A program made the translations under genes and the position numbers. DNA of 64,000 nucleotides from Roseburia intestinalis L1-82 (GTDB lineage Bacteria; Bacillota; Clostridia; Lachnospirales; Lachnospiraceae), in assembly GCF_900537995.1 (NCBI RefSeq), contig NZ_LR027880.1, positions 883,501 to 947,500 of the forward strand, in the 5' to 3' direction. The notes under the pieces were generated by a model that did no database searches, had not been told where the DNA came from, and saw only the letters and a program-made list of their open reading frames with translations. Of this stretch, positions 1-64,000 are shown piece after piece; the first letter of the stretch is position 1, and every line of letters starts with the position of its first letter.

Positions 1-1
1 G

Positions 2-937
2 GTACTGTTTATTGCGACGGCGAACTCTGTACAGGATATCCCGCGTCCACTGCTTGACCGTATGGAACTGATCGAGGTGAGCAGCTATACGGAAAATGAG
101 AAGTTCCATATTGCAAAAGAGCATTTGCTGCCGAAGGTAAAAGAGAAAAACGGTTTAAAGCCGGAACAGTTAAAGATCAGTGACCGTGCGCTGCAAAAGA
201 TCATTTCCGGTTATACAAGGGAAGCAGGTGTGCGTAATTTAGAGCGCAGGCTGTCTGAAATTACAAGAAAATCTGCAAGGAAAGTATACGAATCCGAAGT
301 CAAATGCGTAAAAGTTACAGGTCAGAATGTAGAAAAATATCTTGGAAAAGAGAGATATACGTTTGATCAGAAAAACGAGAACGATGAGGTCGGAATCGTG
401 CGCGGTCTGGCATGGACGAGCGTCGGCGGTGATACGTTGGAGATCGAGGTCAACGTGATGCCGGGCAAAGGCGAAGTACAGCTTACCGGACAACTCGGAG
501 ATGTGATGAAAGAGTCCGCACAGGCAGGCTTAAGTTATATCCGTTCGGTAGGGGAAGAATATCATATTCCAAAGAAGTTTTTTCAGGAAAATGACATTCA
601 TATCCATATCCCGGAGGGGGCAGTGCCAAAAGACGGACCGTCCGCAGGTATCACGATGGCGACGGCAATGCTTTCTGCGATCACACAGACTCCGGTCCGT
701 GCGGATGTCGCAATGACAGGAGAGATCACACTGCGCGGCAGAGTTCTCCCGATCGGTGGCTTAAAAGAAAAGATCCTTGCAGCGAAGAATGCCGGAATCA
801 AAACGATCTGCATTCCGAAGAAAAACGAGAAGGATGTGGAGGAAATTTCCTCAGAAATCAAAAAAGGTCTTGAACTTGTATTTGTAGAGAAAATGCAGGA
901 TGTACTTAACGTGGCATTTGTAAAAAGACAAAAATAA
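2..937 (+). CDS. lon: ATP-dependent protease Lon, C-terminal part (runs in from the left)
   Basis: Lon is a cytosolic AAA+ protease that unfolds and degrades damaged and regulatory proteins. The open frame is already coding at base 2, so the N-terminal domain and Walker motifs lie outside the window. The visible 311 residues hold the end of the AAA+ module (TANSVQDIPRPLLDRME), the helical alpha domain, and the full peptidase domain. The catalytic serine sits in DGPSAG near base 650, and the catalytic lysine is the first lysine of GGLKEK near base 763, the standard Ser-Lys dyad. It ends at TAA 935-937. In many Firmicutes lon is followed directly by engB; here an insertion sequence sits between them. 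Identification is secure. Confidence 0.97.
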   Translation, partial: VLFIATANSVQDIPRPLLDRMELIEVSSYTENEKFHIAKEHLLPKVKEKNGLKPEQLKISDRALQKIISGYTREAGVRNLERRLSEITRKSARKVYESEVKCVKVTGQNVEKYLGKERYTFDQKNENDEVGIVRGLAWTSVGGDTLEIEVNVMPGKGEVQLTGQLGDVMKESAQAGLSYIRSVGEEYHIPKKFFQENDIHIHIPEGAVPKDGPSAGITMATAMLSAITQTPVRADVAMTGEITLRGRVLPIGGLKEKILAAKNAGIKTICIPKKNEKDVEEISSEIKKGLELVFVEKMQDVLNVAFVKRQK

Positions 938-1002
938 GATTTTCTGCCGGCAAATAAAAAAGAATGTTTTAGAAATCATAGCAAGTGAATGAAGATAACA
1001 AT

Positions 1003-1018
1003 GAGGAGACCAGCTATG
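1003..1018 (+). promoter_or_regulatory. Orphaned ribosome-binding site and start codon, probably the original engB start
   Basis: GAGGAG at 1003-1008 is followed after seven bases by ATG at 1016-1018, textbook Shine-Dalgarno spacing. The frame closes after five codons (ATG AAA AGT CAA CCA TAA). The intact engB gene 1.57 kb downstream starts with ATG but has no comparable Shine-Dalgarno. The simplest reading is that these bases once initiated engB and were cut off by the IS110 insertion, leaving an ATG at each junction. That history is inferred. Confidence 0.55.
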
Positions 1019-1087
1019 AAAAGTCAACCATAAATTAGTAAAAAATTTCTTTTTCATATCGGTGGTAAAAAAGGGTAACTTTAATAG

Positions 1088-1108
1088 AGCTCCCTTAGGG
1101 TGCTTTTT
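1088..1108 (+). terminator. Terminator-like hairpin near the left end of the IS
   Basis: AGC and CCC pair with GGG and GCT around a very short loop, and TTTTT follows. It lies between the lon end and the 3' end of the transposase, so it could stop lon transcription from entering the element. The stem is short; low certainty. Confidence 0.3.
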
Positions 1109-1139
1109 CAAAATCTATCGATATTGGTATACAGACCTC

Positions 1140-2309
1140 TTATTTGAGGTTAAATTCGACATTGTCGGTGAGCATCTTCCAGATGACTCTGACAAGTTTG
1201 CCGGAACAATGCCCAAGTGCATTGTAGTGAGACCGGCCTTCAGCCCTCTTGGCATCATAATAAGCCTTGAAGGTTGCGTTGTTTCTGACAACGTTCCAAG
1301 CTGCATTTACAAGGGCATATCGTAAAACACGAGAGCCACGTTTGGACATCCTTGTTGTCTTAGCCTGAAAGTTACCAGACTGATAAACAGAAGGATCCAG
1401 ACCAGCAAAAGCAAGCAGCTTGTTTGGATTGGAGAAACGGTGAATATCACCTATTTCACCAAGAATCATTCCACCATTGATATAACCGATACCAGGAATG
1501 GTCATGATGACAGAATCGTTGAATTTCATGATATCCGTCATCTCAGCTTCAATCTTTTCTAATTGGCTATCCAGTAACTCGATTTGTTGAATGGTTTGAG
1601 TTATCTGAATAGATATAGCGCTGTCGTTAGCACCGACAGACTTCTGTGCGAGAACTCTTAATTCTTTGGCCTGTTCTTTGGTAAAGTGTCCGTGTGAGTT
1701 CACTTTGAGCAGATTTGCCAGATGAGTCATATGCATGGAAGCAATCTCTTTTGGAGAAGGTGCTTCTTTTAATAAAGCATAGACAGCGTGTTGATGCAGA
1801 CCGGATTTGAAAAAGTATTGAATCTCCGGAAAGACCTGATCAACATAGGTTGTCAGTTGAATTTTCAATCGGGTACGTTGCTTTATGGTTTTCTGACGGA
1901 AACGTCCCAATGCCTTAAGATCCATCATATCGAGATCGAAGAAGCTGACGAATCTGAGGTTGTCCTGTATCATAAGAGTTTTAGCAATCACGTAAGTGTC
2001 GACCTTATCTGTCTTAGTTTTGCGAACGTTATTTTTTCGCATTTGACAGGTTTTGATGGGGTTCAACACACACACTTGGTAAAGCTCAGTAACAAGGTAT
2101 CGAACAAGGTTGTCACCGTAGTGTGCCGTTGACTCAAGACCGATGATGAGGCTGTTCTTATCGAATGATTCGAGTTTAGAGACCAGCAGTTGGAAGCCAT
2201 CAGCGTCATTTGTGAATTTGAACGGCTCAATGATTATTTCACCGTCGGAAGAAATCGCAGCGGCGAAATGATTAAGTTTGGCAATATCAATGCCTACGTA
2301 AATTTTCAT
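1140..2309 (-). CDS. IS110-family transposase (389 aa)
   Basis: This is a DEDD/serine recombinase that mobilises its own element. The N-terminus [15 protein letters not shown] carries the RuvC-like fold start with the first acidic residue in [16 protein letters not shown] follows near residue 100. The C-terminal Transposase_20 half has the helix-hairpin-like [19 protein letters not shown] segment, then [12 protein letters not shown] and [17 protein letters not shown], which contains the conserved serine region. The start at 2309 is chosen because GGGAGG lies nine bases upstream; an upstream in-frame extension to 2357 has no homology and no better site. Length is normal, no frameshift is visible, and the copy may be active. 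Confidence 0.92.
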
Positions 2310-2349
2310 GAGGTTGTACCTCCCTTTCCTAAAGTCTGATACCATGATG

Positions 2350-2580
2350 TCCACCAACGATTATCATCGTAGACTTGATAGAAATAAGTACTCTAAGTGA
2401 AAAACACTCCGGCAACATCCAGCTAATAAACAATTCAGATAAAGGTAGTGGCAATACACTCCAGTTGAGTAGTCAAGCTACAGAAAACAAATCAAAAGTC
2501 CATAGTATCTGAATTGTATTGAACCACGATATTAAAAGAAAGGAAATATGTGATAATTAACTTCCTAATTATCATACAAG
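2350..2580 (-). ncRNA. Candidate bridge RNA region of the IS110 element
   Basis: The 277 bases upstream of the transposase start have no long frame but are rich in pairing. A perfect 12-base inverted repeat (ACAATTCAGATA at 2430-2441, complement at 2506-2517) encloses 64 bases that themselves hold short hairpins (AGTG/CACT; GTAG/CTAC). ACGAT/ATCGT pair at 2357-2370. IS110 elements are known to encode a structured bridge RNA of about 180 bases in this non-coding end, read in the transposase direction, whose loops pair with target and donor DNA. Position, size and structure fit. The exact ends and guide loops cannot be read by eye. Confidence 0.4.
2551..2574 (+). promoter_or_regulatory. Stem-loop just upstream of the engB start
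   Basis: TGATAATTA (2551-2559) and TAATTATCA (2566-2574) form a nine-base perfect stem with loop ACTTCC, ending 12 bases before the engB ATG. A purine-rich AAAGAAAGGAA lies just before it and leads into ATG TGA, a two-codon frame. The hairpin belongs to the IS end by my boundary estimate and may affect engB initiation. Confidence 0.4.
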
Positions 2581-2586
2581 AATAAC

Positions 2587-3213
2587 ATGGTAATAAAAAA
2601 TGTAAATCTGGAAATTGTCTGCGGTGTGACGAGTAAAGTGCCGGATACTGCATATGCGGAGGTAGCTTTTGCAGGAAAGTCAAACGTTGGAAAATCATCC
2701 CTGATCAATGCTCTGATGAACCGTAAAGCGTTAGCACGTACTTCTGCACAGCCGGGAAAAACACAGACCATCAACTTTTACAATATCAACGATGCCATGT
2801 ATCTTGTGGATCTGCCGGGATATGGTTACGCAAAAGCATCCGAGGAAGTAAAGGCTAAGTGGGGAAAAATGATTGAGAATTACCTGCACACGTCCAAACA
2901 GTTAAAAGCAGTATTTCTCCTGATCGATATCCGCCACGATCCTTCCGCAAACGACAGGATGATGTATGAGTGGATGGTATATCAGGGATTTGCACCGATC
3001 ATTATTGCGACCAAACTCGATAAGATCAAACGAAGCCAGATCCAGAAAAATGTCAAAGCGATCCGAGAGGGCTTAAACGTGCAGCCTGGCACTATGATCA
3101 TTCCGTTTTCAGCAGAGACAAAGCAGGGGCGTGATGAGATATGGGAGCTGATCGATTCATTTGTGTTGCCGCAGGAGGATGCGCCATCCGTTGAAAATGC
3201 AGAAGAAAAATAA
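2587..3213 (+). CDS. engB: Ribosome biogenesis GTPase EngB/YsxC
   Basis: EngB is a TRAFAC-class GTPase needed for assembly of the 50S ribosomal subunit in the cytosol. All motifs are present in its 208 residues: G1 GKSNVGKSS, G3 DLPGYG, G4 TKLDK and G5 SAE near the end. Length is typical. The start MVIKNVNLEIVCGV matches what I know of related N-termini, so the ATG at 2587 is the likely native start. Unusually, no proper Shine-Dalgarno precedes it, only AAGAATAAC. An IS110 element sits immediately upstream and seems to have removed the original site at 1003-1008. Being essential in many bacteria, it must still be translated somehow. Confidence 0.95.
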   Translation: MVIKNVNLEIVCGVTSKVPDTAYAEVAFAGKSNVGKSSLINALMNRKALARTSAQPGKTQTINFYNINDAMYLVDLPGYGYAKASEEVKAKWGKMIENYLHTSKQLKAVFLLIDIRHDPSANDRMMYEWMVYQGFAPIIIATKLDKIKRSQIQKNVKAIREGLNVQPGTMIIPFSAETKQGRDEIWELIDSFVLPQEDAPSVENAEEK

Positions 3214-3245
3214 AATGTTCGCGGAGTTATACATTTATTCATGCC

Positions 3246-3320
3246 AATAGAATGTCTGCGGAGCGTGCATTCTATTGTTCAGGATAAAAGAATGTACGCA
3301 AAGCGAGCATTCTATTGTTT
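3246..3320. repeat. Two tandem imperfect palindromes
   Basis: AATAGAATG at 3246-3254 pairs with CATTCTATT at 3268-3276. A second unit, AGAATG at 3289-3294 and CATTCT at 3308-3313, follows about 40 bases later. The loops are related (TCTGCGGAGCGTG and TACGCAAAGCGAG), and a decayed third unit may lie at 3214-3240. They sit between engB and arcC. Each could form a hairpin, but no clear T-run follows, so they look like short interspersed palindromic repeats rather than ordinary terminators. Confidence 0.6.
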
Positions 3321-3471
3321 AAAAATATGTCAGAATATGGTATGCTGAAACTATAAAAATTTACAAAAAGCAGAAAATCTTAACAGGAAGCAAACTCTTA
3401 TCAGATTGCGCCTGTATGAGGTTCATGCTAAAATAATCACTATGACGAAGAGTCAGTATCGGAGGATAGCC

Positions 3472-4404
3472 ATGAAAAAGAAAAAAATCGTAATAGCACT
3501 TGGTCATGAAGCACTTGGTACCACATTACCGGAGCAGAAAGAGGCAACAAAACGCACTGCAAAAGCGGTTGCTGATTTTATCCGCGATGATTATCAGGTA
3601 GTCATTACACACAGTAACGGGCCACAGGTTGGTATGATCCATACAGCAATGAATGAGTTCTGCAGATTATATCCGGAGTATACCGCTACGCCAATGTCTG
3701 TATGTTCTGCAATGAGTCAGGGATATATCGGTTACGATTTACAGAATGCTATCCGTGCCGAGCTGCTGAATAAAGGCATTTATAAGACAGTTTCCACAGT
3801 TCTGACACAGGTTGTTGTCGATCCATATGATGAGGCTTTTTACAAACCAGGTAAGGTGATCGGACGTGTGATGACAGAAGAAGAAGCTGAGGCAGAGGAG
3901 AAAAAAGGAAATCATGTCACAGCAGTAGAAGGAGGATTCCGCCGTATCGTTGCAGCACCGAAGCCAATGGATATCGTTGAAATCGATGCGATCCGTGCAT
4001 TATCGGATGCAGATCAGGTTGTTGTTGCCTGCGGAGGTGGCGGTATTCCGGTACTTGCACAGGACAATAATTTAAAAGGTGCGAGTGCAGTCATTGAAAA
4101 AGACCTTGCAGCAGGAAAATTAGCAGAACTTTTAGATGCTGACATGTTAGTCATTTTAACAAGTGTGGACAATGTATGTCTGAATTACGGCACAGAGAAT
4201 GAGAAACCTCTTTCGACCATGACTGTTGCAGAAGCAAAACAGTATATGGAAGAAGGTCAGTTCGGAGAGGATGACATGCTGCCAAAGATTCAGGCTGCCA
4301 TTGATTTTATTGGAGATTCCGCAATCCGTTCCGTACTTATTACAAAGCTGAACAAAGACGGCACCTATGTGAGCGGTGGACCGGGTACGATGATCACGAA
4401 ATAA
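3472..4404 (+). CDS. arcC: Carbamate kinase
   Basis: This cytosolic enzyme makes ATP from carbamoyl phosphate and ADP, the last step of arginine deiminase and related nitrogen-catabolic routes. The 310 residues begin KKIVIALGHEALG, the variant of the usual ALGGNAL phosphate loop. They continue with HSNGPQVG, MSVCSAMSQGYIGYDLQNA, PKPMDIVEIDAI and ACGGGGIPV, and end with GGPGTMI, all carbamate-kinase signatures. The start at 3472 has GGAGG nine bases upstream; an earlier in-frame ATG at 3406 lacks a site. No arcA or argF homologue is nearby, so its carbamoyl phosphate source is not evident. Identification is strong. Confidence 0.93.
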   Translation: MKKKKIVIALGHEALGTTLPEQKEATKRTAKAVADFIRDDYQVVITHSNGPQVGMIHTAMNEFCRLYPEYTATPMSVCSAMSQGYIGYDLQNAIRAELLNKGIYKTVSTVLTQVVVDPYDEAFYKPGKVIGRVMTEEEAEAEEKKGNHVTAVEGGFRRIVAAPKPMDIVEIDAIRALSDADQVVVACGGGGIPVLAQDNNLKGASAVIEKDLAAGKLAELLDADMLVILTSVDNVCLNYGTENEKPLSTMTVAEAKQYMEEGQFGEDDMLPKIQAAIDFIGDSAIRSVLITKLNKDGTYVSGGPGTMITK

Positions 4405-4474
4405 ACTGCCATTTTTATGGTAATAATAAGACTGAATCGATTGCCGAAAATAAATTTTTTTACGAGGAAAAAAG

Positions 4475-6253
4475 ATGTTTAGAAAAACAAAAATTGTTTG
4501 TACTTTAGGACCTTCAACAGATAAGGAAGGTGTATTAAAACGCCTGATCGAAGAGGGAATGAACGTTGCCCGTTTTAATTTTTCCCATGGTGACCATGAG
4601 GAGCAGTTAGGACGCCTTCAGATGTTACAGAAACTTCGTAAGGAATTAAAGCGTCCAGTCGCAGCACTGCTTGACACAAAAGGACCGGAGATCCGCCTGA
4701 GAGATTTTACGGACGGAAAAGTCGAACTTAAGGATGGACAGACTTTTACCCTGACAACCGATGAGATTATGGGAGATGCAAAACGTGTTTCCATTACTTA
4801 TAAAAACCTGCCGGAGGATGTAAAACCGGGAGATCGCATTCTGATCGATGATGGTCTGATCGGAATGGAAGTAAAAGAAATCAAGGTGACATCTGGCGCA
4901 AAGGCAGATAAAGATGGCAATAAGCCAAAAGATATCATCTGCCAGGTGTTAAATGGCGGTGTGATTTCCAACAGAAAAGGCGTGAACGTTCCGAATGTAG
5001 AATTGTCCATGCCATATATCAGCGAAAAAGATTATGGTGATATCGTATTTGCGGTAGAGCATGATTATGATTTTATTGCTGCATCTTTTGTCCGTACCGC
5101 AGATGATGTGCTTGCAATCCGCAAGATCCTTGCAGAAAAAGGCGGCGAGGATATCAATATCATTGCAAAAATTGAAAATATGCAGGGTGTACAGAATATT
5201 GACGATATTATCCGTGTTTCCGATGGAATCATGGTAGCGCGTGGTGATATGGGTGTTGAGATCCCGTTAGAGGATGTACCGGTGATCCAGAAGATGATAA
5301 TTAAAAAAGTATACGATGCAGGCAAGAAGGTTATCACAGCGACTCAGATGCTTGATTCCATGATGAAACATCCGCGTCCGACCAGAGCAGAGGCAACTGA
5401 CGTTGCAAATGCAATCTACGACGGAACCAGTGCGATCATGCTCTCCGGAGAGACAGCTGCAGGTATGTATCCGATCGAGGCTTTAAAGACCATGGTGCGT
5501 ATTGCAGTCCGTACGGAACAGGATATCAATTACTTACAGCGTTTTAAAATGCGCAAAACCATGAGCAACCCGGATGTGACCAATGCAATCTCCCATGCGA
5601 CATGTACAATGGCGGGAGATTTGAATGCGGCAGCAATCATCACGGTAACAAAATCAGGACGTACCGCCCGCATGGTTTCCAAATATCGTCCAAACTGTCC
5701 GATTATCGGAGGATGTCTGACAGAAAAGATTTACCGTCAGCTTGCATTATCCTGGGGTGTGATCCCGCTTATGATCGAGGAAAAGACACAGGCAGAAGAA
5801 CTGTTTGACTATGCAGTCGATGCAGCAGAAGCAGCAGGAATCATTTCCAAAGGAGATGTTGTTGTCTTAACCGCAGGAGTTCCTCTTGGTGTATCCGGTA
5901 CGACCAACCTGATCAAGGTGCAGGTGGCAGGACATATCTTAGTGGAGGGACAAGGAATCGGAACACAGAAGATTTCTGCAAATCTCTGCGTTTGTCACAA
6001 TGAAGAAGATCTTAAAAACTTTAAAGTCGGGGACATCATTGTTGCAAAAGATACCAGCAATGCCATGATGACACAGATGCGTGAGGCATCCGGACTCATC
6101 GTGGAAGCATCCGGTGAAAACTGCCACGCAGCAATCGCAGGATTAAGCCTTGATATTCCGGTTCTGATAGGTGCTAAACATGCGCTTGATGTCTTAAAAT
6201 CCAGTGCATATGTAGAATTGGATTGTGAGAACGGACTTGTGACAGCAAATTAA
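4475..6253 (+). CDS. pyk: Pyruvate kinase with C-terminal PEP-utiliser-like domain
   Basis: Pyruvate kinase converts phosphoenolpyruvate and ADP to pyruvate and ATP at the end of glycolysis. KIVCTLGPST opens the barrel. DTKGPEIRL, the active-site IIAKIENMQG and the signature MVARGDMGVEIPLEDVP follow, then ATQMLDSM, and the C domain ends near residue 475. The protein is 592 residues, about 115 longer than the basic enzyme. The extra tail contains SGENCHAAIAGLSLDIPVL, resembling the mobile phosphohistidine domain of PEP-utilising enzymes, an extension known from Bacillales and Clostridia enzymes. A GAGGAAAAAAG site precedes the ATG. Confidence 0.97.
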   Translation: MFRKTKIVCTLGPSTDKEGVLKRLIEEGMNVARFNFSHGDHEEQLGRLQMLQKLRKELKRPVAALLDTKGPEIRLRDFTDGKVELKDGQTFTLTTDEIMGDAKRVSITYKNLPEDVKPGDRILIDDGLIGMEVKEIKVTSGAKADKDGNKPKDIICQVLNGGVISNRKGVNVPNVELSMPYISEKDYGDIVFAVEHDYDFIAASFVRTADDVLAIRKILAEKGGEDINIIAKIENMQGVQNIDDIIRVSDGIMVARGDMGVEIPLEDVPVIQKMIIKKVYDAGKKVITATQMLDSMMKHPRPTRAEATDVANAIYDGTSAIMLSGETAAGMYPIEALKTMVRIAVRTEQDINYLQRFKMRKTMSNPDVTNAISHATCTMAGDLNAAAIITVTKSGRTARMVSKYRPNCPIIGGCLTEKIYRQLALSWGVIPLMIEEKTQAEELFDYAVDAAEAAGIISKGDVVVLTAGVPLGVSGTTNLIKVQVAGHILVEGQGIGTQKISANLCVCHNEEDLKNFKVGDIIVAKDTSNAMMTQMREASGLIVEASGENCHAAIAGLSLDIPVLIGAKHALDVLKSSAYVELDCENGLVTAN

Positions 6254-6301
6254 TTTGCAACAAATTTTGTTAACTGGAAATAGAAGATTAAAGTGAAAGA
6301 G

Positions 6302-6346
6302 AAAAGGATATGAAAGGCTCTAGAGAGGGTCTGCATATCCTTTTTT
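6302..6346. terminator. Terminator between convergent pyk and MATE genes
   Basis: AAAAGGATATG pairs with CATATCCTTTT around a 21-base loop, with T-runs usable on the plus strand. It overlaps the last codons of the minus-strand MATE gene. Confidence 0.75.
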
Positions 6347-7690
6347 CCATATTCCGGTCCAGTATAGCAGATACAGGATTATGGCAGAGGTTCCATTACT
6401 GATTACAACGGAATACCAGACGGATGCCACTCCCATATGAAATACATTTGCGCATATCCAAAGAGACAACAGACGGAATAGCCATATCCGGGAAGCATCT
6501 ACGAGCATTGTGATCAGTGTATGCCCACATCCCTGGAACAATCCCTGTGATACATTATAAAAAGCGTTTGTAAAGCACCAGAATGCAATAATGGATAAAT
6601 AGTCTGCAGCCAGAGGGATGACTTTGGCATCTGTTGAAAAGAATGATACCATAGTCTGGGAAACAGGGCGTCTTGAAAAAATGAATCCCAGAATAAGTAA
6701 AAATAAGGTACACATTTTTAATGAATAATGGAAGGTTTTCTTCGCCCGCTCTGTGTTTCCGGCTCCCATATTTTGTCCAACTATAGTAGAAACGGCGGAA
6801 CCGACACCACTGGCTGGCATTGTGATAAGACTGTTGATTTTGTTGCCAATACCATAGGCGCTGGTTGCAATATAACCATAAACATTTACATTTCTGGTCA
6901 TGATCAGCGTACCTAGCTGCATGGTGCTGCCGCCAATCGCAGTTGGCAGACCAATTTTGATAATGGCGCGTATCATTTTCTGGTCAAAGACAAAATTTTT
7001 AAAAGAAATCCGTATGAGCTGATCTGATTTTGTAAGAAGGATCAGTCCAATGAGAGCGCAGGGGATTTTTGCTATAAGCGTGGCAAATGCTGCGCCTCCG
7101 ATTCCAAAGTGGAACACAATGAGGAAAAGAGGATCTAATATCAGATTGATCATGATACCAAGCAGATTGAGAAGCATGGGTTTTACAGTGTCCCCCTGCG
7201 CCTGTTTCACGGCTGTGAATAAATTGATCATGAACAGAAATGGCATATCAAGGACCACAATTCTTAAATAAGTAAGACCGTACTCATAGACCACTCCCCT
7301 GGCACCGAGCCAGGTGACTAATGCCGGGGATATCAGCCAGCACAGTAATGCACAGATGAGGGAGAAGCCAAGGGACGTAATACAGATATGATTTGCCATT
7401 TTGTTTGCCTGTTCATCTTTTCTGGCACCAAGGTATTGCGATATAAGAATTGCACCTGCGGTTGTTATGCCGCTGCCAAAACTGTTAAGGATATTTTGAA
7501 ATGGTGATACGAGCGTTATGGCAGACTGGTTTTCTGTTCCGATCCGTCCAAGCCAGAATGTGTCCGTAAGATTATACATCGACTGGATAAAACTATTGAT
7601 CATGACCGGAACGGCGAGCATAAGGATTGCCTGGGACAGGTTTCCATTTAGAATCATATTTCGTTTATTTTCAGATATTTGTTTTGGCAT
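6320..7690 (-). CDS. MATE-family multidrug/metabolite efflux protein
   Basis: This is an integral membrane antiporter of the MATE (MatE/NorM-DinF) family, expected to export drugs or metabolites using an ion gradient. The 456 residues form about twelve hydrophobic segments. Typical sequences are LAVPVMINSFIQSMYNLTDTFWLG in the first helix and VSPFQNILNSFGSGITTAGAI, with the repeat half beginning around IGLPTAIGGSTMQLG. The start at 7690 has AAGGAG seven bases upstream; an earlier in-frame start at 7756 has none. It diverges from an AraC-type gene 132 bases away, which may regulate it. The substrate cannot be told. Confidence 0.9.
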   Translation of the reverse strand: MPKQISENKRNMILNGNLSQAILMLAVPVMINSFIQSMYNLTDTFWLGRIGTENQSAITLVSPFQNILNSFGSGITTAGAILISQYLGARKDEQANKMANHICITSLGFSLICALLCWLISPALVTWLGARGVVYEYGLTYLRIVVLDMPFLFMINLFTAVKQAQGDTVKPMLLNLLGIMINLILDPLFLIVFHFGIGGAAFATLIAKIPCALIGLILLTKSDQLIRISFKNFVFDQKMIRAIIKIGLPTAIGGSTMQLGTLIMTRNVNVYGYIATSAYGIGNKINSLITMPASGVGSAVSTIVGQNMGAGNTERAKKTFHYSLKMCTLFLLILGFIFSRRPVSQTMVSFFSTDAKVIPLAADYLSIIAFWCFTNAFYNVSQGLFQGCGHTLITMLVDASRIWLFRLLSLWICANVFHMGVASVWYSVVISNGTSAIILYLLYWTGIWKKGYADPL

Positions 7691-7719
7691 AGGATCTCCT
7701 TGTGGATTTATAAAATATG

Positions 7720-7749
7720 TTGACAGGTTGTATTCATATGGTTCATAAT
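7720..7749 (+). promoter_or_regulatory. Putative promoter of the AraC-type gene
   Basis: TTGACA at 7720-7725 and CATAAT at 7744-7749 are 18 bases apart in the divergent region between the MATE and AraC-type genes. Confidence 0.5.
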
Positions 7750-7822
7750 ATGACAAAAAAACAGTATATTCCTTGAAAAAAATGATAAAAACACATAAAA
7801 GTACAGAAAAATGGAGAATTAT

Positions 7823-8656
7823 ATGTTTCAGGATATGTCAAAAGATTTTGATATTAAGAAGATCAGAAGAAGTAATACGATATCTGAAAGTAACTGCGAG
7901 CCACATGTACATCCATTTCATGAAATTTTTTATCTTTCCAGTGGGGAGTGCACCAGCTTTATTGATCACAATATCTATAAGTTTGGAAAAGGTGATCTTG
8001 TAATCGTTCCGGGTGGCTGTCTGCATAAGACAGTATATACCGGGAAAGGAATTCATGAAAGGATTGTTATCAGTTTCCGGCAGGAGATTACGGATTGGAT
8101 CAAAGAACAGATCGGAGCGGAATATCTTAAGAACTGTATGGTTCCGGGGGTAATCAATATACCGGAAAAACGCAGAAACTATGTGGATTCCCTGCTGGAT
8201 AAGTTAATGTTTGAAAATGATACGCCGGACATATTATCAACGGCATTTATAAAAGCAGGACTTGTTGAACTTTTGCTGTTTATCATAAGATGCAAGGAGT
8301 ATGAGGACAATGTTATAAAAGAGATTGATGTTGATAACCGAAAAATCCAGGAAGTTGCAACATATATTTTTGAACATTATACGGAAAATATTTTACTGGA
8401 AGATGTGGCGGATAAATTTGACATGAATAAGTCATTTTTGTCTAAGAGATTTAAGACAGCGACGGGGTTCGGGTTTAAAGAATATATTATTAATCTCCGG
8501 ATACAGAATGCATGCAGGCTGCTGCTGGAAACGAATAAATCTATCACAGATATTGCTTTTGAATGTGGATTTAATGACAGTAACTATTTTGGGGATTCGT
8601 TTCGAAAGATAAAAGGTATATCACCACGCAAATACAGAAAAAATGAAACATTTTAG
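7823..8656 (+). CDS. AraC-family transcriptional regulator with N-terminal cupin
   Basis: A DNA-binding regulator of about 277 residues. The N-terminal half is a cupin-type sensor (HVHPFHEIFYLSSGE, then KGDLVIVPGGCLHKT). The C-terminal 100 residues are two helix-turn-helix motifs of AraC type: LLEDVADKFDMNKSFLSKRF, then ITDIAFECGFNDSNYFGDSF and ISPRKYR. The ATG at 7823 is preferred over 7811 because the codons at 7811 supply GGAG at the right distance. It stands alone with its own terminator at 8666-8700 and diverges from the MATE gene, its most likely target. Cupin-AraC proteins often sense sugars, but the ligand is unknown. Confidence 0.9.
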   Translation: MFQDMSKDFDIKKIRRSNTISESNCEPHVHPFHEIFYLSSGECTSFIDHNIYKFGKGDLVIVPGGCLHKTVYTGKGIHERIVISFRQEITDWIKEQIGAEYLKNCMVPGVINIPEKRRNYVDSLLDKLMFENDTPDILSTAFIKAGLVELLLFIIRCKEYEDNVIKEIDVDNRKIQEVATYIFEHYTENILLEDVADKFDMNKSFLSKRFKTATGFGFKEYIINLRIQNACRLLLETNKSITDIAFECGFNDSNYFGDSFRKIKGISPRKYRKNETF

Positions 8657-8665
8657 TTTGGGATA

Positions 8666-8700
8666 CAAAAGAAGCCTTCATAAAAAGAAGGCTTCTTTTG
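8666..8700. terminator. Bidirectional terminator after the AraC-type gene and cellobiose phosphorylase
   Basis: CAAAAGAAGCCTTC pairs perfectly with GAAGGCTTCTTTTG around a seven-base loop. The A and T runs on both sides serve both converging genes. Confidence 0.85.
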
Positions 8701-8723
8701 TCAGGTAAAGACAGGCAGGGAGG

Positions 8724-11168
8724 TTAGCCCATCGTTACTTCTACATTTACATCTTTCTTCTCAGCCGAGAATGGAATCGTAGTTCCCTCTACCGGCTGTC
8801 CATCCACGATCATGGAAAGCACACCTTTTTCCACATGATTTGGATTCTTTACGGTGATATGGTAGCTGACACCGCGGAAATCACGTTTGGCGGTAAAACC
8901 ATCTAATTTGGATGGAATACAAGGATCAACAGTCAGACCATCATAATCCGGGCGGATACCAAGGATAAACTGGGAAACATTGAGGAAGGTCCATGCGGCG
9001 GTTCCTGTCAGCCAGCTGTTCTTTGCCTCACCGAAGTTCGGGGCGTCTTTTCCGGCAATCATCTGGGAGTATACATAAGGCTCTGTGCGGTGGATCTCGC
9101 TGATATCCTCAATGTATGCAGGACAGGTTCTTGTATATACCTGCCAAGCACGGTTGCCTCTGCCAATTACAGTCTCCGCGATAGAGATCCATGGGTTGTT
9201 GTGACAGAAGATACCTGCGTTTTCTTTGTATCCTGGTGGATAAGAAGAAATCTCACCAAGTTCCACATGATATCTGTGGTAAGGCGGCTGTAACAGTACG
9301 ATACCGTATTTCGTGTCGAGATATTTTTCGACGGATTCCATTGCCTTTAAGCAGCAGCCTTCCTCTAAACCAATCTCAGCCATAACACAGAAGCCCTGTG
9401 GCTCAATAAAGATCTTGCCATCTTCGCATTCTTTTGAACCGATCTTATTTTTGTAATGATCGTAAGCACGCAGATACCATTCGCCATCCCAGCCGGCATC
9501 CATAACGGTTTTTTCCATCTCTGCGATTGCTTTCTCTGCAAGTTCTGCTTCCTCCGTCATGCCCTGATGGCGGCAGATTGCTGCATAATCTTTTCCGTAG
9601 CGGACAAACATACCTGCGATAAATACGGATTCAGCATTCGGGCCTTCGGAAGGACCAAAAGTCTGGAAAGATTCACCCGGCTCAGTCGAGAAGCAGTTTA
9701 AGTTGAGACAGTCGTTCCAGTCGGCACGTCCGATCAGCGGTAAATTGTGCGGTCCCAGATGTTCCATTGTATAATGGAAGGAACGGCGCAAATGCTCCAT
9801 GAAAGTGGTTGCTTTGGAAGCATCGCTGTCATATGGTGTCATCTCGTCGAGAATTGAGTAATCGCCGGTCTCTTTGATATAAGCTGCAGTTCCGGCGATC
9901 AGCCATAACGGATCATCGTTAAAGCCGCTTCCGATGTCAGAGTTGCCTTTTTTGGTGAGCGGCTGATACTGATGATAAGCACTTCCGTCCTCGAACTGGG
10001 TAGCTGCGATATCTAAGATACGCTCTCTCGCACGGTCAGGGATCAGATGTACGAAACCGAGCAGATCCTGACAGGAATCACGGAATCCCATGCCACGGCC
10101 GATACCGGACTCAAAGTAAGATGCGGAACGGCTCATGTTAAAGGTAACCATACACTGATACTGGTGCCAGATGTTTACCATACGGTCTAATTTCTCCTCA
10201 CTGGAAGAAATGGTAAAATGGGACAGCAGTTCGTTCCAGTAATCTTTTAATTTGACGAGTGCTGCGTCTGCTTTTTCTGCGGTATCAAAACGGGAGAGAA
10301 GTTCATCGGCACGTTTGCGGTTGATGACTCCATCCTCAGCACGTCCAACCCATTTTTCCTCTACCGGATTCTCAACATAACCAAGTACGAAAACGTAGGT
10401 CTTTGTCTCGCCCGGAGCAAGAGATACTTCAAGGTGGTGGGAACCGATCGGTGCCCAGCCGCTTGCAACAGAATTCTTTGAAGTTCCGTTTACAACAACT
10501 TCCGGAGCAGAGTTTTCACCGTAAGCGCCTAAGAACGAGTCACGGTCTGTATCAAAACCGGCGATCGGAGCGTTGACAGCGTAAACAGCGTAATGATTTC
10601 TGCGCTCTCTGTATTCGGTCTTATGATAAAGAGCAGAACCGTGGATCTCAACCTCACCGGTGGAGAAGTTACGCTGGAAGTTGGTCATATCGTCCATTGC
10701 GTTCCACAGGCAGAACTCTACATATGAGAAAACAGAAAAATTACGGGTTTCATTGCTCTCATTGGTAAGGGAGAGTTTGCCGACTTCACATGTCTCACCG
10801 ACCGGAACAAAAGAGGTAAGCTCTGCGGTCAGTTTATTTTTGGTTCCTTTAAATACGGAATAACCCATACCATGACGGCAGCTGTAAGCGTCCAGTTCTG
10901 TTTTGGAAGGCATCCAGCCCGGATTCCAGATCGTGTCACCATCTTTAATATAGTAGTAATGTCCATTGGAATCGAGCGGTACATTATTATAGCGGTATCT
11001 GGTCAGGCGGAGTAACTTTGCATCTTTGTAGAAACTGTAACCGCCGCAGGTGTTTGAGATCAGGGAAAAGAAGTTCTCGGAACCAAGGTAGTTGATCCAT
11101 GGCAGTGGTGTTTTTGGAGATGTGATGACATATTCTTTGTTGGTGTCATCGAAATAACCGAATTTCAT
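8724..11168 (-). CDS. cbp: Cellobiose phosphorylase (GH94)
   Basis: This cytosolic enzyme uses phosphate to cleave cellobiose to glucose 1-phosphate and glucose, saving ATP. The 814 residues have the length and sequence of Clostridium-type cellobiose phosphorylases: [55 protein letters not shown], and the catalytic-acid motif [16 protein letters not shown], then [15 protein letters not shown]. The start at 11168 has a GGAGG site; seven upstream in-frame codons are unlikely to be used. It diverges from a LacI-type repressor and a sugar ABC importer, with matching operators between, so imported cellobiose or cellodextrin is the likely substrate. Other GH94 linkages cannot be fully excluded. Confidence 0.93.
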
Positions 11169-11202
11169 AATAAAATCCTCCATATACATAAATATTGATA
11201 AG

Positions 11203-11273
11203 TAACGATTTCGAAAACGATTAAGTTTTCATCCTTTAATAAAAAGTATATATTCAGAAAGAATAAAAATCAA
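11203..11273 (-). promoter_or_regulatory. Promoter and LacI-type operator of cellobiose phosphorylase
   Basis: Read on the minus strand, TTGATT (11273-11268) and TATACT (11250-11245) are 17 bases apart. The operator-like sequence CGATTTCGAAAACG, nearly palindromic about TTCGAA, lies at about 11206-11219, downstream of the predicted transcription start. Repressor bound there would block initiation or elongation. Confidence 0.6.
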
Positions 11274-11380
11274 TACAAAACATTGAAAAACAGGCAAATA
11301 TAGCAGATTAGACAAAAAAAATATACTTTTATGGATGAAAGCGACAATAGCTATTTTCTGATGAATAATTAAAATATTTT

Positions 11381-11390
11381 ACGAAAACGT
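11381..11390. promoter_or_regulatory. Second operator-like box, ACGAAAACGT
   Basis: This box shares CGAAAACG with the others in the divergent region and is symmetric as ACG-AAAA-CGT. It lies midway between the two promoters and could serve as an auxiliary site for looping. Confidence 0.45.
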
Positions 11391-11505
11391 ATAAGAATTA
11401 GATACAAAGTACTGAGATTACAGATAATTGGTCTAATATTTAATGTAAAAATGCACAAAAACTACTGCAAAAAAGTGTAAAAAGCGACGAATTGCCAAAA
11501 ACCAG

Positions 11506-11586
11506 TTGCAATTTGCTTATGGATGACATATAGTAAAAGTACGAAAACGATTAAGAAATATTTCAGAAACAGGATTTCGTTTTCGA
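11506..11586 (+). promoter_or_regulatory. lacI-type gene promoter with two overlapping operators
   Basis: TTGCAA (11506-11511) and TATAGT (11529-11534) are 17 bases apart. ACGAAAACGATTAAG starts at 11541, the expected transcription start. The inverted form TTTCGTTTTCGAAG lies at about 11575-11588. The arrangement predicts that the repressor controls its own gene and probably the downstream transporter genes. Confidence 0.6.
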
Positions 11587-11605
11587 AGAGAAGCTGGAGG
11601 TTTCC

Positions 11606-12616
11606 ATGGTATCATTAAAAACGATTGCAGAGAAATGTGGAGTATCTACTGCCACCGTAAGCAAGGCTTTAAATGACCAGAGAGATATCAGCGAAGAGAC
11701 AAAGAGCCGTGTCAGAAAGACAGCAGAAGCACTTGGTTATTTTCCAAATGCGGCGGCGAGAGCACTAAAGACAAACCGTTCTTATAATATAGGAGTTCTC
11801 TTTGAAGAAGAGGCGGGAAGCGGTTTGACACATGAGTATTTTTCCGGAGTGCTGAATGGATTAAAAGTTCAGTCGGAGAAACAGGGATATGACATTACAT
11901 TTATCAATACCTGTTTTGAAAATCGCAAGATGTCCTATTATGAACATTGCAGATACCGGAATTTTGAAGGAGTTGCGATCGTCTGTGCCGATTTCAATGA
12001 CCCGGATGTCTTAGAACTGATGAATAGTGACCTGCCGGTCGTTACGATTGATTATGTACATCATAACTGTACGGCAGTCAGTTCCAACAATATTCAGGGT
12101 ATGGAAGATCTTGTAAAATATATATACGGGCAGGGACATCGGAAAATTGCATATATTCATGGGCAGCAGGCTTCTTACGTTACGAAAGACCGGCTGGCAA
12201 GTTTCTACCGGACGGTGGATGAACTTGGTCTGAAGATTCCGGATGAATACATCCGGACAGCAGATTACTTAGAGACCAGGGAGGCAGCAAAACAGACAAA
12301 AGAGCTGCTCAATTTAGAAGATCCGCCAACCTGTATCATTTATCCGGATGACACCTCTTTAATAGGAGGAAGGAACGTCATCATAGAGATGGGACTTCGG
12401 ATTCCGCGGGATATTTCGATTGCAGGATATGACGGAACGAGGATGTCGCAGTTGTTACATCCTCAGCTTACGACGATCAGACAGGACACAGAGCTGATCG
12501 GGAGTGAGGCAGCCAAGCGGCTGATTGGCTCCATTGAGAAACCGAGAACAACTCTCGTAGAGAGAGTCGTTATAGAAGGGATCTTAGTTGCAGGTAAATC
12601 TGTTGGACGCATTTAA
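11606..12616 (+). CDS. LacI-family transcriptional repressor
   Basis: A 336-residue sugar-responsive repressor. The N-terminal helix-turn-helix and hinge read SLKTIAEKCGVSTATVSKAL and then ALGYFPNAAARALKT. Residues from about 60 onward form a periplasmic-binding-protein fold (NIGVLFEEEAGSGLTHEYF; SIAGYDGTRMSQLLHPQLTT near the end). GGAGG precedes the ATG by five to six bases. It is flanked by cellobiose phosphorylase (divergent) and the ABC transporter (same strand), and four CGAAAACG boxes lie immediately upstream, so it is the probable local regulator. The inducer is likely cellobiose or a cellodextrin, inferred from the neighbours. Confidence 0.93.
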   Translation: MVSLKTIAEKCGVSTATVSKALNDQRDISEETKSRVRKTAEALGYFPNAAARALKTNRSYNIGVLFEEEAGSGLTHEYFSGVLNGLKVQSEKQGYDITFINTCFENRKMSYYEHCRYRNFEGVAIVCADFNDPDVLELMNSDLPVVTIDYVHHNCTAVSSNNIQGMEDLVKYIYGQGHRKIAYIHGQQASYVTKDRLASFYRTVDELGLKIPDEYIRTADYLETREAAKQTKELLNLEDPPTCIIYPDDTSLIGGRNVIIEMGLRIPRDISIAGYDGTRMSQLLHPQLTTIRQDTELIGSEAAKRLIGSIEKPRTTLVERVVIEGILVAGKSVGRI

Positions 12617-12622
12617 ATGTAG

Positions 12623-12745
12623 TTGCAGCTACATGCGGACAGCATTTTTGCAGAGATGTATGCGGAGAAGCGGCAGAAGATTCCGGACTATCTGCTTTCA
12701 AAGCAGCAAAACAACAAAAACAATGGTCAAAAGACCACATATTAA
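12623..12745 (+). other. Coding-like 40-codon stretch between the lacI-type gene and the binding protein
   Basis: Directly after the lacI stop, in the same frame, a stretch reads through ADSIFAEMYAEKRQKIPDY and ends in KTTY before TAA 12743-12745. The codon choice looks like real coding sequence, but there is no Shine-Dalgarno; starts would have to be TTG 12623 or ATG 12653. It may be a tiny gene, the remnant of a longer one, or chance. I do not recognise it. Confidence 0.2.
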
Positions 12746-12760
12746 GGAGGAGGGTTTTCT

Positions 12761-14197
12761 ATGAAGAAGAAAATCGTTAGCACATTATTATGTACAGCAA
12801 TGCTTGTAACCATGATGGCAGGATGCGGCGGTAATAACGCAGCAAACACCAGCACAAACAGCGGAAACAGCAGCTCAGCAGATACGGGCAGCAGTGACGC
12901 AGCAACCACAGATGAGGCAGCACCGGCGACCGAAGCTGCAGCTTCAGATGCAAGTGCTTCAGATGAAGGAAAAGTACTTAACATCTACTGCTGGAACGAA
13001 GAGTTTAAGAGCCGTGTTACAGATCATTATCCGGGATATACTGAGGTGGATGCAACCACAGGTACGATCGGTGATGTAACTGTAAAATGGAACATTACAC
13101 CAAACGATGACAATGCATATCAGAACAATCTGGATGCAACATTATTAAAACAGGCTGATGCATCAGCAGATGACAAGATCGATATCTTCTTAGTAGAAGC
13201 TGATTATGCATTGAAATATGTAGATACCGATTACACAATGGCAGTATCTGATCTTGGAATTACTGATTCAGATCTTTCCAAACAGTATCAGTACACCAAA
13301 GATGTTGTTACAGATTCTAACGGCGTATTAAAAGGTGTTTCATGGCAGGGCTGTCCTGGCGTATTATTCTATAACAGAGATGCAGCAAAAGCAGTATTAG
13401 GTTCTGATGATCCGGCAGAGGTTCAGAATTATGTGAAAGACTGGGATACATTTAATGATACAGCAAAGAAGATGAAAGATGCCGGCTACACCATCACATC
13501 TTCCGTAAATGATACATACCGTGTATATTCCAACAACGTTTCTTCCAAATGGGTTGTTGATGGCAAAATCAATATTGATGATAACATTATGAAATGGGTT
13601 GATGATTCCAAAGAACTTGTAGATGCAGGCGAGACAGGAACATACGAACTGTGGAGTGATGACTGGAAGAAAGGTTTCTATCCGGAAGGAAATGTATTCT
13701 GCTACTTTGGACCTGCATGGTTAGTAAACTTTTCAATGGCAGCAGATACCGAAGGCAGTATCGGTTACAACGGTGGCTGGGGCGCAACCGAAGGACCGCA
13801 GGGCTTCTTCTGGGGTGGTACATGGATCTGTGCAGCAAACGGAACTGATAACCAGAGCCTTGTAAAAGATATCATGCTTCAGATGACAACCAATGATGAT
13901 GTTATGAAAGATATCATCGAGAAAGATGACGATTTCGTAAATAACCAGGATGTAATCGCTGAGATGGCTGACAGCTCTTATTCAAGCAAGATCTTAGGCG
14001 GACAGAATCCACTTGGTATTTACAGCGCAGGTGTTTCCAAACTTGATTTAAGCAACCTTTCTGCATACGATCAGGGATGTAACGAAGAGTTCCAGAACGC
14101 AATGAAGAACTACTTCGAGGGAACTGCTACAAAAGAAGAGGCATTAGATCTGTTCTACAAAGCAGTTGTAGAGAAATATCCGGAGTTAACATACTAA
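12761..14197 (+). CDS. Sugar ABC transporter solute-binding lipoprotein
   Basis: An extracellular receptor anchored by lipid that delivers sugar to the ABC permeases. The signal peptide is followed by the lipobox MMAGC with cysteine 22. A Ser/Thr/Ala/Asp-rich linker of about 45 residues follows, then a family-1 binding-protein fold (VLNIYCWNEEFKSRV; GVSWQGCPGVLFYNRDAAK; ending FYKAVVEKYPELTY). The 478 residues are typical. AGGAGGAGGG lies just upstream. It is followed by a strong hairpin and the two permease genes. No ATPase gene is nearby, so a shared housekeeping ATPase (MsmK-like) probably powers it, which is common in Firmicutes. Cellodextrin is inferred as substrate from the neighbours. 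Confidence 0.92.
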   Translation: MKKKIVSTLLCTAMLVTMMAGCGGNNAANTSTNSGNSSSADTGSSDAATTDEAAPATEAAASDASASDEGKVLNIYCWNEEFKSRVTDHYPGYTEVDATTGTIGDVTVKWNITPNDDNAYQNNLDATLLKQADASADDKIDIFLVEADYALKYVDTDYTMAVSDLGITDSDLSKQYQYTKDVVTDSNGVLKGVSWQGCPGVLFYNRDAAKAVLGSDDPAEVQNYVKDWDTFNDTAKKMKDAGYTITSSVNDTYRVYSNNVSSKWVVDGKINIDDNIMKWVDDSKELVDAGETGTYELWSDDWKKGFYPEGNVFCYFGPAWLVNFSMAADTEGSIGYNGGWGATEGPQGFFWGGTWICAANGTDNQSLVKDIMLQMTTNDDVMKDIIEKDDDFVNNQDVIAEMADSSYSSKILGGQNPLGIYSAGVSKLDLSNLSAYDQGCNEEFQNAMKNYFEGTATKEEALDLFYKAVVEKYPELTY

Positions 14198-14227
14198 GCA
14201 GACGAATGGTATAAAAAATGATTTGAT

Positions 14228-14264
14228 GCCGCGCCTGCCGGACCGTAAGGGAGGCGGGCGCGGC
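14228..14264 (+). terminator. Strong GC-rich hairpin between binding protein and permeases (attenuator-like)
   Basis: GCCGCGCCTGCC (14228-14239) pairs with GGCGGGCGCGGC (14253-14264) with one mismatch; TCATTTTA follows. Such intra-operon hairpins protect or partly terminate the transcript so that binding protein is made in excess over permeases. Confidence 0.6.
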
Positions 14265-14397
14265 TCATTTTATATCCAAATTTGTGTAAAAACTGTAAGC
14301 GCAGAGCTGACAGCAGACTTACACAGGGTAAAGGTGAGGGATGCTGTGAGCTCTGTGGGCGAAAATTATGCACTCTGGAAAAGGAGGTCAGGTTGTT

Positions 14398-15312
14398 ATG
14401 AAAAAAAGCAGTGGAAAGGTAGTAAGATACAATAAATGGGGATATATCTTTTTGATTCCTTTTATTGTAGTATATGTTATTTTTCAGCTGATTCCGTTGA
14501 TCAGCACTATTTACAACAGTTTCTTTGAAAACTATATGTCAGGACTGACGCAGGTCGGACCGAATTTCGTCGGACTTGCAAACTATAAAAAGCTTTTCTC
14601 CGATGGAGATATCTGGATTTATACCAAAAACACCATGTTATTATGGATCATGTGTTTCATACCACAGATCATTTTGTCACTGGTACTTGGAGCATGGTTC
14701 TCTGATGTACGTCTCAGATTAAAAGGAACCCGTTTCTTTAAAACAGTCGTATATCTGCCAAACCTGATCATGGCATCTGCATTTTCCATGTTATTCTTTA
14801 CATTGTTCTCCGATGGAGGACCCATCAACTCGATGCTGATGCAGATCGGATTTATTGATACACCGTACAAATTTTTATCCAATGCGGGCAGTGCAAGAGG
14901 GCTGATCGCGTTAATGAACTGTCTGATGTGGTTTGGTAATACAACGATCCTTTTAATGGCAGGTATGATGGGTATTGATACCTCTTTGTTTGAGGCAGCG
15001 GAAGTTGATGGTGCAACTTCTTCCCAGGTATTCTGGCAGATCACATTGCCATTGTTACGTCCGATTCTTGTATATGTGGTTATTACATCTCTGATCGGTG
15101 GTTTACAGTTATTCGATGTACCGCAGATCTTAACCAATGGAACCGGTGACCCGATGCGTTCTACCATGACGCTGATCATGTTCTTAAATAAACATCTCTA
15201 CAGCAAGAACTATGGTATGGCTGGTGCATTGTCAGTTGTTCTGTTTATCATTACAGGTATCTTAAGCCTGGTAGTATTTAAGATAACCGGCAATGATAAG
15301 AGGAAGGGGTGA
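14398..15312 (+). CDS. Sugar ABC transporter permease (MalF type)
   Basis: The first membrane subunit of the importer, 304 residues with six hydrophobic segments (YIFLIPFIVVYVIFQLIP first). The EAA loop that docks the ATPase reads FEAAEVDGATSSQVFWQITL near residue 205. The ATG at 14398 has AAGGAGG at 14380-14386; the in-frame ATG at 14368 has none. Its stop is six bases before the next permease start, so the two are translationally coupled. It pairs with the downstream permease and the lipoprotein at 12761. Confidence 0.92.
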   Translation: MKKSSGKVVRYNKWGYIFLIPFIVVYVIFQLIPLISTIYNSFFENYMSGLTQVGPNFVGLANYKKLFSDGDIWIYTKNTMLLWIMCFIPQIILSLVLGAWFSDVRLRLKGTRFFKTVVYLPNLIMASAFSMLFFTLFSDGGPINSMLMQIGFIDTPYKFLSNAGSARGLIALMNCLMWFGNTTILLMAGMMGIDTSLFEAAEVDGATSSQVFWQITLPLLRPILVYVVITSLIGGLQLFDVPQILTNGTGDPMRSTMTLIMFLNKHLYSKNYGMAGALSVVLFIITGILSLVVFKITGNDKRKG

Positions 15313-15317
15313 AGATC

Positions 15318-16178
15318 ATGAATGAAAATCGTAATCTGAAAAAAGGTGTAGGAATTCATGCAAGAAGACTGATCGCATATATCGTACTGATCATTGTTTC
15401 CATATTGTGTCTGTTCTGGTTTTATGTACTGTTTATCAATGCAACCAGATCAAACGGTGAGTTACAGTCAGGTTTTACGCTGGTTCCGAGCAGCCATCTG
15501 TGGGAAAACTGGAAGAATTTGAGAAATGGAACGCTTCCGGTATGGAACGGTATGTTCAACAGTCTGATCGTTTCTTCGCTCAGTGCAGTACTCAGCGTAT
15601 ATTTTTCAACGATGACAGCTTATGCGATCCATGCATATGATTTCAAACTGAAAAAATACATTTATCCGTTTATTTTGATGATCATGATGATTCCGACACA
15701 GGTAACTGCACTTGGATTTATCAAACTTGTTTCCAACATGAACTTAGAGGATTCCTTTATACCTCTGATCGTGCCGACGATTGCGGCTCCGGTTACATTT
15801 TTCTATATGAAACAGTATATGGAGAGTACACTGCCGTTGTCACTGATCGAGGCAGCACGTATCGATGGTTCCGGTGAATTCCGTACCTTCAATGCAATTG
15901 TAATGCCACTGATGAAACCGGCAATTGCTGTGCAGATGATCTTCACATTCGTAAGCAGCTGGAACAACTACTTCACACCGGCATTGATCTTACATGATGA
16001 CAAGAAAAAAACACTGCCTATCTTAATCGCACAGCTGCGTGCGGCTGACTGGCTCAAGTTTGATATGGGGCAGGTATATGTGATGATCGCATTTTCCATC
16101 TTCCCGGTTATCATTGTATATCTGATCTTATCCAAACACATCGTACAGGGTGTTGCACTTGGAAGCGTAAAGGGTTAA
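15318..16178 (+). CDS. Sugar ABC transporter permease (MalG type)
   Basis: The second membrane subunit, 286 residues, with six hydrophobic segments and an EAA loop (IEAARIDGSGEFRTFNAIVMP near residue 185). The C-terminus IVQGVALGSVKG is characteristic of this permease class. ATG at 15318 is chosen; GTG 15309 is in frame but overlaps the upstream stop. A perfect terminator at 16201-16236 ends the operon, and no ATPase subunit follows. Confidence 0.92.
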   Translation: MNENRNLKKGVGIHARRLIAYIVLIIVSILCLFWFYVLFINATRSNGELQSGFTLVPSSHLWENWKNLRNGTLPVWNGMFNSLIVSSLSAVLSVYFSTMTAYAIHAYDFKLKKYIYPFILMIMMIPTQVTALGFIKLVSNMNLEDSFIPLIVPTIAAPVTFFYMKQYMESTLPLSLIEAARIDGSGEFRTFNAIVMPLMKPAIAVQMIFTFVSSWNNYFTPALILHDDKKKTLPILIAQLRAADWLKFDMGQVYVMIAFSIFPVIIVYLILSKHIVQGVALGSVKG

Positions 16179-16200
16179 TAAACGGATTGCTGTACTACAT

Positions 16201-16236
16201 AAAAATGAGACTGCCATATGGGTGGTCTCATTTTTT
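16201..16236 (+). terminator. Terminator of the sugar ABC operon
   Basis: AAAAATGAGACTGCC pairs with GGTGGTCTCATTTTT (one G-T pair) and runs into six T. Confidence 0.9.
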
Positions 16237-16293
16237 AACTCTTATTTTTGATGAAAATCTTTGACAATGTCACTGGTAAATAAGCCGGTTGTG

Positions 16294-16302
16294 TGCTATA
16301 CT
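16294..16302 (+). promoter_or_regulatory. Extended -10 promoter of the small membrane protein gene
   Basis: GTGCTATACT contains the extended form TGC-TATACT. TTGACA at 16261-16266 is too far away (30 bases) to be its -35, so initiation would rest on the extended -10. Confidence 0.45.
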
Positions 16303-16412
16303 ATTATCTATGATTAGTAGAAATAAAGGATCGGATGTGTTGGGGTACATGGGTGCAGACAAGAACGGACAGGCTGGATCTTTGTAAAATACACATAGAA
16401 ATGGAGAGGAAT

Positions 16413-16550
16413 ATGACAGAGACAGGATTATGGATTTTTCTGATTTGTTTACTTGTAGTAGTCATCATAGCGACTGTGGTTGCAGTAGTGTCAGCAGTAT
16501 CAGGTGCTACGGCAGCGATCGTGGATGATGAGGAATCAGAGGAAGAGTAG
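16413..16550 (+). CDS. 45-residue single-pass membrane protein, unknown function
   Basis: A very small protein: a short N-terminus (MTETGLW), one strongly hydrophobic helix of about 25 residues rich in Val and Ile, a small-residue stretch SAVSGATAA, and an acidic tail VDDEESEEE. The ATG at 16413 has GGAGAGGA seven to twelve bases upstream; longer in-frame starts lack one. It has its own promoter and a strong terminator at 16571-16621, so it is a monocistronic unit. By topology it is a bitopic inner-membrane microprotein, possibly a partner of a transporter such as the RND protein next door. I do not recognise a family. Confidence 0.7.
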   Translation: MTETGLWIFLICLLVVVIIATVVAVVSAVSGATAAIVDDEESEEE

Positions 16551-16570
16551 GAATACAGCAGGTATAAGAG

Positions 16571-16621
16571 AAAAGCCTCTTGTCAGTTTTGTATAGGTGT
16601 ATAGCTGACAGGGGCTTTTTT
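16571..16621 (+). terminator. Terminator of the 45-residue protein gene
   Basis: AAAAGCCTCTTGTCAG pairs with CTGACAGGGGCTTTT around an 18-base loop and ends in six T. Confidence 0.85.
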
Positions 16622-16786
16622 GTGCACAGGATTCTGCCTTAATCAGCAATCTAAAAAAATATAAACTGGTACGAAAGTCTTGCAATCCATTTTGAAACAG
16701 GTAAACTAAATATATTGTGGCAAAATATTTGCTGCCAGGTGTTTATTACAAATGTCTTGCGTATTCAGGTGGAGGGACAAAAGAGA

Positions 16787-19700
16787 GTGTTGTCAAAATT
16801 AAGTGTGAAGAAACCGTATACTGTGATCGTAGGCGTGATCTTAGTCATTGTGTTAGGAGCCGTATCCCTAACCAAAATGACCACAGATCTACTGCCGGAT
16901 ATGAGTCTGCCATATGCCTTAGTCATTACGACGGATATGGGGGCAAGCCCGGAGAAAGTGGAATCCGATGTGACAGCACCTGTCGAGGCATCCATGGCGA
17001 CGACTTCGAGCATCAAAAATGTGAGTTCTGCCTCCTACGATAATTATTCGATGGTGATCTTAGAGTATGAGCAGAATGCCAATATGGATTCGGTCATTAT
17101 CGAGATCCAGCAGAAATTAGACCAGTTAGAGGGCAGTTTTCCGGATGGTGCCGGGAAGCCGATGATCATGCAGATCGACCCGGATATGATGCCTGTAATG
17201 GTGGCATCTGCCGATGTGGAAGGCATGACGCAGTCAGAGATTTCGGATTATGTGGAAAATGAACTTTCGCCGGTGCTTGAGAGTATCGACGGTGTGGCAT
17301 CTGTTTCTACAACCGGAACTGTGGAAGAGAACATTCATGTCACATTAGATCAGGATAAAATCGATGCACTGAATCAGAAGATCCAGAGTAAGATCGAGGA
17401 ACAGTTTACTGAACCGCAGGAACAGCTCGATCAGGCTGCCGAGCAGGTGGAGAGTGGACGCAGGCAGATGGAAAGCGGAAAAGATCAGCTTGCAAACCAG
17501 CTTGGACAGGCAGAAAATGAAGTGATCAATGGTAAGTCACAGGCGTTTGTGGCAGAATCAGATCTGAGTCAGAATTATACAGTATTGAAAGCGACCGATG
17601 AGCTGATAAAGCGGGCAATCCCGGAACTCCAGAGTATTTATGAACAGGGAATGGGATTAAAAGCAGACATTGAACAGGCACAAAAAGAAGCCCAGATGAA
17701 CAGTGACGATGGAAGCAGACGTATAGAAGAACTTTTAGAGGAGGCGAAGATTTCCGGAGATCAGGAACAGATCAATCAGATCCTTGCGATGACCGGGGAA
17801 AATCAGGAGAGCATTGCGGAAGCAGGAAAACGTCTGGAATTATTACAGGAAGAACTGTTAGAACTGAATACATCCTTAAATCAGCAGTGGGCAGATCAGT
17901 TAGCAGCGTTAAATGTGAGTCTTAGTTCGATCGATGATATTCCGCAGGTGATTACGCAGCTGTCACAAAAACAGGTTGAGATCCAAACAGCAATGGCAGC
18001 TCTGCAGACTGCACAGGAACAGGTTACAGATGGAAAAACTACCTTAGATGATGCGTATGTAACGTTAAACCGGATGGAGATCGACGGGATCTTAGAGATG
18101 AGTGAAGCGTCTGCACAGCTTGCGGTCGGGGAAGTCCGGTTAGAGCAGGGACAGGAAAAATTAGACGAGTCAAAGCAGAGCGCGCTTGATTCTGCAGATC
18201 TGAATCAGATTTTGTCGGTGGAAACATTAGGCGGAATATTGACAGCACAGAATTTTTCCATGCCGGCTGGCTATGTCAATGAAGATAAGAAACAATATCT
18301 GGTGCGTGTCGGGGACAAAGTTTCGTCGGTGGAGAAACTAAAAGATCTTGTGCTTGTGGATGTAGGACTGGATGGAATCGAGCCAATCCGCTTATCGGAT
18401 GTTGCAGAAACAGAAGTGGTGGACGATACGGGAGATTCCTATTCCAAGGTAAACGGAAATCCTGCGATTATGCTTTCCATTGAGAAGCAGACCGGGTACT
18501 CTACCGGGGATGTAACAAAACGGATCAAAACCAGATTTGAATCACTGGAAAAAGAAAATGACAAACTTCACATGACGATTTTGATGAATCAGGGAGTTTA
18601 CATTGATACCATTGTGGAGTCAGTCATGGAAAATATGATTGTAGGTGCAATTCTTGCCGTACTTATTCTGATTCTGTTTTTAAAGGATATCAAACCGACT
18701 CTGGTGATCGCATGCTCTATTCCACTCAGCGTGGTTTTTGCAATCGTTTTGATGTATTTTACCGGAATATCGTTAAATATCATTTCATTGTCCGGTCTTG
18801 CGCTTGGCGTCGGCATGCTTGTAGATAATTCGATTGTCGTGATCGAAAATATTTACCGGCTCAGGAATCAGGGATTATCGATCCGGAAGGCAGCAGTTGA
18901 AGGAGCAGGACAGGTGGCAGGAGCTATTTTTGCATCCACGCTCACAACGGTCTGTGTGTTTGCGCCGATCATTTTTACGGAGGGTATCACAAGGCAGCTG
19001 TTTGTGGATATTGCACTCACGATCGCCTATACGTTAGCGGCAAGTCTGATTGTGGCGCTGACGTTTGTACCGATGATGGCATCCGGTGCGCTGAAGAATA
19101 CCAGGGAAATCAAACATCCGTGGTTTGACCGCATTTTAGATGGATATGAAAAAGTTCTGCGTGTGGCACTGCGGTTTAAACCGATCGTACTGATCTGTGT
19201 GGTAGTTTTTCTGGTGGCAAGTGTGACGCTTTCCGTTTCCAAAGGATTTACCTTTATGGACATGAATATGGAGACAGAGCAGCTCACGGTCACGGTTTCA
19301 GCGAAAGAGGATGAAAAGCTGACATTTGAGGAACTGACGGAGCGCGCGGATGAGGTTGTGGATAAGATCTCTGGCATCTCCGGTGTGGATTCGATCGGAG
19401 CCATGGCAGGCGGCGGTGGAATCATGTCGATGGGCGGCAGTACGGACAGTGTGACCATGTACGTGCTCATCGATGATTCCGGGGCGACTGGCAGTGAGAT
19501 CACTGCCTCGATACAGGCGCTTACAGCGGATCTTGACTGCGACGTGAATACGGACAGCTCTGCGTCGGATATGAGTTCCTTTTTCGGAAGCGGTATTTCC
19601 GTGCGGGTCAGCGGAAAAGATTTAGATAAGCTGCAGAAACTCGCAGGGCAGATCGCAGAAGTCGTGGAAAAGACGGAGGGCACTGTAGATGTGGACGATG

Positions 19701-20689
19701 GTCTTGGAGATACGACACCGTCTTTCACGGTAAAAGTGGACAAAGAAAAAGCTGCAAAATATGGCATGACAACAGCGCAGGTGTATCAGCTTGTCTATAA
19801 ACAGCTTGCATCGAATACGTCATCCACAACGATCTCGACGGATTTAAAAGACTATAAAGTATATGTGCAGAGTGGGGAACAGGCGGATGTCACGCCAGGG
19901 GATATCCGTAAGCTGACATTTCCTTATACAGACCGTATCAGCGGAGAGACAACAGATATTCCCCTGAAAGATATCGCAGAGTTTGAGGAAGGTGAGTCCT
20001 TAAATGTGATAAACAGAAGCTCGCAGACGCGCTATATCAGCGTGACAGCCGGTGTGGATGAAGATCACAATGTGACGCTGGTAAGTAACCAGATCCAGAA
20101 AGGATTAGATAAGATCAAGCTGCCGGATGGATATGAGATCTCCATGACCGGGGAGGATGAGACGATCCGGGATGCGATGAACCAATTGTATCTGATGCTG
20201 ATCTTAGCGGTGGTATTTATTTATCTTATCATGGTTGCACAGTTCCAGTCATTTTTGTCGCCTTTTATTATTATGTTCACGATTCCGCTTGCATTTACGG
20301 GAGGTTTCTTTGCTCTGTTTGTGACAGACAATGAAGTCGGCGTGGTATCCATGATCGGATTTGTCATGTTAGCGGGTGTCATCGTCAATAACGGAATCGT
20401 GTTAGTCGATTATATCAATCAGCTGAGAAGAGAGGGCATGGATAAAAAGGAGGCGATTGTCACAGCCGGAAGAACGAGACTGCGCCCGATCTTAATGACG
20501 GCACTGACCACGATCCTTGCAATGTCCACGATGGCGATGGGACTTGGAAGCGGTTCGGAGATGATGCAGCCGATGGCGATCGTGACAGAGGGCGGTATGC
20601 TATATGGAACGCTGCTGACACTGATCGTGGTGCCATGTATCTATGATCTGTTTACGAGGAATAAGAGTATGGTGGAGGAAGAGATCTAA
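16787..20689 (+). CDS. RND-superfamily exporter with large coiled-coil insertion
   Basis: A proton-driven membrane exporter of the AcrB/HAE1 type, 1300 residues, with twelve expected helices. The signature GMLVDNSIVVIENIYR holds the proton-relay aspartate (the second AcrB Asp is Asn here). PIPLAFTGGFF-like and GVIVNNGIVLVDYINQLRR segments mark the second half. Between roughly residues 190 and 460 the first extracellular domain is expanded by Gln/Glu-rich helices (QLDQAAEQVESGRRQMESG and many similar heptads), predicting long extracellular coiled coils. The GTG at 16787 is chosen with GGAGGG upstream, giving MLSKLSVKKPY; TTG 16790 is also possible. No membrane-fusion or outer-membrane partner gene is present, as expected for a monoderm. 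Confidence 0.9.
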   Translation: MLSKLSVKKPYTVIVGVILVIVLGAVSLTKMTTDLLPDMSLPYALVITTDMGASPEKVESDVTAPVEASMATTSSIKNVSSASYDNYSMVILEYEQNANMDSVIIEIQQKLDQLEGSFPDGAGKPMIMQIDPDMMPVMVASADVEGMTQSEISDYVENELSPVLESIDGVASVSTTGTVEENIHVTLDQDKIDALNQKIQSKIEEQFTEPQEQLDQAAEQVESGRRQMESGKDQLANQLGQAENEVINGKSQAFVAESDLSQNYTVLKATDELIKRAIPELQSIYEQGMGLKADIEQAQKEAQMNSDDGSRRIEELLEEAKISGDQEQINQILAMTGENQESIAEAGKRLELLQEELLELNTSLNQQWADQLAALNVSLSSIDDIPQVITQLSQKQVEIQTAMAALQTAQEQVTDGKTTLDDAYVTLNRMEIDGILEMSEASAQLAVGEVRLEQGQEKLDESKQSALDSADLNQILSVETLGGILTAQNFSMPAGYVNEDKKQYLVRVGDKVSSVEKLKDLVLVDVGLDGIEPIRLSDVAETEVVDDTGDSYSKVNGNPAIMLSIEKQTGYSTGDVTKRIKTRFESLEKENDKLHMTILMNQGVYIDTIVESVMENMIVGAILAVLILILFLKDIKPTLVIACSIPLSVVFAIVLMYFTGISLNIISLSGLALGVGMLVDNSIVVIENIYRLRNQGLSIRKAAVEGAGQVAGAIFASTLTTVCVFAPIIFTEGITRQLFVDIALTIAYTLAASLIVALTFVPMMASGALKNTREIKHPWFDRILDGYEKVLRVALRFKPIVLICVVVFLVASVTLSVSKGFTFMDMNMETEQLTVTVSAKEDEKLTFEELTERADEVVDKISGISGVDSIGAMAGGGGIMSMGGSTDSVTMYVLIDDSGATGSEITASIQALTADLDCDVNTDSSASDMSSFFGSGISVRVSGKDLDKLQKLAGQIAEVVEKTEGTVDVDDGLGDTTPSFTVKVDKEKAAKYGMTTAQVYQLVYKQLASNTSSTTISTDLKDYKVYVQSGEQADVTPGDIRKLTFPYTDRISGETTDIPLKDIAEFEEGESLNVINRSSQTRYISVTAGVDEDHNVTLVSNQIQKGLDKIKLPDGYEISMTGEDETIRDAMNQLYLMLILAVVFIYLIMVAQFQSFLSPFIIMFTIPLAFTGGFFALFVTDNEVGVVSMIGFVMLAGVIVNNGIVLVDYINQLRREGMDKKEAIVTAGRTRLRPILMTALTTILAMSTMAMGLGSGSEMMQPMAIVTEGGMLYGTLLTLIVVPCIYDLFTRNKSMVEEEI

Positions 20690-20697
20690 AAAAACAG

Positions 20698-20726
20698 TTG
20701 ACAAACCCCGCGTCCCCTCGTATGAT
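20698..20726 (+). promoter_or_regulatory. Promoter of the valS T-box transcript
   Basis: TTGACA (20698-20703) and TATGAT (20721-20726) are exactly 17 bases apart, beginning nine bases after the RND stop codon. Confidence 0.8.
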
Positions 20727-20734
20727 AAAAACAG

Positions 20735-21042
20735 CAAAAAACAAAGGTTGTGAGAAAGAGGAGTACACATAAACTCTTTGCAGAGAGGGAAGTTCACCGG
20801 CTGAAAGACATCCCAGAGAAAGATATGTGGAAGGTAGCTTTTGAACCGGAATGCTGAGAAAGCATAGCTGTATGACAGGATATAAGAACAGGCATTGCAG
20901 ATATGCACAGGTATTCACGACTCATCCACGTTACAGGATGACCGGTCAGATATGGAACTGGCTGGACATGAGCACCAACAAAGGTGGTACCGCGATCATA
21001 TTCGCCCTTTGTATTCCGTATGGAATACGAAGGGCTTTTTTT
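20735..21042 (+). ncRNA. T-box leader of valS
   Basis: The leader is a tRNA-sensing switch that turns on valS when uncharged tRNA-Val accumulates. AAAGGTGGTACCGCG at 20980-20994 is the conserved T-box; its TGGT bulge would pair with an ACCA 3' end, consistent with tRNA-Val. The terminator GCCCTTTGTATTCC (21004-21017) with GGAATACGAAGGGC (21022-21035) and a T-run follows. Stem I precedes, with AGTA near 20763 as in known T-boxes. A GTA triplet at 20834-20836 may be the Val specifier, but I could not fold stem I with certainty. Confidence 0.93.
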
Positions 21043-21112
21043 AATTCATAGGAAATTATGTCCTGTGAATCAAAACCGCCTATCTATCAGAACTAAAAAA
21101 GGAGAACAGATT

Positions 21113-23776
21113 ATGTGTCAGAATTGCAGTAAAGAATTAGCAAAGACCTACGATCCAAAAAGCATTGAAGACCGTTTATACAAAAAATGGGAAGACAACG
21201 GCTATTTCCACGCCGAAGTTGACCGCAGCAAAAAGCCGTTTACCATCGTGATGCCGCCGCCAAACATCACAGGACAGCTTCACATGGGACATGCTCTCGA
21301 CAACACCATGCAGGATATTTTAACACGTTATAAGAGAATGCAGGGTTACAACGCATTATGGCAGCCGGGTACAGACCACGCTTCCATCGCAACAGAAGTG
21401 AAAGTAATCGAGAACCTGAAAAAACAGGGAATCGACAAGCGTGATCTCGGAAGAGAGGGATTCTTAGAAAAATGCTGGGAGTGGCGTGACGAGTACGGCA
21501 GCCGCATCATCAACCAGTTAAAGAAAATGGGATCTTCCGCAGACTGGGAGAGAGAGCGTTTTACGATGGACAAGGGCTGCTCTGAGGCAGTACTTGAGGT
21601 ATTTGTAAAATTATATGAAAAAGGGCTGATCTACAAAGGTTCCCGTATCGTCAACTGGTGTCCGGTATGTAAGACTTCCATCTCAGATGCCGAGGTAGAG
21701 CACGAAGAGCAGGACGGATTCTTCTGGCACATCAACTATCCGGTTGTCGGCGAAGAGGGAAGATTTGTTGAGATCGCAACGACAAGACCGGAGACATTGT
21801 TTGGTGATACCGCAGTTGCAGTGAACCCGGACGACGACCGCTACAAAGACATCGTCGGAAAGATGTTAAAACTTCCGATGACAGACCGCGAGATCCCGGT
21901 GATCGCAGACGCTTATGTTGACAAAGAGTTCGGAACCGGATGTGTAAAGATCACACCGGCACATGACCCGAACGACTTTGAGGTTGGAAAACGTCACAAC
22001 TTAGAGGAGATCACCGTCATCAACGACGATGCAACAATGAACCATTATGCCGGAAAATATGAGGGCATGGACCGCTACGAGTGCAGAAAAGCACTGGTGG
22101 AGGATCTTGAAAAACAGGGACTGCTTGTAAAAGTAGAGCCGCATTCCCACAACGTAGGAACCCATGACCGCTGCGGCACAACCGTTGAGCCGATGGTAAA
22201 ACAGCAGTGGTTTGTAAAGATGGATGAACTGATCAAACCGGCTGTGGAAGCAGTGAAAAACGGAGACATCCAGTTACTTCCAAAACGTATGGAGAAAACA
22301 TACTTTAACTGGACTGACAATATCCGTGACTGGTGTATTTCCAGACAGCTCTGGTGGGGACACCGCATCCCGGCTTATTACTGCCCGGACTGCGGTGAGA
22401 TGGTGGTAGCAAAGGCTGCACCGGAGAAATGTCCGAAATGCGGATGTGATCACATGGAGCAGGATCCGGATACTTTAGATACCTGGTTCTCATCCGCACT
22501 CTGGCCGTTCTCCACATTAGGCTGGCCGGATAAGACAGAAGATCTGGATTACTTCTATCCGACCGATGTACTTGTAACCGGATACGATATCATTTTCTTC
22601 TGGGTCATCCGTATGATTTTCTCCGGCTATGAGCAGATGGGCAAAGCACCGTTCCATACCGTATTGTTCCACGGACTGGTTCGTGATTCCCAGGGACGCA
22701 AGATGAGTAAATCTTTAGGAAACGGTATTGATCCGCTCGAAGTAATCGATAAATACGGCGCAGATGCACTCCGCCTGACACTGATCACCGGAAATGCACC
22801 GGGAAATGATATGCGTTTCTACTGGGAGCGTGTTGAGGCATCCAGAAATTTTGCCAACAAAGTATGGAATGCATCCCGTTTCATCATGATGAACCTTGAG
22901 GGAAGCGAGATCAAGGAGCCGTCACTGGGTGAGTTAAAACCGGCAGATAAGTGGATCTTATCCAAGGTAAACACACTTGCAAAAGACGTGACAGAAAATA
23001 TGGATAAGTACGAGATGGGAATCGCCGTACAGAAAGTTTATGATTTCATCTGGGATGAATTCTGTGACTGGTACATTGAGATCACTAAGACTCGTACTTA
23101 TAATAAAGAAAATGATCCGGCATCTGCAAACGCAGCATTCTGGACATTAAAGACCGTACTGACAGAGGCATTAAAACTGCTTCATCCGTTCATGCCGTTT
23201 ATCACAGAAGAGATTTTCTGCACACTGCATCCGGAAGAAGACACGATCATGCTTGCAAAATGGCCGGAGTACCGTGCTGACTGGAATTTCCCGGCAGAGG
23301 AAGAAATGTTAGAGCACTGCAAGGATCTGGTAAAAGGTGTCCGTAATGTGCGCACAGAGATGGATGTTCTGCCATCAAGAAAAGCGAAAATCTTTATTGT
23401 TGCTGAAGATGCCGCTTTGCGTGATTCCTTTGAACTGACCAAAGAGGCTTATGCAAACCTTGCCGGAGCAAGTGAGGTCATGGTGCAGCAGGATAAGACA
23501 GGCATCGGGGAGGATGCAGTATCTGTTGTGATCCCTGGCGCTACACTGTATCTGCCATTAGAAGATCTGGTTGATTTCGAGAAGGAAAAAGAGCGTCTGT
23601 TAAAAGAGCAGGCACGTTTAGAGAAAGAGCTTGCACGTTCTAAGGGAATGCTTTCGAATGAAAAATTCTTAAGCAAAGCACCGGAAGCAAAAGTGCAGGA
23701 AGAGAAGGACAAACTTGCCGGATACGAACAGATGATGGAGCAGGTCAAAGAACGTTTGGCACAGATGTCAAAATAA
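21113..23776 (+). CDS. valS: Valyl-tRNA synthetase
   Basis: This enzyme charges tRNA-Val with valine in the cytosol. The class I signatures are PPNITGQLHMGHAL (HIGH form) near residue 50 and GRKMSKSLGNGIDPL (KMSKS) near residue 525. The editing domain lies between them (TTRPETLFGDTAVAVNP). The C-terminal coiled-coil arm that contacts tRNA is visible as FEKEKERLLKEQARLEKEL. The 887 residues match the family. The ATG at 21113 has GGAGAA upstream and begins MCQNCSKELAKTYDPKS. Expression is controlled by the T-box leader directly before it. No terminator is obvious after it; a repeat region follows. Confidence 0.98.
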   Translation: MCQNCSKELAKTYDPKSIEDRLYKKWEDNGYFHAEVDRSKKPFTIVMPPPNITGQLHMGHALDNTMQDILTRYKRMQGYNALWQPGTDHASIATEVKVIENLKKQGIDKRDLGREGFLEKCWEWRDEYGSRIINQLKKMGSSADWERERFTMDKGCSEAVLEVFVKLYEKGLIYKGSRIVNWCPVCKTSISDAEVEHEEQDGFFWHINYPVVGEEGRFVEIATTRPETLFGDTAVAVNPDDDRYKDIVGKMLKLPMTDREIPVIADAYVDKEFGTGCVKITPAHDPNDFEVGKRHNLEEITVINDDATMNHYAGKYEGMDRYECRKALVEDLEKQGLLVKVEPHSHNVGTHDRCGTTVEPMVKQQWFVKMDELIKPAVEAVKNGDIQLLPKRMEKTYFNWTDNIRDWCISRQLWWGHRIPAYYCPDCGEMVVAKAAPEKCPKCGCDHMEQDPDTLDTWFSSALWPFSTLGWPDKTEDLDYFYPTDVLVTGYDIIFFWVIRMIFSGYEQMGKAPFHTVLFHGLVRDSQGRKMSKSLGNGIDPLEVIDKYGADALRLTLITGNAPGNDMRFYWERVEASRNFANKVWNASRFIMMNLEGSEIKEPSLGELKPADKWILSKVNTLAKDVTENMDKYEMGIAVQKVYDFIWDEFCDWYIEITKTRTYNKENDPASANAAFWTLKTVLTEALKLLHPFMPFITEEIFCTLHPEEDTIMLAKWPEYRADWNFPAEEEMLEHCKDLVKGVRNVRTEMDVLPSRKAKIFIVAEDAALRDSFELTKEAYANLAGASEVMVQQDKTGIGEDAVSVVIPGATLYLPLEDLVDFEKEKERLLKEQARLEKELARSKGMLSNEKFLSKAPEAKVQEEKDKLAGYEQMMEQVKERLAQMSK

Positions 23777-23786
23777 TTGCAAGATA

Positions 23787-23906
23787 ATGAGCGCAAGAAC
23801 GGCGAATTGTATCATGTGCTGATTTTGCACATGATATAATAAGACTGCCGAGCGAAGCTCGTGTAGATCATGATCATGAAGCATTGCTTCATGATATAAT
23901 AAGAAG
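23787..23906. repeat. Short palindromic repeat cluster with two extended -10 motifs
   Basis: The cluster contains ATGAGCGCAAG (23787-23797), ACGGCGAATTG (23799-23809) and a hairpin TCATGTGC/GCACATGA leading into ATATAATAAGA. GAGCGAAGCTC follows, then a second hairpin TCATGAAGC/GCTTCATGA leading into the same ATATAATAAGA. Each hairpin thus ends in TGATATAAT, a perfect extended -10 box (TATAAT at 23835-23840 and 23895-23900). Blocks of the same repeat recur at 46930-46979. Together with the hairpin that follows, it fills most of the 340-base gap between valS and the FapA-like gene. Confidence 0.65.
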
Positions 23907-23998
23907 GAGCTATGCACGATGGGTATCATCTTTACTGGTCAGCCGGTAAAGTGGTGCCTGCCTTGTATAGCTCTTTTTGGTAAAATAGCACCAAAAAG
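23907..23998 (+). ncRNA. Long imperfect hairpin, candidate small RNA or attenuator
   Basis: GAGCTAT at 23907 pairs with TATAGCTC ending at 23973, and inner pairing continues (GGTATCA with TGGTGCC by wobble; CTTTACTGG with CCGGTAAAG) to a tiny TCA loop. A T-run at 23974-23978 follows. The arm CTTTTTGGT (23973-23981) also pairs perfectly with ACCAAAAAG (23990-23998), so a second hairpin competes for the terminator T-run. An extended -10 lies six bases upstream. This predicts a transcript of about 70 bases, or a switch before the FapA-like gene. No known RNA family recognised. Confidence 0.4.
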
Positions 23999-24022
23999 GA
24001 CGCGTTGTGTTAAAGAATTTAC

Positions 24023-24051
24023 TTGAAAAAGCATAAAAGTACTAGTATTAT
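24023..24051 (+). promoter_or_regulatory. Putative promoter of the FapA-like gene
   Basis: TTGAAA (24023-24028) and TATTAT (24046-24051) are 17 bases apart, 66 bases before the ATG. Confidence 0.5.
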
Positions 24052-24116
24052 ATAGGATAAGGAATATTCTACGTTACTATGTATACATACATCAGAAAGA
24101 ATTGGGGAGCACGCCT

Positions 24117-25493
24117 ATGGTAACAGAAGAAAAACCAATCGTACGGATGACGGCAGATAGCATGGAAGCGTATGTTATGCTTATAACACCAGACGATGGG
24201 GGAGAATATACAATTGAATCATTGCAGAAAGCATTGGATGACAGAGGTGTCAAGTACGGAATAGATGAAGCAGCGTTGACGGAGCTGATTGATGAAAAAA
24301 AATATGGTGTGGAGACGTTAGTTGCGCAGGGAACAGAGCCGGTAGACGGAAAAGACGGTTATTATGATTACAATTTTAACTGCAACTTTGATAAAAAACC
24401 GTTGATGCGGCCGGATGGAACCGTGGATTACTGGTCTGTAAAGTCGATAGAGTCTGTGGTGCAGGATCAGGTGATCGCGGAGTACCATCCTTGTGTGGAG
24501 GGAATGGACGGCAAGACAGTCACTGGAAAGCCGATACCTGCAAAGCGGGGAAGAGAACAGCTTCCACTGAAAGGAAAAGGATTTGAACGCAAGGATGATA
24601 ATACCTATGTTGCGCTGATGAGTGGTAAGATCGAGACACAGAATGACAGGGTTGTGATCCTTCCGGTACATGAATTGTCCGGCAATGCAGATCTTTCCAG
24701 TGGCAACATTGATTTTCATGGTGATGTTGTGATCCACGGAAGCGTGGAAAGCGGCGTTATAGTAAAAGCAAGCGGTACGATCACAGTGGATGGAATCGTC
24801 GAGGCATGTACTTTAGAGGCAGGGAAAGATATTATTTTAAGAAGTGGAATGCTCGGTGGAAATAAGGCATCAGTAAAGACAAAAGGCAGTATTACCGCAA
24901 AGTTTTTTGAATTTACCCGTATTGAATGTGCAGGCGATATCCGTGCAGATGTGCTGATGGATTGTCAGGTACAGTGCTTTGGAAAGATCATCATGAATGG
25001 AAAACGCGGAAGCATCATCGGTGGCCTTACACATGGAGTGTGTGGAATCGAGGTTACGACATTAGGAAATGATGCCGAGAAAAAGACCGTTATTATGGCT
25101 GGTGCAAGTCCGGAAGGATATGCAAAACTCAGACAGTTGGAAAAGACGATTCAGGAGTTGAGTCAGGGATTGGCACAGATTGAAGAGGGGCTGCGCAAGT
25201 TTGAAGAGCTGGAAAAAGCGCGTGGAGTCAGCTACAAAGACGATCCGAGGCGAGTGACATTGCTCCGTATCAAGATCCGTGATACTGCGACATTAGCACA
25301 CAGCAAAGAAGAGGCAAAGCAGCTGCGCAATCTGATCGAGAGTGCGAGCGGTGCATGTGTTACCGTTTTGCGGGGGACTTATCCGGGAGCTGTGATCCAG
25401 ATCGAGGATACCAAGCTGCTTGTACAGAATTATGTAAAAGCAGCTGAGTTTTACAAGCTGCAGGATAAGATCAAGACGAGAGAATGCTCATAA
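24117..25493 (+). CDS. FapA-like (DUF342) protein
   Basis: This is a cytosolic protein of the FapA/DUF342 family, 458 residues. The N-terminal region has ARVE-like sequence (DSMEAYVMLITPDDGGEYT). A right-handed beta-helix follows, seen as short repeated strands with Gly-Asp-Val patterns (GDVVIHGSVESGVIVKASG; ECAGDIRADVLMDCQVQC). The C-terminal helices include LRQLEKTIQELSQGLAQIEE. Members occur near flagellar and sporulation genes in clostridia, but the biochemical role is not established; a link to polymer assembly or signalling is a guess. ATG 24117 has GGGGAG eight bases upstream. It is followed by a perfect terminator palindrome at 25556. Confidence 0.8.
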   Translation: MVTEEKPIVRMTADSMEAYVMLITPDDGGEYTIESLQKALDDRGVKYGIDEAALTELIDEKKYGVETLVAQGTEPVDGKDGYYDYNFNCNFDKKPLMRPDGTVDYWSVKSIESVVQDQVIAEYHPCVEGMDGKTVTGKPIPAKRGREQLPLKGKGFERKDDNTYVALMSGKIETQNDRVVILPVHELSGNADLSSGNIDFHGDVVIHGSVESGVIVKASGTITVDGIVEACTLEAGKDIILRSGMLGGNKASVKTKGSITAKFFEFTRIECAGDIRADVLMDCQVQCFGKIIMNGKRGSIIGGLTHGVCGIEVTTLGNDAEKKTVIMAGASPEGYAKLRQLEKTIQELSQGLAQIEEGLRKFEELEKARGVSYKDDPRRVTLLRIKIRDTATLAHSKEEAKQLRNLIESASGACVTVLRGTYPGAVIQIEDTKLLVQNYVKAAEFYKLQDKIKTRECS

Positions 25494-25555
25494 AACTGCT
25501 GTCGAATATGGCAGAAGTTTTACGAAAAACTTAATATAAATTTACTTGATTATTG

Positions 25556-25590
25556 TCACCACTATATTATAATATAGTGGTGATTCTTTT
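25556..25590 (+). terminator. Perfect palindromic terminator after the FapA-like gene
   Basis: TCACCACTATATTA pairs base for base with its mirror to 25583, a 28-base perfect palindrome, followed by TTCTTTTTG. Confidence 0.8.
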
Positions 25591-25671
25591 TGCCCTTAAT
25601 TATGTGGTGGAGAGAAGAATCTTAAAATAGATGTTTGCCATAAACAAATGGCAGAAAAGGACAGGTCGATT

Positions 25672-25815
25672 ATGATTAATTTTGAAGAAGAATTAAAGAA
25701 TTTTAAACCGAGCTTAGAGGTAGAAGAGGCAGAACAGGCAATATATAATCATGAATTAACAGATATGACAGATGTTTTAAAAGAGATGATGCAGGAGTTA
25801 AAACATAATATGTAA
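25672..25815 (+). CDS. 47-residue acidic protein, unknown function
   Basis: A short frame beginning MINFEEELKNFKPSLEVEEA and ending KEMMQELKHNM. It is acidic in the first half, predicted mostly helical, without signal peptide or membrane segment. AAAAGG lies 11 bases before the ATG, a fair site. The reading frame keeps strong codon bias over its whole length, and the gene is followed after 48 bases by the TPR protein gene, so they are probably co-transcribed from a promoter after the palindrome at 25556-25583. I do not recognise a family. Confidence 0.6.
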   Translation: MINFEEELKNFKPSLEVEEAEQAIYNHELTDMTDVLKEMMQELKHNM

Positions 25816-25863
25816 GACATCTTTTGGAAAAGTCGAATGTAAATTCATGAAGTGAGGGAAAGA

Positions 25864-27228
25864 ATGAAGTGCTATAATTGTGGAGCAAAGCTTGGAAGGG
25901 AAAATATCTGCCCTGAATGCGGCGTAAATGTAAAAATATATAAAAAAATTGTCATGGCATCCAATGAATATTACAATGATGCACTGGCAAAGGCGAGTGT
26001 CCGTGATCTTTCAGGAGCAATAGAAAGCTTGAAAACAAGCCTGAAATTCAATAAATTAAATATAGATGCAAGAAATCTGCTGGGACTCATCTACTTTGAG
26101 ATGGGCGAAGTGGTGGAGGCATTGACAGAGTGGGTCATCAGTAAGAACTATCAGCCTGCTGAGAATGCCGCAAGTCGTTATCTGGATGAAATACAGAATA
26201 ACAGATCAAGACTTGAGACAATCAATCAGACCATTAAAAAATACAATCAGGCGTTATTGTACTGCAGACAGGACAGCCGTGATCTTGCGATTATCCAGTT
26301 GAAAAAGGTACTGTCACTGAACCCGAAATTAGTCAGTGGACATCAGCTTTTAGCATTGCTCTATATTCAGGAGGGCAAATATGATCTTGCCAAGAAGTCT
26401 TTGCGCAACGCCGGAAAGATTGATGCAAATAACACGATCACACTTCGTTATTTAAAAGAAGTGAATGCAGGATTAAAGGAGAATACGCCGGGTAAGAAAC
26501 AGAAGGAGGAACAGATTTCCTACCAGAGCGGCAATGAGACGATTATCCAGCCGAAGTATTTAAAGGACAATTCCGCAATGAGTACGATTCTTAATATGGT
26601 CATCGGTATTGCAATCGGTGCGGCAATTACCGGATTTCTGGTTGTACCGGGTGTGCGCCGTCAGGTGCAGAATGATGCCAAAGCGCAGGTGCTCGATGCG
26701 AATAACACTGTTTCGTCCAAGAATCAGGAGATCAGTACACTGCAGAAGCAGATTGATGATCTGACGAGCCAGATCACTGAGGTCAAGGACAGCGCAGAAG
26801 GTTCCGAGAATAAGATCAGCACATATGACCAGTTATTATCCGCATATGCATCCTATTCGGATGGAGATATTGAGACAGCAGGCAATGCGCTTGGCAATGT
26901 CAATGAGGAATACTTAAGTGACAGCGCAAAGAGTGTTTATGAGACGATTAATGCGCAGGTCAATGCTGATTATCTGGAGTCCTTATATAATCAGGGATAC
27001 AGCGATTATAACAGTCAGAAATTTGAGGAATCCATCACCAGCTTGCAAAAAGTTGTGGACATGGAGGAAACCTACAAAGATGGATATGCACTGTACTATT
27101 TAGCACAGGCTTACCGTAAGAATAATGATCTTGAAACGGCAAAGACTTACTATCAGAAGATCGTAGAACTGTATCCGGGTACAGAGCGCGCGGCGAATGC
27201 ACAGAATTACATCAATATTGAAGAGTAA
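25864..27228 (+). CDS. Zinc-ribbon and TPR membrane protein
   Basis: A 454-residue protein that starts with a zinc ribbon (CYNCGAKLGRENICPECG). A cytosolic TPR block of about 200 residues follows (NEYYNDALAKASVRDLSGAIESL; NKLNIDARNLLGLIYFEMGE; LVSGHQLLALLYIQEGKYDLA). One membrane helix near residue 245 (NMVIGIAIGAAITGFLVVPG) leads to a coiled coil (NQEISTLQKQIDDLTSQI) and an external TPR pair (YNQGYSDYNSQKFEESITSL; ALYYLAQAYRKNNDLETA). TPRs therefore lie on both faces of the membrane, suggesting a scaffold. ATG 25864 has GAGGGAAAG upstream. A perfect terminator follows at 27263, separating it from spoIIAA. Confidence 0.8.
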   Translation: MKCYNCGAKLGRENICPECGVNVKIYKKIVMASNEYYNDALAKASVRDLSGAIESLKTSLKFNKLNIDARNLLGLIYFEMGEVVEALTEWVISKNYQPAENAASRYLDEIQNNRSRLETINQTIKKYNQALLYCRQDSRDLAIIQLKKVLSLNPKLVSGHQLLALLYIQEGKYDLAKKSLRNAGKIDANNTITLRYLKEVNAGLKENTPGKKQKEEQISYQSGNETIIQPKYLKDNSAMSTILNMVIGIAIGAAITGFLVVPGVRRQVQNDAKAQVLDANNTVSSKNQEISTLQKQIDDLTSQITEVKDSAEGSENKISTYDQLLSAYASYSDGDIETAGNALGNVNEEYLSDSAKSVYETINAQVNADYLESLYNQGYSDYNSQKFEESITSLQKVVDMEETYKDGYALYYLAQAYRKNNDLETAKTYYQKIVELYPGTERAANAQNYINIEE

Positions 27229-27262
27229 AAATCATTATAAAAATTAAATAAAGATGATACAA

Positions 27263-27295
27263 AAGACGTCTAAGTGATATTAGACGTCTTTTTTT
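27263..27295 (+). terminator. Terminator after the TPR gene
   Basis: AAGACGTCTAA pairs with TTAGACGTCTT around GTGATA, then seven T in all. Confidence 0.9.
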
Positions 27296-27364
27296 ATTCA
27301 TAGGGTATTGAAAGCAAAAGGTGACTTTTAAACCAATTAAAAAAGTAACAGGAAAGGAGCATTT

Positions 27365-27676
27365 ATGGAAGAAAAGTATCAGTTAAAAGAAGGATGTCTG
27401 ACGATACAGATGCCAAAAGAGTTAGATCATCATGAGGCGGGCAGGCTTAAGATGGAGGCAGATTTTCTGATCGGGGCATATCATGTCAGACGGCTTGTGT
27501 TTGATTTTCGGGAAACAGAGTTTATGGACAGTTCCGGGATCGGTGTGATCATTGGAAGATGCAAGAGCATGGGGTTTTCCGGCGGCGAAGTGGCAGCAGC
27601 CAATATGAATGAGCGCGTAAAAAAGATTTTTATGGTGTCAGGCCTGCAAAAGCTGATCCGGATCGATACGGTATAA
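27365..27676 (+). CDS. spoIIAA: Anti-sigma F factor antagonist SpoIIAA
   Basis: A STAS-domain switch protein of the forespore. Unphosphorylated SpoIIAA binds SpoIIAB and frees sigma F. The 103 residues contain the phospho-acceptor serine motif FMDSSGIGVIIGR near residue 58 and a typical STAS ending (ANMNERVKKIFMVSGLQKL). AAGGAG precedes the ATG. It opens the spoIIAA-spoIIAB-sigF cluster and is assigned from that order. The gap to spoIIAB is unusually long at 184 bases. Confidence 0.92.
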   Translation: MEEKYQLKEGCLTIQMPKELDHHEAGRLKMEADFLIGAYHVRRLVFDFRETEFMDSSGIGVIIGRCKSMGFSGGEVAAANMNERVKKIFMVSGLQKLIRIDTV

Positions 27677-27700
27677 AAATAGACACATGTAATTGACTTG

Positions 27701-27797
27701 GAAATGGGCCAGGCAGGGAATATCCGCCAGGAAAAGAGGAAATCAGCGAATTTACGCGAACAGTTGAAATAGACCAGACAAGGGAATGTCCGGTAAG
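27701..27797. repeat. Imperfect direct repeat in the spoIIAA-spoIIAB gap
   Basis: GAAATGGGCCAGGCAGGGAA at 27701 and GAAATAGACCAGACAAGGGA at 27766 begin two related segments of about 30 bases (TATCCGCCAG continues the first, ATGTCCGGTAAG the second) separated by about 35 bases. The gap has no other recognisable gene. Confidence 0.55.
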
Positions 27798-27860
27798 AGA
27801 AATGGGATATGTGGGATTTTGGAAGAAAATAAGAATAAAAAGAGGAAATGGAGAATCGAT

Positions 27861-28310
27861 ATGCAGGCAGATCAGATTAATGAAAACGAAATGAAACTGG
27901 AATTTGATGCGCGGTCCGTGAATGAAGGATTTGCCAGAATGGCGGTGGCTGCGTTTGTGGCGGAATTAAACCCGACACTGGATGAGATTTCTGACATTAA
28001 GACAGCAGTTTCAGAGGCAGTAACAAATGCGATCATCCACGGGTATGACAGTCCGGAGGAGAAGGTGGAGGTGTCCTGTAAACTGTGCGGAAACCATGCA
28101 GAGATCACAGTGAAAGATCATGGTCACGGGATTGCGGATGTACAAAAAGCCATGGAACCTTTTTTTACGACGAGACCGGAACTGGAGCGTTCCGGCATGG
28201 GATTTGCTTTTATGGAAGCATTTATGGATGAAGTCGAGGTACATTCAGCACCCGGAAAAGGAACAACTGTTACGATGAAAAAAAAGATCGGTGCAGGGAT
28301 GGGCGTCTGA
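27861..28310 (+). CDS. spoIIAB: Anti-sigma F factor SpoIIAB
   Basis: A GHKL-fold serine kinase and anti-sigma factor that holds sigma F inactive and phosphorylates SpoIIAA. The 149 residues have the N box EAVTNAIIHGY, the ATP-binding motif DHGHGI and G box RSGMGFAFMEAFMD, followed by TTVTMKKKI. The start at 27861 has GGAG ten bases upstream; an in-frame upstream extension to 27786 does not look like SpoIIAB. It is separated by one base from the sigF ATG, a tight coupling expected for a protein pair made in fixed ratio. Confidence 0.93.
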   Translation: MQADQINENEMKLEFDARSVNEGFARMAVAAFVAELNPTLDEISDIKTAVSEAVTNAIIHGYDSPEEKVEVSCKLCGNHAEITVKDHGHGIADVQKAMEPFFTTRPELERSGMGFAFMEAFMDEVEVHSAPGKGTTVTMKKKIGAGMGV

Positions 28311-28311
28311 T

Positions 28312-29058
28312 ATGGAGGGTTTTAAGGAACTGATGCAGCAGGCACATGGAGGAGATAAAGGTGCAAGGGATACGCTGATTGCAGGAAATCTGGGACTGGT
28401 ACATACTATCGCAAACCGGTTTGAACACCGGGGACATGAGAGGGAAGAATTGTTTCAGATTGGATGTATTGGATTGATGAAGGCGGTTGATAAATTTGAT
28501 CTCTCGTTAAATCTTGCATTTTCCACTTATGCAGTTCCGGTGATCATGGGGGAAATCCGCAGATTTTTAAGAGATGACGGTATGGTAAAGGTAAGCCGGA
28601 CATTAAAAGAAAACGCTTATAAGGCAGGGAGGGCAAAGGAAGAACTGTGGGGGGAACTTGGAAGAGAACCGGGATTGCTTGAGATCGCAGAGCGGACAGG
28701 GTTGAGCAGCGGTGAGATCATTATGGCAATGGAGTCGGCAAGAGATGTGGAATCCATCTATCAGCCGGTCTATGAGAAAGACGGGGACGAGTTACTGATG
28801 GTCGATCAGTTGTGTGAAAAGGAAGAAAACGGAAGGGATGAACCGGAAAAAGAGGCAGTATTAAACCGGATGGTGATCGAGCAGCTCATGGAACTGCTCG
28901 ATGAGCGGGAACAGAATCTCATCCGGTGCCGTTATTTTGAAAACAGGACACAGAGTGAAACAGCAAAAGAACTGGGAATGACACAGGTGCAGGTCAGCAG
29001 GCTTGAAAAAAAGATTCTGTTGTGTCTCAGAAAAAATTTAGGATCGTGTGATTCGTGA
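28312..29058 (+). CDS. sigF: RNA polymerase sigma-F factor
   Basis: The first forespore-specific sigma factor. Of 248 residues, region 2 reads RDTLIAGNLGLVHTIANRFEHRG, then ELFQIGCIGLMKAVDKFDLSLNLAFSTYA. Region 3 begins VKVSRTLKENAYKA. Region 4 has the helix-turn-helix RTQSETAKELGMTQVQVSRLEKK. It starts one base after the spoIIAB stop. SigG is close in sequence, but the SpoIIAA-SpoIIAB context settles it as SigF. This implies the organism carries the early sporulation switch, whether or not it forms spores readily. Confidence 0.93.
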   Translation: MEGFKELMQQAHGGDKGARDTLIAGNLGLVHTIANRFEHRGHEREELFQIGCIGLMKAVDKFDLSLNLAFSTYAVPVIMGEIRRFLRDDGMVKVSRTLKENAYKAGRAKEELWGELGREPGLLEIAERTGLSSGEIIMAMESARDVESIYQPVYEKDGDELLMVDQLCEKEENGRDEPEKEAVLNRMVIEQLMELLDEREQNLIRCRYFENRTQSETAKELGMTQVQVSRLEKKILLCLRKNLGSCDS

Positions 29059-29206
29059 TGTATCCGGTTGATTTTCCCAGATAAACATGTTAAATTTTAT
29101 AAAATGCACAGGATTGTGTGCAGCAAAGCTGTGTAAAGTGGAAAACGGCATGAAAAAATAAGAATTTTGTGAAAAATAAGACTTTTGTACAAAAGAGAGG
29201 ATTGAC

Positions 29207-29971
29207 ATGAAATACGAAAATTACATATTTGATTTATATGGAACTCTGGTGGATATCCACACAGATGAAGAAAAAACAGAACTCTGGGAGAAACTGGCGC
29301 AGTTTTACGGTTATTATGGTGCGGTTTATACTGCAGAGGAACTGAAAAACGCGTATGCGTGCCTCACGGGGCAGAAAGAGGATGCATTGCGGCAGGAGAT
29401 GGGATCTGATGCAGCCATGAAAAAAGACGATGCACATGAAGCACATCCAGAGATCGAGATCGAGGAGGTTTTTCTTTCATTGTTTCAGAAAAAAGGGGTA
29501 CAGGCAGACATAGAACTTGCCATTCATGCTGGACAGTTTTTCCGGATCCTTTCCACAGAATATATCAGACTTTATGACGGGGCAAAGGAACTTCTTGCGG
29601 CATTGCGTGAAACAGGAAAAAAAGTATATCTGCTTTCGAATGCACAGCGTATTTTTACGGCGTATGAATTGAAACTTCTGGGACTGGAGCCTTATTTTGA
29701 TGATATCTTTCTGTCATCCTCGTGCAAAGTGAAAAAGCCGGATACGCGTTTCTTTCATCTTTTGCTGGATAAACATCACATTTTGCCGGAAGAGAGTATT
29801 ATGATCGGAAACGATGCGGTCAGTGATATCAAAGGAGCAAAAGAGGTCGGACTGCATACATTCTACATTCATTCAAATATTTCACCGGACACAGAGAAGA
29901 AACCGGACGCAGATCATGTGCTGATGCAGATGGATCTGGCAAAAGTGCGGCAGATCCTGATTTCTGATTAA
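29207..29971 (+). CDS. HAD-superfamily hydrolase (subfamily IA)
   Basis: A cytosolic phosphatase-like enzyme of 254 residues. Motif I is FDLYGTLVD (nucleophile Asp, with Tyr in place of the common Asp-Gly spacing), motif II is LLSNAQ, and the motif III lysine is in KVKKPDTRFF. Motif IV is MIGNDAVSDIKGAKEVG. A helical cap lies between residues 15 and 100. GAGAGGA precedes the ATG. The substrate cannot be inferred; family members act on small phosphates or haloacids. It stands between sigF and the coiled-coil gene without obvious functional tie. Confidence 0.85.
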   Translation: MKYENYIFDLYGTLVDIHTDEEKTELWEKLAQFYGYYGAVYTAEELKNAYACLTGQKEDALRQEMGSDAAMKKDDAHEAHPEIEIEEVFLSLFQKKGVQADIELAIHAGQFFRILSTEYIRLYDGAKELLAALRETGKKVYLLSNAQRIFTAYELKLLGLEPYFDDIFLSSSCKVKKPDTRFFHLLLDKHHILPEESIMIGNDAVSDIKGAKEVGLHTFYIHSNISPDTEKKPDADHVLMQMDLAKVRQILISD

Positions 29972-30045
29972 TGTGACAGAAAAAAATGCCGATACATTTA
30001 TAAAGGAATCGATTTTCACGGATGCAATAAATGGGGAATGAGTTT

Positions 30046-31065
30046 ATGAATTTATCGATCAATGCAAACGGTTTTTCAAATGTACAGAATACAGCGGCAG
30101 GGCACAAAGCAGAGCAGGCAAATAAACAGGGAAAAAGCGCATTTTTTGCGGGAAGTCCGGTACTGACAACAAAAAATCAGATCGAACAGCGAAAAAAGAT
30201 GGCACAGAAAAGTGCCTTAAAACTGGTGAAAGATGCGTGGGATAACGACCAGGCTGTGGAAAAAACGGTCGCATCGCAAAGACAACGCTATGCGGAATTA
30301 GACGCACAGCGGACGGAGGCAAAGAAGGCACTTGCCGGTTATGAAGACCAGGAAAAAACATTGAAGGAACAGTGCAACGTAGCAGACGATTCCAAAGAAC
30401 AGCAGGATTTAAACCTGTTGGAAAAGAGACAGGAATACAGGCGCGGTGTGGGTGAGAAACTGACTAGGGATGAGTGGAAAAAGTTAAATGAGATCGATAA
30501 GCAGCCACTCACAGAGTACCAGAAACGGGCACTTGAGATCCATGCCCAGGCGGTAGAAGAAAAGGTTACGATCCGCGATACAACCAGTGGAATGCAGGCT
30601 GCCGTCGGCAATGTGAAGCGTATTATGATCGAAAAATTAAAGACACATGGAATGGTGGATGCGAAAAATGCTGCCGATGATATCATGGATGCTGCAAACG
30701 ATGATGTGGTCTCCATGCTTGTCTCTGATGTGAAAGATGGCATTGATGAGAAGATGGAAGAGGCAAAAGAGGATGCAAAGGATGTCGCAGACGAAAAAGA
30801 AAAGCGTCAGGAACGTTTAGATGCCTTAGAGGAAAAACGTGCGGTAGAAAAAGCTCTGATCGAGGGCACCAAAGAGGCTGTGGACCGTGCAAAGGAAAAA
30901 CAGCAGAAACATGAGGCACCGGATATGAAGTTAGATGAGATGCTGACACTCACGACAGAACATAAGCAGATGAACGGTGTGGAGCAGGGACTTGATGACA
31001 TTAAAAGCAGCATGAAGGTTTTAGAGGCAGATTTAAAAGGAATCAAGGTTGACAAGGAGGTCTAG
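30046..31065 (+). CDS. Charged coiled-coil protein upstream of an HD-GYP protein, unknown function
   Basis: A 339-residue soluble protein without signal peptide or membrane helix. The N-terminus is Asn-rich (NLSINANGFSNVQNTAAG). Nearly all the rest is charged helix, with heptad stretches such as SQRQRYAELDAQRTEAKKAL, KEDAKDVADEKEKRQERLDA and KEAVDRAKEKQQKH. A central segment (LTRDEWKKLNEIDKQPLTE) looks more globular. The start at 30046 has GGGGA upstream; 30031 is also in frame. Its stop is eight bases from the HD-GYP start, indicating one operon. The name of the family is unknown to me. Confidence 0.7.
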   Translation: MNLSINANGFSNVQNTAAGHKAEQANKQGKSAFFAGSPVLTTKNQIEQRKKMAQKSALKLVKDAWDNDQAVEKTVASQRQRYAELDAQRTEAKKALAGYEDQEKTLKEQCNVADDSKEQQDLNLLEKRQEYRRGVGEKLTRDEWKKLNEIDKQPLTEYQKRALEIHAQAVEEKVTIRDTTSGMQAAVGNVKRIMIEKLKTHGMVDAKNAADDIMDAANDDVVSMLVSDVKDGIDEKMEEAKEDAKDVADEKEKRQERLDALEEKRAVEKALIEGTKEAVDRAKEKQQKHEAPDMKLDEMLTLTTEHKQMNGVEQGLDDIKSSMKVLEADLKGIKVDKEV

Positions 31066-31073
31066 TACCGGTT

Positions 31074-32162
31074 ATGGCAAAATACGAAAAAACAGAACGT
31101 CTCGAAAAAGTACCGATGGAGTATTTGTGGGAGGGACTTGTTTTATCAGATAATCTTTACAATTATAATGGAAGCGTACTTTTAGTGCCAAGCGGAGAAG
31201 TTATCACGAAAAGCAAACTTGATAAACTGATCAATTTCAGTGATGGCAACAATTATATTACAACATTCCGCGGATCTTATGAGTATATCATGAAGGGAAA
31301 AGACCGTCCGGCTGAAATACAGCAGAAAATGTTGGAAAACAGGACCGGGTATACAGAACTGCGCAAAGGCATCGACCATGTGCTTCAGATGAGTAAAAAT
31401 GCGATGTTTGTCAATCATGCTGAAGTGGAAGGCATGATGGAGAAAGTATATGGCAGAATGGTATCCGTGGATGCGGGGGAGATTTTCCAGTGTATTACCG
31501 TGCCAAGACCGGTTGACGAGGCATTACAGAGACATTCCCTAAACGTTGCACTTTTAAACGGGATCATGGGACAGTGGTTAGGACTCGATGAAAAAGATAT
31601 CCGGAGTCTGATTTTAACAGGTGTGCTTCATGATATCGGAAAGACGAAGATCCCGGAAGAAATATTAAATGCACCGCGGAAACTGACACCGGAAGAATTT
31701 GAGGTTATGAAAAGACATCCGCTATATTCTTTTGAACTGCTTGGGGATGATATCAGCGAGGATGTACGCTATGCAGTACGCTGGCATCATGAAAAGCTGG
31801 ATGGAAAAGGTTATCCGGACGGCTTAAAGGCAGAATCTATTTCTTATTTTGCAAGGATTACAACGATTTCTGATATTTATGATGCGATGCTTTCTGCACG
31901 CAGTTACAAAAAAGAGAAGATTCCGTTTGATGTACTGCAATGGTTTGTAACCGAGGGCAGCAAAGGAATTGACCAGAATCTTCTCAATATATTTATCAAA
32001 AATATGGTAAAAGTATACAGACAACAGCAGGTCATCATGTCAGACGGCAGGGAAGGGTGCGTGGAATATATCCCATTAAACGATATGGATCATCCGATCG
32101 TTTCTGTCGGAGAAGAAGTGAGACAGGTGGATGAAGACTGGTACTGCGTACATATGGTTTAA
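31074..32162 (+). CDS. HD-GYP domain phosphodiesterase
   Basis: A predicted cyclic-dinucleotide phosphodiesterase of 362 residues. The N-terminal 130 residues resemble the DUF3391-like part of HD-GYP proteins (YLWEGLVLSDNLYNYNGSVL). The catalytic domain has H in RHSLNVALL, the HD pair LHDIGK, EVMKRHPLYSFELL, VRWHHEKLDGKGYPDG with an intact GYP, and ITTISDIYDAMLS. It lacks a receiver domain or membrane segment, so its input is unclear; the coiled-coil partner upstream is a candidate. AGGAGG lies 13 bases before the ATG. Its stop overlaps the end of the convergent regulator gene by three bases. Confidence 0.9.
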   Translation: MAKYEKTERLEKVPMEYLWEGLVLSDNLYNYNGSVLLVPSGEVITKSKLDKLINFSDGNNYITTFRGSYEYIMKGKDRPAEIQQKMLENRTGYTELRKGIDHVLQMSKNAMFVNHAEVEGMMEKVYGRMVSVDAGEIFQCITVPRPVDEALQRHSLNVALLNGIMGQWLGLDEKDIRSLILTGVLHDIGKTKIPEEILNAPRKLTPEEFEVMKRHPLYSFELLGDDISEDVRYAVRWHHEKLDGKGYPDGLKAESISYFARITTISDIYDAMLSARSYKKEKIPFDVLQWFVTEGSKGIDQNLLNIFIKNMVKVYRQQQVIMSDGREGCVEYIPLNDMDHPIVSVGEEVRQVDEDWYCVHMV

Positions 32163-32833
32163 GATTCTAAAGGATCTTCGCAGAGGGTAAAATGATTGCG
32201 CTCCGTTGTAAGGAGACCCTCCCGCTGCATTTTTGAGAGTTCTGCAGAAAGTGCACTGCGGTCTACATTCAGGTAGTCTGCGAGCTGCTGTCTGTTAAAC
32301 GGAATTGTAAAATCAAGACTGTTTGCGGCAGCAGACTGCGCAGACAGATAAGAGAGTAGCCGCCCGCGGATTGACTTTGGTGTGGTGTGGAAGATTCTGC
32401 GCGAAAGCAGCAGATTTTTCCGTGCCGAAATAAAAAACAAATTGTGGATCAGGCGGTTGTGATGTGTGCAGCTGTTCGTGCAGGTGGTAAGCAGCCGTCC
32501 TATATTTAAAAATAACACTTCTGTCTTTGCAGCCGCAGAGACAACATTGACCATCAGAGGTTCTTTTGACAGACTCGCATAAGTTTCGGCGAAGAAAAAG
32601 CCGGGAGTTATGTCATCTAGTACACTGTGATTTCCCCAGACATCATCACTTTCAATCTGAACATTTCCGGAGAGCACCAGTCCCATCGAATGCACGCATT
32701 CTCCGGCATGATAGATGATCTCACCTTTTCCGTAGCTTCTTGTGACTGCACCGAGGCAGGAGAGCATTTCTTTGATTTCTTCCGGCGATTCGCCCGAAAA
32801 CAGCATTGTCTGACTTAAAAACTGATAATCCAT
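32159..32833 (-). CDS. hcpR: Crp/Fnr-family regulator, HcpR type
   Basis: A 224-residue transcription factor with a cyclic-nucleotide-type sensor fold (residues 10-120, GEIIYHAGECVHSMGLVLSG) and a Crp helix-turn-helix (NRQQLADYLNVDRSALSAEL). No Fnr cysteine cluster is seen. HcpR proteins are known to activate hcp and a ferredoxin gene under nitrosative stress in clostridia and sulfate reducers. Exactly those genes lie divergently here, with a perfect inverted repeat between them, so the HcpR assignment rests mainly on context. AAGAAGG precedes the ATG. It converges on the HD-GYP gene with a three-base overlap. Confidence 0.82.
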   Translation of the reverse strand: MDYQFLSQTMLFSGESPEEIKEMLSCLGAVTRSYGKGEIIYHAGECVHSMGLVLSGNVQIESDDVWGNHSVLDDITPGFFFAETYASLSKEPLMVNVVSAAAKTEVLFLNIGRLLTTCTNSCTHHNRLIHNLFFISARKNLLLSRRIFHTTPKSIRGRLLSYLSAQSAAANSLDFTIPFNRQQLADYLNVDRSALSAELSKMQREGLLTTERNHFTLCEDPLES

Positions 32834-32868
32834 AAAAGAAAACCTTCTTTTTTCAAAAATTTTTAAAA

Positions 32869-32912
32869 ATGTTGTTATGACAACATACTTTTGAAAAAAA
32901 TTCTAGTATAGT
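32869..32912 (+). promoter_or_regulatory. HcpR-type operator and promoter of the iron-sulfur protein/hcp operon
   Basis: ATGTTGT-TATG-ACAACAT (32869-32886) is a perfect inverted repeat of Crp/Fnr type. The -10 TATAGT lies at 32907-32912, without a good -35. The operator centre falls about 41 bases before the predicted start, the classical class II activation position. It also sits in the hcpR upstream region, so autoregulation is possible. Confidence 0.75.
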
Positions 32913-33028
32913 GTACGAGTAATGTCAAGGGCACAGATGACAGGATGAGTAGCCTGAATCTGTGAACAGTAACCTGTGAACAGAACGAAAGAAAAAGAAA
33001 ATGGAAGCGGAAAACAGGAGGAATTCAT

Positions 33029-33739
33029 ATGGTACGCAGAGTGATCCAGATAGACGAAGAAAAATGTAACGGTTGTGGAATTTGTGCGGAGGCATGCCAC
33101 GAGGGCGCGATCGGCATTGTGGACGGAAAGGCAAAACTGCTTCGTGATGATTATTGTGACGGACTTGGCGACTGTCTGCCAAACTGTCCGGTCGGAGCGA
33201 TCTCTTTTATCGAGCGTGAGGCAGCAGCTTATGATGAGGCAGCCGTACAGGAAAATAAAAAGAAAAAAATGCAGGCGATGGGACAGGCACTTTCCGGCGG
33301 ATGTCCGGGTTCAAGAATGCGTCAGCTTGAAAGAAAACCTGCAGAAGAAAATCAGAATGCAGGTTTACCGGTCAGCTCCGAATTGCGGCAGTGGCCGGTA
33401 CAGATCAAACTTGCACCAATCAATGCACCATACTTTGACGGGGCAAAACTTTTAATCGCAGCAGACTGTACCGCATACGCATACGGCAGTTTCCACCAGG
33501 ATTTTATCCGTGGAAAAGTGACGCTGATCGGCTGCCCGAAATTAGATGATGTGGATTACAGTGAAAAGCTGACGGAGATCATCAGAAATAATGATATCAA
33601 GAGCGTGACGGTCGTTCGAATGGAAGTGCCTTGCTGTGGCGGACTGGAACATGCAGCAGTGACCGCATTAAAGAACAGTGGAAAATTCATTCCATGGAAT
33701 GTTGTAACGATCTCAATTGACGGAAAAATTTTAGATTAA
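33029..33739 (+). CDS. Iron-sulfur protein with two 4Fe-4S motifs, Hcp partner
   Basis: A 236-residue protein with a bacterial ferredoxin domain at the N-terminus (CNGCGICAEACHEG, then CDGLGDCLPNCPVG), which should hold two 4Fe-4S clusters. It is followed by a charged linker and a second half with cysteines in AADCTAYAYG, IGCPKLDD and PCCGGLEHA. It is co-transcribed with hcp (28-base gap) and is probably the electron donor to it. The C-terminal half resembles what is commonly seen in such Hcp-associated ferredoxins of clostridia; a separate function is not known. AGGAGGAATTC lies before the ATG. Confidence 0.9.
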   Translation: MVRRVIQIDEEKCNGCGICAEACHEGAIGIVDGKAKLLRDDYCDGLGDCLPNCPVGAISFIEREAAAYDEAAVQENKKKKMQAMGQALSGGCPGSRMRQLERKPAEENQNAGLPVSSELRQWPVQIKLAPINAPYFDGAKLLIAADCTAYAYGSFHQDFIRGKVTLIGCPKLDDVDYSEKLTEIIRNNDIKSVTVVRMEVPCCGGLEHAAVTALKNSGKFIPWNVVTISIDGKILD

Positions 33740-33767
33740 AAAGAAGGATAGTAGAAGGGAGAATCAT

Positions 33768-35348
33768 ATGTTTTGTTTTCAGTGTGAGCAGACAGCGGGA
33801 TGCAGTGGATGTACAGGGGCAGCCGGCGTGTGTGGAAAGAAAAGCGTGACAGCGGATTTACAGGATGAACTGACAGGAGCACTTGTGGGACTTGCACATG
33901 CCTGCATGAATAATCCAAAGACAGAGCAGACAGACCGCATTATAATAGAAGGTTTATTCACAACGATCACGAATGTGAATTTTAATGATGAGACACTGCG
34001 TGAGATGATCGCCCGTGTCCGGGAAGAAAAAGGAAGAGTGGTGCCGGGATGTGCAGCCTGCATGTCACCGTGCGGCAATACCAGCGATTATGATATGAAG
34101 CGGATGTGGGAGGCAGATGAGGATATCCGTTCCTTAAAATCCCTGATCTTATTCGGAATCCGCGGTATGGCAGCATACGCTTATCATGCCATGGTACTCG
34201 GCTATACAAATGAGGAAGTAAACGACTTTTTCTACCGTGCATTATTTGCAGTCGGAGAGGATTTCGAGATGGAAGATCTGCTTCCACTCGTGCTTGAGAC
34301 AGGGAAAGTAAACCTTACCTGCATGGAAATGTTAGACCGTGCCAACACAGAAACTTTTGGAACCCCGGTACCGACGGAAGTTCCTCTGATGGTGGAAAAG
34401 GGACCGTTTATCGTCATTACCGGTCATGACCTTTATGACTTAAAACTGTTGTTAGAGCAGACAAAAGATAAGGGAATCAACATTTATACCCACGGCGAGA
34501 TGCTGCCGGCACATGCCTACCCGGAATTAAAGAAATACCCACATTTAAAAGGCAACTTTGGTACCGCATGGCAGAATCAGCAGAAGGAGTTTGCAAATAT
34601 CCCTGCACCGGTTCTTTATACGACAAACTGTCTGATGCCGGTCAAAGAGAGTTATGCGGACCGCGTGTTTACAACGGAGGTAGTATCTTATCCTGAAATG
34701 GTTCACATCGGAGAGGATAAGGATTTTACACCGGTCATCGAAAAAGCGTTAGAGCTTGGCGGTTACAAAGAGGATACTGCATTTACCGGAATCAACGGTG
34801 GAACAAAGGTCATGACAGGATTTGGACACGGAACGGTACTCGGCGTGGCAGATCAGGTGATCGCAGCCGTAAAATCCGGTGATATCCGCCATTTCTTCCT
34901 GGTAGGAGGCTGTGATGGCGCCCGTGTGGGAAGAAATTATTATACAGAGTTTGTAAAACAGACGCCAAAGGATACCATGATCTTAACACTTGCATGTGGA
35001 AAATACCGTTTCAATGATCTTGACCTTGGAACGATCGGTGGACTGCCGAGAATCCTTGATATGGGACAGTGCAACGATGCCTACAGTGCGATCCGTGTCG
35101 CAGTGGCACTTGCGGAGGCATTTGACTGTGGCGTGAATGAGCTGCCGCTTTCCATGGTGCTTTCCTGGTACGAACAGAAAGCAGTCTGCATTTTACTGAC
35201 ACTGCTCCACCTTGGTATAAAAAATATAAAGCTAGGACCGACACTGCCGGCATTTATTTCACCAAATATCCTGAATTATCTGGTAGATAATTATGGAATC
35301 GCACCGATTACGACACCGGAAGCAGATTTAGCAGAGATCCTTGGATAA
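33768..35348 (+). CDS. hcp: Hydroxylamine reductase (hybrid cluster protein)
   Basis: The 526-residue Hcp carries an N-terminal iron-sulfur cluster (MFCFQCEQTAG, with cysteines at 3, 6, 15 and 22) and the hybrid Fe-S-O cluster held by the C-terminal half (GHDLYDL, TTNCLMP, GGCDGARVGRNYYTEF, ACGKYRFN). It reduces hydroxylamine or nitric oxide and protects against nitrosative stress; S-nitrosylase activity is reported for some members. GAAGGGAG precedes the ATG. It follows the ferredoxin gene and is controlled, by inference, by the HcpR site at 32869. It ends without an obvious strong terminator. Confidence 0.96.
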   Translation: MFCFQCEQTAGCSGCTGAAGVCGKKSVTADLQDELTGALVGLAHACMNNPKTEQTDRIIIEGLFTTITNVNFNDETLREMIARVREEKGRVVPGCAACMSPCGNTSDYDMKRMWEADEDIRSLKSLILFGIRGMAAYAYHAMVLGYTNEEVNDFFYRALFAVGEDFEMEDLLPLVLETGKVNLTCMEMLDRANTETFGTPVPTEVPLMVEKGPFIVITGHDLYDLKLLLEQTKDKGINIYTHGEMLPAHAYPELKKYPHLKGNFGTAWQNQQKEFANIPAPVLYTTNCLMPVKESYADRVFTTEVVSYPEMVHIGEDKDFTPVIEKALELGGYKEDTAFTGINGGTKVMTGFGHGTVLGVADQVIAAVKSGDIRHFFLVGGCDGARVGRNYYTEFVKQTPKDTMILTLACGKYRFNDLDLGTIGGLPRILDMGQCNDAYSAIRVAVALAEAFDCGVNELPLSMVLSWYEQKAVCILLTLLHLGIKNIKLGPTLPAFISPNILNYLVDNYGIAPITTPEADLAEILG

Positions 35349-35568
35349 ATCAATAAAATAAATGTTTTGGGAACCTTTCTGTCACCCTAAATGAGAAAAG
35401 GGGGTGTGAAAAATGATTTTTTATTTTTCATACTTCCTTTTTCTGGTTAAATGAAAAAATATACTGTATATTGTCGAATTTTGAGTTATAATAGATAATA
35501 AGTTTGTATTCAGGCTTGTCAGGAATGAGAATATTGTTTTTATAAAAAAGCACGAAATGGGGAATGGT

Positions 35569-36903
35569 ATGGAAAGAATCTGGAATTTTTTTGAAAATAT
35601 GAATGAATATGTTTATGTTGCAGATGCGGATACCCATGAACTGGTTTATATGAATAAAAAGATGAGAGATACTTATGGGATACATTCAAAAGAAGAACTT
35701 GCCGGCAAAAAATGTTATGAATTGCTTCAGAATTCAAGCCTGCCCTGTACGATCTGCAATAATGATGAACTGCAGGAGGGACAGTTTAAGGAGTGGCGGT
35801 ATTTTAACCCGCTTTTAAATAAATACTTTAAAATTAAGGATACTGTTGTGGAGGACAATGGCAGACGATATAGAATAGAGATTGCTCTGAATATAAGTTC
35901 TCAGGAACATCAGAAAAATGTGGTACGCCGCTACGAAAAACTGGAAAAAATCGTTAATGAGGGACTGCGTCTTGCCCTTGGAACATCTTCTGCGGATAAA
36001 TCGCTGGACATCATTCTGGAATATATAGGAAAGGCATTAGATGGAGAGAGGACATATATTTTTGAGCATAATGAGAATGGGTGCGATGACAACACTTACG
36101 AGTGGGTTGCAAATGGAATCAAGCCGGAGAAAGATAATTTACAGAACCTTCCACCAGAATTATGTGCCAACTGGTATCGGAATTTTCAAGAAGATAAAAA
36201 CATTGTAATTGAAAATCTGGAGAACATCAGAGAGGAAGATTCGGAACAGTATAAGAATCTGAAACGTCAGGATATCCATTCACTGGTGGTTGTTCCACTT
36301 TATTGGGAGAAAAAGATCATTGGATTTTACGGAGTGGATAATCCACCGGCAGAATCATTAGATTATGTTTCCGATATGCTTCATATCATGGGATCTTTTA
36401 TTGTTTCCTCCATTCGGAGAAGAAATCTGCTCCGTCAGTTAGAACGCATGAGTTATCGTGACCAGCTCACTCAGTTTGGCAATCGTTATGCGGTCGACTG
36501 GTTTGTGGAGCATGAGTGGAATGGGGAACAGATCGGTGTAGTGTACTGCGATATCACAGGGCTGAAAAAGGTCAATGATGAGCAGGGGCATGAAGCCGGA
36601 GATCGGTTGATCATCAGGGCATGTGAGTGCTTAGCGGGTGTATTTAAGGGGTATGGTCTGTATCGGATCGGCGGCGATGAATTTTTAGTACTTTGTCTTG
36701 GAATTGAGGAAAAAGACCTGAGGGAACACGTTGAGAAACTGCGCATGGATATGAAAGAACATCAGGTTACAATGGCGGTTGGCATGATATGGAAAGAACA
36801 CGGTCCTAAGGATATTGATCTGCTTTTAAACGAATCGGAGCGCCTGATGTATGAGGATAAAGACAGGTATTATAAGGAACACGGACTGAAACGGCGCAGA
36901 TAA
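35569..36903 (+). CDS. PAS-GAF-GGDEF diguanylate cyclase
   Basis: A cytosolic sensor of about 444 residues. The N-terminal PAS domain reads ERIWNFFENMNEYVYVADAD and includes CYELLQNSSLPCTICNN. A GAF domain lies at about 140-290 (SLDIILEYIGKALDGERTYI). The C-terminal GGDEF domain has an intact active site, YRIGGDEFLVLCL. It probably makes cyclic di-GMP in response to a ligand or redox cue; two cysteines in the PAS domain (LPCTICNN) are worth noting. ATG 35569 is favoured since GGGGAA precedes it; 35557 is also in frame. It is downstream of hcp but probably separately transcribed. Confidence 0.9.
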   Translation: MERIWNFFENMNEYVYVADADTHELVYMNKKMRDTYGIHSKEELAGKKCYELLQNSSLPCTICNNDELQEGQFKEWRYFNPLLNKYFKIKDTVVEDNGRRYRIEIALNISSQEHQKNVVRRYEKLEKIVNEGLRLALGTSSADKSLDIILEYIGKALDGERTYIFEHNENGCDDNTYEWVANGIKPEKDNLQNLPPELCANWYRNFQEDKNIVIENLENIREEDSEQYKNLKRQDIHSLVVVPLYWEKKIIGFYGVDNPPAESLDYVSDMLHIMGSFIVSSIRRRNLLRQLERMSYRDQLTQFGNRYAVDWFVEHEWNGEQIGVVYCDITGLKKVNDEQGHEAGDRLIIRACECLAGVFKGYGLYRIGGDEFLVLCLGIEEKDLREHVEKLRMDMKEHQVTMAVGMIWKEHGPKDIDLLLNESERLMYEDKDRYYKEHGLKRRR

Positions 36904-37014
36904 ATCCTTGTATTGCAGAATTAAATGTTATATTTCCTTCATGCTGGTCTCCTTCTGTTTATTCCCGGTAAATCTGTGCAAACCGGAAATTTCTGATGAA
37001 TAACATGGTGCAGG

Positions 37015-37026
37015 ATCGTTTTCGAT
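37015..37026. promoter_or_regulatory. Possible LacI-type operator upstream of GH43, ATCGTTTTCGAT
   Basis: A symmetric 12-base box identical over 11 bases (ATCGTTTTCGA) to the complement of the operator near 11211. It lies 150 bases before the GH43 start in a 275-base gene-free gap otherwise without clear features. It could place the xylosidase under the same or a related repressor. Confidence 0.4.
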
Positions 37027-37178
37027 TATTATATTTTACTGTGAGATTGTGATATTAACAATAGTGAAATGGGGCAGAGAAGAGTTGAAAAGGCAGACGG
37101 ATAAGAAACAAAGATAAAATAGTAAAAATAGAATAGAACAAAGAAAGAATATGGAGATAAAACAGAAAGGAATAAACA

Positions 37179-38675
37179 ATGAATGTAAATCCTATAACAA
37201 GATTGGATTATCCAGATCTGGACGTGATCCGCGTAGAAGACACCTATTATATGGTATCCACAACCATGCACTTTATGCCGGGCTGTGAGATTCTGCAGTC
37301 TTTTGATCTGGTGCACTGGGAGCATGTGACTTATGTCTATGAGACGTTGGATCATACGGATGCGCAGCAACTGAAAAGCGGTCAGAATATTTACGGACAG
37401 GGCATGTGGGCAGCTTCCCTGCGCTATCATGAAGGCCGATTTTATATCTGCTTTGTGGCAAATGATACCCGTAAGACTTATTTGTATACTTCGGAAAAAA
37501 TAGATGGTCCATGGAAAAAGCAGCTGATAGAAGGCTTTTATCATGACGGCTCTTTATTATTTGATGAGGATGGCAGAAACTATATTGTATATGGAAATGA
37601 TGAAATCTGGATTACAGAATTGAATGAAGATTTGACTGCACCAAAGAAGGACGGATTACATCGTCTTTTAGTCAGTGATCATAAGAACCCGGAGCTAGGC
37701 TATGAGGGTTCTCATATTCAAAAAATAAACGGCTATTATTATATTTTTCTGGTTCATTCCCTGAGAGACCGCTGGATGCGGACGGAAGCATGCTTTTACA
37801 GTGATTCTCTGGAAGGAGAATTCACGGGTGGAGATGTACTTTGTGATGATCGTGGATATTGTGGGCAGGGCGTGGCACAGGGAGGAATAGTGGATACGCC
37901 GGATGGAAAGTGGTATGCAATGCTGTTTCAGGATTCCGGAGCAGTTGGACGGATTCCTATTCTGCTTCCGGTTACCTGGAAGGATCATTTTCCGTTTTTT
38001 GGACAGAACGGACATGTGCCGGAAGAAATAGAGGTTCACAGTACCAGACCAGGATATATTTATCAGCCATTAGTGGGAAGTGATGATTTCTGTAATGGGC
38101 TGCTTCCGCGCTGGCAGTTTAATCATGATCCAGATCCACGGTACTATCATCTGGATGCATTGCAGGGAACCTATACAATTACAACACGGGAAGTTTGTAC
38201 AGAGCTTACACAGGCAGTAAATACGCTTACGCAAAGGATGAGTTATCCGTCCTGCGCAGCTGAGGTTACTGTTGATGCTTCTGCATTGAAAGAGGGCGAT
38301 GTCGCAGGTTTGTGTGCGTTGCAGAGCTGTTATGCTGCAGTTGGCATTACAAAACATCATGGAAAATATGAAGTCCTTATGCTGGATAAAAAAGAAGATG
38401 GTATATTGGATATGACGGAAGGAACTGTTGTTGAATCACATCAGATGGATTTTCGTCTTGAAGCAGATTTCTGTAACATGAAGGATGAAGCACGCTGCTA
38501 TTACCGGGTAAATAAGGGAGACTGGCTACCCATCGGAAACGTGCATAAGCTGTACTTCAAACTGGATCATTTTACTGGTTGCCGGTTTGGTCTGTTCTGC
38601 TATGCGGCAGAGGAAACAGGAGGAAGTGCCTGCTTCCGGGATTTTAAGTATTATGATGTTGATGAAATCTCATAA
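37179..38675 (+). CDS. GH43 beta-xylosidase / arabinofuranosidase
   Basis: A glycoside hydrolase of 498 residues with a five-bladed propeller in the first 310 residues and a C-terminal beta-sandwich of the GH43 C2 type. Likely catalytic residues are Asp13 in YPDLD (general base), Asp123 in HDGSLLF (pKa modulator) and Glu176 in YEGSHI (general acid). It has no signal peptide, so it acts on xylo-oligosaccharides after uptake. Subfamily 12-like features (TTMHFMPGCEILQSFDLVHWE) point to xylan use, as is typical in Roseburia. AGAAAGGA precedes the ATG. It stands alone, ended by a hairpin at 38791. Confidence 0.9.
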   Translation: MNVNPITRLDYPDLDVIRVEDTYYMVSTTMHFMPGCEILQSFDLVHWEHVTYVYETLDHTDAQQLKSGQNIYGQGMWAASLRYHEGRFYICFVANDTRKTYLYTSEKIDGPWKKQLIEGFYHDGSLLFDEDGRNYIVYGNDEIWITELNEDLTAPKKDGLHRLLVSDHKNPELGYEGSHIQKINGYYYIFLVHSLRDRWMRTEACFYSDSLEGEFTGGDVLCDDRGYCGQGVAQGGIVDTPDGKWYAMLFQDSGAVGRIPILLPVTWKDHFPFFGQNGHVPEEIEVHSTRPGYIYQPLVGSDDFCNGLLPRWQFNHDPDPRYYHLDALQGTYTITTREVCTELTQAVNTLTQRMSYPSCAAEVTVDASALKEGDVAGLCALQSCYAAVGITKHHGKYEVLMLDKKEDGILDMTEGTVVESHQMDFRLEADFCNMKDEARCYYRVNKGDWLPIGNVHKLYFKLDHFTGCRFGLFCYAAEETGGSACFRDFKYYDVDEIS

Positions 38676-38790
38676 AGATAGAACTGCATAAAATAAGTGT
38701 CGGAATTTACTCAAATTTTTCCTACTTTGGACATTGGTTTTTACAACGGTATTGTATAGTGAAGCAGAGGAAAAACAAAACATGTTTCAG

Positions 38791-38834
38791 GAGATCACCC
38801 ATGTTAAAAAAAATAACATATGTGGTCTCTTTTT
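38791..38834 (+). terminator. Terminator or leader hairpin before the XRE-AbrB gene
   Basis: GAGATCACCCATGTT pairs with AACATATGTGGTCTC and is followed by five T. It lies 115 bases after GH43 and 100 before the regulator, and may end the GH43 transcript or attenuate the regulator. Confidence 0.65.
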
Positions 38835-38932
38835 GTTATATCTTTTGCTGGAAAATGATGTTTCGTATGTTTACAATAAAGTATGAAAAGTATGAAATGT
38901 ATGAGAACACGAGAGGAGATGGGAGGAAAAAC

Positions 38933-39367
38933 ATGCTTTCAGATAATATACAGTTACTTAGAAAACGGGCAGGAATGTCACAGGAGCAGTTAGCGGAACT
39001 GACGGAAACGAGCAGACAGACGGTCTCAAAATGGGAATCTGGGGAGAGTATTCCGGATGTGATCGCCTGTGACAGGATGGCAGAAGCATTTGGTGTGGCG
39101 TTGGAGGATATGCTGCATTATGAGGAAAAAAATAAAAGTCTTCCACTTCCGCCAAAAGGGAAGCATATGTTTGGAACGGTTACAGTCGGAGCGAGAGGAC
39201 AGATCGTTCTGCCAAAGAAGGCGAGAGAAGTTTTTCAGATCAAAGCGGGAGATACGATCATGGTGTTAGGTGATGAAGCACAGGGGATTGCCCTGGTCAA
39301 AGCAGATGATATGATAGATTTCGTGCAGCAGGCATTAAAAATGGCAAATCAAAAGGATAAGAACTAA
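38933..39367 (+). CDS. XRE-type regulator fused to an AbrB/SpoVT-like domain
   Basis: A 144-residue DNA-binding protein. Residues 1-65 form a helix-turn-helix of the XRE type (NIQLLRKRAGMSQEQLAELT, then SRQTVSKWESGESIPD). Residues 80-130 are an AbrB-like swapped-hairpin (GTVTVGARGQIVLPKKAREV, KAGDTIMVLGD). The two-domain form is common in Lachnospiraceae. The ATG at 38933 has GGGAGG eight bases upstream; 58 in-frame upstream codons from 38759 do not resemble protein of this family. It sits just upstream of the broken acyltransferase and may have regulated it. Confidence 0.88.
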   Translation: MLSDNIQLLRKRAGMSQEQLAELTETSRQTVSKWESGESIPDVIACDRMAEAFGVALEDMLHYEEKNKSLPLPPKGKHMFGTVTVGARGQIVLPKKAREVFQIKAGDTIMVLGDEAQGIALVKADDMIDFVQQALKMANQKDKN

Positions 39368-39414
39368 GACACAAAAAAGTGAGGAAAACACTGCAGGAGG
39401 AAATGGAGATTTTT

Positions 39415-40416
39415 ATGAGAAAACATTATCTGGATAATATCCGGTTTCTGACGATTTTTTTGTTGTGATCTTTCATGTTTATTTTTATTACAATAATATT
39501 GGAACCGAGGCGATGTTTGCCGGTTTAAAACCGTATGAAGGAGCAGTTACATTTGCGGGGATTTACCAGTATTTTGTATACCCGTGGTTTATGTTACTGC
39601 TGTTTGTAGTCGCCGGAATCAGTGCAAGATATGCACTGGAAAAGAGGACAGAAAGACAGTTTTTGAAAGAGAGGGTGGATAAGATTCTGGCGCCGTCGAC
39701 ACTTGGTGTTCTGGCATTTGGCTGGCTCGGTGGATATGTGATCTATCTTCACACTGCGCGTGGCAATATGCCGGAGAGTGTACCGGCTTTTGTGAGAGTC
39801 ATTATCATCTTATGCTGTGGTATCGGGGCACTGTGGTTTTGCCATGTATTGTTTGTGGCAGCACTATTTCTGCTTCTGATCCGGAAAATTGCAGGAAAAT
39901 GCAACGCTGCTTATCACGTCCTACCGGAACGGCATTTATATTCCGGCATTTTTAGCCGGATATTACCTGTTTTCGAATGAAAGTGTCATGGAAAAAATAA
40001 AAAATGCAGTGCTCCTATTGGGCATTTGTGCAGCTGTAAGCGGCATATTTTATATCGTAAGATGTTATGGAATGGCATATACGGACAAAGATGTACTGTC
40101 AAGATGGGATTTAAACCTGTATGCATTTTTTATGGTTTTGCTCGTGCTTGGTGCAGGTCCAAAATGGCTTGATTTTTCCAATAATTTTACGAATTATATG
40201 GGAAAATGCTGTTTCGGTATCTATGTATTACATATCCCGGTACTTTTAGTGATCAATTATCTTCTGGCTGGAAAGGAGCTGCCATTGACTGTAGTCTATG
40301 GTATTGAATTGGTGGGTGGATTTGTGGTTTCAATCTTATTATATGAAGTGATACGTCGGATCCCGGTGCTTAGATACTGGATTTTGGGGATTCGGAAACA
40401 ACGGAATAACGTTTGA
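39415..40416 (+). pseudogene. Membrane acyltransferase (acyltransferase 3 family), frameshifted and internally deleted
   Basis: The gene starts well (GGAGG upstream, MRKHYLDNIRFLTIFL) but hits TGA at 39466-39468 after a run of T. One extra base would restore FLVVIFHVYFYYNN in the next frame, which continues to about 39895 (FMLLLFVVAGISARYALEKR; GALWFCHVLFVAALFLLLIRK). It then shifts back to the first frame from about 39889 (TSYRNGIYIPAFLAGYYLFS) to the true end, TLVYG-like VLRYWILGIRK. The join between RKI and TSYRNG seems to lack about 30 residues normally present in relatives. It would have been a ten-helix membrane acyltransferase. Two independent lesions make a sequencing error unlikely for both. 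Confidence 0.85.
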
Positions 40417-40489
40417 AAAGCGAGATATAATGGACTTTTTTGATAAAAATATCAGCTAAAATATGATTTCACAAAAAGTTCACAGAAAA

Positions 40490-40532
40490 TTAGCACTCAC
40501 CTCTTGACAGCGCTAATAAGTGGTGGTATAAC
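40490..40532 (+). promoter_or_regulatory. Hsp20 promoter with CIRCE-like HrcA operator
   Basis: TTAGCACTC (40490-40498), nine bases, then CAGCGCTAA (40508-40516): the left half is a perfect CIRCE half-site and the right matches seven of nine positions. It overlaps TTGACA (40504-40509), which is 17 bases from TATAAC (40527-40532). HrcA repression in the absence of heat stress is predicted. Confidence 0.75.
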
Positions 40533-40669
40533 ATAGTCAGAACAAAGGAAGAGGGAACAAAAAGAGAAGATGATTCCCCAGAGTTCCTTCGTCTGAGGTT
40601 CCAAAACAAAGGTAAAAAACATGGGAGGTTCCACAGAAAGTGGACCGGTAGAAAAAGGAGAGATGACTT

Positions 40670-41116
40670 ATGTTACTGCCTAGCATTTTTGGAGAAAACT
40701 TATTTGATGACTGGATGGATTTCTCATTCCCAGAGATTCCGGATGTTGATAAAACATTGTATGGTAAACATGCAAAGAACATGATGAAGACAGATGTAAA
40801 GGAGACCGAGAAAGGTTACGAAGTAGCCGTTGATCTTCCAGGATTTAAGAAAGACGAGATCCAGCTTGAGTTAAACGATGGTTACCTTACCATCAGCGCT
40901 GAGAAGGGTCTCGACAAGGAAGAGAAGGATAAGAAAGACAAATACATCAGACGTGAACGTTACGCCGGAAGTATGAGCCGTACCTTCTATGTAGGCGAGA
41001 GTGTTACCGAAAACGATATCCACGCAAAATACGAAAATGGTATTTTAACACTGGATGTCCCGAAGGAAGAAGCAAAGAAAGTTCCGGAAAAACGATACAT
41101 ATCCATTGAGGGATAA
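40670..41116 (+). CDS. Small heat-shock protein Hsp20
   Basis: An ATP-independent holdase of 148 residues that keeps unfolding proteins soluble. The alpha-crystallin domain spans residues 40-135 (MKTDVKETEKGYEVAVDLPG; GSMSRTFYVGESV; ENGILTLDVPKEE), followed by a short tail with the IxI-like PEKRYISIEG. AAAAGGAGAG precedes the ATG. A 130-base leader separates it from the CIRCE-controlled promoter. It is followed by a strong terminator at 41127 and is monocistronic. Confidence 0.95.
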   Translation: MLLPSIFGENLFDDWMDFSFPEIPDVDKTLYGKHAKNMMKTDVKETEKGYEVAVDLPGFKKDEIQLELNDGYLTISAEKGLDKEEKDKKDKYIRRERYAGSMSRTFYVGESVTENDIHAKYENGILTLDVPKEEAKKVPEKRYISIEG

Positions 41117-41126
41117 CAGATGAGAG

Positions 41127-41166
41127 GATGCCCCCGGAGAGCGAAAGCTCTTCGGGGGCATTTTTG
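41127..41166 (+). terminator. Terminator of hsp20
   Basis: GATGCCCCCGGAGAGC pairs with GCTCTTCGGGGGCAT around GAAA, followed by TTTTTG. Its right half recurs at 44289-44318. Confidence 0.92.
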
Positions 41167-41342
41167 TGCGTAAGAAGATTTTTACAGGTTGTATATGAGA
41201 AATGAATGTTGTATAGTATCTGCAAGAAATATCTTCTTTCGTGAATGTTATAAATGTTGGTTTCGTTACTTTCATTATATAACAATTGGATTTAAAGGGG
41301 ATTATAATGACGCGGTAAAAAACAAAGGAGAAGGAAATAAAC

Positions 41343-42017
41343 ATGAGAATTTTTTTGGCGGAAGATGAACAGGATTTAAATGCCATTATTGTTCAAAAAC
41401 TGACTGAGGATGGTTACAGTGTGGATCATTGTTTTGATGGCAGGACAGCAATAGATATCCTTTCCTGTACGGAGTATGATGCAGTGATTCTTGATATTAT
41501 GATGCCAAAAGCAGATGGATTTACAGTGCTGCGTGCGCTGAGGGGAATGGGAAAGACAACACCGGTGCTATTTCTGACAGCAAAGGATGCTGTTTCGGAC
41601 AGAGTAAAGGGATTAGACAGTGGGGCAAATGATTATCTTGTGAAGCCATTTTCGTTTGAAGAGTTGTCAGCACGTCTGCGCGCAATGATGAGGGGATCTT
41701 TCGGAGTTACTGACAATGTTTTGCATATTGCGGATCTTTCTTTGGATTGCACTTCCCACAGGGTAATGCGGGGGGGAAAAGAGATCACATTATCGGCTAA
41801 AGAGTATGCCATGCTGGAATATTTCATGTACAATCAGGGGCGTGTGCTGTCTCGTGAGATGATAGAGGATCATGTCTGGAATTTTGATTACGAAGGGGGC
41901 ACGAATGTAGTGGATGTTTATATCAGCTATCTTCGAAAAAAAATTGATGGTGGATATGACAAAAAGTTGATTCATACAGTCCGTGGAAGAGGATTTATAA
42001 TGAGAGAGGAAATTTAA
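41343..42017 (+). CDS. OmpR/PhoB-type response regulator
   Basis: A 224-residue regulator. The receiver domain has acidic pocket residues in FLAEDEQD and the phospho-acceptor aspartate in AVILDIMMP, with the conserved lysine in VKPFSFEEL. The C-terminal winged helix has EYAMLEYFMYNQGRVLSREM and VVDVYISYLRKKID. GGAGAAGG precedes the ATG. It is three bases upstream of its sensor kinase. The pair may control the Ig-like secreted protein gene that follows at 43564, an inference from position. Confidence 0.93.
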   Translation: MRIFLAEDEQDLNAIIVQKLTEDGYSVDHCFDGRTAIDILSCTEYDAVILDIMMPKADGFTVLRALRGMGKTTPVLFLTAKDAVSDRVKGLDSGANDYLVKPFSFEELSARLRAMMRGSFGVTDNVLHIADLSLDCTSHRVMRGGKEITLSAKEYAMLEYFMYNQGRVLSREMIEDHVWNFDYEGGTNVVDVYISYLRKKIDGGYDKKLIHTVRGRGFIMREEI

Positions 42018-42020
42018 GAT

Positions 42021-43421
42021 ATGGGGAGATTCTCAATCCGTCTGAAAATAACAATCTGGTTTACTGCAGCATTGGTGGTAATAGTACTATTTGCATATCT
42101 GATGATTTTTGTCGTCAGCCGTCAGATTTTGATAAAAACAATACAGGATAGTCTGGTGGAGACAGTGGAAAATAATGTGGATGAGATTGAATATTTTTCT
42201 GGGATGGATGAAATCCGTACAGATGCGGATATTGATTATTTGATTGATTACCGGAAAGGGTATCTGGAAATTGACGACGATTTTCTGAGCAAGGTAAATG
42301 AAGTCTATACAGGATTGTATGATGAAAAGTCAAGGCTTATTTATGGAGAAAATCCAATAGCTGCAAAAGTGGCAGATCTGGAATTTGTGGATTCCGAGAT
42401 TCAAAAAGTAATGAAGGATGGAACGGGGTATTATATTTTTGACCGGAAACTCACAGCAGAAGGACTTAACGGATTATGGCTTCGTGGAGTGGTATCAGAG
42501 GAACAGGGAGAGCGTCAGAGCTTTGGGATTATGCGGATTGCACTGGTTCTTCTGCCGGTTCTGGTCGTAATAGCATCTGCGGGAGGATATTTTATTGCTG
42601 GACGTACATTAAATCCAATTCAGAAAATAGCTGGGACTGCAAGAAAGATTGGAGAAGAAAATGATTTGAAATGCAGGATCAATCTTGGAAAAGGGAATGA
42701 TGAACTGCACCAGCTTGCGGATATATTTAATGAGATGTTTGAACGACTGGAAAGTACATTTGAAAAGGAACAACAATTTACATCTGACGTTTCACATGAA
42801 CTAAGAACACCGATGGCTGTCATTTCAGCACAGTGTGAGTATACACTTGAAAAAGAAAGAAGCGTAGGGGAATATGAAGATGCCTTGCGGGTAATCAGGC
42901 GTCAGGCGCGGAAAATGACAAAACTTATTGATCATATGCTGGACTTTGCCAGACTGGAAATGAAATCAGGAAAATATGCAGAGGAAACTGTTGATATGGA
43001 AGAACTGGTGGCATCTATTTGCTCTGATATGAAGCTGATAAGAGAAAAGGAAATTATGCTTGATTATGAGACGGAGCAGGCAGTGTTTTATGGAAATCGT
43101 GAACTTTTATCAAGAATTCTCGTTAATCTTGTCAGCAATGCCTATCGTTATGGGAAAGAGAATGGGCATATCTTTGTGAAATTAAAGAAAGAAGAAACGG
43201 AACTTGTTTTGTCTGTAACGGATGATGGGATAGGAATTGCAGAAGAAGAGCAGGAAAAGATCTTCCGGCGGTTTTATCAGACTGATGTATCGCGAGGAGG
43301 CGAGGGAAGTGGACTTGGGCTTGCCATGGTTTATGAAATTGTGAAGTTTTACAGAGGAAAAATCCAAGTGAAAAGTGAGGCAGGCAGTGGGAGTGTTTTT
43401 CAGGTAAAACTGCCGCTTTGA
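42021..43421 (+). CDS. Membrane sensor histidine kinase
   Basis: The partner of the response regulator at 41343, 466 residues. A first membrane helix at about 12-36 (IWFTAALVVIVLFAYLMIFV), an extracellular sensor of about 130 residues rich in Asp and Glu, a second helix near 175 (LVLLPVLVVIASAGGYFIAG), a HAMP linker, the H box FTSDVSHELRTPMAVI, the N box VNLVSNAYRYG, and G boxes DDGIGIAEE and GSGLGLAMVYEI. All motifs needed for activity are present. The acidic sensor suggests cation or peptide sensing, but this is a guess. Confidence 0.93.
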   Translation: MGRFSIRLKITIWFTAALVVIVLFAYLMIFVVSRQILIKTIQDSLVETVENNVDEIEYFSGMDEIRTDADIDYLIDYRKGYLEIDDDFLSKVNEVYTGLYDEKSRLIYGENPIAAKVADLEFVDSEIQKVMKDGTGYYIFDRKLTAEGLNGLWLRGVVSEEQGERQSFGIMRIALVLLPVLVVIASAGGYFIAGRTLNPIQKIAGTARKIGEENDLKCRINLGKGNDELHQLADIFNEMFERLESTFEKEQQFTSDVSHELRTPMAVISAQCEYTLEKERSVGEYEDALRVIRRQARKMTKLIDHMLDFARLEMKSGKYAEETVDMEELVASICSDMKLIREKEIMLDYETEQAVFYGNRELLSRILVNLVSNAYRYGKENGHIFVKLKKEETELVLSVTDDGIGIAEEEQEKIFRRFYQTDVSRGGEGSGLGLAMVYEIVKFYRGKIQVKSEAGSGSVFQVKLPL

Positions 43422-43493
43422 TAAAAGCAGACATATGGAAATCAATAATGATTATAAAAAATTTGTCGTATTAATAATGTTCTAATAAATGCA

Positions 43494-43502
43494 TGATATA
43501 AT
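43494..43502 (+). promoter_or_regulatory. Extended -10 promoter of the Ig-like protein gene
   Basis: TGATATAAT (43494-43502) is a perfect extended -10. TTCTAATAA lies just upstream in a TA-rich stretch that could hold the response-regulator site. No good -35 is seen, which fits activator dependence. Confidence 0.5.
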
Positions 43503-43563
43503 CAAAGTACAAAGCAAAACAATTAGAAATGAGAAACTCTCATGAAAAAAGGAGGATTTGTTT

Positions 43564-44280
43564 ATGAAGAGAGCAGCAAAACAGGTTTTAATTGTACTTT
43601 TGGTTGTGATGGCGGTAATTGGTACGGGAAACATTTCAGCACAGGCAGATTATAACTGGAAACCGAAGAAGGTTTCCATAGCGCAGTCGGCAAAAAAGGT
43701 TTCTCAGGGAAAGGAGTTTGAAATCAGAGCGAAAGTAACTCCAATAGATGCTGAGGACGATTATATCCGCTGGGAAATTATTTCAGGAAAAAAATATGTA
43801 AAATTTGAGGATCGTGACCGCACAGGCGATGAAATGGATTTCATTGCAGTAAAACCAGGAAAAGCAAAAATCAGGTGTTATGTACAGGGAAAGAGTAAGA
43901 AGAAATATGGTGATACGATAACTGTAACTGTGACGAAGAAAAAGAGTGATTATTCATTGGCAAAGGTTGGAGAATCGGTCAAATATGTAGAAGCATGGGA
44001 TGATTTTGATTTAGAGGTCAAAAAAGGATCCTCAATAAAGAACAGTCAGTTAAAATGGGAGATCAGTGATACAAGTATTGTCTCGTTTGCAGAAAGAAAA
44101 ACAACCGGAACGGACGTTGAGTTTTATGCGGAAAAGACAGGAACAGTACGGGTAACCTGTACATGTACAAGTGGTAAGGCAAAGGGTAAAAAAGTAGTAT
44201 ATACCGTGAATGTTATTGCGGATGATGATGACTACGATGATGATGACTACGATGATGACTATTATGATGACTATGATTGA
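43564..44280 (+). CDS. Secreted Ig-like (BIG2-type) protein with Asp/Tyr tail
   Basis: A 238-residue exported protein. The signal peptide (VLIVLLVVMAVIGTGNISAQA) is followed by two similar Ig-like domains of about 80 residues each, marked by KKVSQGKEFEIRAKV with DYIRWEIISGKKYVKFEDRD and by AWDDFDLEVKKGS with LKWEISDTSIVSFAERKTTG. The last 20 residues consist only of Asp and Tyr, encoded by near-repeats of GATGATGACTAC. No LPXTG motif or lipobox is present. ATG 43564 has AAGGAGG upstream. The tail is probably a surface or cation-binding device. It follows a two-component pair that may regulate it. Function unknown. Confidence 0.8.
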   Translation: MKRAAKQVLIVLLVVMAVIGTGNISAQADYNWKPKKVSIAQSAKKVSQGKEFEIRAKVTPIDAEDDYIRWEIISGKKYVKFEDRDRTGDEMDFIAVKPGKAKIRCYVQGKSKKKYGDTITVTVTKKKSDYSLAKVGESVKYVEAWDDFDLEVKKGSSIKNSQLKWEISDTSIVSFAERKTTGTDVEFYAEKTGTVRVTCTCTSGKAKGKKVVYTVNVIADDDDYDDDDYDDDYYDDYD

Positions 44281-44305
44281 GCATGATTGAGAGCGAAAAC
44301 TCTTC

Positions 44306-44342
44306 GGGGGCATTTTTGACAGTTTATGCAAAAAATGCCCCC
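44306..44342. terminator. Hairpin after the Ig-like protein gene
   Basis: GGGGGCATTTTT pairs perfectly with AAAAATGCCCCC around 13 bases. The preceding segment from 44289 repeats the right half of the hsp20 terminator but its own left arm is missing. Confidence 0.7.
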
Positions 44343-44437
44343 ATTTGTGAAATACTCCCTCGTCATCTTTTGTTTGTGCTATGCTGAAATTACGAAAGTG
44401 AAAGATGTGCAGATCACAAATCAAGAGAGGATCAATC

Positions 44438-46834
44438 ATGAGTTTAAAATACGAATCTATCATAAAACAGATGTCACTCGAAGAAAAAGCCCTGATGATG
44501 TCCGGCAAAAACACCTGGGAGACAGTGGATTTTGAAAAATACGGAATCCCGTCCATGGCGATGTCTGACGGACCGCACGGATTGAGAAGACAGGCGGGAG
44601 CCGGAGACCACTTGGGATTAAATGCAAGTCTCCCTGCGACCTGTTTTCCGACCGCAGCCTCGGTTGCAAACAGCTGGGATGAAACATTAGGTGAGGAGAT
44701 CGGAACGGCATTAGCAGAGGAAGCCGTGACCATGGATGTCAATGTGATCTTAGGACCGGGATTAAACATCAAGAGAAGCCCGCTCTGTGGAAGAAATTTT
44801 GAATATTTTTCCGAAGATCCGTACCATGCAGGAAAAATGGCGGCAGCCTATGTAAGGGGAATCCAGAGCAAAGGAATCGCAGCCTGCCCGAAGCATTTTG
44901 CAGCAAACAGCCAGGAATTGCGCCGTATGGCAAATGATTCCGTTGTGGATGAGAGAACCTTCCGCGAGATCTATACGACCGGATTTGAGATCGCGGTAAA
45001 AGAAGGAAAAGCGAAGTCGATCATGTCTTCTTATAATGAAGTAAACGGTGTCTATGCCAATGAGAACCGCCACATGTTACAGGAAATCTTAGTCGATGAA
45101 TGGGGCTTTGACGGATATGTGGTATCCGACTGGGGTGGAAGCAACGACCACGCACTCGGCGTGAAAAACGGAAGTCATCTTGAGATGCCGGGCACCGGAA
45201 AATCCGGAATGCATGATATCGTAAATGCCGTGAAAAACGGAACATTAGAAGAGAGTGTGTTAGATCAGCGCTTAGATGAACTGCTCCGTGTCATTTTTGC
45301 GACGCATCAGGCGACCGTGGATGGAAAAGGAACTACTTTCAATAAGGAAGCGCATCATAAACTTGCACGCAAAGCGGCCGAGGAGAGCATCGTCCTTTTA
45401 AAAAATGAAGAGCAGATCCTTCCATTAAAACAGGGGACAAAAGTGGCTGTGATCGGAGACTTTGCAAAGACTCCGCGATATCAGGGAGCAGGATCTTCCT
45501 TAGTGAATCCGGAAATGCCGCCGGAGTCCATATTAGAGGAGATAAAAGACAGCGGACTTACGATGACAGCCTGTGAACAGGGTTATATCAGAAACAGAAA
45601 ACCAAATGCTAAACTGGTAAAGGCAGCTGTTGATGCAGCAAAAAATGCGGATGTGGTGCTGTTTTTCGGAGGTCTTGACGAGATCAGCGAATCGGAGGGA
45701 CTCGACCGTGCCCATATGCATATGCCTGTGGCACAGGATGAACTGATCAATGAGCTTACCACAGTAAACAAAAATGTGATCGTAGTCCTCTCAGCGGGAT
45801 CTTCCGTGGAAATGCCGTGGTATCCGTATGTCAAAGGAATTGTGCACGGTTACCTCGGCGGTCAGGCGGGTGCGTCAGCGATGCTTAACGTTCTGACCGG
45901 AAAAGTCTGCCCGTCCGGAAAACTGAATGAGACCTATCCGCTTCATTATGAAGATACGCCGGCGTATGAATATTATCCGAGCAAAGAGAGAAGCAGCGAA
46001 TACCGGGAAGGACTTTATGTAGGATACCGCTACTACACGACAGTAGGTAAAAAAGTGCGTTTCCCGTTTGGTTTCGGACTCAGTTATACCACATTTACCT
46101 ACCGTGATCTGGCGGTAGATCAGGATGGTGTGACATTTAAAATTAAAAATACCGGAGATGTGACCGGAACAGAGATCGCACAGCTTTATGTCGGAAAAGA
46201 ATCTGATTCCGTGTTCCGTCCGCTGCGCGAACTGAAAGGCTTCGCGCGTGTGACACTCGCTCCGGGAGAGGAAAAAGAAGTAAGGATTTTATTTGACGAT
46301 AAGACATTTCGTTTTTATGATACACGGACAGACAGCTGGGAAGTGGAAACGGGAACCTATCAGATCATGATCGGAAGCAATGCGGAAGAAATGCTGCTTG
46401 CGGGATCACTTGCGGTAAATGGAACTGTCACAGAGGGTGGTTACAGCAGAGAAAGCCTGCCGGAATATTTTAATGGTGAGATCAAAAACATTTCCGATGA
46501 TACATTCCGCAGACTGTATGGCAGAGAGATCCCGGATGGAAGCTGGAGCGGAGAAATCCGTATGAATGATGCAGTCTGCCAGCTCTATTATGGAAAGGGA
46601 ATTTTCGGTAAAATTTTCTACGGAGTGCTGCGCATTCTGTTAAAGATCAGCGAATGGCAGGGAAAACCGAATCTGAATGTATTGTTTAATTATAATATGC
46701 CGATCCGCGGCTATGCGAAAATGACGGGGGGTTTTGTCACTATGGAGATGGCAGAAGCCTTGACGGAGATGGCAAACGGACACCGCATCAGGGGAACGGC
46801 ACACCTGATCAAAGCGGCAGTGAAACGGGATTAG
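44438..46834 (+). CDS. GH3 beta-glucosidase-type hydrolase, cytosolic
   Basis: A 798-residue glycoside hydrolase without a signal peptide. The catalytic barrel holds the nucleophile Asp231 in GYVVSDWGG, with KHFAANSQE and CGRNFEYFSEDPY in the binding site. The alpha/beta sandwich starts near residue 310 (SIVLLKNEEQILPL; LGGQAGASAMLNVLTGKVCPSGKL), followed by a fibronectin-like domain (GTEIAQLYVG, ELKGFARVTLAPGE) and a C-terminal tail of about 130 residues. Substrates are probably cello-oligosaccharides or other beta-glucosides; xylosidase activity cannot be excluded. ATG 44438 has AGAGAGGA upstream. Confidence 0.92.
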   Translation: MSLKYESIIKQMSLEEKALMMSGKNTWETVDFEKYGIPSMAMSDGPHGLRRQAGAGDHLGLNASLPATCFPTAASVANSWDETLGEEIGTALAEEAVTMDVNVILGPGLNIKRSPLCGRNFEYFSEDPYHAGKMAAAYVRGIQSKGIAACPKHFAANSQELRRMANDSVVDERTFREIYTTGFEIAVKEGKAKSIMSSYNEVNGVYANENRHMLQEILVDEWGFDGYVVSDWGGSNDHALGVKNGSHLEMPGTGKSGMHDIVNAVKNGTLEESVLDQRLDELLRVIFATHQATVDGKGTTFNKEAHHKLARKAAEESIVLLKNEEQILPLKQGTKVAVIGDFAKTPRYQGAGSSLVNPEMPPESILEEIKDSGLTMTACEQGYIRNRKPNAKLVKAAVDAAKNADVVLFFGGLDEISESEGLDRAHMHMPVAQDELINELTTVNKNVIVVLSAGSSVEMPWYPYVKGIVHGYLGGQAGASAMLNVLTGKVCPSGKLNETYPLHYEDTPAYEYYPSKERSSEYREGLYVGYRYYTTVGKKVRFPFGFGLSYTTFTYRDLAVDQDGVTFKIKNTGDVTGTEIAQLYVGKESDSVFRPLRELKGFARVTLAPGEEKEVRILFDDKTFRFYDTRTDSWEVETGTYQIMIGSNAEEMLLAGSLAVNGTVTEGGYSRESLPEYFNGEIKNISDDTFRRLYGREIPDGSWSGEIRMNDAVCQLYYGKGIFGKIFYGVLRILLKISEWQGKPNLNVLFNYNMPIRGYAKMTGGFVTMEMAEALTEMANGHRIRGTAHLIKAAVKRD

Positions 46835-46845
46835 ATAAATAAGTG

Positions 46846-46902
46846 GCAAATATCAGGGACTTGTACTAAAATAAATCTGAGGTACAGGTCCCCATTTGCG
46901 TT
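46846..46902 (+). terminator. Terminator-like hairpin after the GH3 gene
   Basis: GGGACTTGTAC pairs with GTACAGGTCCC (one G-T pair), and the outer GCAAAT pairs with ATTTGC. A short T stretch follows. Confidence 0.6.
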
Positions 46903-46929
46903 TATAAAACGTTCGTGGGGGATGATATC

Positions 46930-46979
46930 ATGAGCGCAAGTGAGTCAACATGTTCACATGATTGCCGAACGGCGAATTG
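46930..46979. repeat. Second copy of the post-valS repeat blocks
   Basis: ATGAGCGCAAG (46930-46940), CACATGAT (46955-46962), TGCCGA (46963-46968) and ACGGCGAATTG (46969-46979) all recur at 23787-23851, in a different order. The first ATG is in frame with the response regulator downstream and has GGGGG seven to eight bases upstream, so the repeat may add 29 residues to it. Confidence 0.6.
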
Positions 46980-47016
46980 GAGCAGGTACACTGGAAAAGA
47001 AAATGGAGAAAAATAT

Positions 47017-47727
47017 ATGATAAAAATTGCAATCGTAGAAGATGAAGCGATGTATGCAAAGCAGCTTGAGGAATTTTTACATCAATATGAAAAAGAAAAT
47101 GGGGAGGCTTTTGATATCACGATCTATTCGGATGGGGATCAGATCGTCAATAAATATCAGTCACAGTATGACATCATTTTGATGGATGTGGAAATGAAAT
47201 TTATGGATGGCATGTCGGCAGCGGAGGAGATCCGAAAAGTGGACACGGAGGTCGTCATCATTTTCATCACAAACATGGCACAGTATGCGATCCGCGGCTA
47301 TGCGGTGGATGCGCTCGATTATGTTTTAAAACCGGTGTCGTATTTTGCATTTTCACAGAGACTGAGCCGTGCGATCGGGCGCATGAAAAAAAGAGAGACA
47401 AAGATGATCATGGTCAGCATGAAAGGCGGGACGGTGCGGATCAATATCGCAAATATTTATTATATCGAAAGCCAGGGGCATACGCTGATCCTGCACACAA
47501 TTCTTGGCGACTATGAGACAACAGGCACAATGAAAGAGATGGAAGAAAAATTAGCTGATATGAACTTCTGCCGTGGTAACAAGGGGTATCTCATCAATTT
47601 AGCGCATGTGGACGGGATCACGGACGGCTGTGCCATGGTAAAAGGTGAGCAGCTGGTATTAAGCCGTGCGCGCAAAAAAGAATTTATGGAAGAACTGACA
47701 AAATACTGGGGAGAGGTTATCAAATGA
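47017..47727 (+). CDS. LytTR-family response regulator
   Basis: A 236-residue regulator of the AgrA/LytR type. The receiver domain begins KIAIVEDEAMYAKQL, with phospho-acceptor Asp in IILMDVEMKFMDGMS. The C-terminal LytTR DNA-binding domain reads SMKGGTVRINIANIYYIESQ and continues to NFCRGNKGYLINLAHV. ATG 47017 has TGGAG upstream; an in-frame ATG at 46930 would add 29 residues encoded by a repeat. It overlaps the kinase start by four bases (ATGA), so the pair is coupled. No peptide-pheromone gene was found near, so the signal is unknown. Confidence 0.92.
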   Translation: MIKIAIVEDEAMYAKQLEEFLHQYEKENGEAFDITIYSDGDQIVNKYQSQYDIILMDVEMKFMDGMSAAEEIRKVDTEVVIIFITNMAQYAIRGYAVDALDYVLKPVSYFAFSQRLSRAIGRMKKRETKMIMVSMKGGTVRINIANIYYIESQGHTLILHTILGDYETTGTMKEMEEKLADMNFCRGNKGYLINLAHVDGITDGCAMVKGEQLVLSRARKKEFMEELTKYWGEVIK

Positions 47728-49037
47728 TGGAACATATTATGCCGGATATACCAAGAATCTACACAGCGGTCGCAGAGTGGATGGCATGCATGTTATTTAT
47801 CCTGCCGGTCAAAAAGAGATTTCAAAAATGGCAGACGGCAGGCATTATGGCGGCTGTGCTTCTGATACAGAGTGTGTTTTTAGTCATGACGGATGATATT
47901 AAGATTTATTTCTGGATTCCTTGTATGATCGTGGCTGTATTTTTAATGATCGTATTTATCTACAGCTGCTGCGAAATTACTTTTACCGATGCTGCCTATT
48001 TTGGGATGATCGCATTTGTTGTCGCGGAATTTATGGCATCGTTCGAATGGCAGGTTGTATGTTACTTTTTCGACGAGGCGATGACAAACTGGTGGCTTTG
48101 CAGAGGTCTTTTTGTTCTGATCTATGGTGCGATCGCACTGATCCTGTATAAAATTCTGCGGGTACATATGCCTAAAGATGGGAAAATGAATATCAGCCAC
48201 CGGGAATATATTTCCGCCGGACTGATCGCAGTTGCGGTGTTTGCTGTCAGCAACATGAGTTTTCTCACGGAAAATACACCGTTTTCCGGTCGCTATTCGT
48301 TTGAGATCGGAAATATCCGTACATTAGTAGATCTTGGCGGTATCGCGATCCTTTATGCACATCTGATCCAGTGCCGGGAACTGCGTGTGAGAAAAGAACT
48401 AGAATCCGTGCAGAATGTGCTGCAGAATCAGTATGTGCAGTACAAGCAGTCGAGAGAGAGCATCGAACTGATCAATTATAAATATCACGATTTAAAACAC
48501 CAGATCGCATTCCTGCGGAGTGAGGATGATCCGAAAAAACGCGAAGAATATTTAAACCGCATGGAGGATGAGATAAGACAGTATGAGGCACAGAATAAGA
48601 CCGGAAACAAAGTGCTCGATACGGTGCTCACTACCAAAAGCCTATACTGCGCGAAACATGGGATCACGTTTACCTGTGTTGCGGACGGCACACTGCTTAA
48701 TTTCATGGATGTGATGGATATCTGCAGTATTTTTGGAAATGCGCTCGATAACGCAATTGAGTGTGAGCTGAAAATACCAGATAAAGAGAAACGCCTTTTA
48801 CATGTGACGGTTTCAAAACAGAAAAATTTTCTGCTCCTCCGGTTTGAAAATTATTATGAAGGAAATCTGGAATATCAGGAGGGAAAACTGGTCACGACCA
48901 AAAAAGAGAAAGAATATCACGGGTACGGACTCAAAAGTATCCGCTATACGGTCAACAAATATGACGGTGCGGTCAGCATTGATACAAAAGAGAACTGGTT
49001 TGATTTAAAGATCCTGATCCCGATGCGGGAAAACTGA
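47724..49037 (+). CDS. GHKL sensor histidine kinase (AgrC-like)
   Basis: A 437-residue membrane kinase with six predicted helices in the first 210 residues (MACMLFILPVKK; FWIPCMIVAVFLMIVFIYSC; RGLFVLIYGAIALILYKIL). A coiled linker leads to the histidine motif INYKYHDLKHQIAFLR and a GHKL ATPase with FGNALDNAIE and HGYGLKSIRYTV. It is the partner of the LytTR regulator at 47017. The multi-helix sensor is like those that detect small peptides or lipids. No terminator until 49198, and an aldo/keto reductase relic follows. Confidence 0.92.
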   Translation: MMEHIMPDIPRIYTAVAEWMACMLFILPVKKRFQKWQTAGIMAAVLLIQSVFLVMTDDIKIYFWIPCMIVAVFLMIVFIYSCCEITFTDAAYFGMIAFVVAEFMASFEWQVVCYFFDEAMTNWWLCRGLFVLIYGAIALILYKILRVHMPKDGKMNISHREYISAGLIAVAVFAVSNMSFLTENTPFSGRYSFEIGNIRTLVDLGGIAILYAHLIQCRELRVRKELESVQNVLQNQYVQYKQSRESIELINYKYHDLKHQIAFLRSEDDPKKREEYLNRMEDEIRQYEAQNKTGNKVLDTVLTTKSLYCAKHGITFTCVADGTLLNFMDVMDICSIFGNALDNAIECELKIPDKEKRLLHVTVSKQKNFLLLRFENYYEGNLEYQEGKLVTTKKEKEYHGYGLKSIRYTVNKYDGAVSIDTKENWFDLKILIPMREN

Positions 49038-49060
49038 TCTGTGGCAGACCTCTTTGATGC

Positions 49061-49177
49061 AGTCGTTTAAACAATAGGGAAGTATGTGAACGGTCGATCT
49101 GCGAGGCATTAAAAGCCGGATACCGGTTGATTGACATGGTGGAAGCATATGGAAATGAAAGAGCGGGCAGGCAATGA
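49061..49177 (+). pseudogene. Remnant of an aldo/keto reductase gene
   Basis: In one frame this stretch reads REVCERSICEALKAGYRL and then IDMVEAYGNERAGRQ before TGA at 49175-49177. The pattern EALKAGYRLID-x3-AYGNE is the N-terminal signature of aldo/keto reductases, with the catalytic Asp (LID) and Tyr (AYGNE) in place. No start codon with ribosome site and no downstream remainder are present, so only about 38 codons of a once full gene of roughly 280 codons survive. It occupies part of the 414-base gap before the anchored GH3. Confidence 0.65.
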
Positions 49178-49197
49178 CCTGGTAAAAAGAATCTTTT

Positions 49198-49242
49198 ACG
49201 CCATGTTTTGTGTACAATGCATAAAAATATGGCGTTTATTTT
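49198..49242 (+). terminator. Terminator before the anchored GH3 gene
   Basis: ACGCCAT (49198-49204) pairs with ATGGCGT (49229-49235) followed by TTATTTTG; probably ends the two-component operon. Confidence 0.55.
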
Positions 49243-49359
49243 GTCTAAAACTTCCAACATGCAAAACAGTTTATGCAAAAAAAGTGCAGATTGTGAAGAT
49301 TTTTACCAAAGGACGTGTGGTATGGTAGGATACAGTTACAAGATCCGAAACGGATAAAG

Positions 49360-49451
49360 AAAACAAGGGAGGAAAATCCTCTGCTCGTCAGCAGATAAAT
49401 TTTACATTGTAAAATTGCATTTTCCTTCGGAAAACAAGGGAGGATTTAGAA
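49360..49451 (+). repeat. Leader repeat with duplicated Shine-Dalgarno segment
   Basis: AAAACAAGGGAGGA occurs at 49360-49373 and again at 49431-49444, the second acting as the ribosome-binding site for the ATG at 49452. The first continues AAATCCTCTGCTC. About 50 bases lie between, with hairpins CTGCT/AGCAG and TTTTAC/GTAAAA, ending GCATTTTCCTTCGG. The same design, with near-identical sequence, precedes the gene at 60251. Confidence 0.75.
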
Positions 49452-52355
49452 ATGTTAGCAATTAACATGGATGACGTGATCAACGTTCTCAATTCCTGTA
49501 AGCCATACATGATTGCTCTGGGTATTGCATTAGCACTCGCAATTATTGTAACTGTGGCATGCATGAAATTGAAGAAACCGGTAAAGAAACTGGTGAGAAA
49601 GGAAGCATGGATTGCATTCCTTATGGCAGCAGTTGTGATTATCAACCTGATCTGCTTTATTCCAATGTCAAGTATGATCTCACTTGCAATGGGAAATGGT
49701 ACGATCACAGAGGAAACCTCAAATGAGGCAACCGCACTTTGCGAGGATATTGCAGATGAAGGTATTGTTTTATTAAAAAATGAAGACAATATCCTGCCAC
49801 TTACAAATACACAGAATATCAACGTGTTTGGATGGGCATCCACCAATCCTTGTTATGGTGGTACCGGATCCGGAGCATTATCCGATGCATATGAGACAAC
49901 AACACTTCTCGGTGGTCTTGAGGATGCCGGATATAAGATCAATACAGAACTGACTGATTTTTACAAAGCATACCGTGAGGACAGACCGGAAGTTGGTATG
50001 TGGGCGCAGGACTGGACATTGCCGGAACCGACAGCAGATTCCTACAGCACTGAACTGATGAACAATGCAAAAGAGTTTTCTGACACAGCGATGGTAGTGA
50101 TTACCCGTGTTGGTGGTGAGGGAGCAGATCTTCCAACGGATGTGAGCAAGGTGACTTACACAGATAACTCTGAAAACTACAAAGATTTTGAAGCTGGTGA
50201 GCATTACTTACAGTTAAGCCAGACAGAAAAAGATATGTTAGACCTTGTTTGTGCCAACTTTGACAACGTTGTTGTCGTATACAACGGTGCAAACACCATG
50301 GAACTTGGATTTTTAAATGATTACAAACAGATCAAGGGTGCAATCTGGTGTCCTGGAACAGGTCAGTCCGGATTTGAGTCTCTTGGCGCAGTCGTAGCCG
50401 GTACGGTAAATCCATCCGGAAAAACCAGCGATACATTTGTATATGATCTGACAGCAACACCGACTTACAACAATTTTGGAAACTTCCTGTATGACAATAT
50501 GGATGAGTTTGCCGCTACATCCAAAAACTTCGGAACAGGCGAAGAAGAAGCAACAATTCCATCTTTTGTCAACTATGTAGAAGGCATTTATGTTGGCTAT
50601 CGTTTCTATGAGACAGCGGCAGTGGAAGGTCTGATCGACTATGATAAGACCGTTCAGTTTCCATTTGGATACGGACTTTCTTATACAGATTTTGAACAGA
50701 AGATGGGAGATGTTACCGTAGCAGACGGTAAAGTATCCTTTGACGTTACCGTAACAAACAATGGAACTGCCGCAGGAAAAGATGTGGTAGAGGTATATTA
50801 CAATCCGCCATATACAAACGGTGGAATTGAAAAAGCATCTGCAAATCTGATCGATTTTGCAAAAACAGATGTGTTACAGCCGGGTGAATCCCAGACAATC
50901 AATGTAAGTTTCTCAGAAGAAGATATGGCTTCCTATGATACATATGGGAATGGATGCTATGTATTAGAGGCTGGTGACTATGAGATTTCTATCAACTCTG
51001 ATTCACACAATACGATCGCATCACAGACCGTAAGTGTTGCAGATACCGTTGTATATGATGAGAATAATGCACGTTCTACCGATGATGTAGCTGCAACAAA
51101 TCAGTTTGCATATGCAGAAGGCGATGTAACATACCTTTCAAGAGCAGATGGATTTGCAAACTATGCAAAAGCAACAGCAGCTCCTTCAAACTTTACATTA
51201 GCAGAGGATGAGAAAGCTGAGTTCTTAAATAACAGCAATTATGATCCAAACAATTACAACAATGATTCGGACGAAATGCCGGCAACAGGCGCGAAAAATG
51301 GAATGACACTTGCTGATATGCGTGGTCTTTCCTATGATGATGAAAAATGGGATACACTTCTTGACCAGCTGACAGTTTCCGATATGGATACAATGATCGC
51401 TCTTGGCGGATATCAGACATCTGCAGCTGCAAGTGTTGGAAAAGTTATGACCGTTGACTGTGACGGACCTGCATCCATCAACAACAACTTTACAGGAACA
51501 GGCTCCATTGGATTCCCGTCCGCAGTTATGATCGCAAATACCTGGAACAAAGATCTTGCACTTTCTTTCGGTGAGAGCATTGGTAAGATGGCAGACGAGA
51601 TGGATGTTTCCGGATGGTATGCACCGGCAATGAACACACACAGAAATGCATTTGCAGGACGTAACTTTGAGTATTATTCAGAAGATGGTGTCCTTTCCGG
51701 AAAAATGGCCGCAAATGCAGTGATCGGTGCTGAAAAATATGGTGTTTACGCATATATCAAACATTTTGCTTTAAATGATCAGGAAACAAACCGTACCGGA
51801 ATGCTCTGTACATGGTCAAATGAGCAGGCAATTCGTGAAATTTACTTAAAACCTTTTGAAATCGCAGTAAAAGAAGGTGGAGCAAAGGCAGTCATGTCCT
51901 CCTTCAACTATATCGGTACACAGTGGGCAGGCGGAACCTACCCGTTACAGACAACCGTACTTCGTGATGAGTGGGGATTCCGTGGATTTGTATTAACCGA
52001 TTACTTTGGTGTTTACGGATACATGGATTCTGATATGGGTATCCGCGGTGGTACAGACTGTATGTTAGTTGCATACGATACGGAGACCAACCATGTGACA
52101 GATACCACAAGCGCAACAGGTGTAAAAGCAATGCGTCAGGCATCCAAAAATATCATGTATACCGTTGTAAACAGCCGTGCATATGATCCTGAAAACTTAA
52201 AGACAGGTCTGATGAACTGGCAGATCCTGGCAATCGTGATCGATATCATCCTTGGAGCACTGGTAATCTTCTTAGAGGTTCTTACGATCAGGAAATATAA
52301 AAAAGATGCAGCAGAAGAACCGGTGCAGACCGTAAATGAAACATCAGCAGAATAA
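49452..52355 (+). CDS. Membrane-anchored GH3 hydrolase with permuted domain order
   Basis: A 967-residue protein with two membrane helices at the N-terminus (ALGIALALAIIVTVACMKL; AFLMAAVVIINLICFIP) and one at the C-terminus (ILAIVIDIILGALVIFLEVL). Between them the GH3 domains come in swapped order: first the alpha/beta sandwich (EGIVLLKNEDNILPL, PGTGQSGFESLGAVVAG) and fibronectin part, then the barrel with CGRN-like AGRNFEYYSEDGVLSG, IKHFALNDQ and the nucleophile Asp in FVLTDYFG. Reversed GH3s are known from Ruminococcus and Butyrivibrio. It would act on beta-glucosides at the cell surface. GGGAGGA sits seven bases before the ATG, within a duplicated leader. Confidence 0.9.
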   Translation: MLAINMDDVINVLNSCKPYMIALGIALALAIIVTVACMKLKKPVKKLVRKEAWIAFLMAAVVIINLICFIPMSSMISLAMGNGTITEETSNEATALCEDIADEGIVLLKNEDNILPLTNTQNINVFGWASTNPCYGGTGSGALSDAYETTTLLGGLEDAGYKINTELTDFYKAYREDRPEVGMWAQDWTLPEPTADSYSTELMNNAKEFSDTAMVVITRVGGEGADLPTDVSKVTYTDNSENYKDFEAGEHYLQLSQTEKDMLDLVCANFDNVVVVYNGANTMELGFLNDYKQIKGAIWCPGTGQSGFESLGAVVAGTVNPSGKTSDTFVYDLTATPTYNNFGNFLYDNMDEFAATSKNFGTGEEEATIPSFVNYVEGIYVGYRFYETAAVEGLIDYDKTVQFPFGYGLSYTDFEQKMGDVTVADGKVSFDVTVTNNGTAAGKDVVEVYYNPPYTNGGIEKASANLIDFAKTDVLQPGESQTINVSFSEEDMASYDTYGNGCYVLEAGDYEISINSDSHNTIASQTVSVADTVVYDENNARSTDDVAATNQFAYAEGDVTYLSRADGFANYAKATAAPSNFTLAEDEKAEFLNNSNYDPNNYNNDSDEMPATGAKNGMTLADMRGLSYDDEKWDTLLDQLTVSDMDTMIALGGYQTSAAASVGKVMTVDCDGPASINNNFTGTGSIGFPSAVMIANTWNKDLALSFGESIGKMADEMDVSGWYAPAMNTHRNAFAGRNFEYYSEDGVLSGKMAANAVIGAEKYGVYAYIKHFALNDQETNRTGMLCTWSNEQAIREIYLKPFEIAVKEGGAKAVMSSFNYIGTQWAGGTYPLQTTVLRDEWGFRGFVLTDYFGVYGYMDSDMGIRGGTDCMLVAYDTETNHVTDTTSATGVKAMRQASKNIMYTVVNSRAYDPENLKTGLMNWQILAIVIDIILGALVIFLEVLTIRKYKKDAAEEPVQTVNETSAE

Positions 52356-52402
52356 AAACAGAACTTTGCAGAGATTACAATACATAGAGGTGAAAGCGTA
52401 CA

Positions 52403-52966
52403 ATGAGTAGTATAAAAAATCTATGGCAGAACTTTGCAGACAAACATCCCGGAGCCTCCAAATGGGTCCGGGAGGGCGGTCTGTTCGTGATCGTAAGTAA
52501 CCTGATCACGGTATTTAAATACCTGATGTTACTGTTTCTGCCGCTCGCATTTGCCGGACTTCCAAACATTGACTTTGGATTCCCGGGAATCGACATCACA
52601 TTATTTGGAGAAACATTCAAATGGAATATTATCGGTTATGATGCCGCACACGGTGGACTTCCATATTTTTGTGCATACATGGTTGCCATGGTGATTGGAG
52701 AATGCATCAATTTCCCGATCCAGAGAACTTTCGTGTTCCGCAGCAAAGGAAATATCTGGTATCAGGCATTCTGGTATCTGATCGCATTCTGCATCGTGAC
52801 CTGTATCGTAAACTCCATCAACTGTATCTGGGTAGCAGTAGCCGGTATGTTCGTGCCGGACTGGCTGTACAATATAGGAACGACCGTGTTAAACGGCGGA
52901 GTTTCAATGGTCGTATTTTTCTTTGTCAATAAGATCATTTTCCCGGAAGGGGAAGCGAAAGCGTAA
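52403..52966 (+). CDS. GtrA-family membrane protein
   Basis: A 187-residue protein with four hydrophobic segments (LITVFKYLMLLFLPLAF; YFCAYMVAMVIGECINFPIQ; FWYLIAFCIVTCIVNSI; LNGGVSMVVFFFVNKIIF) and the family motif FPIQRTFVFRSKG. GtrA proteins are thought to help flip lipid-linked sugars or decorate the surface. It lies 47 bases after the anchored GH3, probably in the same operon, and ends with a terminator at 53002. A weak AGAGGTGAAAG site precedes the ATG. Confidence 0.85.
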   Translation: MSSIKNLWQNFADKHPGASKWVREGGLFVIVSNLITVFKYLMLLFLPLAFAGLPNIDFGFPGIDITLFGETFKWNIIGYDAAHGGLPYFCAYMVAMVIGECINFPIQRTFVFRSKGNIWYQAFWYLIAFCIVTCIVNSINCIWVAVAGMFVPDWLYNIGTTVLNGGVSMVVFFFVNKIIFPEGEAKA

Positions 52967-53001
52967 AAAATAGTATGTGAAAAACGAAATAAGCACATAT
53001 A

Positions 53002-53048
53002 AAAAGCATGTTTTACGATTCAAAAGAATTGCAGAGCATGCTTTTTTT
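53002..53048 (+). terminator. Terminator after the GtrA gene
   Basis: AAAAGCATG pairs with CATGCTTTT around 26 bases and is followed by further T. Confidence 0.75.
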
Positions 53049-53080
53049 GTTGTATTTTAAATAGGAATAGGATTCACATA

Positions 53081-53137
53081 TTGACAAACAAAACAGAAAT
53101 GTTTATATTTATAACAGCGTTATATAACACTGTTATA
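53081..53137 (+). promoter_or_regulatory. TetR-type promoter with 28-base palindromic operator
   Basis: TTGACA (53081-53086) and TATATT (53104-53109) are 17 bases apart. Immediately after the -10, bases 53110-53137 form an inverted repeat with arms TATAACAGCGTTAT and ATAACACTGTTATA, symmetric except one base pair. The position predicts direct repression by the regulator encoded next. Confidence 0.8.
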
Positions 53138-53154
53138 AATGAGTGGAGGAACCA

Positions 53155-53775
53155 GTGACAAAACAAGTAGAAGGAGTTTCAGAAAAAATCATAGCCTGTG
53201 CGAAGGAAGAGTTCCTGCAAAAAGGATATTCCGACGCATCTCTGCGGACGATCGCCGAAAAGGCAGGAACAACGACCGGATCCATCTATTCGCGGTTTAA
53301 AGACAAGGAAGGATTATTTTCCGCGATTGTGGAACCGGCGGCGGATCATCTGGTGCAGATGTTTTTACATACGCAGGAGACATTTCACGGGCTTGAGGAA
53401 GAACAGCAGCCGAAAGAGATGAAGCATTATGTGTCATCCGGCATGGTGGAGATGATCGATTATATTTACGACAATTTTGAAGTGTTTGAGCTTTTGTTGG
53501 ATGCTTCCTACGGAACAAAGTTTCAGGATTTTGTGGAACGGCTTGTCGAGATCGAGACAGAATATACTTATAAGTATATGGACGTCATTCATTACCGGAC
53601 AGAAGATGGCGAGGTGATCACCGAGGATTTTATCCATATCATGACGAGGGCATTATTTGAGAGTATGTTTGAGGTGGTACGCCATAAAATGACGAAGGAG
53701 AAGGCACTCCGTTATATGGATATGCTTGAAAAATACCATTATGGAGGCTGGAATGCAATTCTGAAATGGGAGTAA
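53155..53775 (+). CDS. TetR-family repressor
   Basis: A 206-residue regulator with a typical N-terminal helix-turn-helix (ACAKEEFLQKGYSDASLRTI, GTTTGSIYSRFKDKEGLFSA) and an all-helical ligand domain. The start is taken as GTG 53155, since GGAGG at 53144-53148 precedes it; GTG 53143 would overlap that site. It sits just after its probable operator and 122 bases before two ABC exporter genes, so it most likely represses itself and the exporter until a toxic or signal compound binds. Confidence 0.92.
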   Translation: MTKQVEGVSEKIIACAKEEFLQKGYSDASLRTIAEKAGTTTGSIYSRFKDKEGLFSAIVEPAADHLVQMFLHTQETFHGLEEEQQPKEMKHYVSSGMVEMIDYIYDNFEVFELLLDASYGTKFQDFVERLVEIETEYTYKYMDVIHYRTEDGEVITEDFIHIMTRALFESMFEVVRHKMTKEKALRYMDMLEKYHYGGWNAILKWE

Positions 53776-53897
53776 GAGATGGGCTGTACATTTCTGGTAA
53801 CAGGATGACAGCCTTCTAAAAAAATCATTGGTTAGCGAAAACTAATTTCAAGTAGTGATGTATAACAAAAACTAAAAATGGAAAGGGAGTCTTTGAG

Positions 53898-55682
53898 ATG
53901 GAAAGTGATGCGAAGTTAAAAAAACAAAGTTCTTTGGCAAGGCTTTTTGAATATGCCGGGAATTATAAATATCTGACGATCCTCTCGTGGATATTTTCTG
54001 TGGTCAGTGCCTGGATTGCGCTGGTACCGTTTTATTATATCTGGAGAGTGATAAAGGAAATTTTAGATGTGGCGCCTCATTATGAAAATGCAGGGAATCT
54101 TGCAAATTATGGGTGGCATGCAGTCGGTTTTGCAATTCTATCCATGTTTCTTTACATTTGCGGACTGCTTTGTTCCCATTTGTCTGCGTTTCATGTGCAG
54201 GCAGGGATACGTTCACAGCTGATGCACCATATCATGACATTACCGATGGGATTTATGGACAGTGACGGAAGCGGTAAGATCCGTAAGATTGTCAACGAGT
54301 CGAGTGAAGCGACAGAGACCTATCTTGCACATCAGTTACCGGATCAGGCGGGCGCCATTGCAACGCCGGTCGGTCTTCTGGTTTTGCTCCTGATGTTTGA
54401 CTGGCGGCTTGGACTGCTAAGTCTGATCCCGGTAGTGGCAGCATTTTTAATTATGGGCAGCATGACCGGGCAGCGCATGAAAGATAAAATGACAGAGTAC
54501 CAGAATGCACTTGAAGAAATGTCGAGTGAGGCCGTGGAATATGTCCGCGGCATTCCGGTCGTAAAAACATTTGGACAGTCGGTATTTTCATTCAAGCGTT
54601 TTCGCGACTCGATAAAGAAATATGAAAAATGGACAATCGCTTACACAAAAGAATTAAGACTTCCGATGACCTTTTATACGACGATCATCAATGCGGCATT
54701 TGCTGTTCTGATCGCAGTTACTTTTTATGTGGTCAGAGGCGGGGAGAGCGACACGTTCTTATTAAATCTGATGTTCTATATTATCATCACTCCGATCATT
54801 ACAGTCACTTTAAATAAAATCATGTATGCAAGTGAAAACCAGATGATCGTTGAGGATGCGCTGACCAGGATCGACAGTATTTTAGAAAAGAAGCCGCTCA
54901 CAGAGGCAGCAGGAAAAGCGGATCCGAAAGATATGTCCATTACTTTTGAAAATGTGTCTTTCCGTTATGAGGATGCCGCAAAAGATGCATTACATAACAT
55001 CAATCTTAAGATCCGAGAGGGCGAACATGTCGCATTTGTCGGGCCGTCCGGTGGTGGAAAGTCGACACTTGCAAGCCTGATCGCACGTTTCTTTGATGCA
55101 ACAGAAGGGAAGATCAGGATCGGTGGCGTGGATGTGCGTGATATCCCGTCGAAACAGCTTATGGATATGGTGTCATTTGTATTTCAGGACAGTAAACTTT
55201 TGAAGATGTCTGTTTATGAAAATGTCCGCATGGGCAGGAAAGATGCGACGAGAGAGGAAGTTATGGAAGCATTAAAGAATGCACAGTGCGAAGATATTAT
55301 CGAAAAATTGCCGGATAGTATTGATACGGTGATCGGAGCAAAGGGAACTTATGTGTCCGGCGGTGAAGCACAGCGTCTTTCGATTGCGAGGGCAATGTTA
55401 AAAAATGCGCCAATCCTGATCTTAGATGAGGCGACCGCATTTGCTGATCCGGACAATGAGGCGAAGGTGCAGCAGGCATTTTCAAAATTATCCACAGGAA
55501 AAACGGTCATTATGATCGCACATCGTCTGTCCTCCGTTGTGGATGCCGACCGGATCTGCGTGTTAAAGGACGGAGAGATCGTGGAGTCAGGAACGCATAA
55601 AGAACTGTCAGAAGCACAGAAACTGTATGCTCATATGGGGGATGCATACAATAAATCGGTTCGTTGGAAAGTGGGGGAATAA
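53898..55682 (+). CDS. ABC exporter, first half-transporter
   Basis: A 594-residue half-transporter with six membrane helices in the first 320 residues and a C-terminal ATPase. Walker A is GPSGGGKST near residue 382, signature VSGGEAQRLSIARA near 485, Walker B ILILDEATAF with an unusual ADPDNEA D-loop. It pairs with the gene three bases downstream as a heterodimer. Because of the TetR gene upstream it is probably an inducible drug or peptide exporter. GAAAGGGAG precedes the ATG. Confidence 0.93.
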   Translation: MESDAKLKKQSSLARLFEYAGNYKYLTILSWIFSVVSAWIALVPFYYIWRVIKEILDVAPHYENAGNLANYGWHAVGFAILSMFLYICGLLCSHLSAFHVQAGIRSQLMHHIMTLPMGFMDSDGSGKIRKIVNESSEATETYLAHQLPDQAGAIATPVGLLVLLLMFDWRLGLLSLIPVVAAFLIMGSMTGQRMKDKMTEYQNALEEMSSEAVEYVRGIPVVKTFGQSVFSFKRFRDSIKKYEKWTIAYTKELRLPMTFYTTIINAAFAVLIAVTFYVVRGGESDTFLLNLMFYIIITPIITVTLNKIMYASENQMIVEDALTRIDSILEKKPLTEAAGKADPKDMSITFENVSFRYEDAAKDALHNINLKIREGEHVAFVGPSGGGKSTLASLIARFFDATEGKIRIGGVDVRDIPSKQLMDMVSFVFQDSKLLKMSVYENVRMGRKDATREEVMEALKNAQCEDIIEKLPDSIDTVIGAKGTYVSGGEAQRLSIARAMLKNAPILILDEATAFADPDNEAKVQQAFSKLSTGKTVIMIAHRLSSVVDADRICVLKDGEIVESGTHKELSEAQKLYAHMGDAYNKSVRWKVGE

Positions 55683-55685
55683 AAA

Positions 55686-57419
55686 ATGTCATTCAAAGAA
55701 AAAATACAGCATAAATATGCACTTTCAGAGCAGGGTGCGAAGGATATGATAAAAGCATTTGTTTCCGTCACGATATCGGATATTGTGCTGATGTTTCCGG
55801 TAGGAATGCTTTATTTTCTGGTAAAGGATTATATGGGAGGAACACTTGGTGGAAGAGGCGGGTTTTATCTTGCAGGCAGCCTGATCTGTCTGGCATTGAT
55901 CGCAATTACTACCTATATCCAGTATAATGCAACATTTTTTGCAACTTATGTGGAGAGTGGTGTCAGACGCATCACACTCGCGGAAAAACTGAGAAAAATA
56001 CCACTCTCGTTCTTTGGCAAAAAAGATCTGTCGGATCTGACCAGCACGATCATGGCGGACTGTGCGACGATGGAGACGGTTTCTTCCCATGTGATACCGG
56101 AACTGATCGGAGCATGTATTTCTACGGCACTCGTGGCATTAAGTCTCTTTTTCTTTGACTGGAGAATGGCTTTAGCGGCGCTGTGGGTGCTTCCGGTTTC
56201 ATTTCTGATCGTTGGCTGTTCCGGTAAAGTACAAAACAGTCTGAGCAGAAAACAGATGAAATTGAAAATGGACTGTGCCGACGGGATTCAGGAAGGACTT
56301 GAGACGGTCCGTGATCTCCGCGCCAACAATGCACAGGATGATTATATGAAAGGTCTGGATAAAAAAATTAAAGCGGTCGAGAAACATGCGATCGTGACAG
56401 AACTTGGCATGGCGGTATTTGTCGCAAGTGCCCAGATGATCTTAAAACTTGGTATTGCAACGGTTGCCCTGACAGGGGGAATCCTTCTTGCAAAGGGAAG
56501 TATCGATGTACTGACATTTTTCATGTTTTTGCTTGTTGTATCAAGAATCTATGATCCGATGCAGATTTCCCTGCAGAATTTAGCGGCAATGATCAGCGCA
56601 AATATACAGAGCGAACGTTTAGACGAGATCCTCTCCCATGAAATTCAGACAGGAACAGATCAGTTAAGCCATAAAGGATATGATATTACATTTTCAAATG
56701 TGAGATTTTCTTACGACAGAAAGGAGTCTGTATTAAAGGATGTAACATTTACTGCAAAACAGGGTGAGGTGACGGCACTGATCGGACCATCCGGCGGTGG
56801 AAAGACGACCGTATCAAGACTTGCGGCTAGATTCTGGGACATTGAAAAGGGAAAGATCACAGTTGGAGGCATGGACATTTCAAAGATCAATCCGGAAACT
56901 CTGATGTCACTGTATTCCATTGTATTTCAGGACGTCACACTTTTTAATAATACGATTATGGAAAATATCCGTATCGGCAGACAGGATGCGACGGATGAGG
57001 AAGTCATTGTCGCTGCCAAGTTAGCACACTGTGATGAATTTGCCCAAAAGCTGCCGGACGGCTGGCAGACGATGATTGGTGAAAACGGATCAGAACTCTC
57101 TGGCGGAGAACGTCAGAGAATCTCGATCGCAAGGGCGTTTTTAAAGGATGCACCGATTATCTTATTAGATGAGGCGACCGCATCACTGGATGTAGATAAT
57201 GAGACACTGATCCAGGAGGCATTGTCAAAACTGATCCGGAATAAGACAGTTCTTATCATTGCGCACCGGATGCGAACGGTTGCAAACGCAGATAAGATCG
57301 TTGTGTTAAAAGACGGTGTGGTTGCAGAGGAAGGCACACCTGATGAGCTGTCCGGAAAAGATGGAATCTATCACCATATGGTGGAGACACAGATGCAGGC
57401 GGCAGGCTGGGTACTGTAG
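55686..57419 (+). CDS. ABC exporter, second half-transporter
   Basis: A 577-residue half-transporter, partner of the gene at 53898. Six helices precede an ATPase with Walker A GPSGGGKTT near residue 367, signature LSGGERQRISIARAFLKD near 472, and Walker B IILLDEATASLDVDNE. Both signature sequences are near-consensus, so both ATP sites of the heterodimer may work. The tail ends VETQMQAAGWVL. It is followed by a strong bidirectional terminator. Confidence 0.93.
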   Translation: MSFKEKIQHKYALSEQGAKDMIKAFVSVTISDIVLMFPVGMLYFLVKDYMGGTLGGRGGFYLAGSLICLALIAITTYIQYNATFFATYVESGVRRITLAEKLRKIPLSFFGKKDLSDLTSTIMADCATMETVSSHVIPELIGACISTALVALSLFFFDWRMALAALWVLPVSFLIVGCSGKVQNSLSRKQMKLKMDCADGIQEGLETVRDLRANNAQDDYMKGLDKKIKAVEKHAIVTELGMAVFVASAQMILKLGIATVALTGGILLAKGSIDVLTFFMFLLVVSRIYDPMQISLQNLAAMISANIQSERLDEILSHEIQTGTDQLSHKGYDITFSNVRFSYDRKESVLKDVTFTAKQGEVTALIGPSGGGKTTVSRLAARFWDIEKGKITVGGMDISKINPETLMSLYSIVFQDVTLFNNTIMENIRIGRQDATDEEVIVAAKLAHCDEFAQKLPDGWQTMIGENGSELSGGERQRISIARAFLKDAPIILLDEATASLDVDNETLIQEALSKLIRNKTVLIIAHRMRTVANADKIVVLKDGVVAEEGTPDELSGKDGIYHHMVETQMQAAGWVL

Positions 57420-57427
57420 TTCATGAT

Positions 57428-57467
57428 AAAAATACCGCAAATGCGATTTTCACATTTGCGGTATTTT
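57428..57467. terminator. Bidirectional terminator between converging genes
   Basis: AAAAATACCGCAAATG pairs with CATTTGCGGTATTTT; serves the ABC operon and the minus-strand gene at 57481. Confidence 0.85.
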
Positions 57468-57480
57468 CAGGTTTCATCAC

Positions 57481-57996
57481 TTATTTTTTCTTTTTCTTAC
57501 TTTTCTCTTTTTCAAGTTCAGCTTTTTCTTTTTCGAGTTCTTTATTTGCGCGATTTGCTTTTTCTTTTAATTTGGTCCTCCAGCTCTTTTTACCTTCCGG
57601 TTTTTCAAGAGGTCCGCGTACACCGGTAACTTTTGTGATATAGATACCACTCACGGTAGCTTTCACTTCTTTTTTGACCGGTATGTAATCAAATACAGAT
57701 TCATCGGCGATCAAAGACATTACTTTTGGTCCAACCTTTGCTTTTACGATTGGAAGTTTGGTACGGCGCATCATCTTCGGTGTCTGGTCGATCACAACCT
57801 GCGGAAGACCGGATTCGGTAATGCGCATTCGCTTCTTATCTATGATCAGCATGGATACGGTCTGTGCGGCAGCGGCAAGCTGTTCATCCTGTTCGGCTTT
57901 CTTTTTCTGTGCTTTCTTCCCGAGAAAATAAAGGACAACAAGTCCGATGATTAAGACGGCTAAGATAACCAGTAATACGATAGTAACTGGGCTCAT
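57481..57996 (-). CDS. Membrane-anchored basic protein, unknown function
   Basis: A 171-residue protein with one N-terminal membrane helix (TIVLLVILAVLIIGLVVLYF), a Lys-rich turn GKKAQKKKAEQDEQ, a predicted beta-rich middle (VSMLIIDKKRMRITESGLP; PIVKAKVGPKVMSLIAD; ATVSGIYITKVTG), and a highly charged Lys/Glu helix to the end (NKELEKEKAELEKEKSKKKK). The arrangement suggests a cytoplasmic domain tethered to the membrane. GGAGG precedes the ATG, and a promoter lies at 58043-58071. I do not recognise a functional family. Confidence 0.75.
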   Translation of the reverse strand: MSPVTIVLLVILAVLIIGLVVLYFLGKKAQKKKAEQDEQLAAAAQTVSMLIIDKKRMRITESGLPQVVIDQTPKMMRRTKLPIVKAKVGPKVMSLIADESVFDYIPVKKEVKATVSGIYITKVTGVRGPLEKPEGKKSWRTKLKEKANRANKELEKEKAELEKEKSKKKKK

Positions 57997-58042
57997 AAAT
58001 AATCCTCCATATATTTACTTTTTAGAACAAAACTCAAAAAAT

Positions 58043-58071
58043 ATTGTAGCATTGATTTTTGGAAAAAGCAA
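58043..58071 (-). promoter_or_regulatory. Promoter of the membrane-anchored protein gene
   Basis: On the minus strand, TTGCTT (58071-58066) and TACAAT (58048-58043) are 17 bases apart, with an extended TGC before the -10. Confidence 0.6.
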
Positions 58072-58372
58072 GGTGTGTGTATGTTATATCTGTTTTTATA
58101 CACTGGATTTTTTGTGCAAAACTTACAAATATCATTGGAATATCGGCTTTTTAATGACATTATAAGAACAGTATGCTAAAATCCAGACAAAGCATGATAT
58201 TCTGAAATCATCTACATGGTTATAGACCATTCTTTTATCATAGTGAAAAATGTATAAAAAGTTATACATTCAACTTAAGAATTTCCAATGCTTTTATCAT
58301 TCACACATATAAGCAGGGAGAATTCTTGAAAACCACGAATTGCTCCCGGATTAAACAAAGGAGGAGAAATGA
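58072..58372. other. AT-rich gene-free gap with small hairpins
   Basis: No coding frame is visible. TGTATA/TATACA pair at about 58250-58267. GGGAGAATT pairs with AATTGCTCCC (one bulge) just before the Rpn gene. The final part (TTGCTCCCGGATTAAACAAA, then GGAGGAG) faintly resembles the leader repeat at 49360 and 60085. Confidence 0.4.
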
Positions 58373-59329
58373 ATGGGGACGGTTGATATTGTAACAAAAG
58401 AGTATATGCGGGAGAATGCTATATTTGCAGATGCGTTTAATTATCTTATCTATGGTGGAAAAAAGGTGATCGATCCGGCAGGACTTACAGAGATTGACAC
58501 TGCTACATCGGCAGTGGGTAAAAAAGATGCACTGCAAAAATACCGTGATGTTTTAAAAGCAGCAGTCATCAAACAGGATGAAAAGATGTCGTATGTTTTA
58601 TTAGGGGTTGAGAATCAGACAGATGTCCATTATGCAATGCCGGTCAGAAACGCTATCTATGATGCCTTACAATATGGAAAACAAGTGTCAGATATAGCGG
58701 CAGGGCACCGACGGAGCCAAAAAGATTATTCAGGAAAAACCGGTGGAGAATATTTATCGGGATTTTTAAAGGAAGATCACATTAAACCAGTTATCACACT
58801 TGTGATTCATTTTGGGGCAGAGGAATGGGACGGACCGTTATCTTTACATGAAATGATGCCGATAAGGGATATGGAAATTTTAAGTTATGTGGAGAACTAC
58901 AGGATACACCTGATCGATCCGGCAAAACTTACGGAAGAAGAACTGAACAAATTTTCAACAAGTATGAGAGAGGTTATGGGATATATCAAGTACTCTAATA
59001 ATAAAGAAAAACTGCTGGATTTTTTGAGGACAGATACCCATAAAAGTATAGAAATGAATGCAGCCAGAGTTATAAAAACCATCACGAAGACACCAATTAA
59101 GATATCAGAGGAAAAGGAGGGGATAGAGATGTGTCAGGCGATTGAAGAATTAATTGCGGAGAGCGAAGCGCGTGGAGAAGTTCGTGGCAAAGCAGAGGGA
59201 ATGATAGAAATGTGTCTCGAAATGAACATACCGAAAAAGGGTATTATAAAAAGATTGCAGGATAAATTAAACATATCTATGCAGCAGGCGGATGAGTATT
59301 TTAGAATGTATGGAACAAAAAATGATTAA
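58373..59329 (+). CDS. Rpn-type PD-(D/E)XK nuclease family protein
   Basis: A 318-residue protein of the recombination-promoting nuclease/putative transposase family. The opening RENAIFADAFNYLIYGGKKV, the core LLGVENQTDVHYAMPVRNAIYDALQYGKQV (catalytic-type Glu and Gln region) and the tail EARGEVRGKAEGMIEMCLEM are typical of this group in Lachnospiraceae. Rpn proteins cut DNA and are mobile or phage-defence related in some bacteria. GGAGGAG precedes the ATG. It stands alone. No inverted repeats clearly bound it. The specific role is unknown. Confidence 0.8.
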   Translation: MGTVDIVTKEYMRENAIFADAFNYLIYGGKKVIDPAGLTEIDTATSAVGKKDALQKYRDVLKAAVIKQDEKMSYVLLGVENQTDVHYAMPVRNAIYDALQYGKQVSDIAAGHRRSQKDYSGKTGGEYLSGFLKEDHIKPVITLVIHFGAEEWDGPLSLHEMMPIRDMEILSYVENYRIHLIDPAKLTEEELNKFSTSMREVMGYIKYSNNKEKLLDFLRTDTHKSIEMNAARVIKTITKTPIKISEEKEGIEMCQAIEELIAESEARGEVRGKAEGMIEMCLEMNIPKKGIIKRLQDKLNISMQQADEYFRMYGTKND

Positions 59330-59355
59330 GAGATTATATATCTGAAAAACATAAA

Positions 59356-59403
59356 ACGGGCAGGCAGGAGTTTTCGTATATGAACTCCCACCTGCCTGTT
59401 TTT
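59356..59403. terminator. Bidirectional terminator between Rpn and flavin reductase genes
   Basis: GGCAGGCAGGAGTT pairs with AACTCCCACCTGCC with a small bulge, flanked by T on the plus strand and by A on the other side. Confidence 0.8.
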
Positions 59404-59404
59404 C

Positions 59405-59914
59405 TTATCTTGCCAGAATATCAATGATCTCCGCAATATACATCGTGTGCATATCATGATCTGCATACCATTTTTGCGCAATCTCTGGCATCAGGAAGGA
59501 ATCCTCAGTCAGTCGCGTTGCGGACATTTTCTCACACAGCAGGATCATATTTCCCTCATCGATGAACGGAATGCTGTGGCGGGAGGTAAGGGTTAAACCG
59601 GCGGCTGAGATCTTATCGTTTTCGTCGCGGCCGGAGTGACTTCCACAGTAATTTAATGCATCACGGTATTTTTCAGATAAAAAGCTGAGAGAAAAGAATT
59701 CATTTTTGTCGATCAGTTCTTTGGTGTATCTTGAGTCACGGACAAATACAAAGGCAACGTTTTTGCCCCATAAGATGCCGACACCGCCCCAGCTTATGGT
59801 CATGGTGTTTGCTTTGTCTTTGGAACCTGCGGTGAGCAGCGCCCATTCTTTTCCAATCTTTGTAAATGGATCAAATTCCATCATATCTGCTGTCATAGGT
59901 TGAAATGTATGCAT
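59405..59914 (-). CDS. Flavin reductase-like FMN-binding protein
   Basis: A 169-residue flavoprotein of the flavin-reductase-like fold. ALLTAGSKDKANTMTISWGG and VFVRDSRYTKELIDKNEFFS line the expected FMN site, and FLSEKYRDALNYCGSHSGRD follows. Such proteins reduce flavins or small substrates with NAD(P)H. AAGGAGAT precedes the ATG. It is alone on the minus strand; no substrate hint is given by the neighbours. Confidence 0.85.
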   Translation of the reverse strand: MHTFQPMTADMMEFDPFTKIGKEWALLTAGSKDKANTMTISWGGVGILWGKNVAFVFVRDSRYTKELIDKNEFFSLSFLSEKYRDALNYCGSHSGRDENDKISAAGLTLTSRHSIPFIDEGNMILLCEKMSATRLTEDSFLMPEIAQKWYADHDMHTMYIAEIIDILAR

Positions 59915-60038
59915 AACGTAATCTCCTTATATTTATACGAAATATTTATATGTTGGTTTTATTATAAAATTCCCTGGTTTAAATGACAAGAGAAAATTGC
60001 GGTTGTTTGCGGGGGCAGAGTGAGCCGTGTACGGAAAA

Positions 60039-60067
60039 TTGACTTTTCATAAGTGTTGTACTATGAT
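60039..60067 (+). promoter_or_regulatory. Promoter of the ECF S-component gene
   Basis: TTGACT (60039-60044) and TATGAT (60062-60067) are 17 bases apart. The resulting leader is about 175 bases and contains three Shine-Dalgarno copies. Confidence 0.65.
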
Positions 60068-60084
60068 GGTTGCGAAAATTGTAC

Positions 60085-60250
60085 AAAACAAAGGAGGAAA
60101 ATCCTGCCCAATGTGTTGGGCATTGCTCCTGCAAGGGCACATGCTATGCAAAGGCGGCATAGCAGGCATTTTGCTCCGCAAAACAAAGGAGGAAAATCCT
60201 CTGCTCCTGCAAAGGCAGTCGCATTTTGCTCCGCAAAACAAGGAGGATTT
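60085..60250 (+). repeat. Leader repeat with triplicated Shine-Dalgarno segment
   Basis: AAAACAAAGGAGGAAAATCC occurs at 60085 and again at 60180; a third copy, AAAACAAGGAGGATTT at 60235, is the working ribosome site for ATG 60251. Between copies lie a 74-base spacer (with TGCTATGC/GCATAGCA) and a 34-base spacer, both ending GCATTTTGCTCCGC. The first two copies also contain the mirror AGGA-AAA-TCCT. The same unit occurs at 49360. Confidence 0.8.
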
Positions 60251-60790
60251 ATGAAAATCACAACGAAACAAATCACAACAACAGCAGTGTTACTGGCAAT
60301 CTGTATCGTGAGCCAGTTCTTTAAAAACACAAGTGTGTACATCACAGGACCGATCATCAATGCATGTCTGATCATTGCGGCACTGGGTGCAGGAATGGCA
60401 TGCGGAATTATTTTATCTGTGATCACACCGGTCACATCATTCCTGATTACAGGAAGCCCGATCATGTCAGCGATCCCGGCAATCATCCCATGCGTTATGA
60501 TCGGAAATATCATTCTTGTAGTTGCAGTTAGTCTGATTGCAAAGAAAATCAAAGGCAATGCAGGTCTGATCGCAGGTATGGCAGCCGGCAGCATTGTAAA
60601 GGCATTATTTATGGGAGTCGTGATTGCACTGGTTCTGATTCCGTCCCTGCTTCCGGAGGCAATGGTTCCAAAGATGGCAGTGTTCCAGACAACATTTTCC
60701 GTGACACAGCTTATCACAGCAGTAATCGGAAGTGTGCTGGCATTTATTATCTGGATTCCTTTAAAAAAGGTAATTGCAGAGCAGAACTAA
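60251..60790 (+). CDS. ECF transporter S component
   Basis: A 179-residue membrane protein with about six helices (TTTAVLLAICIVSQFF; IINACLIIAALGAGMACGII; PVTSFLITGSPIMSAIP; NIILVVAVSLIAKKI) and Ala/Gly-rich packing, typical of substrate-binding S components of energy-coupling factor vitamin importers. The ATPases and T subunit would be encoded elsewhere. The start is fixed by GGAGG at 60242-60246. The substrate is unknown. The leader is unusual, with repeated ribosome-site segments. Confidence 0.85.
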   Translation: MKITTKQITTTAVLLAICIVSQFFKNTSVYITGPIINACLIIAALGAGMACGIILSVITPVTSFLITGSPIMSAIPAIIPCVMIGNIILVVAVSLIAKKIKGNAGLIAGMAAGSIVKALFMGVVIALVLIPSLLPEAMVPKMAVFQTTFSVTQLITAVIGSVLAFIIWIPLKKVIAEQN

Positions 60791-60907
60791 AAAACTTTCA
60801 GGGCAAAAATTCCAAAACATTTTAAAATCATATCATAACGCATGATTATAAAAAATAAACGTTAATATGAATTTGAGTAATGACGAATATAAGCCTTTGG
60901 AATAATC

Positions 60908-60936
60908 TTGACACTCAAAAAAGAAAGTATCATAAT
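60908..60936 (+). promoter_or_regulatory. Putative ilvE promoter
   Basis: TTGACA (60908-60913) and CATAAT (60931-60936) are 17 bases apart. No T-box motif is seen in the short leader. Confidence 0.55.
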
Positions 60937-60978
60937 GGTGGTCAGAAAAAAAACGATAGAGAGTCGGAGGCATATGTT

Positions 60979-62043
60979 ATGGATATCAGATTTGAAAAAA
61001 GAGAACATTTAAAGGAAAAACCAGATCAGAAACATCTTGGATTTGGAAAATATATGACAGACTATATGTTTGTTATGGATTGGACAAAGGAAGAGGGCTG
61101 GAAAGATGCAAGAATCGTTCCGGAAGGACCAATCACCATGGATCCGGCATGTGTAACGTTACATTATGCACAGGAAACATTCGAGGGTATGAAAGCATAC
61201 CGTACTGCAGAGGGTAAGATCCAGTTATTCCGTCCGGAGATGAACGCAAAGAGAATGATCAACTCTAACGCAAGACTCTGCATGCCGGAGTTCCCGGTTG
61301 ATATGTTTGTTGAGGCGGTAAAAGCACTGGTAAAGGTAGAAGAGGACTGGGTTCCATCAGAGCCGGAGACATCTCTTTACATCCGTCCGTTTATGTTTGC
61401 AACAGAAGCTGCACTCGGCGTACATATGGCATCTGCTTATAAGTTTATGATTATCTGCTGCCCGGTTGGCGCTTATTATGCAGAGGGAATCAACCCGGTT
61501 AAGATCTTAGTTGAGGATGAACTGGTTCGTGCCGTAAAAGGTGGTACCGGATTTACAAAATGCGGTGGTAACTACGCAGGTTCTATTTTAGGACAGGTTA
61601 AAGCAGAGAAGATGGGATATTCCCAGGTACTCTGGTTAGATGGTGAACATCGGAAATATGTAGAGGAAGTTGGAACCATGAACATCATGTTCAAGATCGC
61701 AGGCGAGATCTACACAGCACCGATCGAGGGAACTGTTCTTCCGGGTGTCACAAGAGATTCCATGATCCATCTGTTAAGAGACTGGGGTTATAAAGTAAAT
61801 GAGACCAGACTTTCCGTAGACGATCTGATGAAAGCCGGACATGATGGCACACTTGAGGAAGTATTCGGAACAGGTACTGCAGCAGTCATCTCCCCTGTCG
61901 GAGAACTCCGCTACAAAGATGATGTTGTAACGATCAACGATTTCAAGATCGGTGAGCTGACACAGAAATTATATGATACCTTAACCGGAATCCAGTGGGG
62001 CAAACTGCCGGATAAATATGGCTGGACAGTAGAGGTAAAATAA
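60979..62043 (+). CDS. ilvE: Branched-chain amino acid aminotransferase
   Basis: This PLP enzyme transfers amino groups between glutamate and the keto acids of Leu, Ile and Val. The 354 residues are of the longer class II BCAT type, with FGKYMTDYMFVMDW, LHYAQETFEGMKAYR, and the PLP lysine in GTGFTKCGGNYAGSI, then QVLWLDG. The C-terminus has FGTGTAAVISPVGEL. ATG 60979 has CGGAGG upstream; an in-frame extension from 60880 is not conserved-looking. It stands as a single gene ended by a terminator at 62110. Confidence 0.95.
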   Translation: MDIRFEKREHLKEKPDQKHLGFGKYMTDYMFVMDWTKEEGWKDARIVPEGPITMDPACVTLHYAQETFEGMKAYRTAEGKIQLFRPEMNAKRMINSNARLCMPEFPVDMFVEAVKALVKVEEDWVPSEPETSLYIRPFMFATEAALGVHMASAYKFMIICCPVGAYYAEGINPVKILVEDELVRAVKGGTGFTKCGGNYAGSILGQVKAEKMGYSQVLWLDGEHRKYVEEVGTMNIMFKIAGEIYTAPIEGTVLPGVTRDSMIHLLRDWGYKVNETRLSVDDLMKAGHDGTLEEVFGTGTAAVISPVGELRYKDDVVTINDFKIGELTQKLYDTLTGIQWGKLPDKYGWTVEVK

Positions 62044-62109
62044 GTAGTTGCGTCAGGGTTTCCGATGAAAAAACAGATTGCACGCACTACGGGCAGACTG
62101 ATTGTTATG

Positions 62110-62155
62110 AAAAACACCATGGACATGCAAAATCGCATGTTCGTGGTGTTTTTGG
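62110..62155 (+). terminator. Terminator of ilvE
   Basis: AAAAACACCATGGACATGC pairs with GCATGTTCGTGGTGTTTTT around a six-base loop, with small mismatches. Confidence 0.85.
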
Positions 62156-62261
62156 TTATACTAAAAATAAGTGACAGGTCAGGTGTCCTGTGTTAATATG
62201 GAACAGAAAGAACGGAATGTAACACGCCAGACCGGCGTCGTTCTGAAAATGGAGGACGACT

Positions 62262-63764
62262 ATGAGTAAAACATTAGAACAATTCGAGCAGTATCTCGAT
62301 AAAATGAAAAAATATGAACATATCAATACGCTTCTTTACTGGGACATGAGAACCTGTGCACCAAAACTGGGGCAGGCAGGACATATCGATGCACTGACTT
62401 ATTTTTCAACCGAGAGCTTTGCGATGTCGACTTCGGATGAACTTTACGGCATGTTAGAGACCTTAAAGACACCGGAAGAATTTGCACAGCTGTCAGATAC
62501 CATGAAATTTATCGTGACACGCATGCAGCGCGATATGGAAAAAGACAGACGGATTCCAAAAGACCGTTATAAAGTGATGGTCCGTGAGCAGGCAGAATCC
62601 GGAAATGCATGGGAAGATGCAAAAAATGCATCTGACTTTTCCATTTTTGCACCGCATCTGGAGAAAATGATTGCACTTACCAAAGAAATGGCAGGTTACA
62701 CAGATCCGGGCAAAGAAGTTTATGATGTATTGTTAGATAAATATGAAGAGGGAATGGATTCTGCAACGATTGACCGTCTGTTTGGTGAACTAAAGGAAGC
62801 GCTGATTCCGCTTGTGAAAAAAATACTTGCCGCAAAACAGCCGGATGATACAAAATTCCATGCTTATTTTGATCCGGATGATCAGAGAAAAGTGCAGGAT
62901 CTTTTGCTTTCCTACATCGGATTTTCCAAAGATGCCGGTGCAGTAGGAGAGACAGAGCATCCTTTTACACTGAATTTTTCTTCCAAGGATGTCCGGGTGA
63001 CAAATCATTATTATGAACATGATCCGATTTCTGCCATGTTTTCGGCTATCCATGAGGGTGGTCATGCGATTTTTGAACAGAATGTCAATCCGGAATATGA
63101 CAACACGGCTGCAGGAAGCTGCCGTTATATGGGCGTGCATGAGAGCCAATCCCGTTTTTATGAGAATATTTTAGGGCGCAATAAGAATTTCTGGATTCCT
63201 GTCTATGAGAAAGTGCAGGAACTGATGCCGCAGATGAAGGACATTTCACTGGATGAGTTTTACCGTGAGATCAATCATGTCAGAAACAGCCTGATCCGTA
63301 CCGAGGCAGATGAGGTGACCTATTGCTTCCATATTATATTGCGTTATGAAATGGAGAAGGCAATCTTTCGTGACAATGTTCCGGTTGAGAAGCTTCCGGA
63401 ACTTTGGAATCAGAAAATGAAGGAATATTTAGATATCACTCCGGCAAATGATGCGGAGGGAATCTTACAGGATATGCACTGGTCAGATGGTTCCTTCGGC
63501 TATTTTCCAAGCTATCTGTTAGGAAGCATCTATGACGGCATGTACTTAGAGGAGCTTGAAAAAGAGTTAGGGCCGGTAGATGAGATCTTAAAAGAGGGCA
63601 GAATCAAAGAAATCACAAAATGGCTGAATGAAAAGATCCACTGGTATGGCAGCACACGCACACCAAAAGAAGTGATTGCAAATGTGTGTGGAAAAGAAGT
63701 ATCAGCAGAGCCATTGGTGCGTTATTTTGAAAAAAAATATGCCAGCGTTTACGATTTAAAATAA
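62262..63764 (+). CDS. Carboxypeptidase M32 (Taq-type metallocarboxypeptidase)
   Basis: A cytosolic zinc carboxypeptidase of 500 residues that removes C-terminal amino acids from peptides. The HEXXH zinc motif is HEGGH starting at residue 264, with the glutamate ligand in GVHESQSRFYENILGR. Further signatures are YWDMRTCAPK near the N-terminus, RTEADEVTYCFHIILRYE and HWSDGSFGYFPSYLLGS. Length is normal. GAGGAC lies before the ATG. It is followed after 56 bases by a HAD hydrolase gene with its own ribosome site. Confidence 0.95.
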   Translation: MSKTLEQFEQYLDKMKKYEHINTLLYWDMRTCAPKLGQAGHIDALTYFSTESFAMSTSDELYGMLETLKTPEEFAQLSDTMKFIVTRMQRDMEKDRRIPKDRYKVMVREQAESGNAWEDAKNASDFSIFAPHLEKMIALTKEMAGYTDPGKEVYDVLLDKYEEGMDSATIDRLFGELKEALIPLVKKILAAKQPDDTKFHAYFDPDDQRKVQDLLLSYIGFSKDAGAVGETEHPFTLNFSSKDVRVTNHYYEHDPISAMFSAIHEGGHAIFEQNVNPEYDNTAAGSCRYMGVHESQSRFYENILGRNKNFWIPVYEKVQELMPQMKDISLDEFYREINHVRNSLIRTEADEVTYCFHIILRYEMEKAIFRDNVPVEKLPELWNQKMKEYLDITPANDAEGILQDMHWSDGSFGYFPSYLLGSIYDGMYLEELEKELGPVDEILKEGRIKEITKWLNEKIHWYGSTRTPKEVIANVCGKEVSAEPLVRYFEKKYASVYDLK

Positions 63765-63820
63765 ATGAAGCAGAATCGTGTGAAAAATGAGAATTTTTAC
63801 ACGCAGGAAGGGGGACTTAT

Positions 63821-64000
63821 ATGAAAAAACAGGGAATTATTTTTGATATGGATGGCACACTTTGGGATTCAGCCGCCAATGTGGCAGAATCCTGGAATGA
63901 AGCGATCCGTCAGGATGGAAGGTTAAATAAGGCACTCACAGAAGCCGATATCAAGGGTGTTATGGGAAAGACCATGGATGTGATCGCAAAACTGTTATTC
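63821..64000 (+). CDS. HAD-family hydrolase, N-terminal part (runs off the right edge)
   Basis: The first 60 residues of a haloacid dehalogenase-type phosphatase: MKKQGIIFDMDGTLWDSAAN holds motif I with the nucleophile Asp, followed by the start of the helical cap (WNEAIRQDGRLNKALTEADI). It resembles phosphoglycolate-phosphatase and beta-phosphoglucomutase relatives, but the window ends before the other motifs. GGAAGGGGG precedes the ATG. Confidence 0.85.
   Translation, partial: MKKQGIIFDMDGTLWDSAANVAESWNEAIRQDGRLNKALTEADIKGVMGKTMDVIAKLLF

Follow-up and report, generated by a model that had tools for sequence, protein, structure and literature searches.

Within the 64,000-nt window, by which we mean the whole stretch of Roseburia intestinalis L1-82 DNA analysed here, a gene for a GH3-type protein and a gene for an ECF transporter S component are each preceded by a repeat in which Shine-Dalgarno (SD) copies alternate with a folded core (Table 1). 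In the GH3 leader AAAACAAGGGAGGA occurs a second time at 49431-49444, ahead of the ATG at 49452, and in the ECF leader AAAACAAAGGAGGA returns at 60180-60193 and AAAACAAGGAGGA lies at 60235-60247, with the ATG at 60251. The first-pass annotation had described this layout, and its SD copies (at 49360 and 49431, and at 60085, 60180 and 60235) are borne out; checking by eye likewise confirmed the single difference over about 27 bases between the GH3 copy and the second ECF copy, and the identity over 21 bases of two ECF copies. Exact matches to AAAACAARGGAGGA number four in the window, all within these two leaders, and allowing up to two mismatches there are ten, against 2.0 ± 1.3 in shuffled sequence (0 of 100 shuffles reach ten). 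For GGAGGAAAATCCT the three exact matches also fall within the leaders, and five are found with up to two mismatches, a number that 6 of 100 shuffles attain.

The repeated unit is a core between two SD copies, which reads AAATCCTC-hairpin-GCATTTTXCTYCGX'AAAAC and is about 44 nt or more in length; the whole folded repeat spans about 45-100 bases. By eye, the ends AAATCCTC... and ...GAAAAC bear no terminal inverted repeat relation to each other. The GH3 unit is covariance-model match G000:C1:932861-932946 (70.8 bits), and a module resembling its extra hairpin also occurs at loci L010 and L024. Consensus matching finds two promoter-like sites against 0.6 expected in shuffles, and as one lies just upstream of the ECF array, that array would sit in the 5' leader.

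Table 1. Features of the GH3 and ECF leaders (window positions).
Feature	Position	Strand	Basis
Left SD copy, GH3 leader, AAAACAAGGGAGGA	49360..49373	+	sequence search
Hairpin P0: GAGGA (left SD) with TCCTC (anti-SD of core)	49369..49381	+	helix count
Inserted core, GH3 unit (AAATCCTC...GGAAAAC), unit period 71	49374..49435	+	model match
Central hairpin CTGCTCGTCAGCAG, GH3 unit	49381..49394	+	
Optional extra hairpin module AATTTTACATTGTAAAATT, GH3 unit	49398..49416	+	
Hairpin P3 TTTTCC-TTC-GGAAAA, adjoining functional SD of GH3	49420..49434	+	X-X' pair covaries
Functional SD, GH3 gene, AAGGGAGGA; GGG variant common to left copy	49436..49444	+	
GH3-type protein gene, downstream of unit	49452..52355	+	Pfam PF01915, PF00933, PF14310
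Promoter-like site TTGACT-17-TATGAT, just 5' of ECF array	60039..60067	+	consensus match alone
Left SD copy, ECF leader, AAAACAAAGGAGGA	60085..60098	+	sequence search
Core of ECF unit 1, unit period 95	60099..60184	+	
Extra hairpins, ECF unit 1	60105-60122 and 60141-60164	+	
P3, ECF unit 1	60169-60183	+	
Internal SD copy AAAGGAGGA, ECF leader	60185..60193	+	
Core of ECF unit 2, unit period 54	60194..60239	+	model match, 94 bits
P0 arm TCCTC, ECF unit 2	60197-60201	+	
Central hairpin CTGCAAAGGCAG, ECF unit 2	60207-60218	+	
P3, ECF unit 2	60224-60238	+	
Functional SD AAGGAGGA, ECF gene	60240..60247	+	
ECF transporter S component gene, downstream of array	60251..60790	+	Pfam PF12822

Dispersal and position before start codons

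The first-pass annotation had proposed that a small element, mobile or regulatory or both, goes into the ribosome-binding site or copies it while the gene stays functional, and had staked this reading on three points: that the pattern is not confined to the two loci, that it is not a shared ancestral leader of paralogues, and that orthologues do not always carry the identical arrangement. The reading is supported on all three. A covariance model trained on 22 units of the host genome, which themselves match by construction, gives 59 matches there at E<=1 and 52 at E<=1e-3, the latter grouping into 36 arrays; the motif pattern with up to three mismatches occurs at 26 places, against 5 for the reversed pattern. 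The downstream genes are not paralogous, as judged from their Pfam families, and both presence and copy number change between orthologues.

The element is scattered across gut Lachnospiraceae genomes. It is patchily present in 22 genus-mates of the host, and patchy as well among 116 genomes, 26 of which, our own included, are carriers; a family-wide sample yields carriers in 17 of 299 genomes, again counting our own, in 17 genera (16 besides that of the host).

In the host genome 35 of the 36 arrays are sense-oriented and lie directly 5' of an open frame. For counts across genomes 137 arrays were collected, of which five were left out, four as arrays that continue or are truncated and one for its right end (GGGGAGG); the remaining 132 are 32 of our own arrays and loci of other genomes, some of them orthologues, so that the rows are not independent. 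An ATG, GTG or TTG start lies 3-12 nt past GGAGG in 131 of the 132 scorable arrays, and at least 60 open codons follow the array in 126/132, compared with 636 of 5000 random places. Since the unit pattern and the covariance model both contain the right-hand SD, the presence of that SD is partly by construction, whereas the downstream start codon is not. Judging from the well-spaced SD and the open frame, the gene would be kept functional after insertion. Twenty-two downstream genes that we chose from the 36 own arrays belong to unrelated Pfam families with no common theme. The element also precedes genes that look essential, those for leucyl- and cysteinyl-tRNA synthetase, NusA and ATP synthase c.

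Folding, empty sites and unit number

The element helices have a covariation score of 0.151 against 0.034 in shuffles, none of 500 shuffles being as high, and compensatory changes are seen in P0, P2 and P3. The X-X' pair of P3 (n=155) is G-C in 82 cases, C-G in 53, T-A in 18 and A-T in one, with one mismatch. At a few loci the position following GGAGG has changed in step with its anti-SD partner, as at L066 (T/A) and at L328, where SD and anti-SD read GAGGC and GCCTC; 5 of 110 arrays carry a C after the left GGAGG with the anti-SD unchanged, which breaks that P0 pair. On folding 127 of the 132 arrays (the others fell out for flank length or N), the final SD has a mean unpaired probability of 0.21, against 0.35 with shuffled cores and 0.51 with joined flanks, the last control being a shorter RNA. 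The SD is thus predicted to be less accessible, and an effect on translation is plausible.

Does the repeat arrive by insertion? None of 15 ECF gene leaders elsewhere in the genus has a unit. Nine sites were aligned, chosen because their joined flanks, used as a query, had led to an unoccupied place; for seven of them a counterpart lacking the unit aligns in both flanks. At L260 the filled site, TTTATTTAAGGGAGGA|core|AGGGAGGAT, stands against the empty TTTATTTAAGGGAGGATTC, so that a native, non-consensus SD flanks the insert on both sides; at L156 the right SD, and not the left, resembles the empty site. Left and right SD prefixes match in 84 of 132 arrays against 66.2 when shuffled (0 of 20000 shuffles as high), and in a strict subset, for which 130 of the 132 arrays were usable on grounds of flank length or N, the prefix is shared at 7 of 19 loci against 1.6 expected (p 0.0002). 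At the other 12 of these 19 loci, all of which have a right prefix other than AA, the left side does not match it, and SD duplication is therefore not uniform. GGAGGA is kept in 152 of 186 upstream SD copies, whereas the 132 final copies read GGAGGA 130 times and GGAGGT twice, which suggests decay of the upstream SDs. Element-like AAAAC stands ahead of the SD in 41 of 117 left flanks and at 16 of 382 other SDs; it may be left over from earlier units, belong to a broader target, or mean that the terminal repeat extends further than assumed.

Unit number and internal hairpin modules vary between near-identical or orthologous loci: one near-identical pair has five units against one, and a MATE gene shared with Lachnospira eligens has two against one. 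Units can also persist long, as some orthologous genes carry them in at least two genomes, in several cases with left flanks that align (L106/L128, L112/L158, L159/L172 and L100/L161).

Proposed origin, movement and effect of the element

We consider it probable that the repeat is a dispersed, modular, insertion-derived hairpin element, in effect a miniature mobile repeat that strongly favours SD sequences. A copy would enter an SD, with TCCTC in its 5' part able to pair with the adjoining SD, and would leave an SD on each side, by which the ribosome-binding site is kept. The left SD could be locked in P0 and would be freer to decay, while the right SD keeps the spacing to the start codon, so that the insertion is tolerated; as the right end recreates the target, more copies can enter, and recombination or slippage between SDs may add or remove units. 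In the RNA, two anti-SD stretches (UCCUC and CUYC) should lower SD accessibility and may act as a translational brake, perhaps varying with unit number. A bolder form of this proposal, which we put forward tentatively, is that the target is the SD itself, found via the anti-SD complementarity of TCCTC, and that the ribosome-binding site is rebuilt at the far end, so that the element spreads through essential genes and their leaders become graded translational switches set by unit number.

What moves the element? It could have spread by ectopic SD-to-SD recombination or template switching with no transposase, donor arrays supplying core plus SD through 8-13 nt of shared SD, a route we regard as open to real doubt yet worth serious weight. 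The units are bounded by SD repeats and differ in number as described above, genome G053 has 10 element matches with no Y1 or RVT_1 gene found, and in G016 no element match accompanies its 15 RVT_1 matches; neither enzyme is an obligatory partner of the element. Against this, a shared stretch of 8 nt is little for homologous recombination to work on, the route alone does not account for one conserved folded core across many genera, and element number correlates weakly with that of Y1 (rho 0.30) and RVT_1 matches (rho 0.33, p 0.008; Fisher p 0.048) over 62 genus genomes, with element counts per genome scored on at most 43 candidates.

The same leaders might instead be purely regulatory RNAs that respond to a ligand, protein or sRNA and are selected gene by gene, dispersal being recruitment to a regulon. 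The compensatory changes, including those at L066 and L328, the predicted sequestration of the SD, the constant orientation, and the presence of units in more than one genome at several genes, among them P-II and proC, would all suit such a role. We nevertheless think it unlikely, because the 22 named downstream genes share no theme, orthologous leaders lack the unit, unit number differs at near-identical loci, and an Rfam scan of the window gave no match at or above the gathering threshold; with lax thresholds the best match to the ECF leader scored 13.9 bits against a gathering score of 181.5, on the opposite strand.

Still less probable is mobilisation of a non-autonomous repeat by a HUH transposase of the Y1 class (IS200/IS605- or RAYT-type) that is guided by the anti-SD TCCTC and targets the SD. 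The left end of IS200/IS605 elements has a hairpin layout with a guide, which the order flank-SD, AAA, TCCTC, hairpin resembles, and placement is strand-specific. Y1 matches occur in 22 of the 62 genus genomes, and their number correlates weakly with element number (p 0.018; presence table 9/7 vs 13/33, Fisher p 0.068). However, the loci of our own genome's five Y1 matches have no element ends; there is no Y1 match in G053, G059 or G021, whose element matches number 10, 37 and 11, in assemblies that are 94% complete for G053 and about 69% for the other two; and SD variants are common to both sides of the insert, whereas the IS200/IS605 family is not known to make target duplications. Both SD-to-SD recombination and Y1 transposition are possible routes of movement that are compatible with the mobile-repeat reading. 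That the repeated ACARGGA is a titrating or repressing CsrA-type site is very improbable, since ACAAGGA, which resembles the CsrA consensus, is an ordinary SD too and its GGA lies in the P0 stem, not in a loop.

In the scanned loci, a fuzzy search for an autonomous copy (left ends lacking a right end, and vice versa) returned truncated or divergent units only, no lone element end had a partner end within 4 kb, and no partner transposon with the element's ends was seen. If the mobile-repeat reading is right, the translation start would be a safe haven for such a repeat, which can sit before seemingly essential genes because its insertion restores what it interrupts, and fast, reversible evolution of expression level would be possible in abundant gut bacteria. 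Near-identical loci with different unit numbers are natural sets for the effect of leader structure on translation, and the element offers a ready screen for mobilising activity.

Among papers with open-licence PMC text, none of the titles or abstracts listed describes an SD-seated hairpin element. Riboswitches and thermosensors that sequester the SD have anti-SD stretches and alternative SD pairing, as here, but the Roseburia element has no common downstream function and no Rfam gathering hit, and is present or absent at orthologues. REP/RAYT and IS200/IS605-derived repeats are hairpin elements beside a short fixed target, with possible guide-target pairing; in our case the target is the SD, an SD stands on both sides, and no Y1 gene with matching ends was found. 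Like MITEs, the element is short, non-autonomous, folded and, at some loci, apparently flanked by a target duplication, but it lacks terminal inverted repeats and is strongly targeted in one orientation, and no partner IS was found in the loci scanned. BOX, RUP and SPRITE of Streptococcus pneumoniae, a host from another family, are small, dispersed, folded non-coding repeats, proposed to be parasitic and sometimes lying in leaders, and BOX is modular (boxA-boxB-boxC, with boxB number variable), much as in Roseburia; BOX and RUP, however, have terminal inverted repeats, and the sections of that source drawn on here describe neither a seat on the SD nor its duplication (PMC3049150). The TAACTGA direct repeats of Beggiatoaceae form arrays directly upstream of functionally unrelated start codons, are patchy between genomes and have a proposed translational role, in all of which we see a likeness, whereas they consist of a plain heptamer in tandem that hardly resembles an SD, and have no folded core between duplicated SDs (PMC4679880).

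The exact element pattern had no match in viral contigs, and the two phage records with the element are unannotated, unverified faecal scaffolds, possibly bacterial DNA. Two megaplasmid records of L. eligens, perhaps from one strain, hold three element places each (one place viewed in each).

A folded unit at translation starts

Re-inspection of the leaders of the GH3 and ECF S component genes bears out the first-pass annotation, which had described a Shine-Dalgarno (SD) segment multiplied around a structured spacer before both genes. Many more loci carry this arrangement: in the host genome (a single contig of 4,493,348 bases, with the window at bases 883501-947500) the pattern is found at 26 places, against 5 for the reversed pattern, and a covariance model built from 22 host units gives 59 matches at E<=1, of which 52 reach E<=1e-3. 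Units, each a folded core between two SD copies, occur singly or consecutively in 38 host arrays, including two weaker matches (E 0.10 and 0.12); 36 arrays rest on matches at E<=1e-3, and some matches are degraded or right-end fragments (see table). An open frame of at least 62 codons follows 35 of these 36 arrays, the exception being followed by a frame of just 17 codons.

Among 137 non-redundant arrays parsed from the host and other genomes, 98 have one unit, 31 two, seven three and one five. Two length clusters are seen, 52-54 and about 70-73 nt, and the longest unit has 108. The core starts with AAATCCTC, followed by a small hairpin whose sequence is highly variable between units, GCATTTT, the hairpin TTTTXC-TYC-GX'AAAA, a C and then the SD, and additional hairpins are found at two places within it; two species that share an orthologous site have units of 70 and 52 nt there, the difference being one extra-hairpin module. 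In 99 distinct units from 100 loci, the helices P0 (left SD with the anti-SD, TCCTC, of the core), P2 and P3 have 98.1% standard pairs, and six pairs are changed on both sides. The covariation score is 0.151 versus 0.034 in shuffles (none of 500 as high) and at most 0.020 in slid controls, in an alignment that favours structure, being fitted to the covariance model. The variable X-X' pair of P3 is G-C in 82 of 155 parsed units, C-G in 53, T-A in 18, A-T in one and mismatched in one.

Co-changes between SD and anti-SD are few. Scored over 110 arrays, the base after the left GGAGG, its anti-SD partner and the base after the right GGAGG read A/T/A in 104, C/T/A in five, where the pair is broken, and T/A/T in one; another locus (L328) has GAGGC/GCCTC, its right GGAGG being followed by C. 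Two loci of genus g9 (L066, L317) have T after GGAGG and an anti-SD beginning ACC, so that pairing is restored with an altered SD.

The start codon lies 3-12 nt past GGAGG in 131 of 132 scorable arrays, and at least 60 open codons run from the start in 126, compared with 636 of 5000 random places. Three of the six misses reach the end of the available stretch (L091, L123, L147) and three are real (L121, L157, L181). As only 5 of the 14 AGGAGGA occurrences on both strands of the window are at a plausible start, the element favours starts more strongly than its target word does, although selection against other locations would give an equal result.

Gain and loss of units, and probable duplication of the Shine-Dalgarno sequence

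The first-pass annotation had proposed an element that inserts at or replicates the ribosome-binding site, and the comparison of orthologous leaders it suggested does yield empty counterparts. The ECF S protein is present at E<=1e-20 in 16 of 62 genus genomes, host counted, and no unit was found in the 250-330 nt upstream of the match in the 15 others. Joined-flank queries for 22 loci over the 62 genomes led to nine aligned sites, chosen as the match indicated an empty place; for the hisF locus L063, for instance, many full-length matches at about 75-80% were among those left unaligned. A unit-free counterpart with both flanks alignable exists for seven of the nine (L255, L261/L258, L260, L156, L059, L062, L065). 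The counterpart of L060 lacks the unit and its left flank aligns poorly, and that of L254 retains a degraded stretch plus the right end. Some orthologous genes retain units in two or more genomes.

Insertion likely duplicates the SD, though not uniformly. In the clearest case, L260, the empty site reads TTTATTTAAGGGAGGATTC and the filled one TTTATTTAAGGGAGGA-core-AGGGAGGAT; right ends are most often AAGGAGGA. The two bases preceding GGAGG agree left and right in 84 of 132 arrays (66.2 +/- 3.2 shuffled), and in 14 of 31 with a non-AA right prefix (2.7 in shuffles). When arrays whose left flank bears an older right end or AAAAC are dropped, 7 of 19 agree versus 1.6 (p 0.0002), or 5 of 16 versus 1.3 for single units alone (p 0.004). 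We do not consider the duplication uniform because the prefixes differ in the other 12 of these 19, which counts against a simple rule, because AAAAC precedes 41 of 117 left-flank SDs versus 16 of 382 other SDs, some of which resemble element remnants, and because in L156 the right SD, not the left, resembles the empty site.

The unit may be moved by an enzyme, which better accounts for the single conserved core, or by SD-to-SD recombination or template switching, which easily explains changes in tandem units. Such a change is seen between near-identical flanks (left score 99/100, downstream 151/152), with five units in one MAG labelled Lapin versus one in another, array lengths that are as assembled and need long-read confirmation. 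The element has no terminal inverted repeats, and no longer element bearing these ends was found among the loci scanned. Element number correlates weakly with counts of Y1 (IS200/IS605- or RAYT-type) transposases (rho 0.30) and of RVT_1 reverse transcriptases (rho 0.33), and one genome (G053) has 10 matches and neither enzyme. In four host Y1 genes (L209-L212) the match to the family stops between positions 77 and 88 of 121, which points to copies that are decayed or interrupted.

Predicted effect on translation

Upstream SD copies are GGAGGA in 152 of 186 cases, the rest mostly GGAGTA, GGAGGC and GGAGAA; the final copy is GGAGGA in 130 of 132 and GGAGGT in two, one array with a different right end being omitted. 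Folded in context, 127 arrays leave GGAGG unpaired with a mean probability of 0.15 at the left SD and 0.21 at the final one (final higher in 75); with shuffled cores these values are 0.32 and 0.35. Joining the flanks without the unit, which yields a shorter RNA, gives 0.51. The core is thus predicted to hide both SDs. This hiding and the pattern of SD copies would suit a translational brake relieved by a signal, or a tolerated burden.

We found no published description of the element in the open-licence PMC literature. Nearest in kind are the pneumococcal BOX elements, also modular and folded and proposed to be parasitic (PMC3049150), while the TAACTGA repeats of Beggiatoaceae are likewise seated before start codons (PMC4679880); the available text of these sources describes neither with an SD duplicated around a folded core.

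Distribution and downstream genes

Matches at E<=0.01 occur in at least 26 of 116 genomes, host counted, with 1 to 42 per genome among candidates scored; several single-match genomes have a weak match only, and about 40 genus-mates gave none under the strict filters of this survey, which scored no more than 43 candidates in any genome. A family-wide sample gives matches at E<=1e-4 in 17 of 299 genomes, from 17 genera, host counted. The exact pattern is found in 94 stretches across named genomes, in records titled Lachnospiraceae, Roseburia, Eisenbergiella, Lachnospira and 'Bacterium C-53', and in MAGs labelled Eubacterium and, once, Ruminiclostridium. Two faecal scaffolds recorded as unverified 'Bacteriophage sp.' (MT836425.1, MT839578.1), possibly bacterial DNA, also carry units, in each case before a reading frame.

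The MATE gene of host locus L182 and that of a Lachnospira eligens megaplasmid (NC_012780.1) are identical at 387 of the first 400 nt, and their upstream leaders at 134 of 139 (96-97% over the stretches compared), with two units in the host and one on the megaplasmid. This near-identity indicates that gene and leader moved together, and recently, between genera.

No common pathway is visible in the Pfam families of 22 selected genes downstream of host arrays (see table).

Pfam families of genes downstream of host arrays, and positions of other host loci
Feature	Position
GH3-type protein	49452-52355 (window)
ECF S component	downstream of ECF leader
MATE	
FabA-like	
P-II	
NlpA lipoprotein	
Nucleotidyl transferase	
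FlxA	
MFS	
ThiS	
Leucyl-tRNA synthetase	
Glycosyl transferase family 3, probably trpD	
NusA	
Cysteinyl-tRNA synthetase	
PadR	
P5C reductase (proC)	
Beta-lactamase-fold hydrolase	
Chorismate mutase with shikimate kinase	
TerD	
LysR	
ATP synthase c	
Transport permease	
MATE locus L182	329900-332900 (genome)
Array before 17-codon frame	3059827 (genome)
Degraded match or right-end fragment	1230974 (genome)
Degraded match or right-end fragment	4033362 (genome)
Right-end fragment L188	3899793-3899870 (genome)

The L188 fragment abuts the coding sequence of the upstream gene, seemingly forming its C-terminus, and also supplies the SD of the next gene. In the GH3 protein the Pfam domain order is reversed (C-terminal domain 105-383, Fn3-like 444-518, N-terminal domain 686-859), and the N-terminus is hydrophobic by eye.
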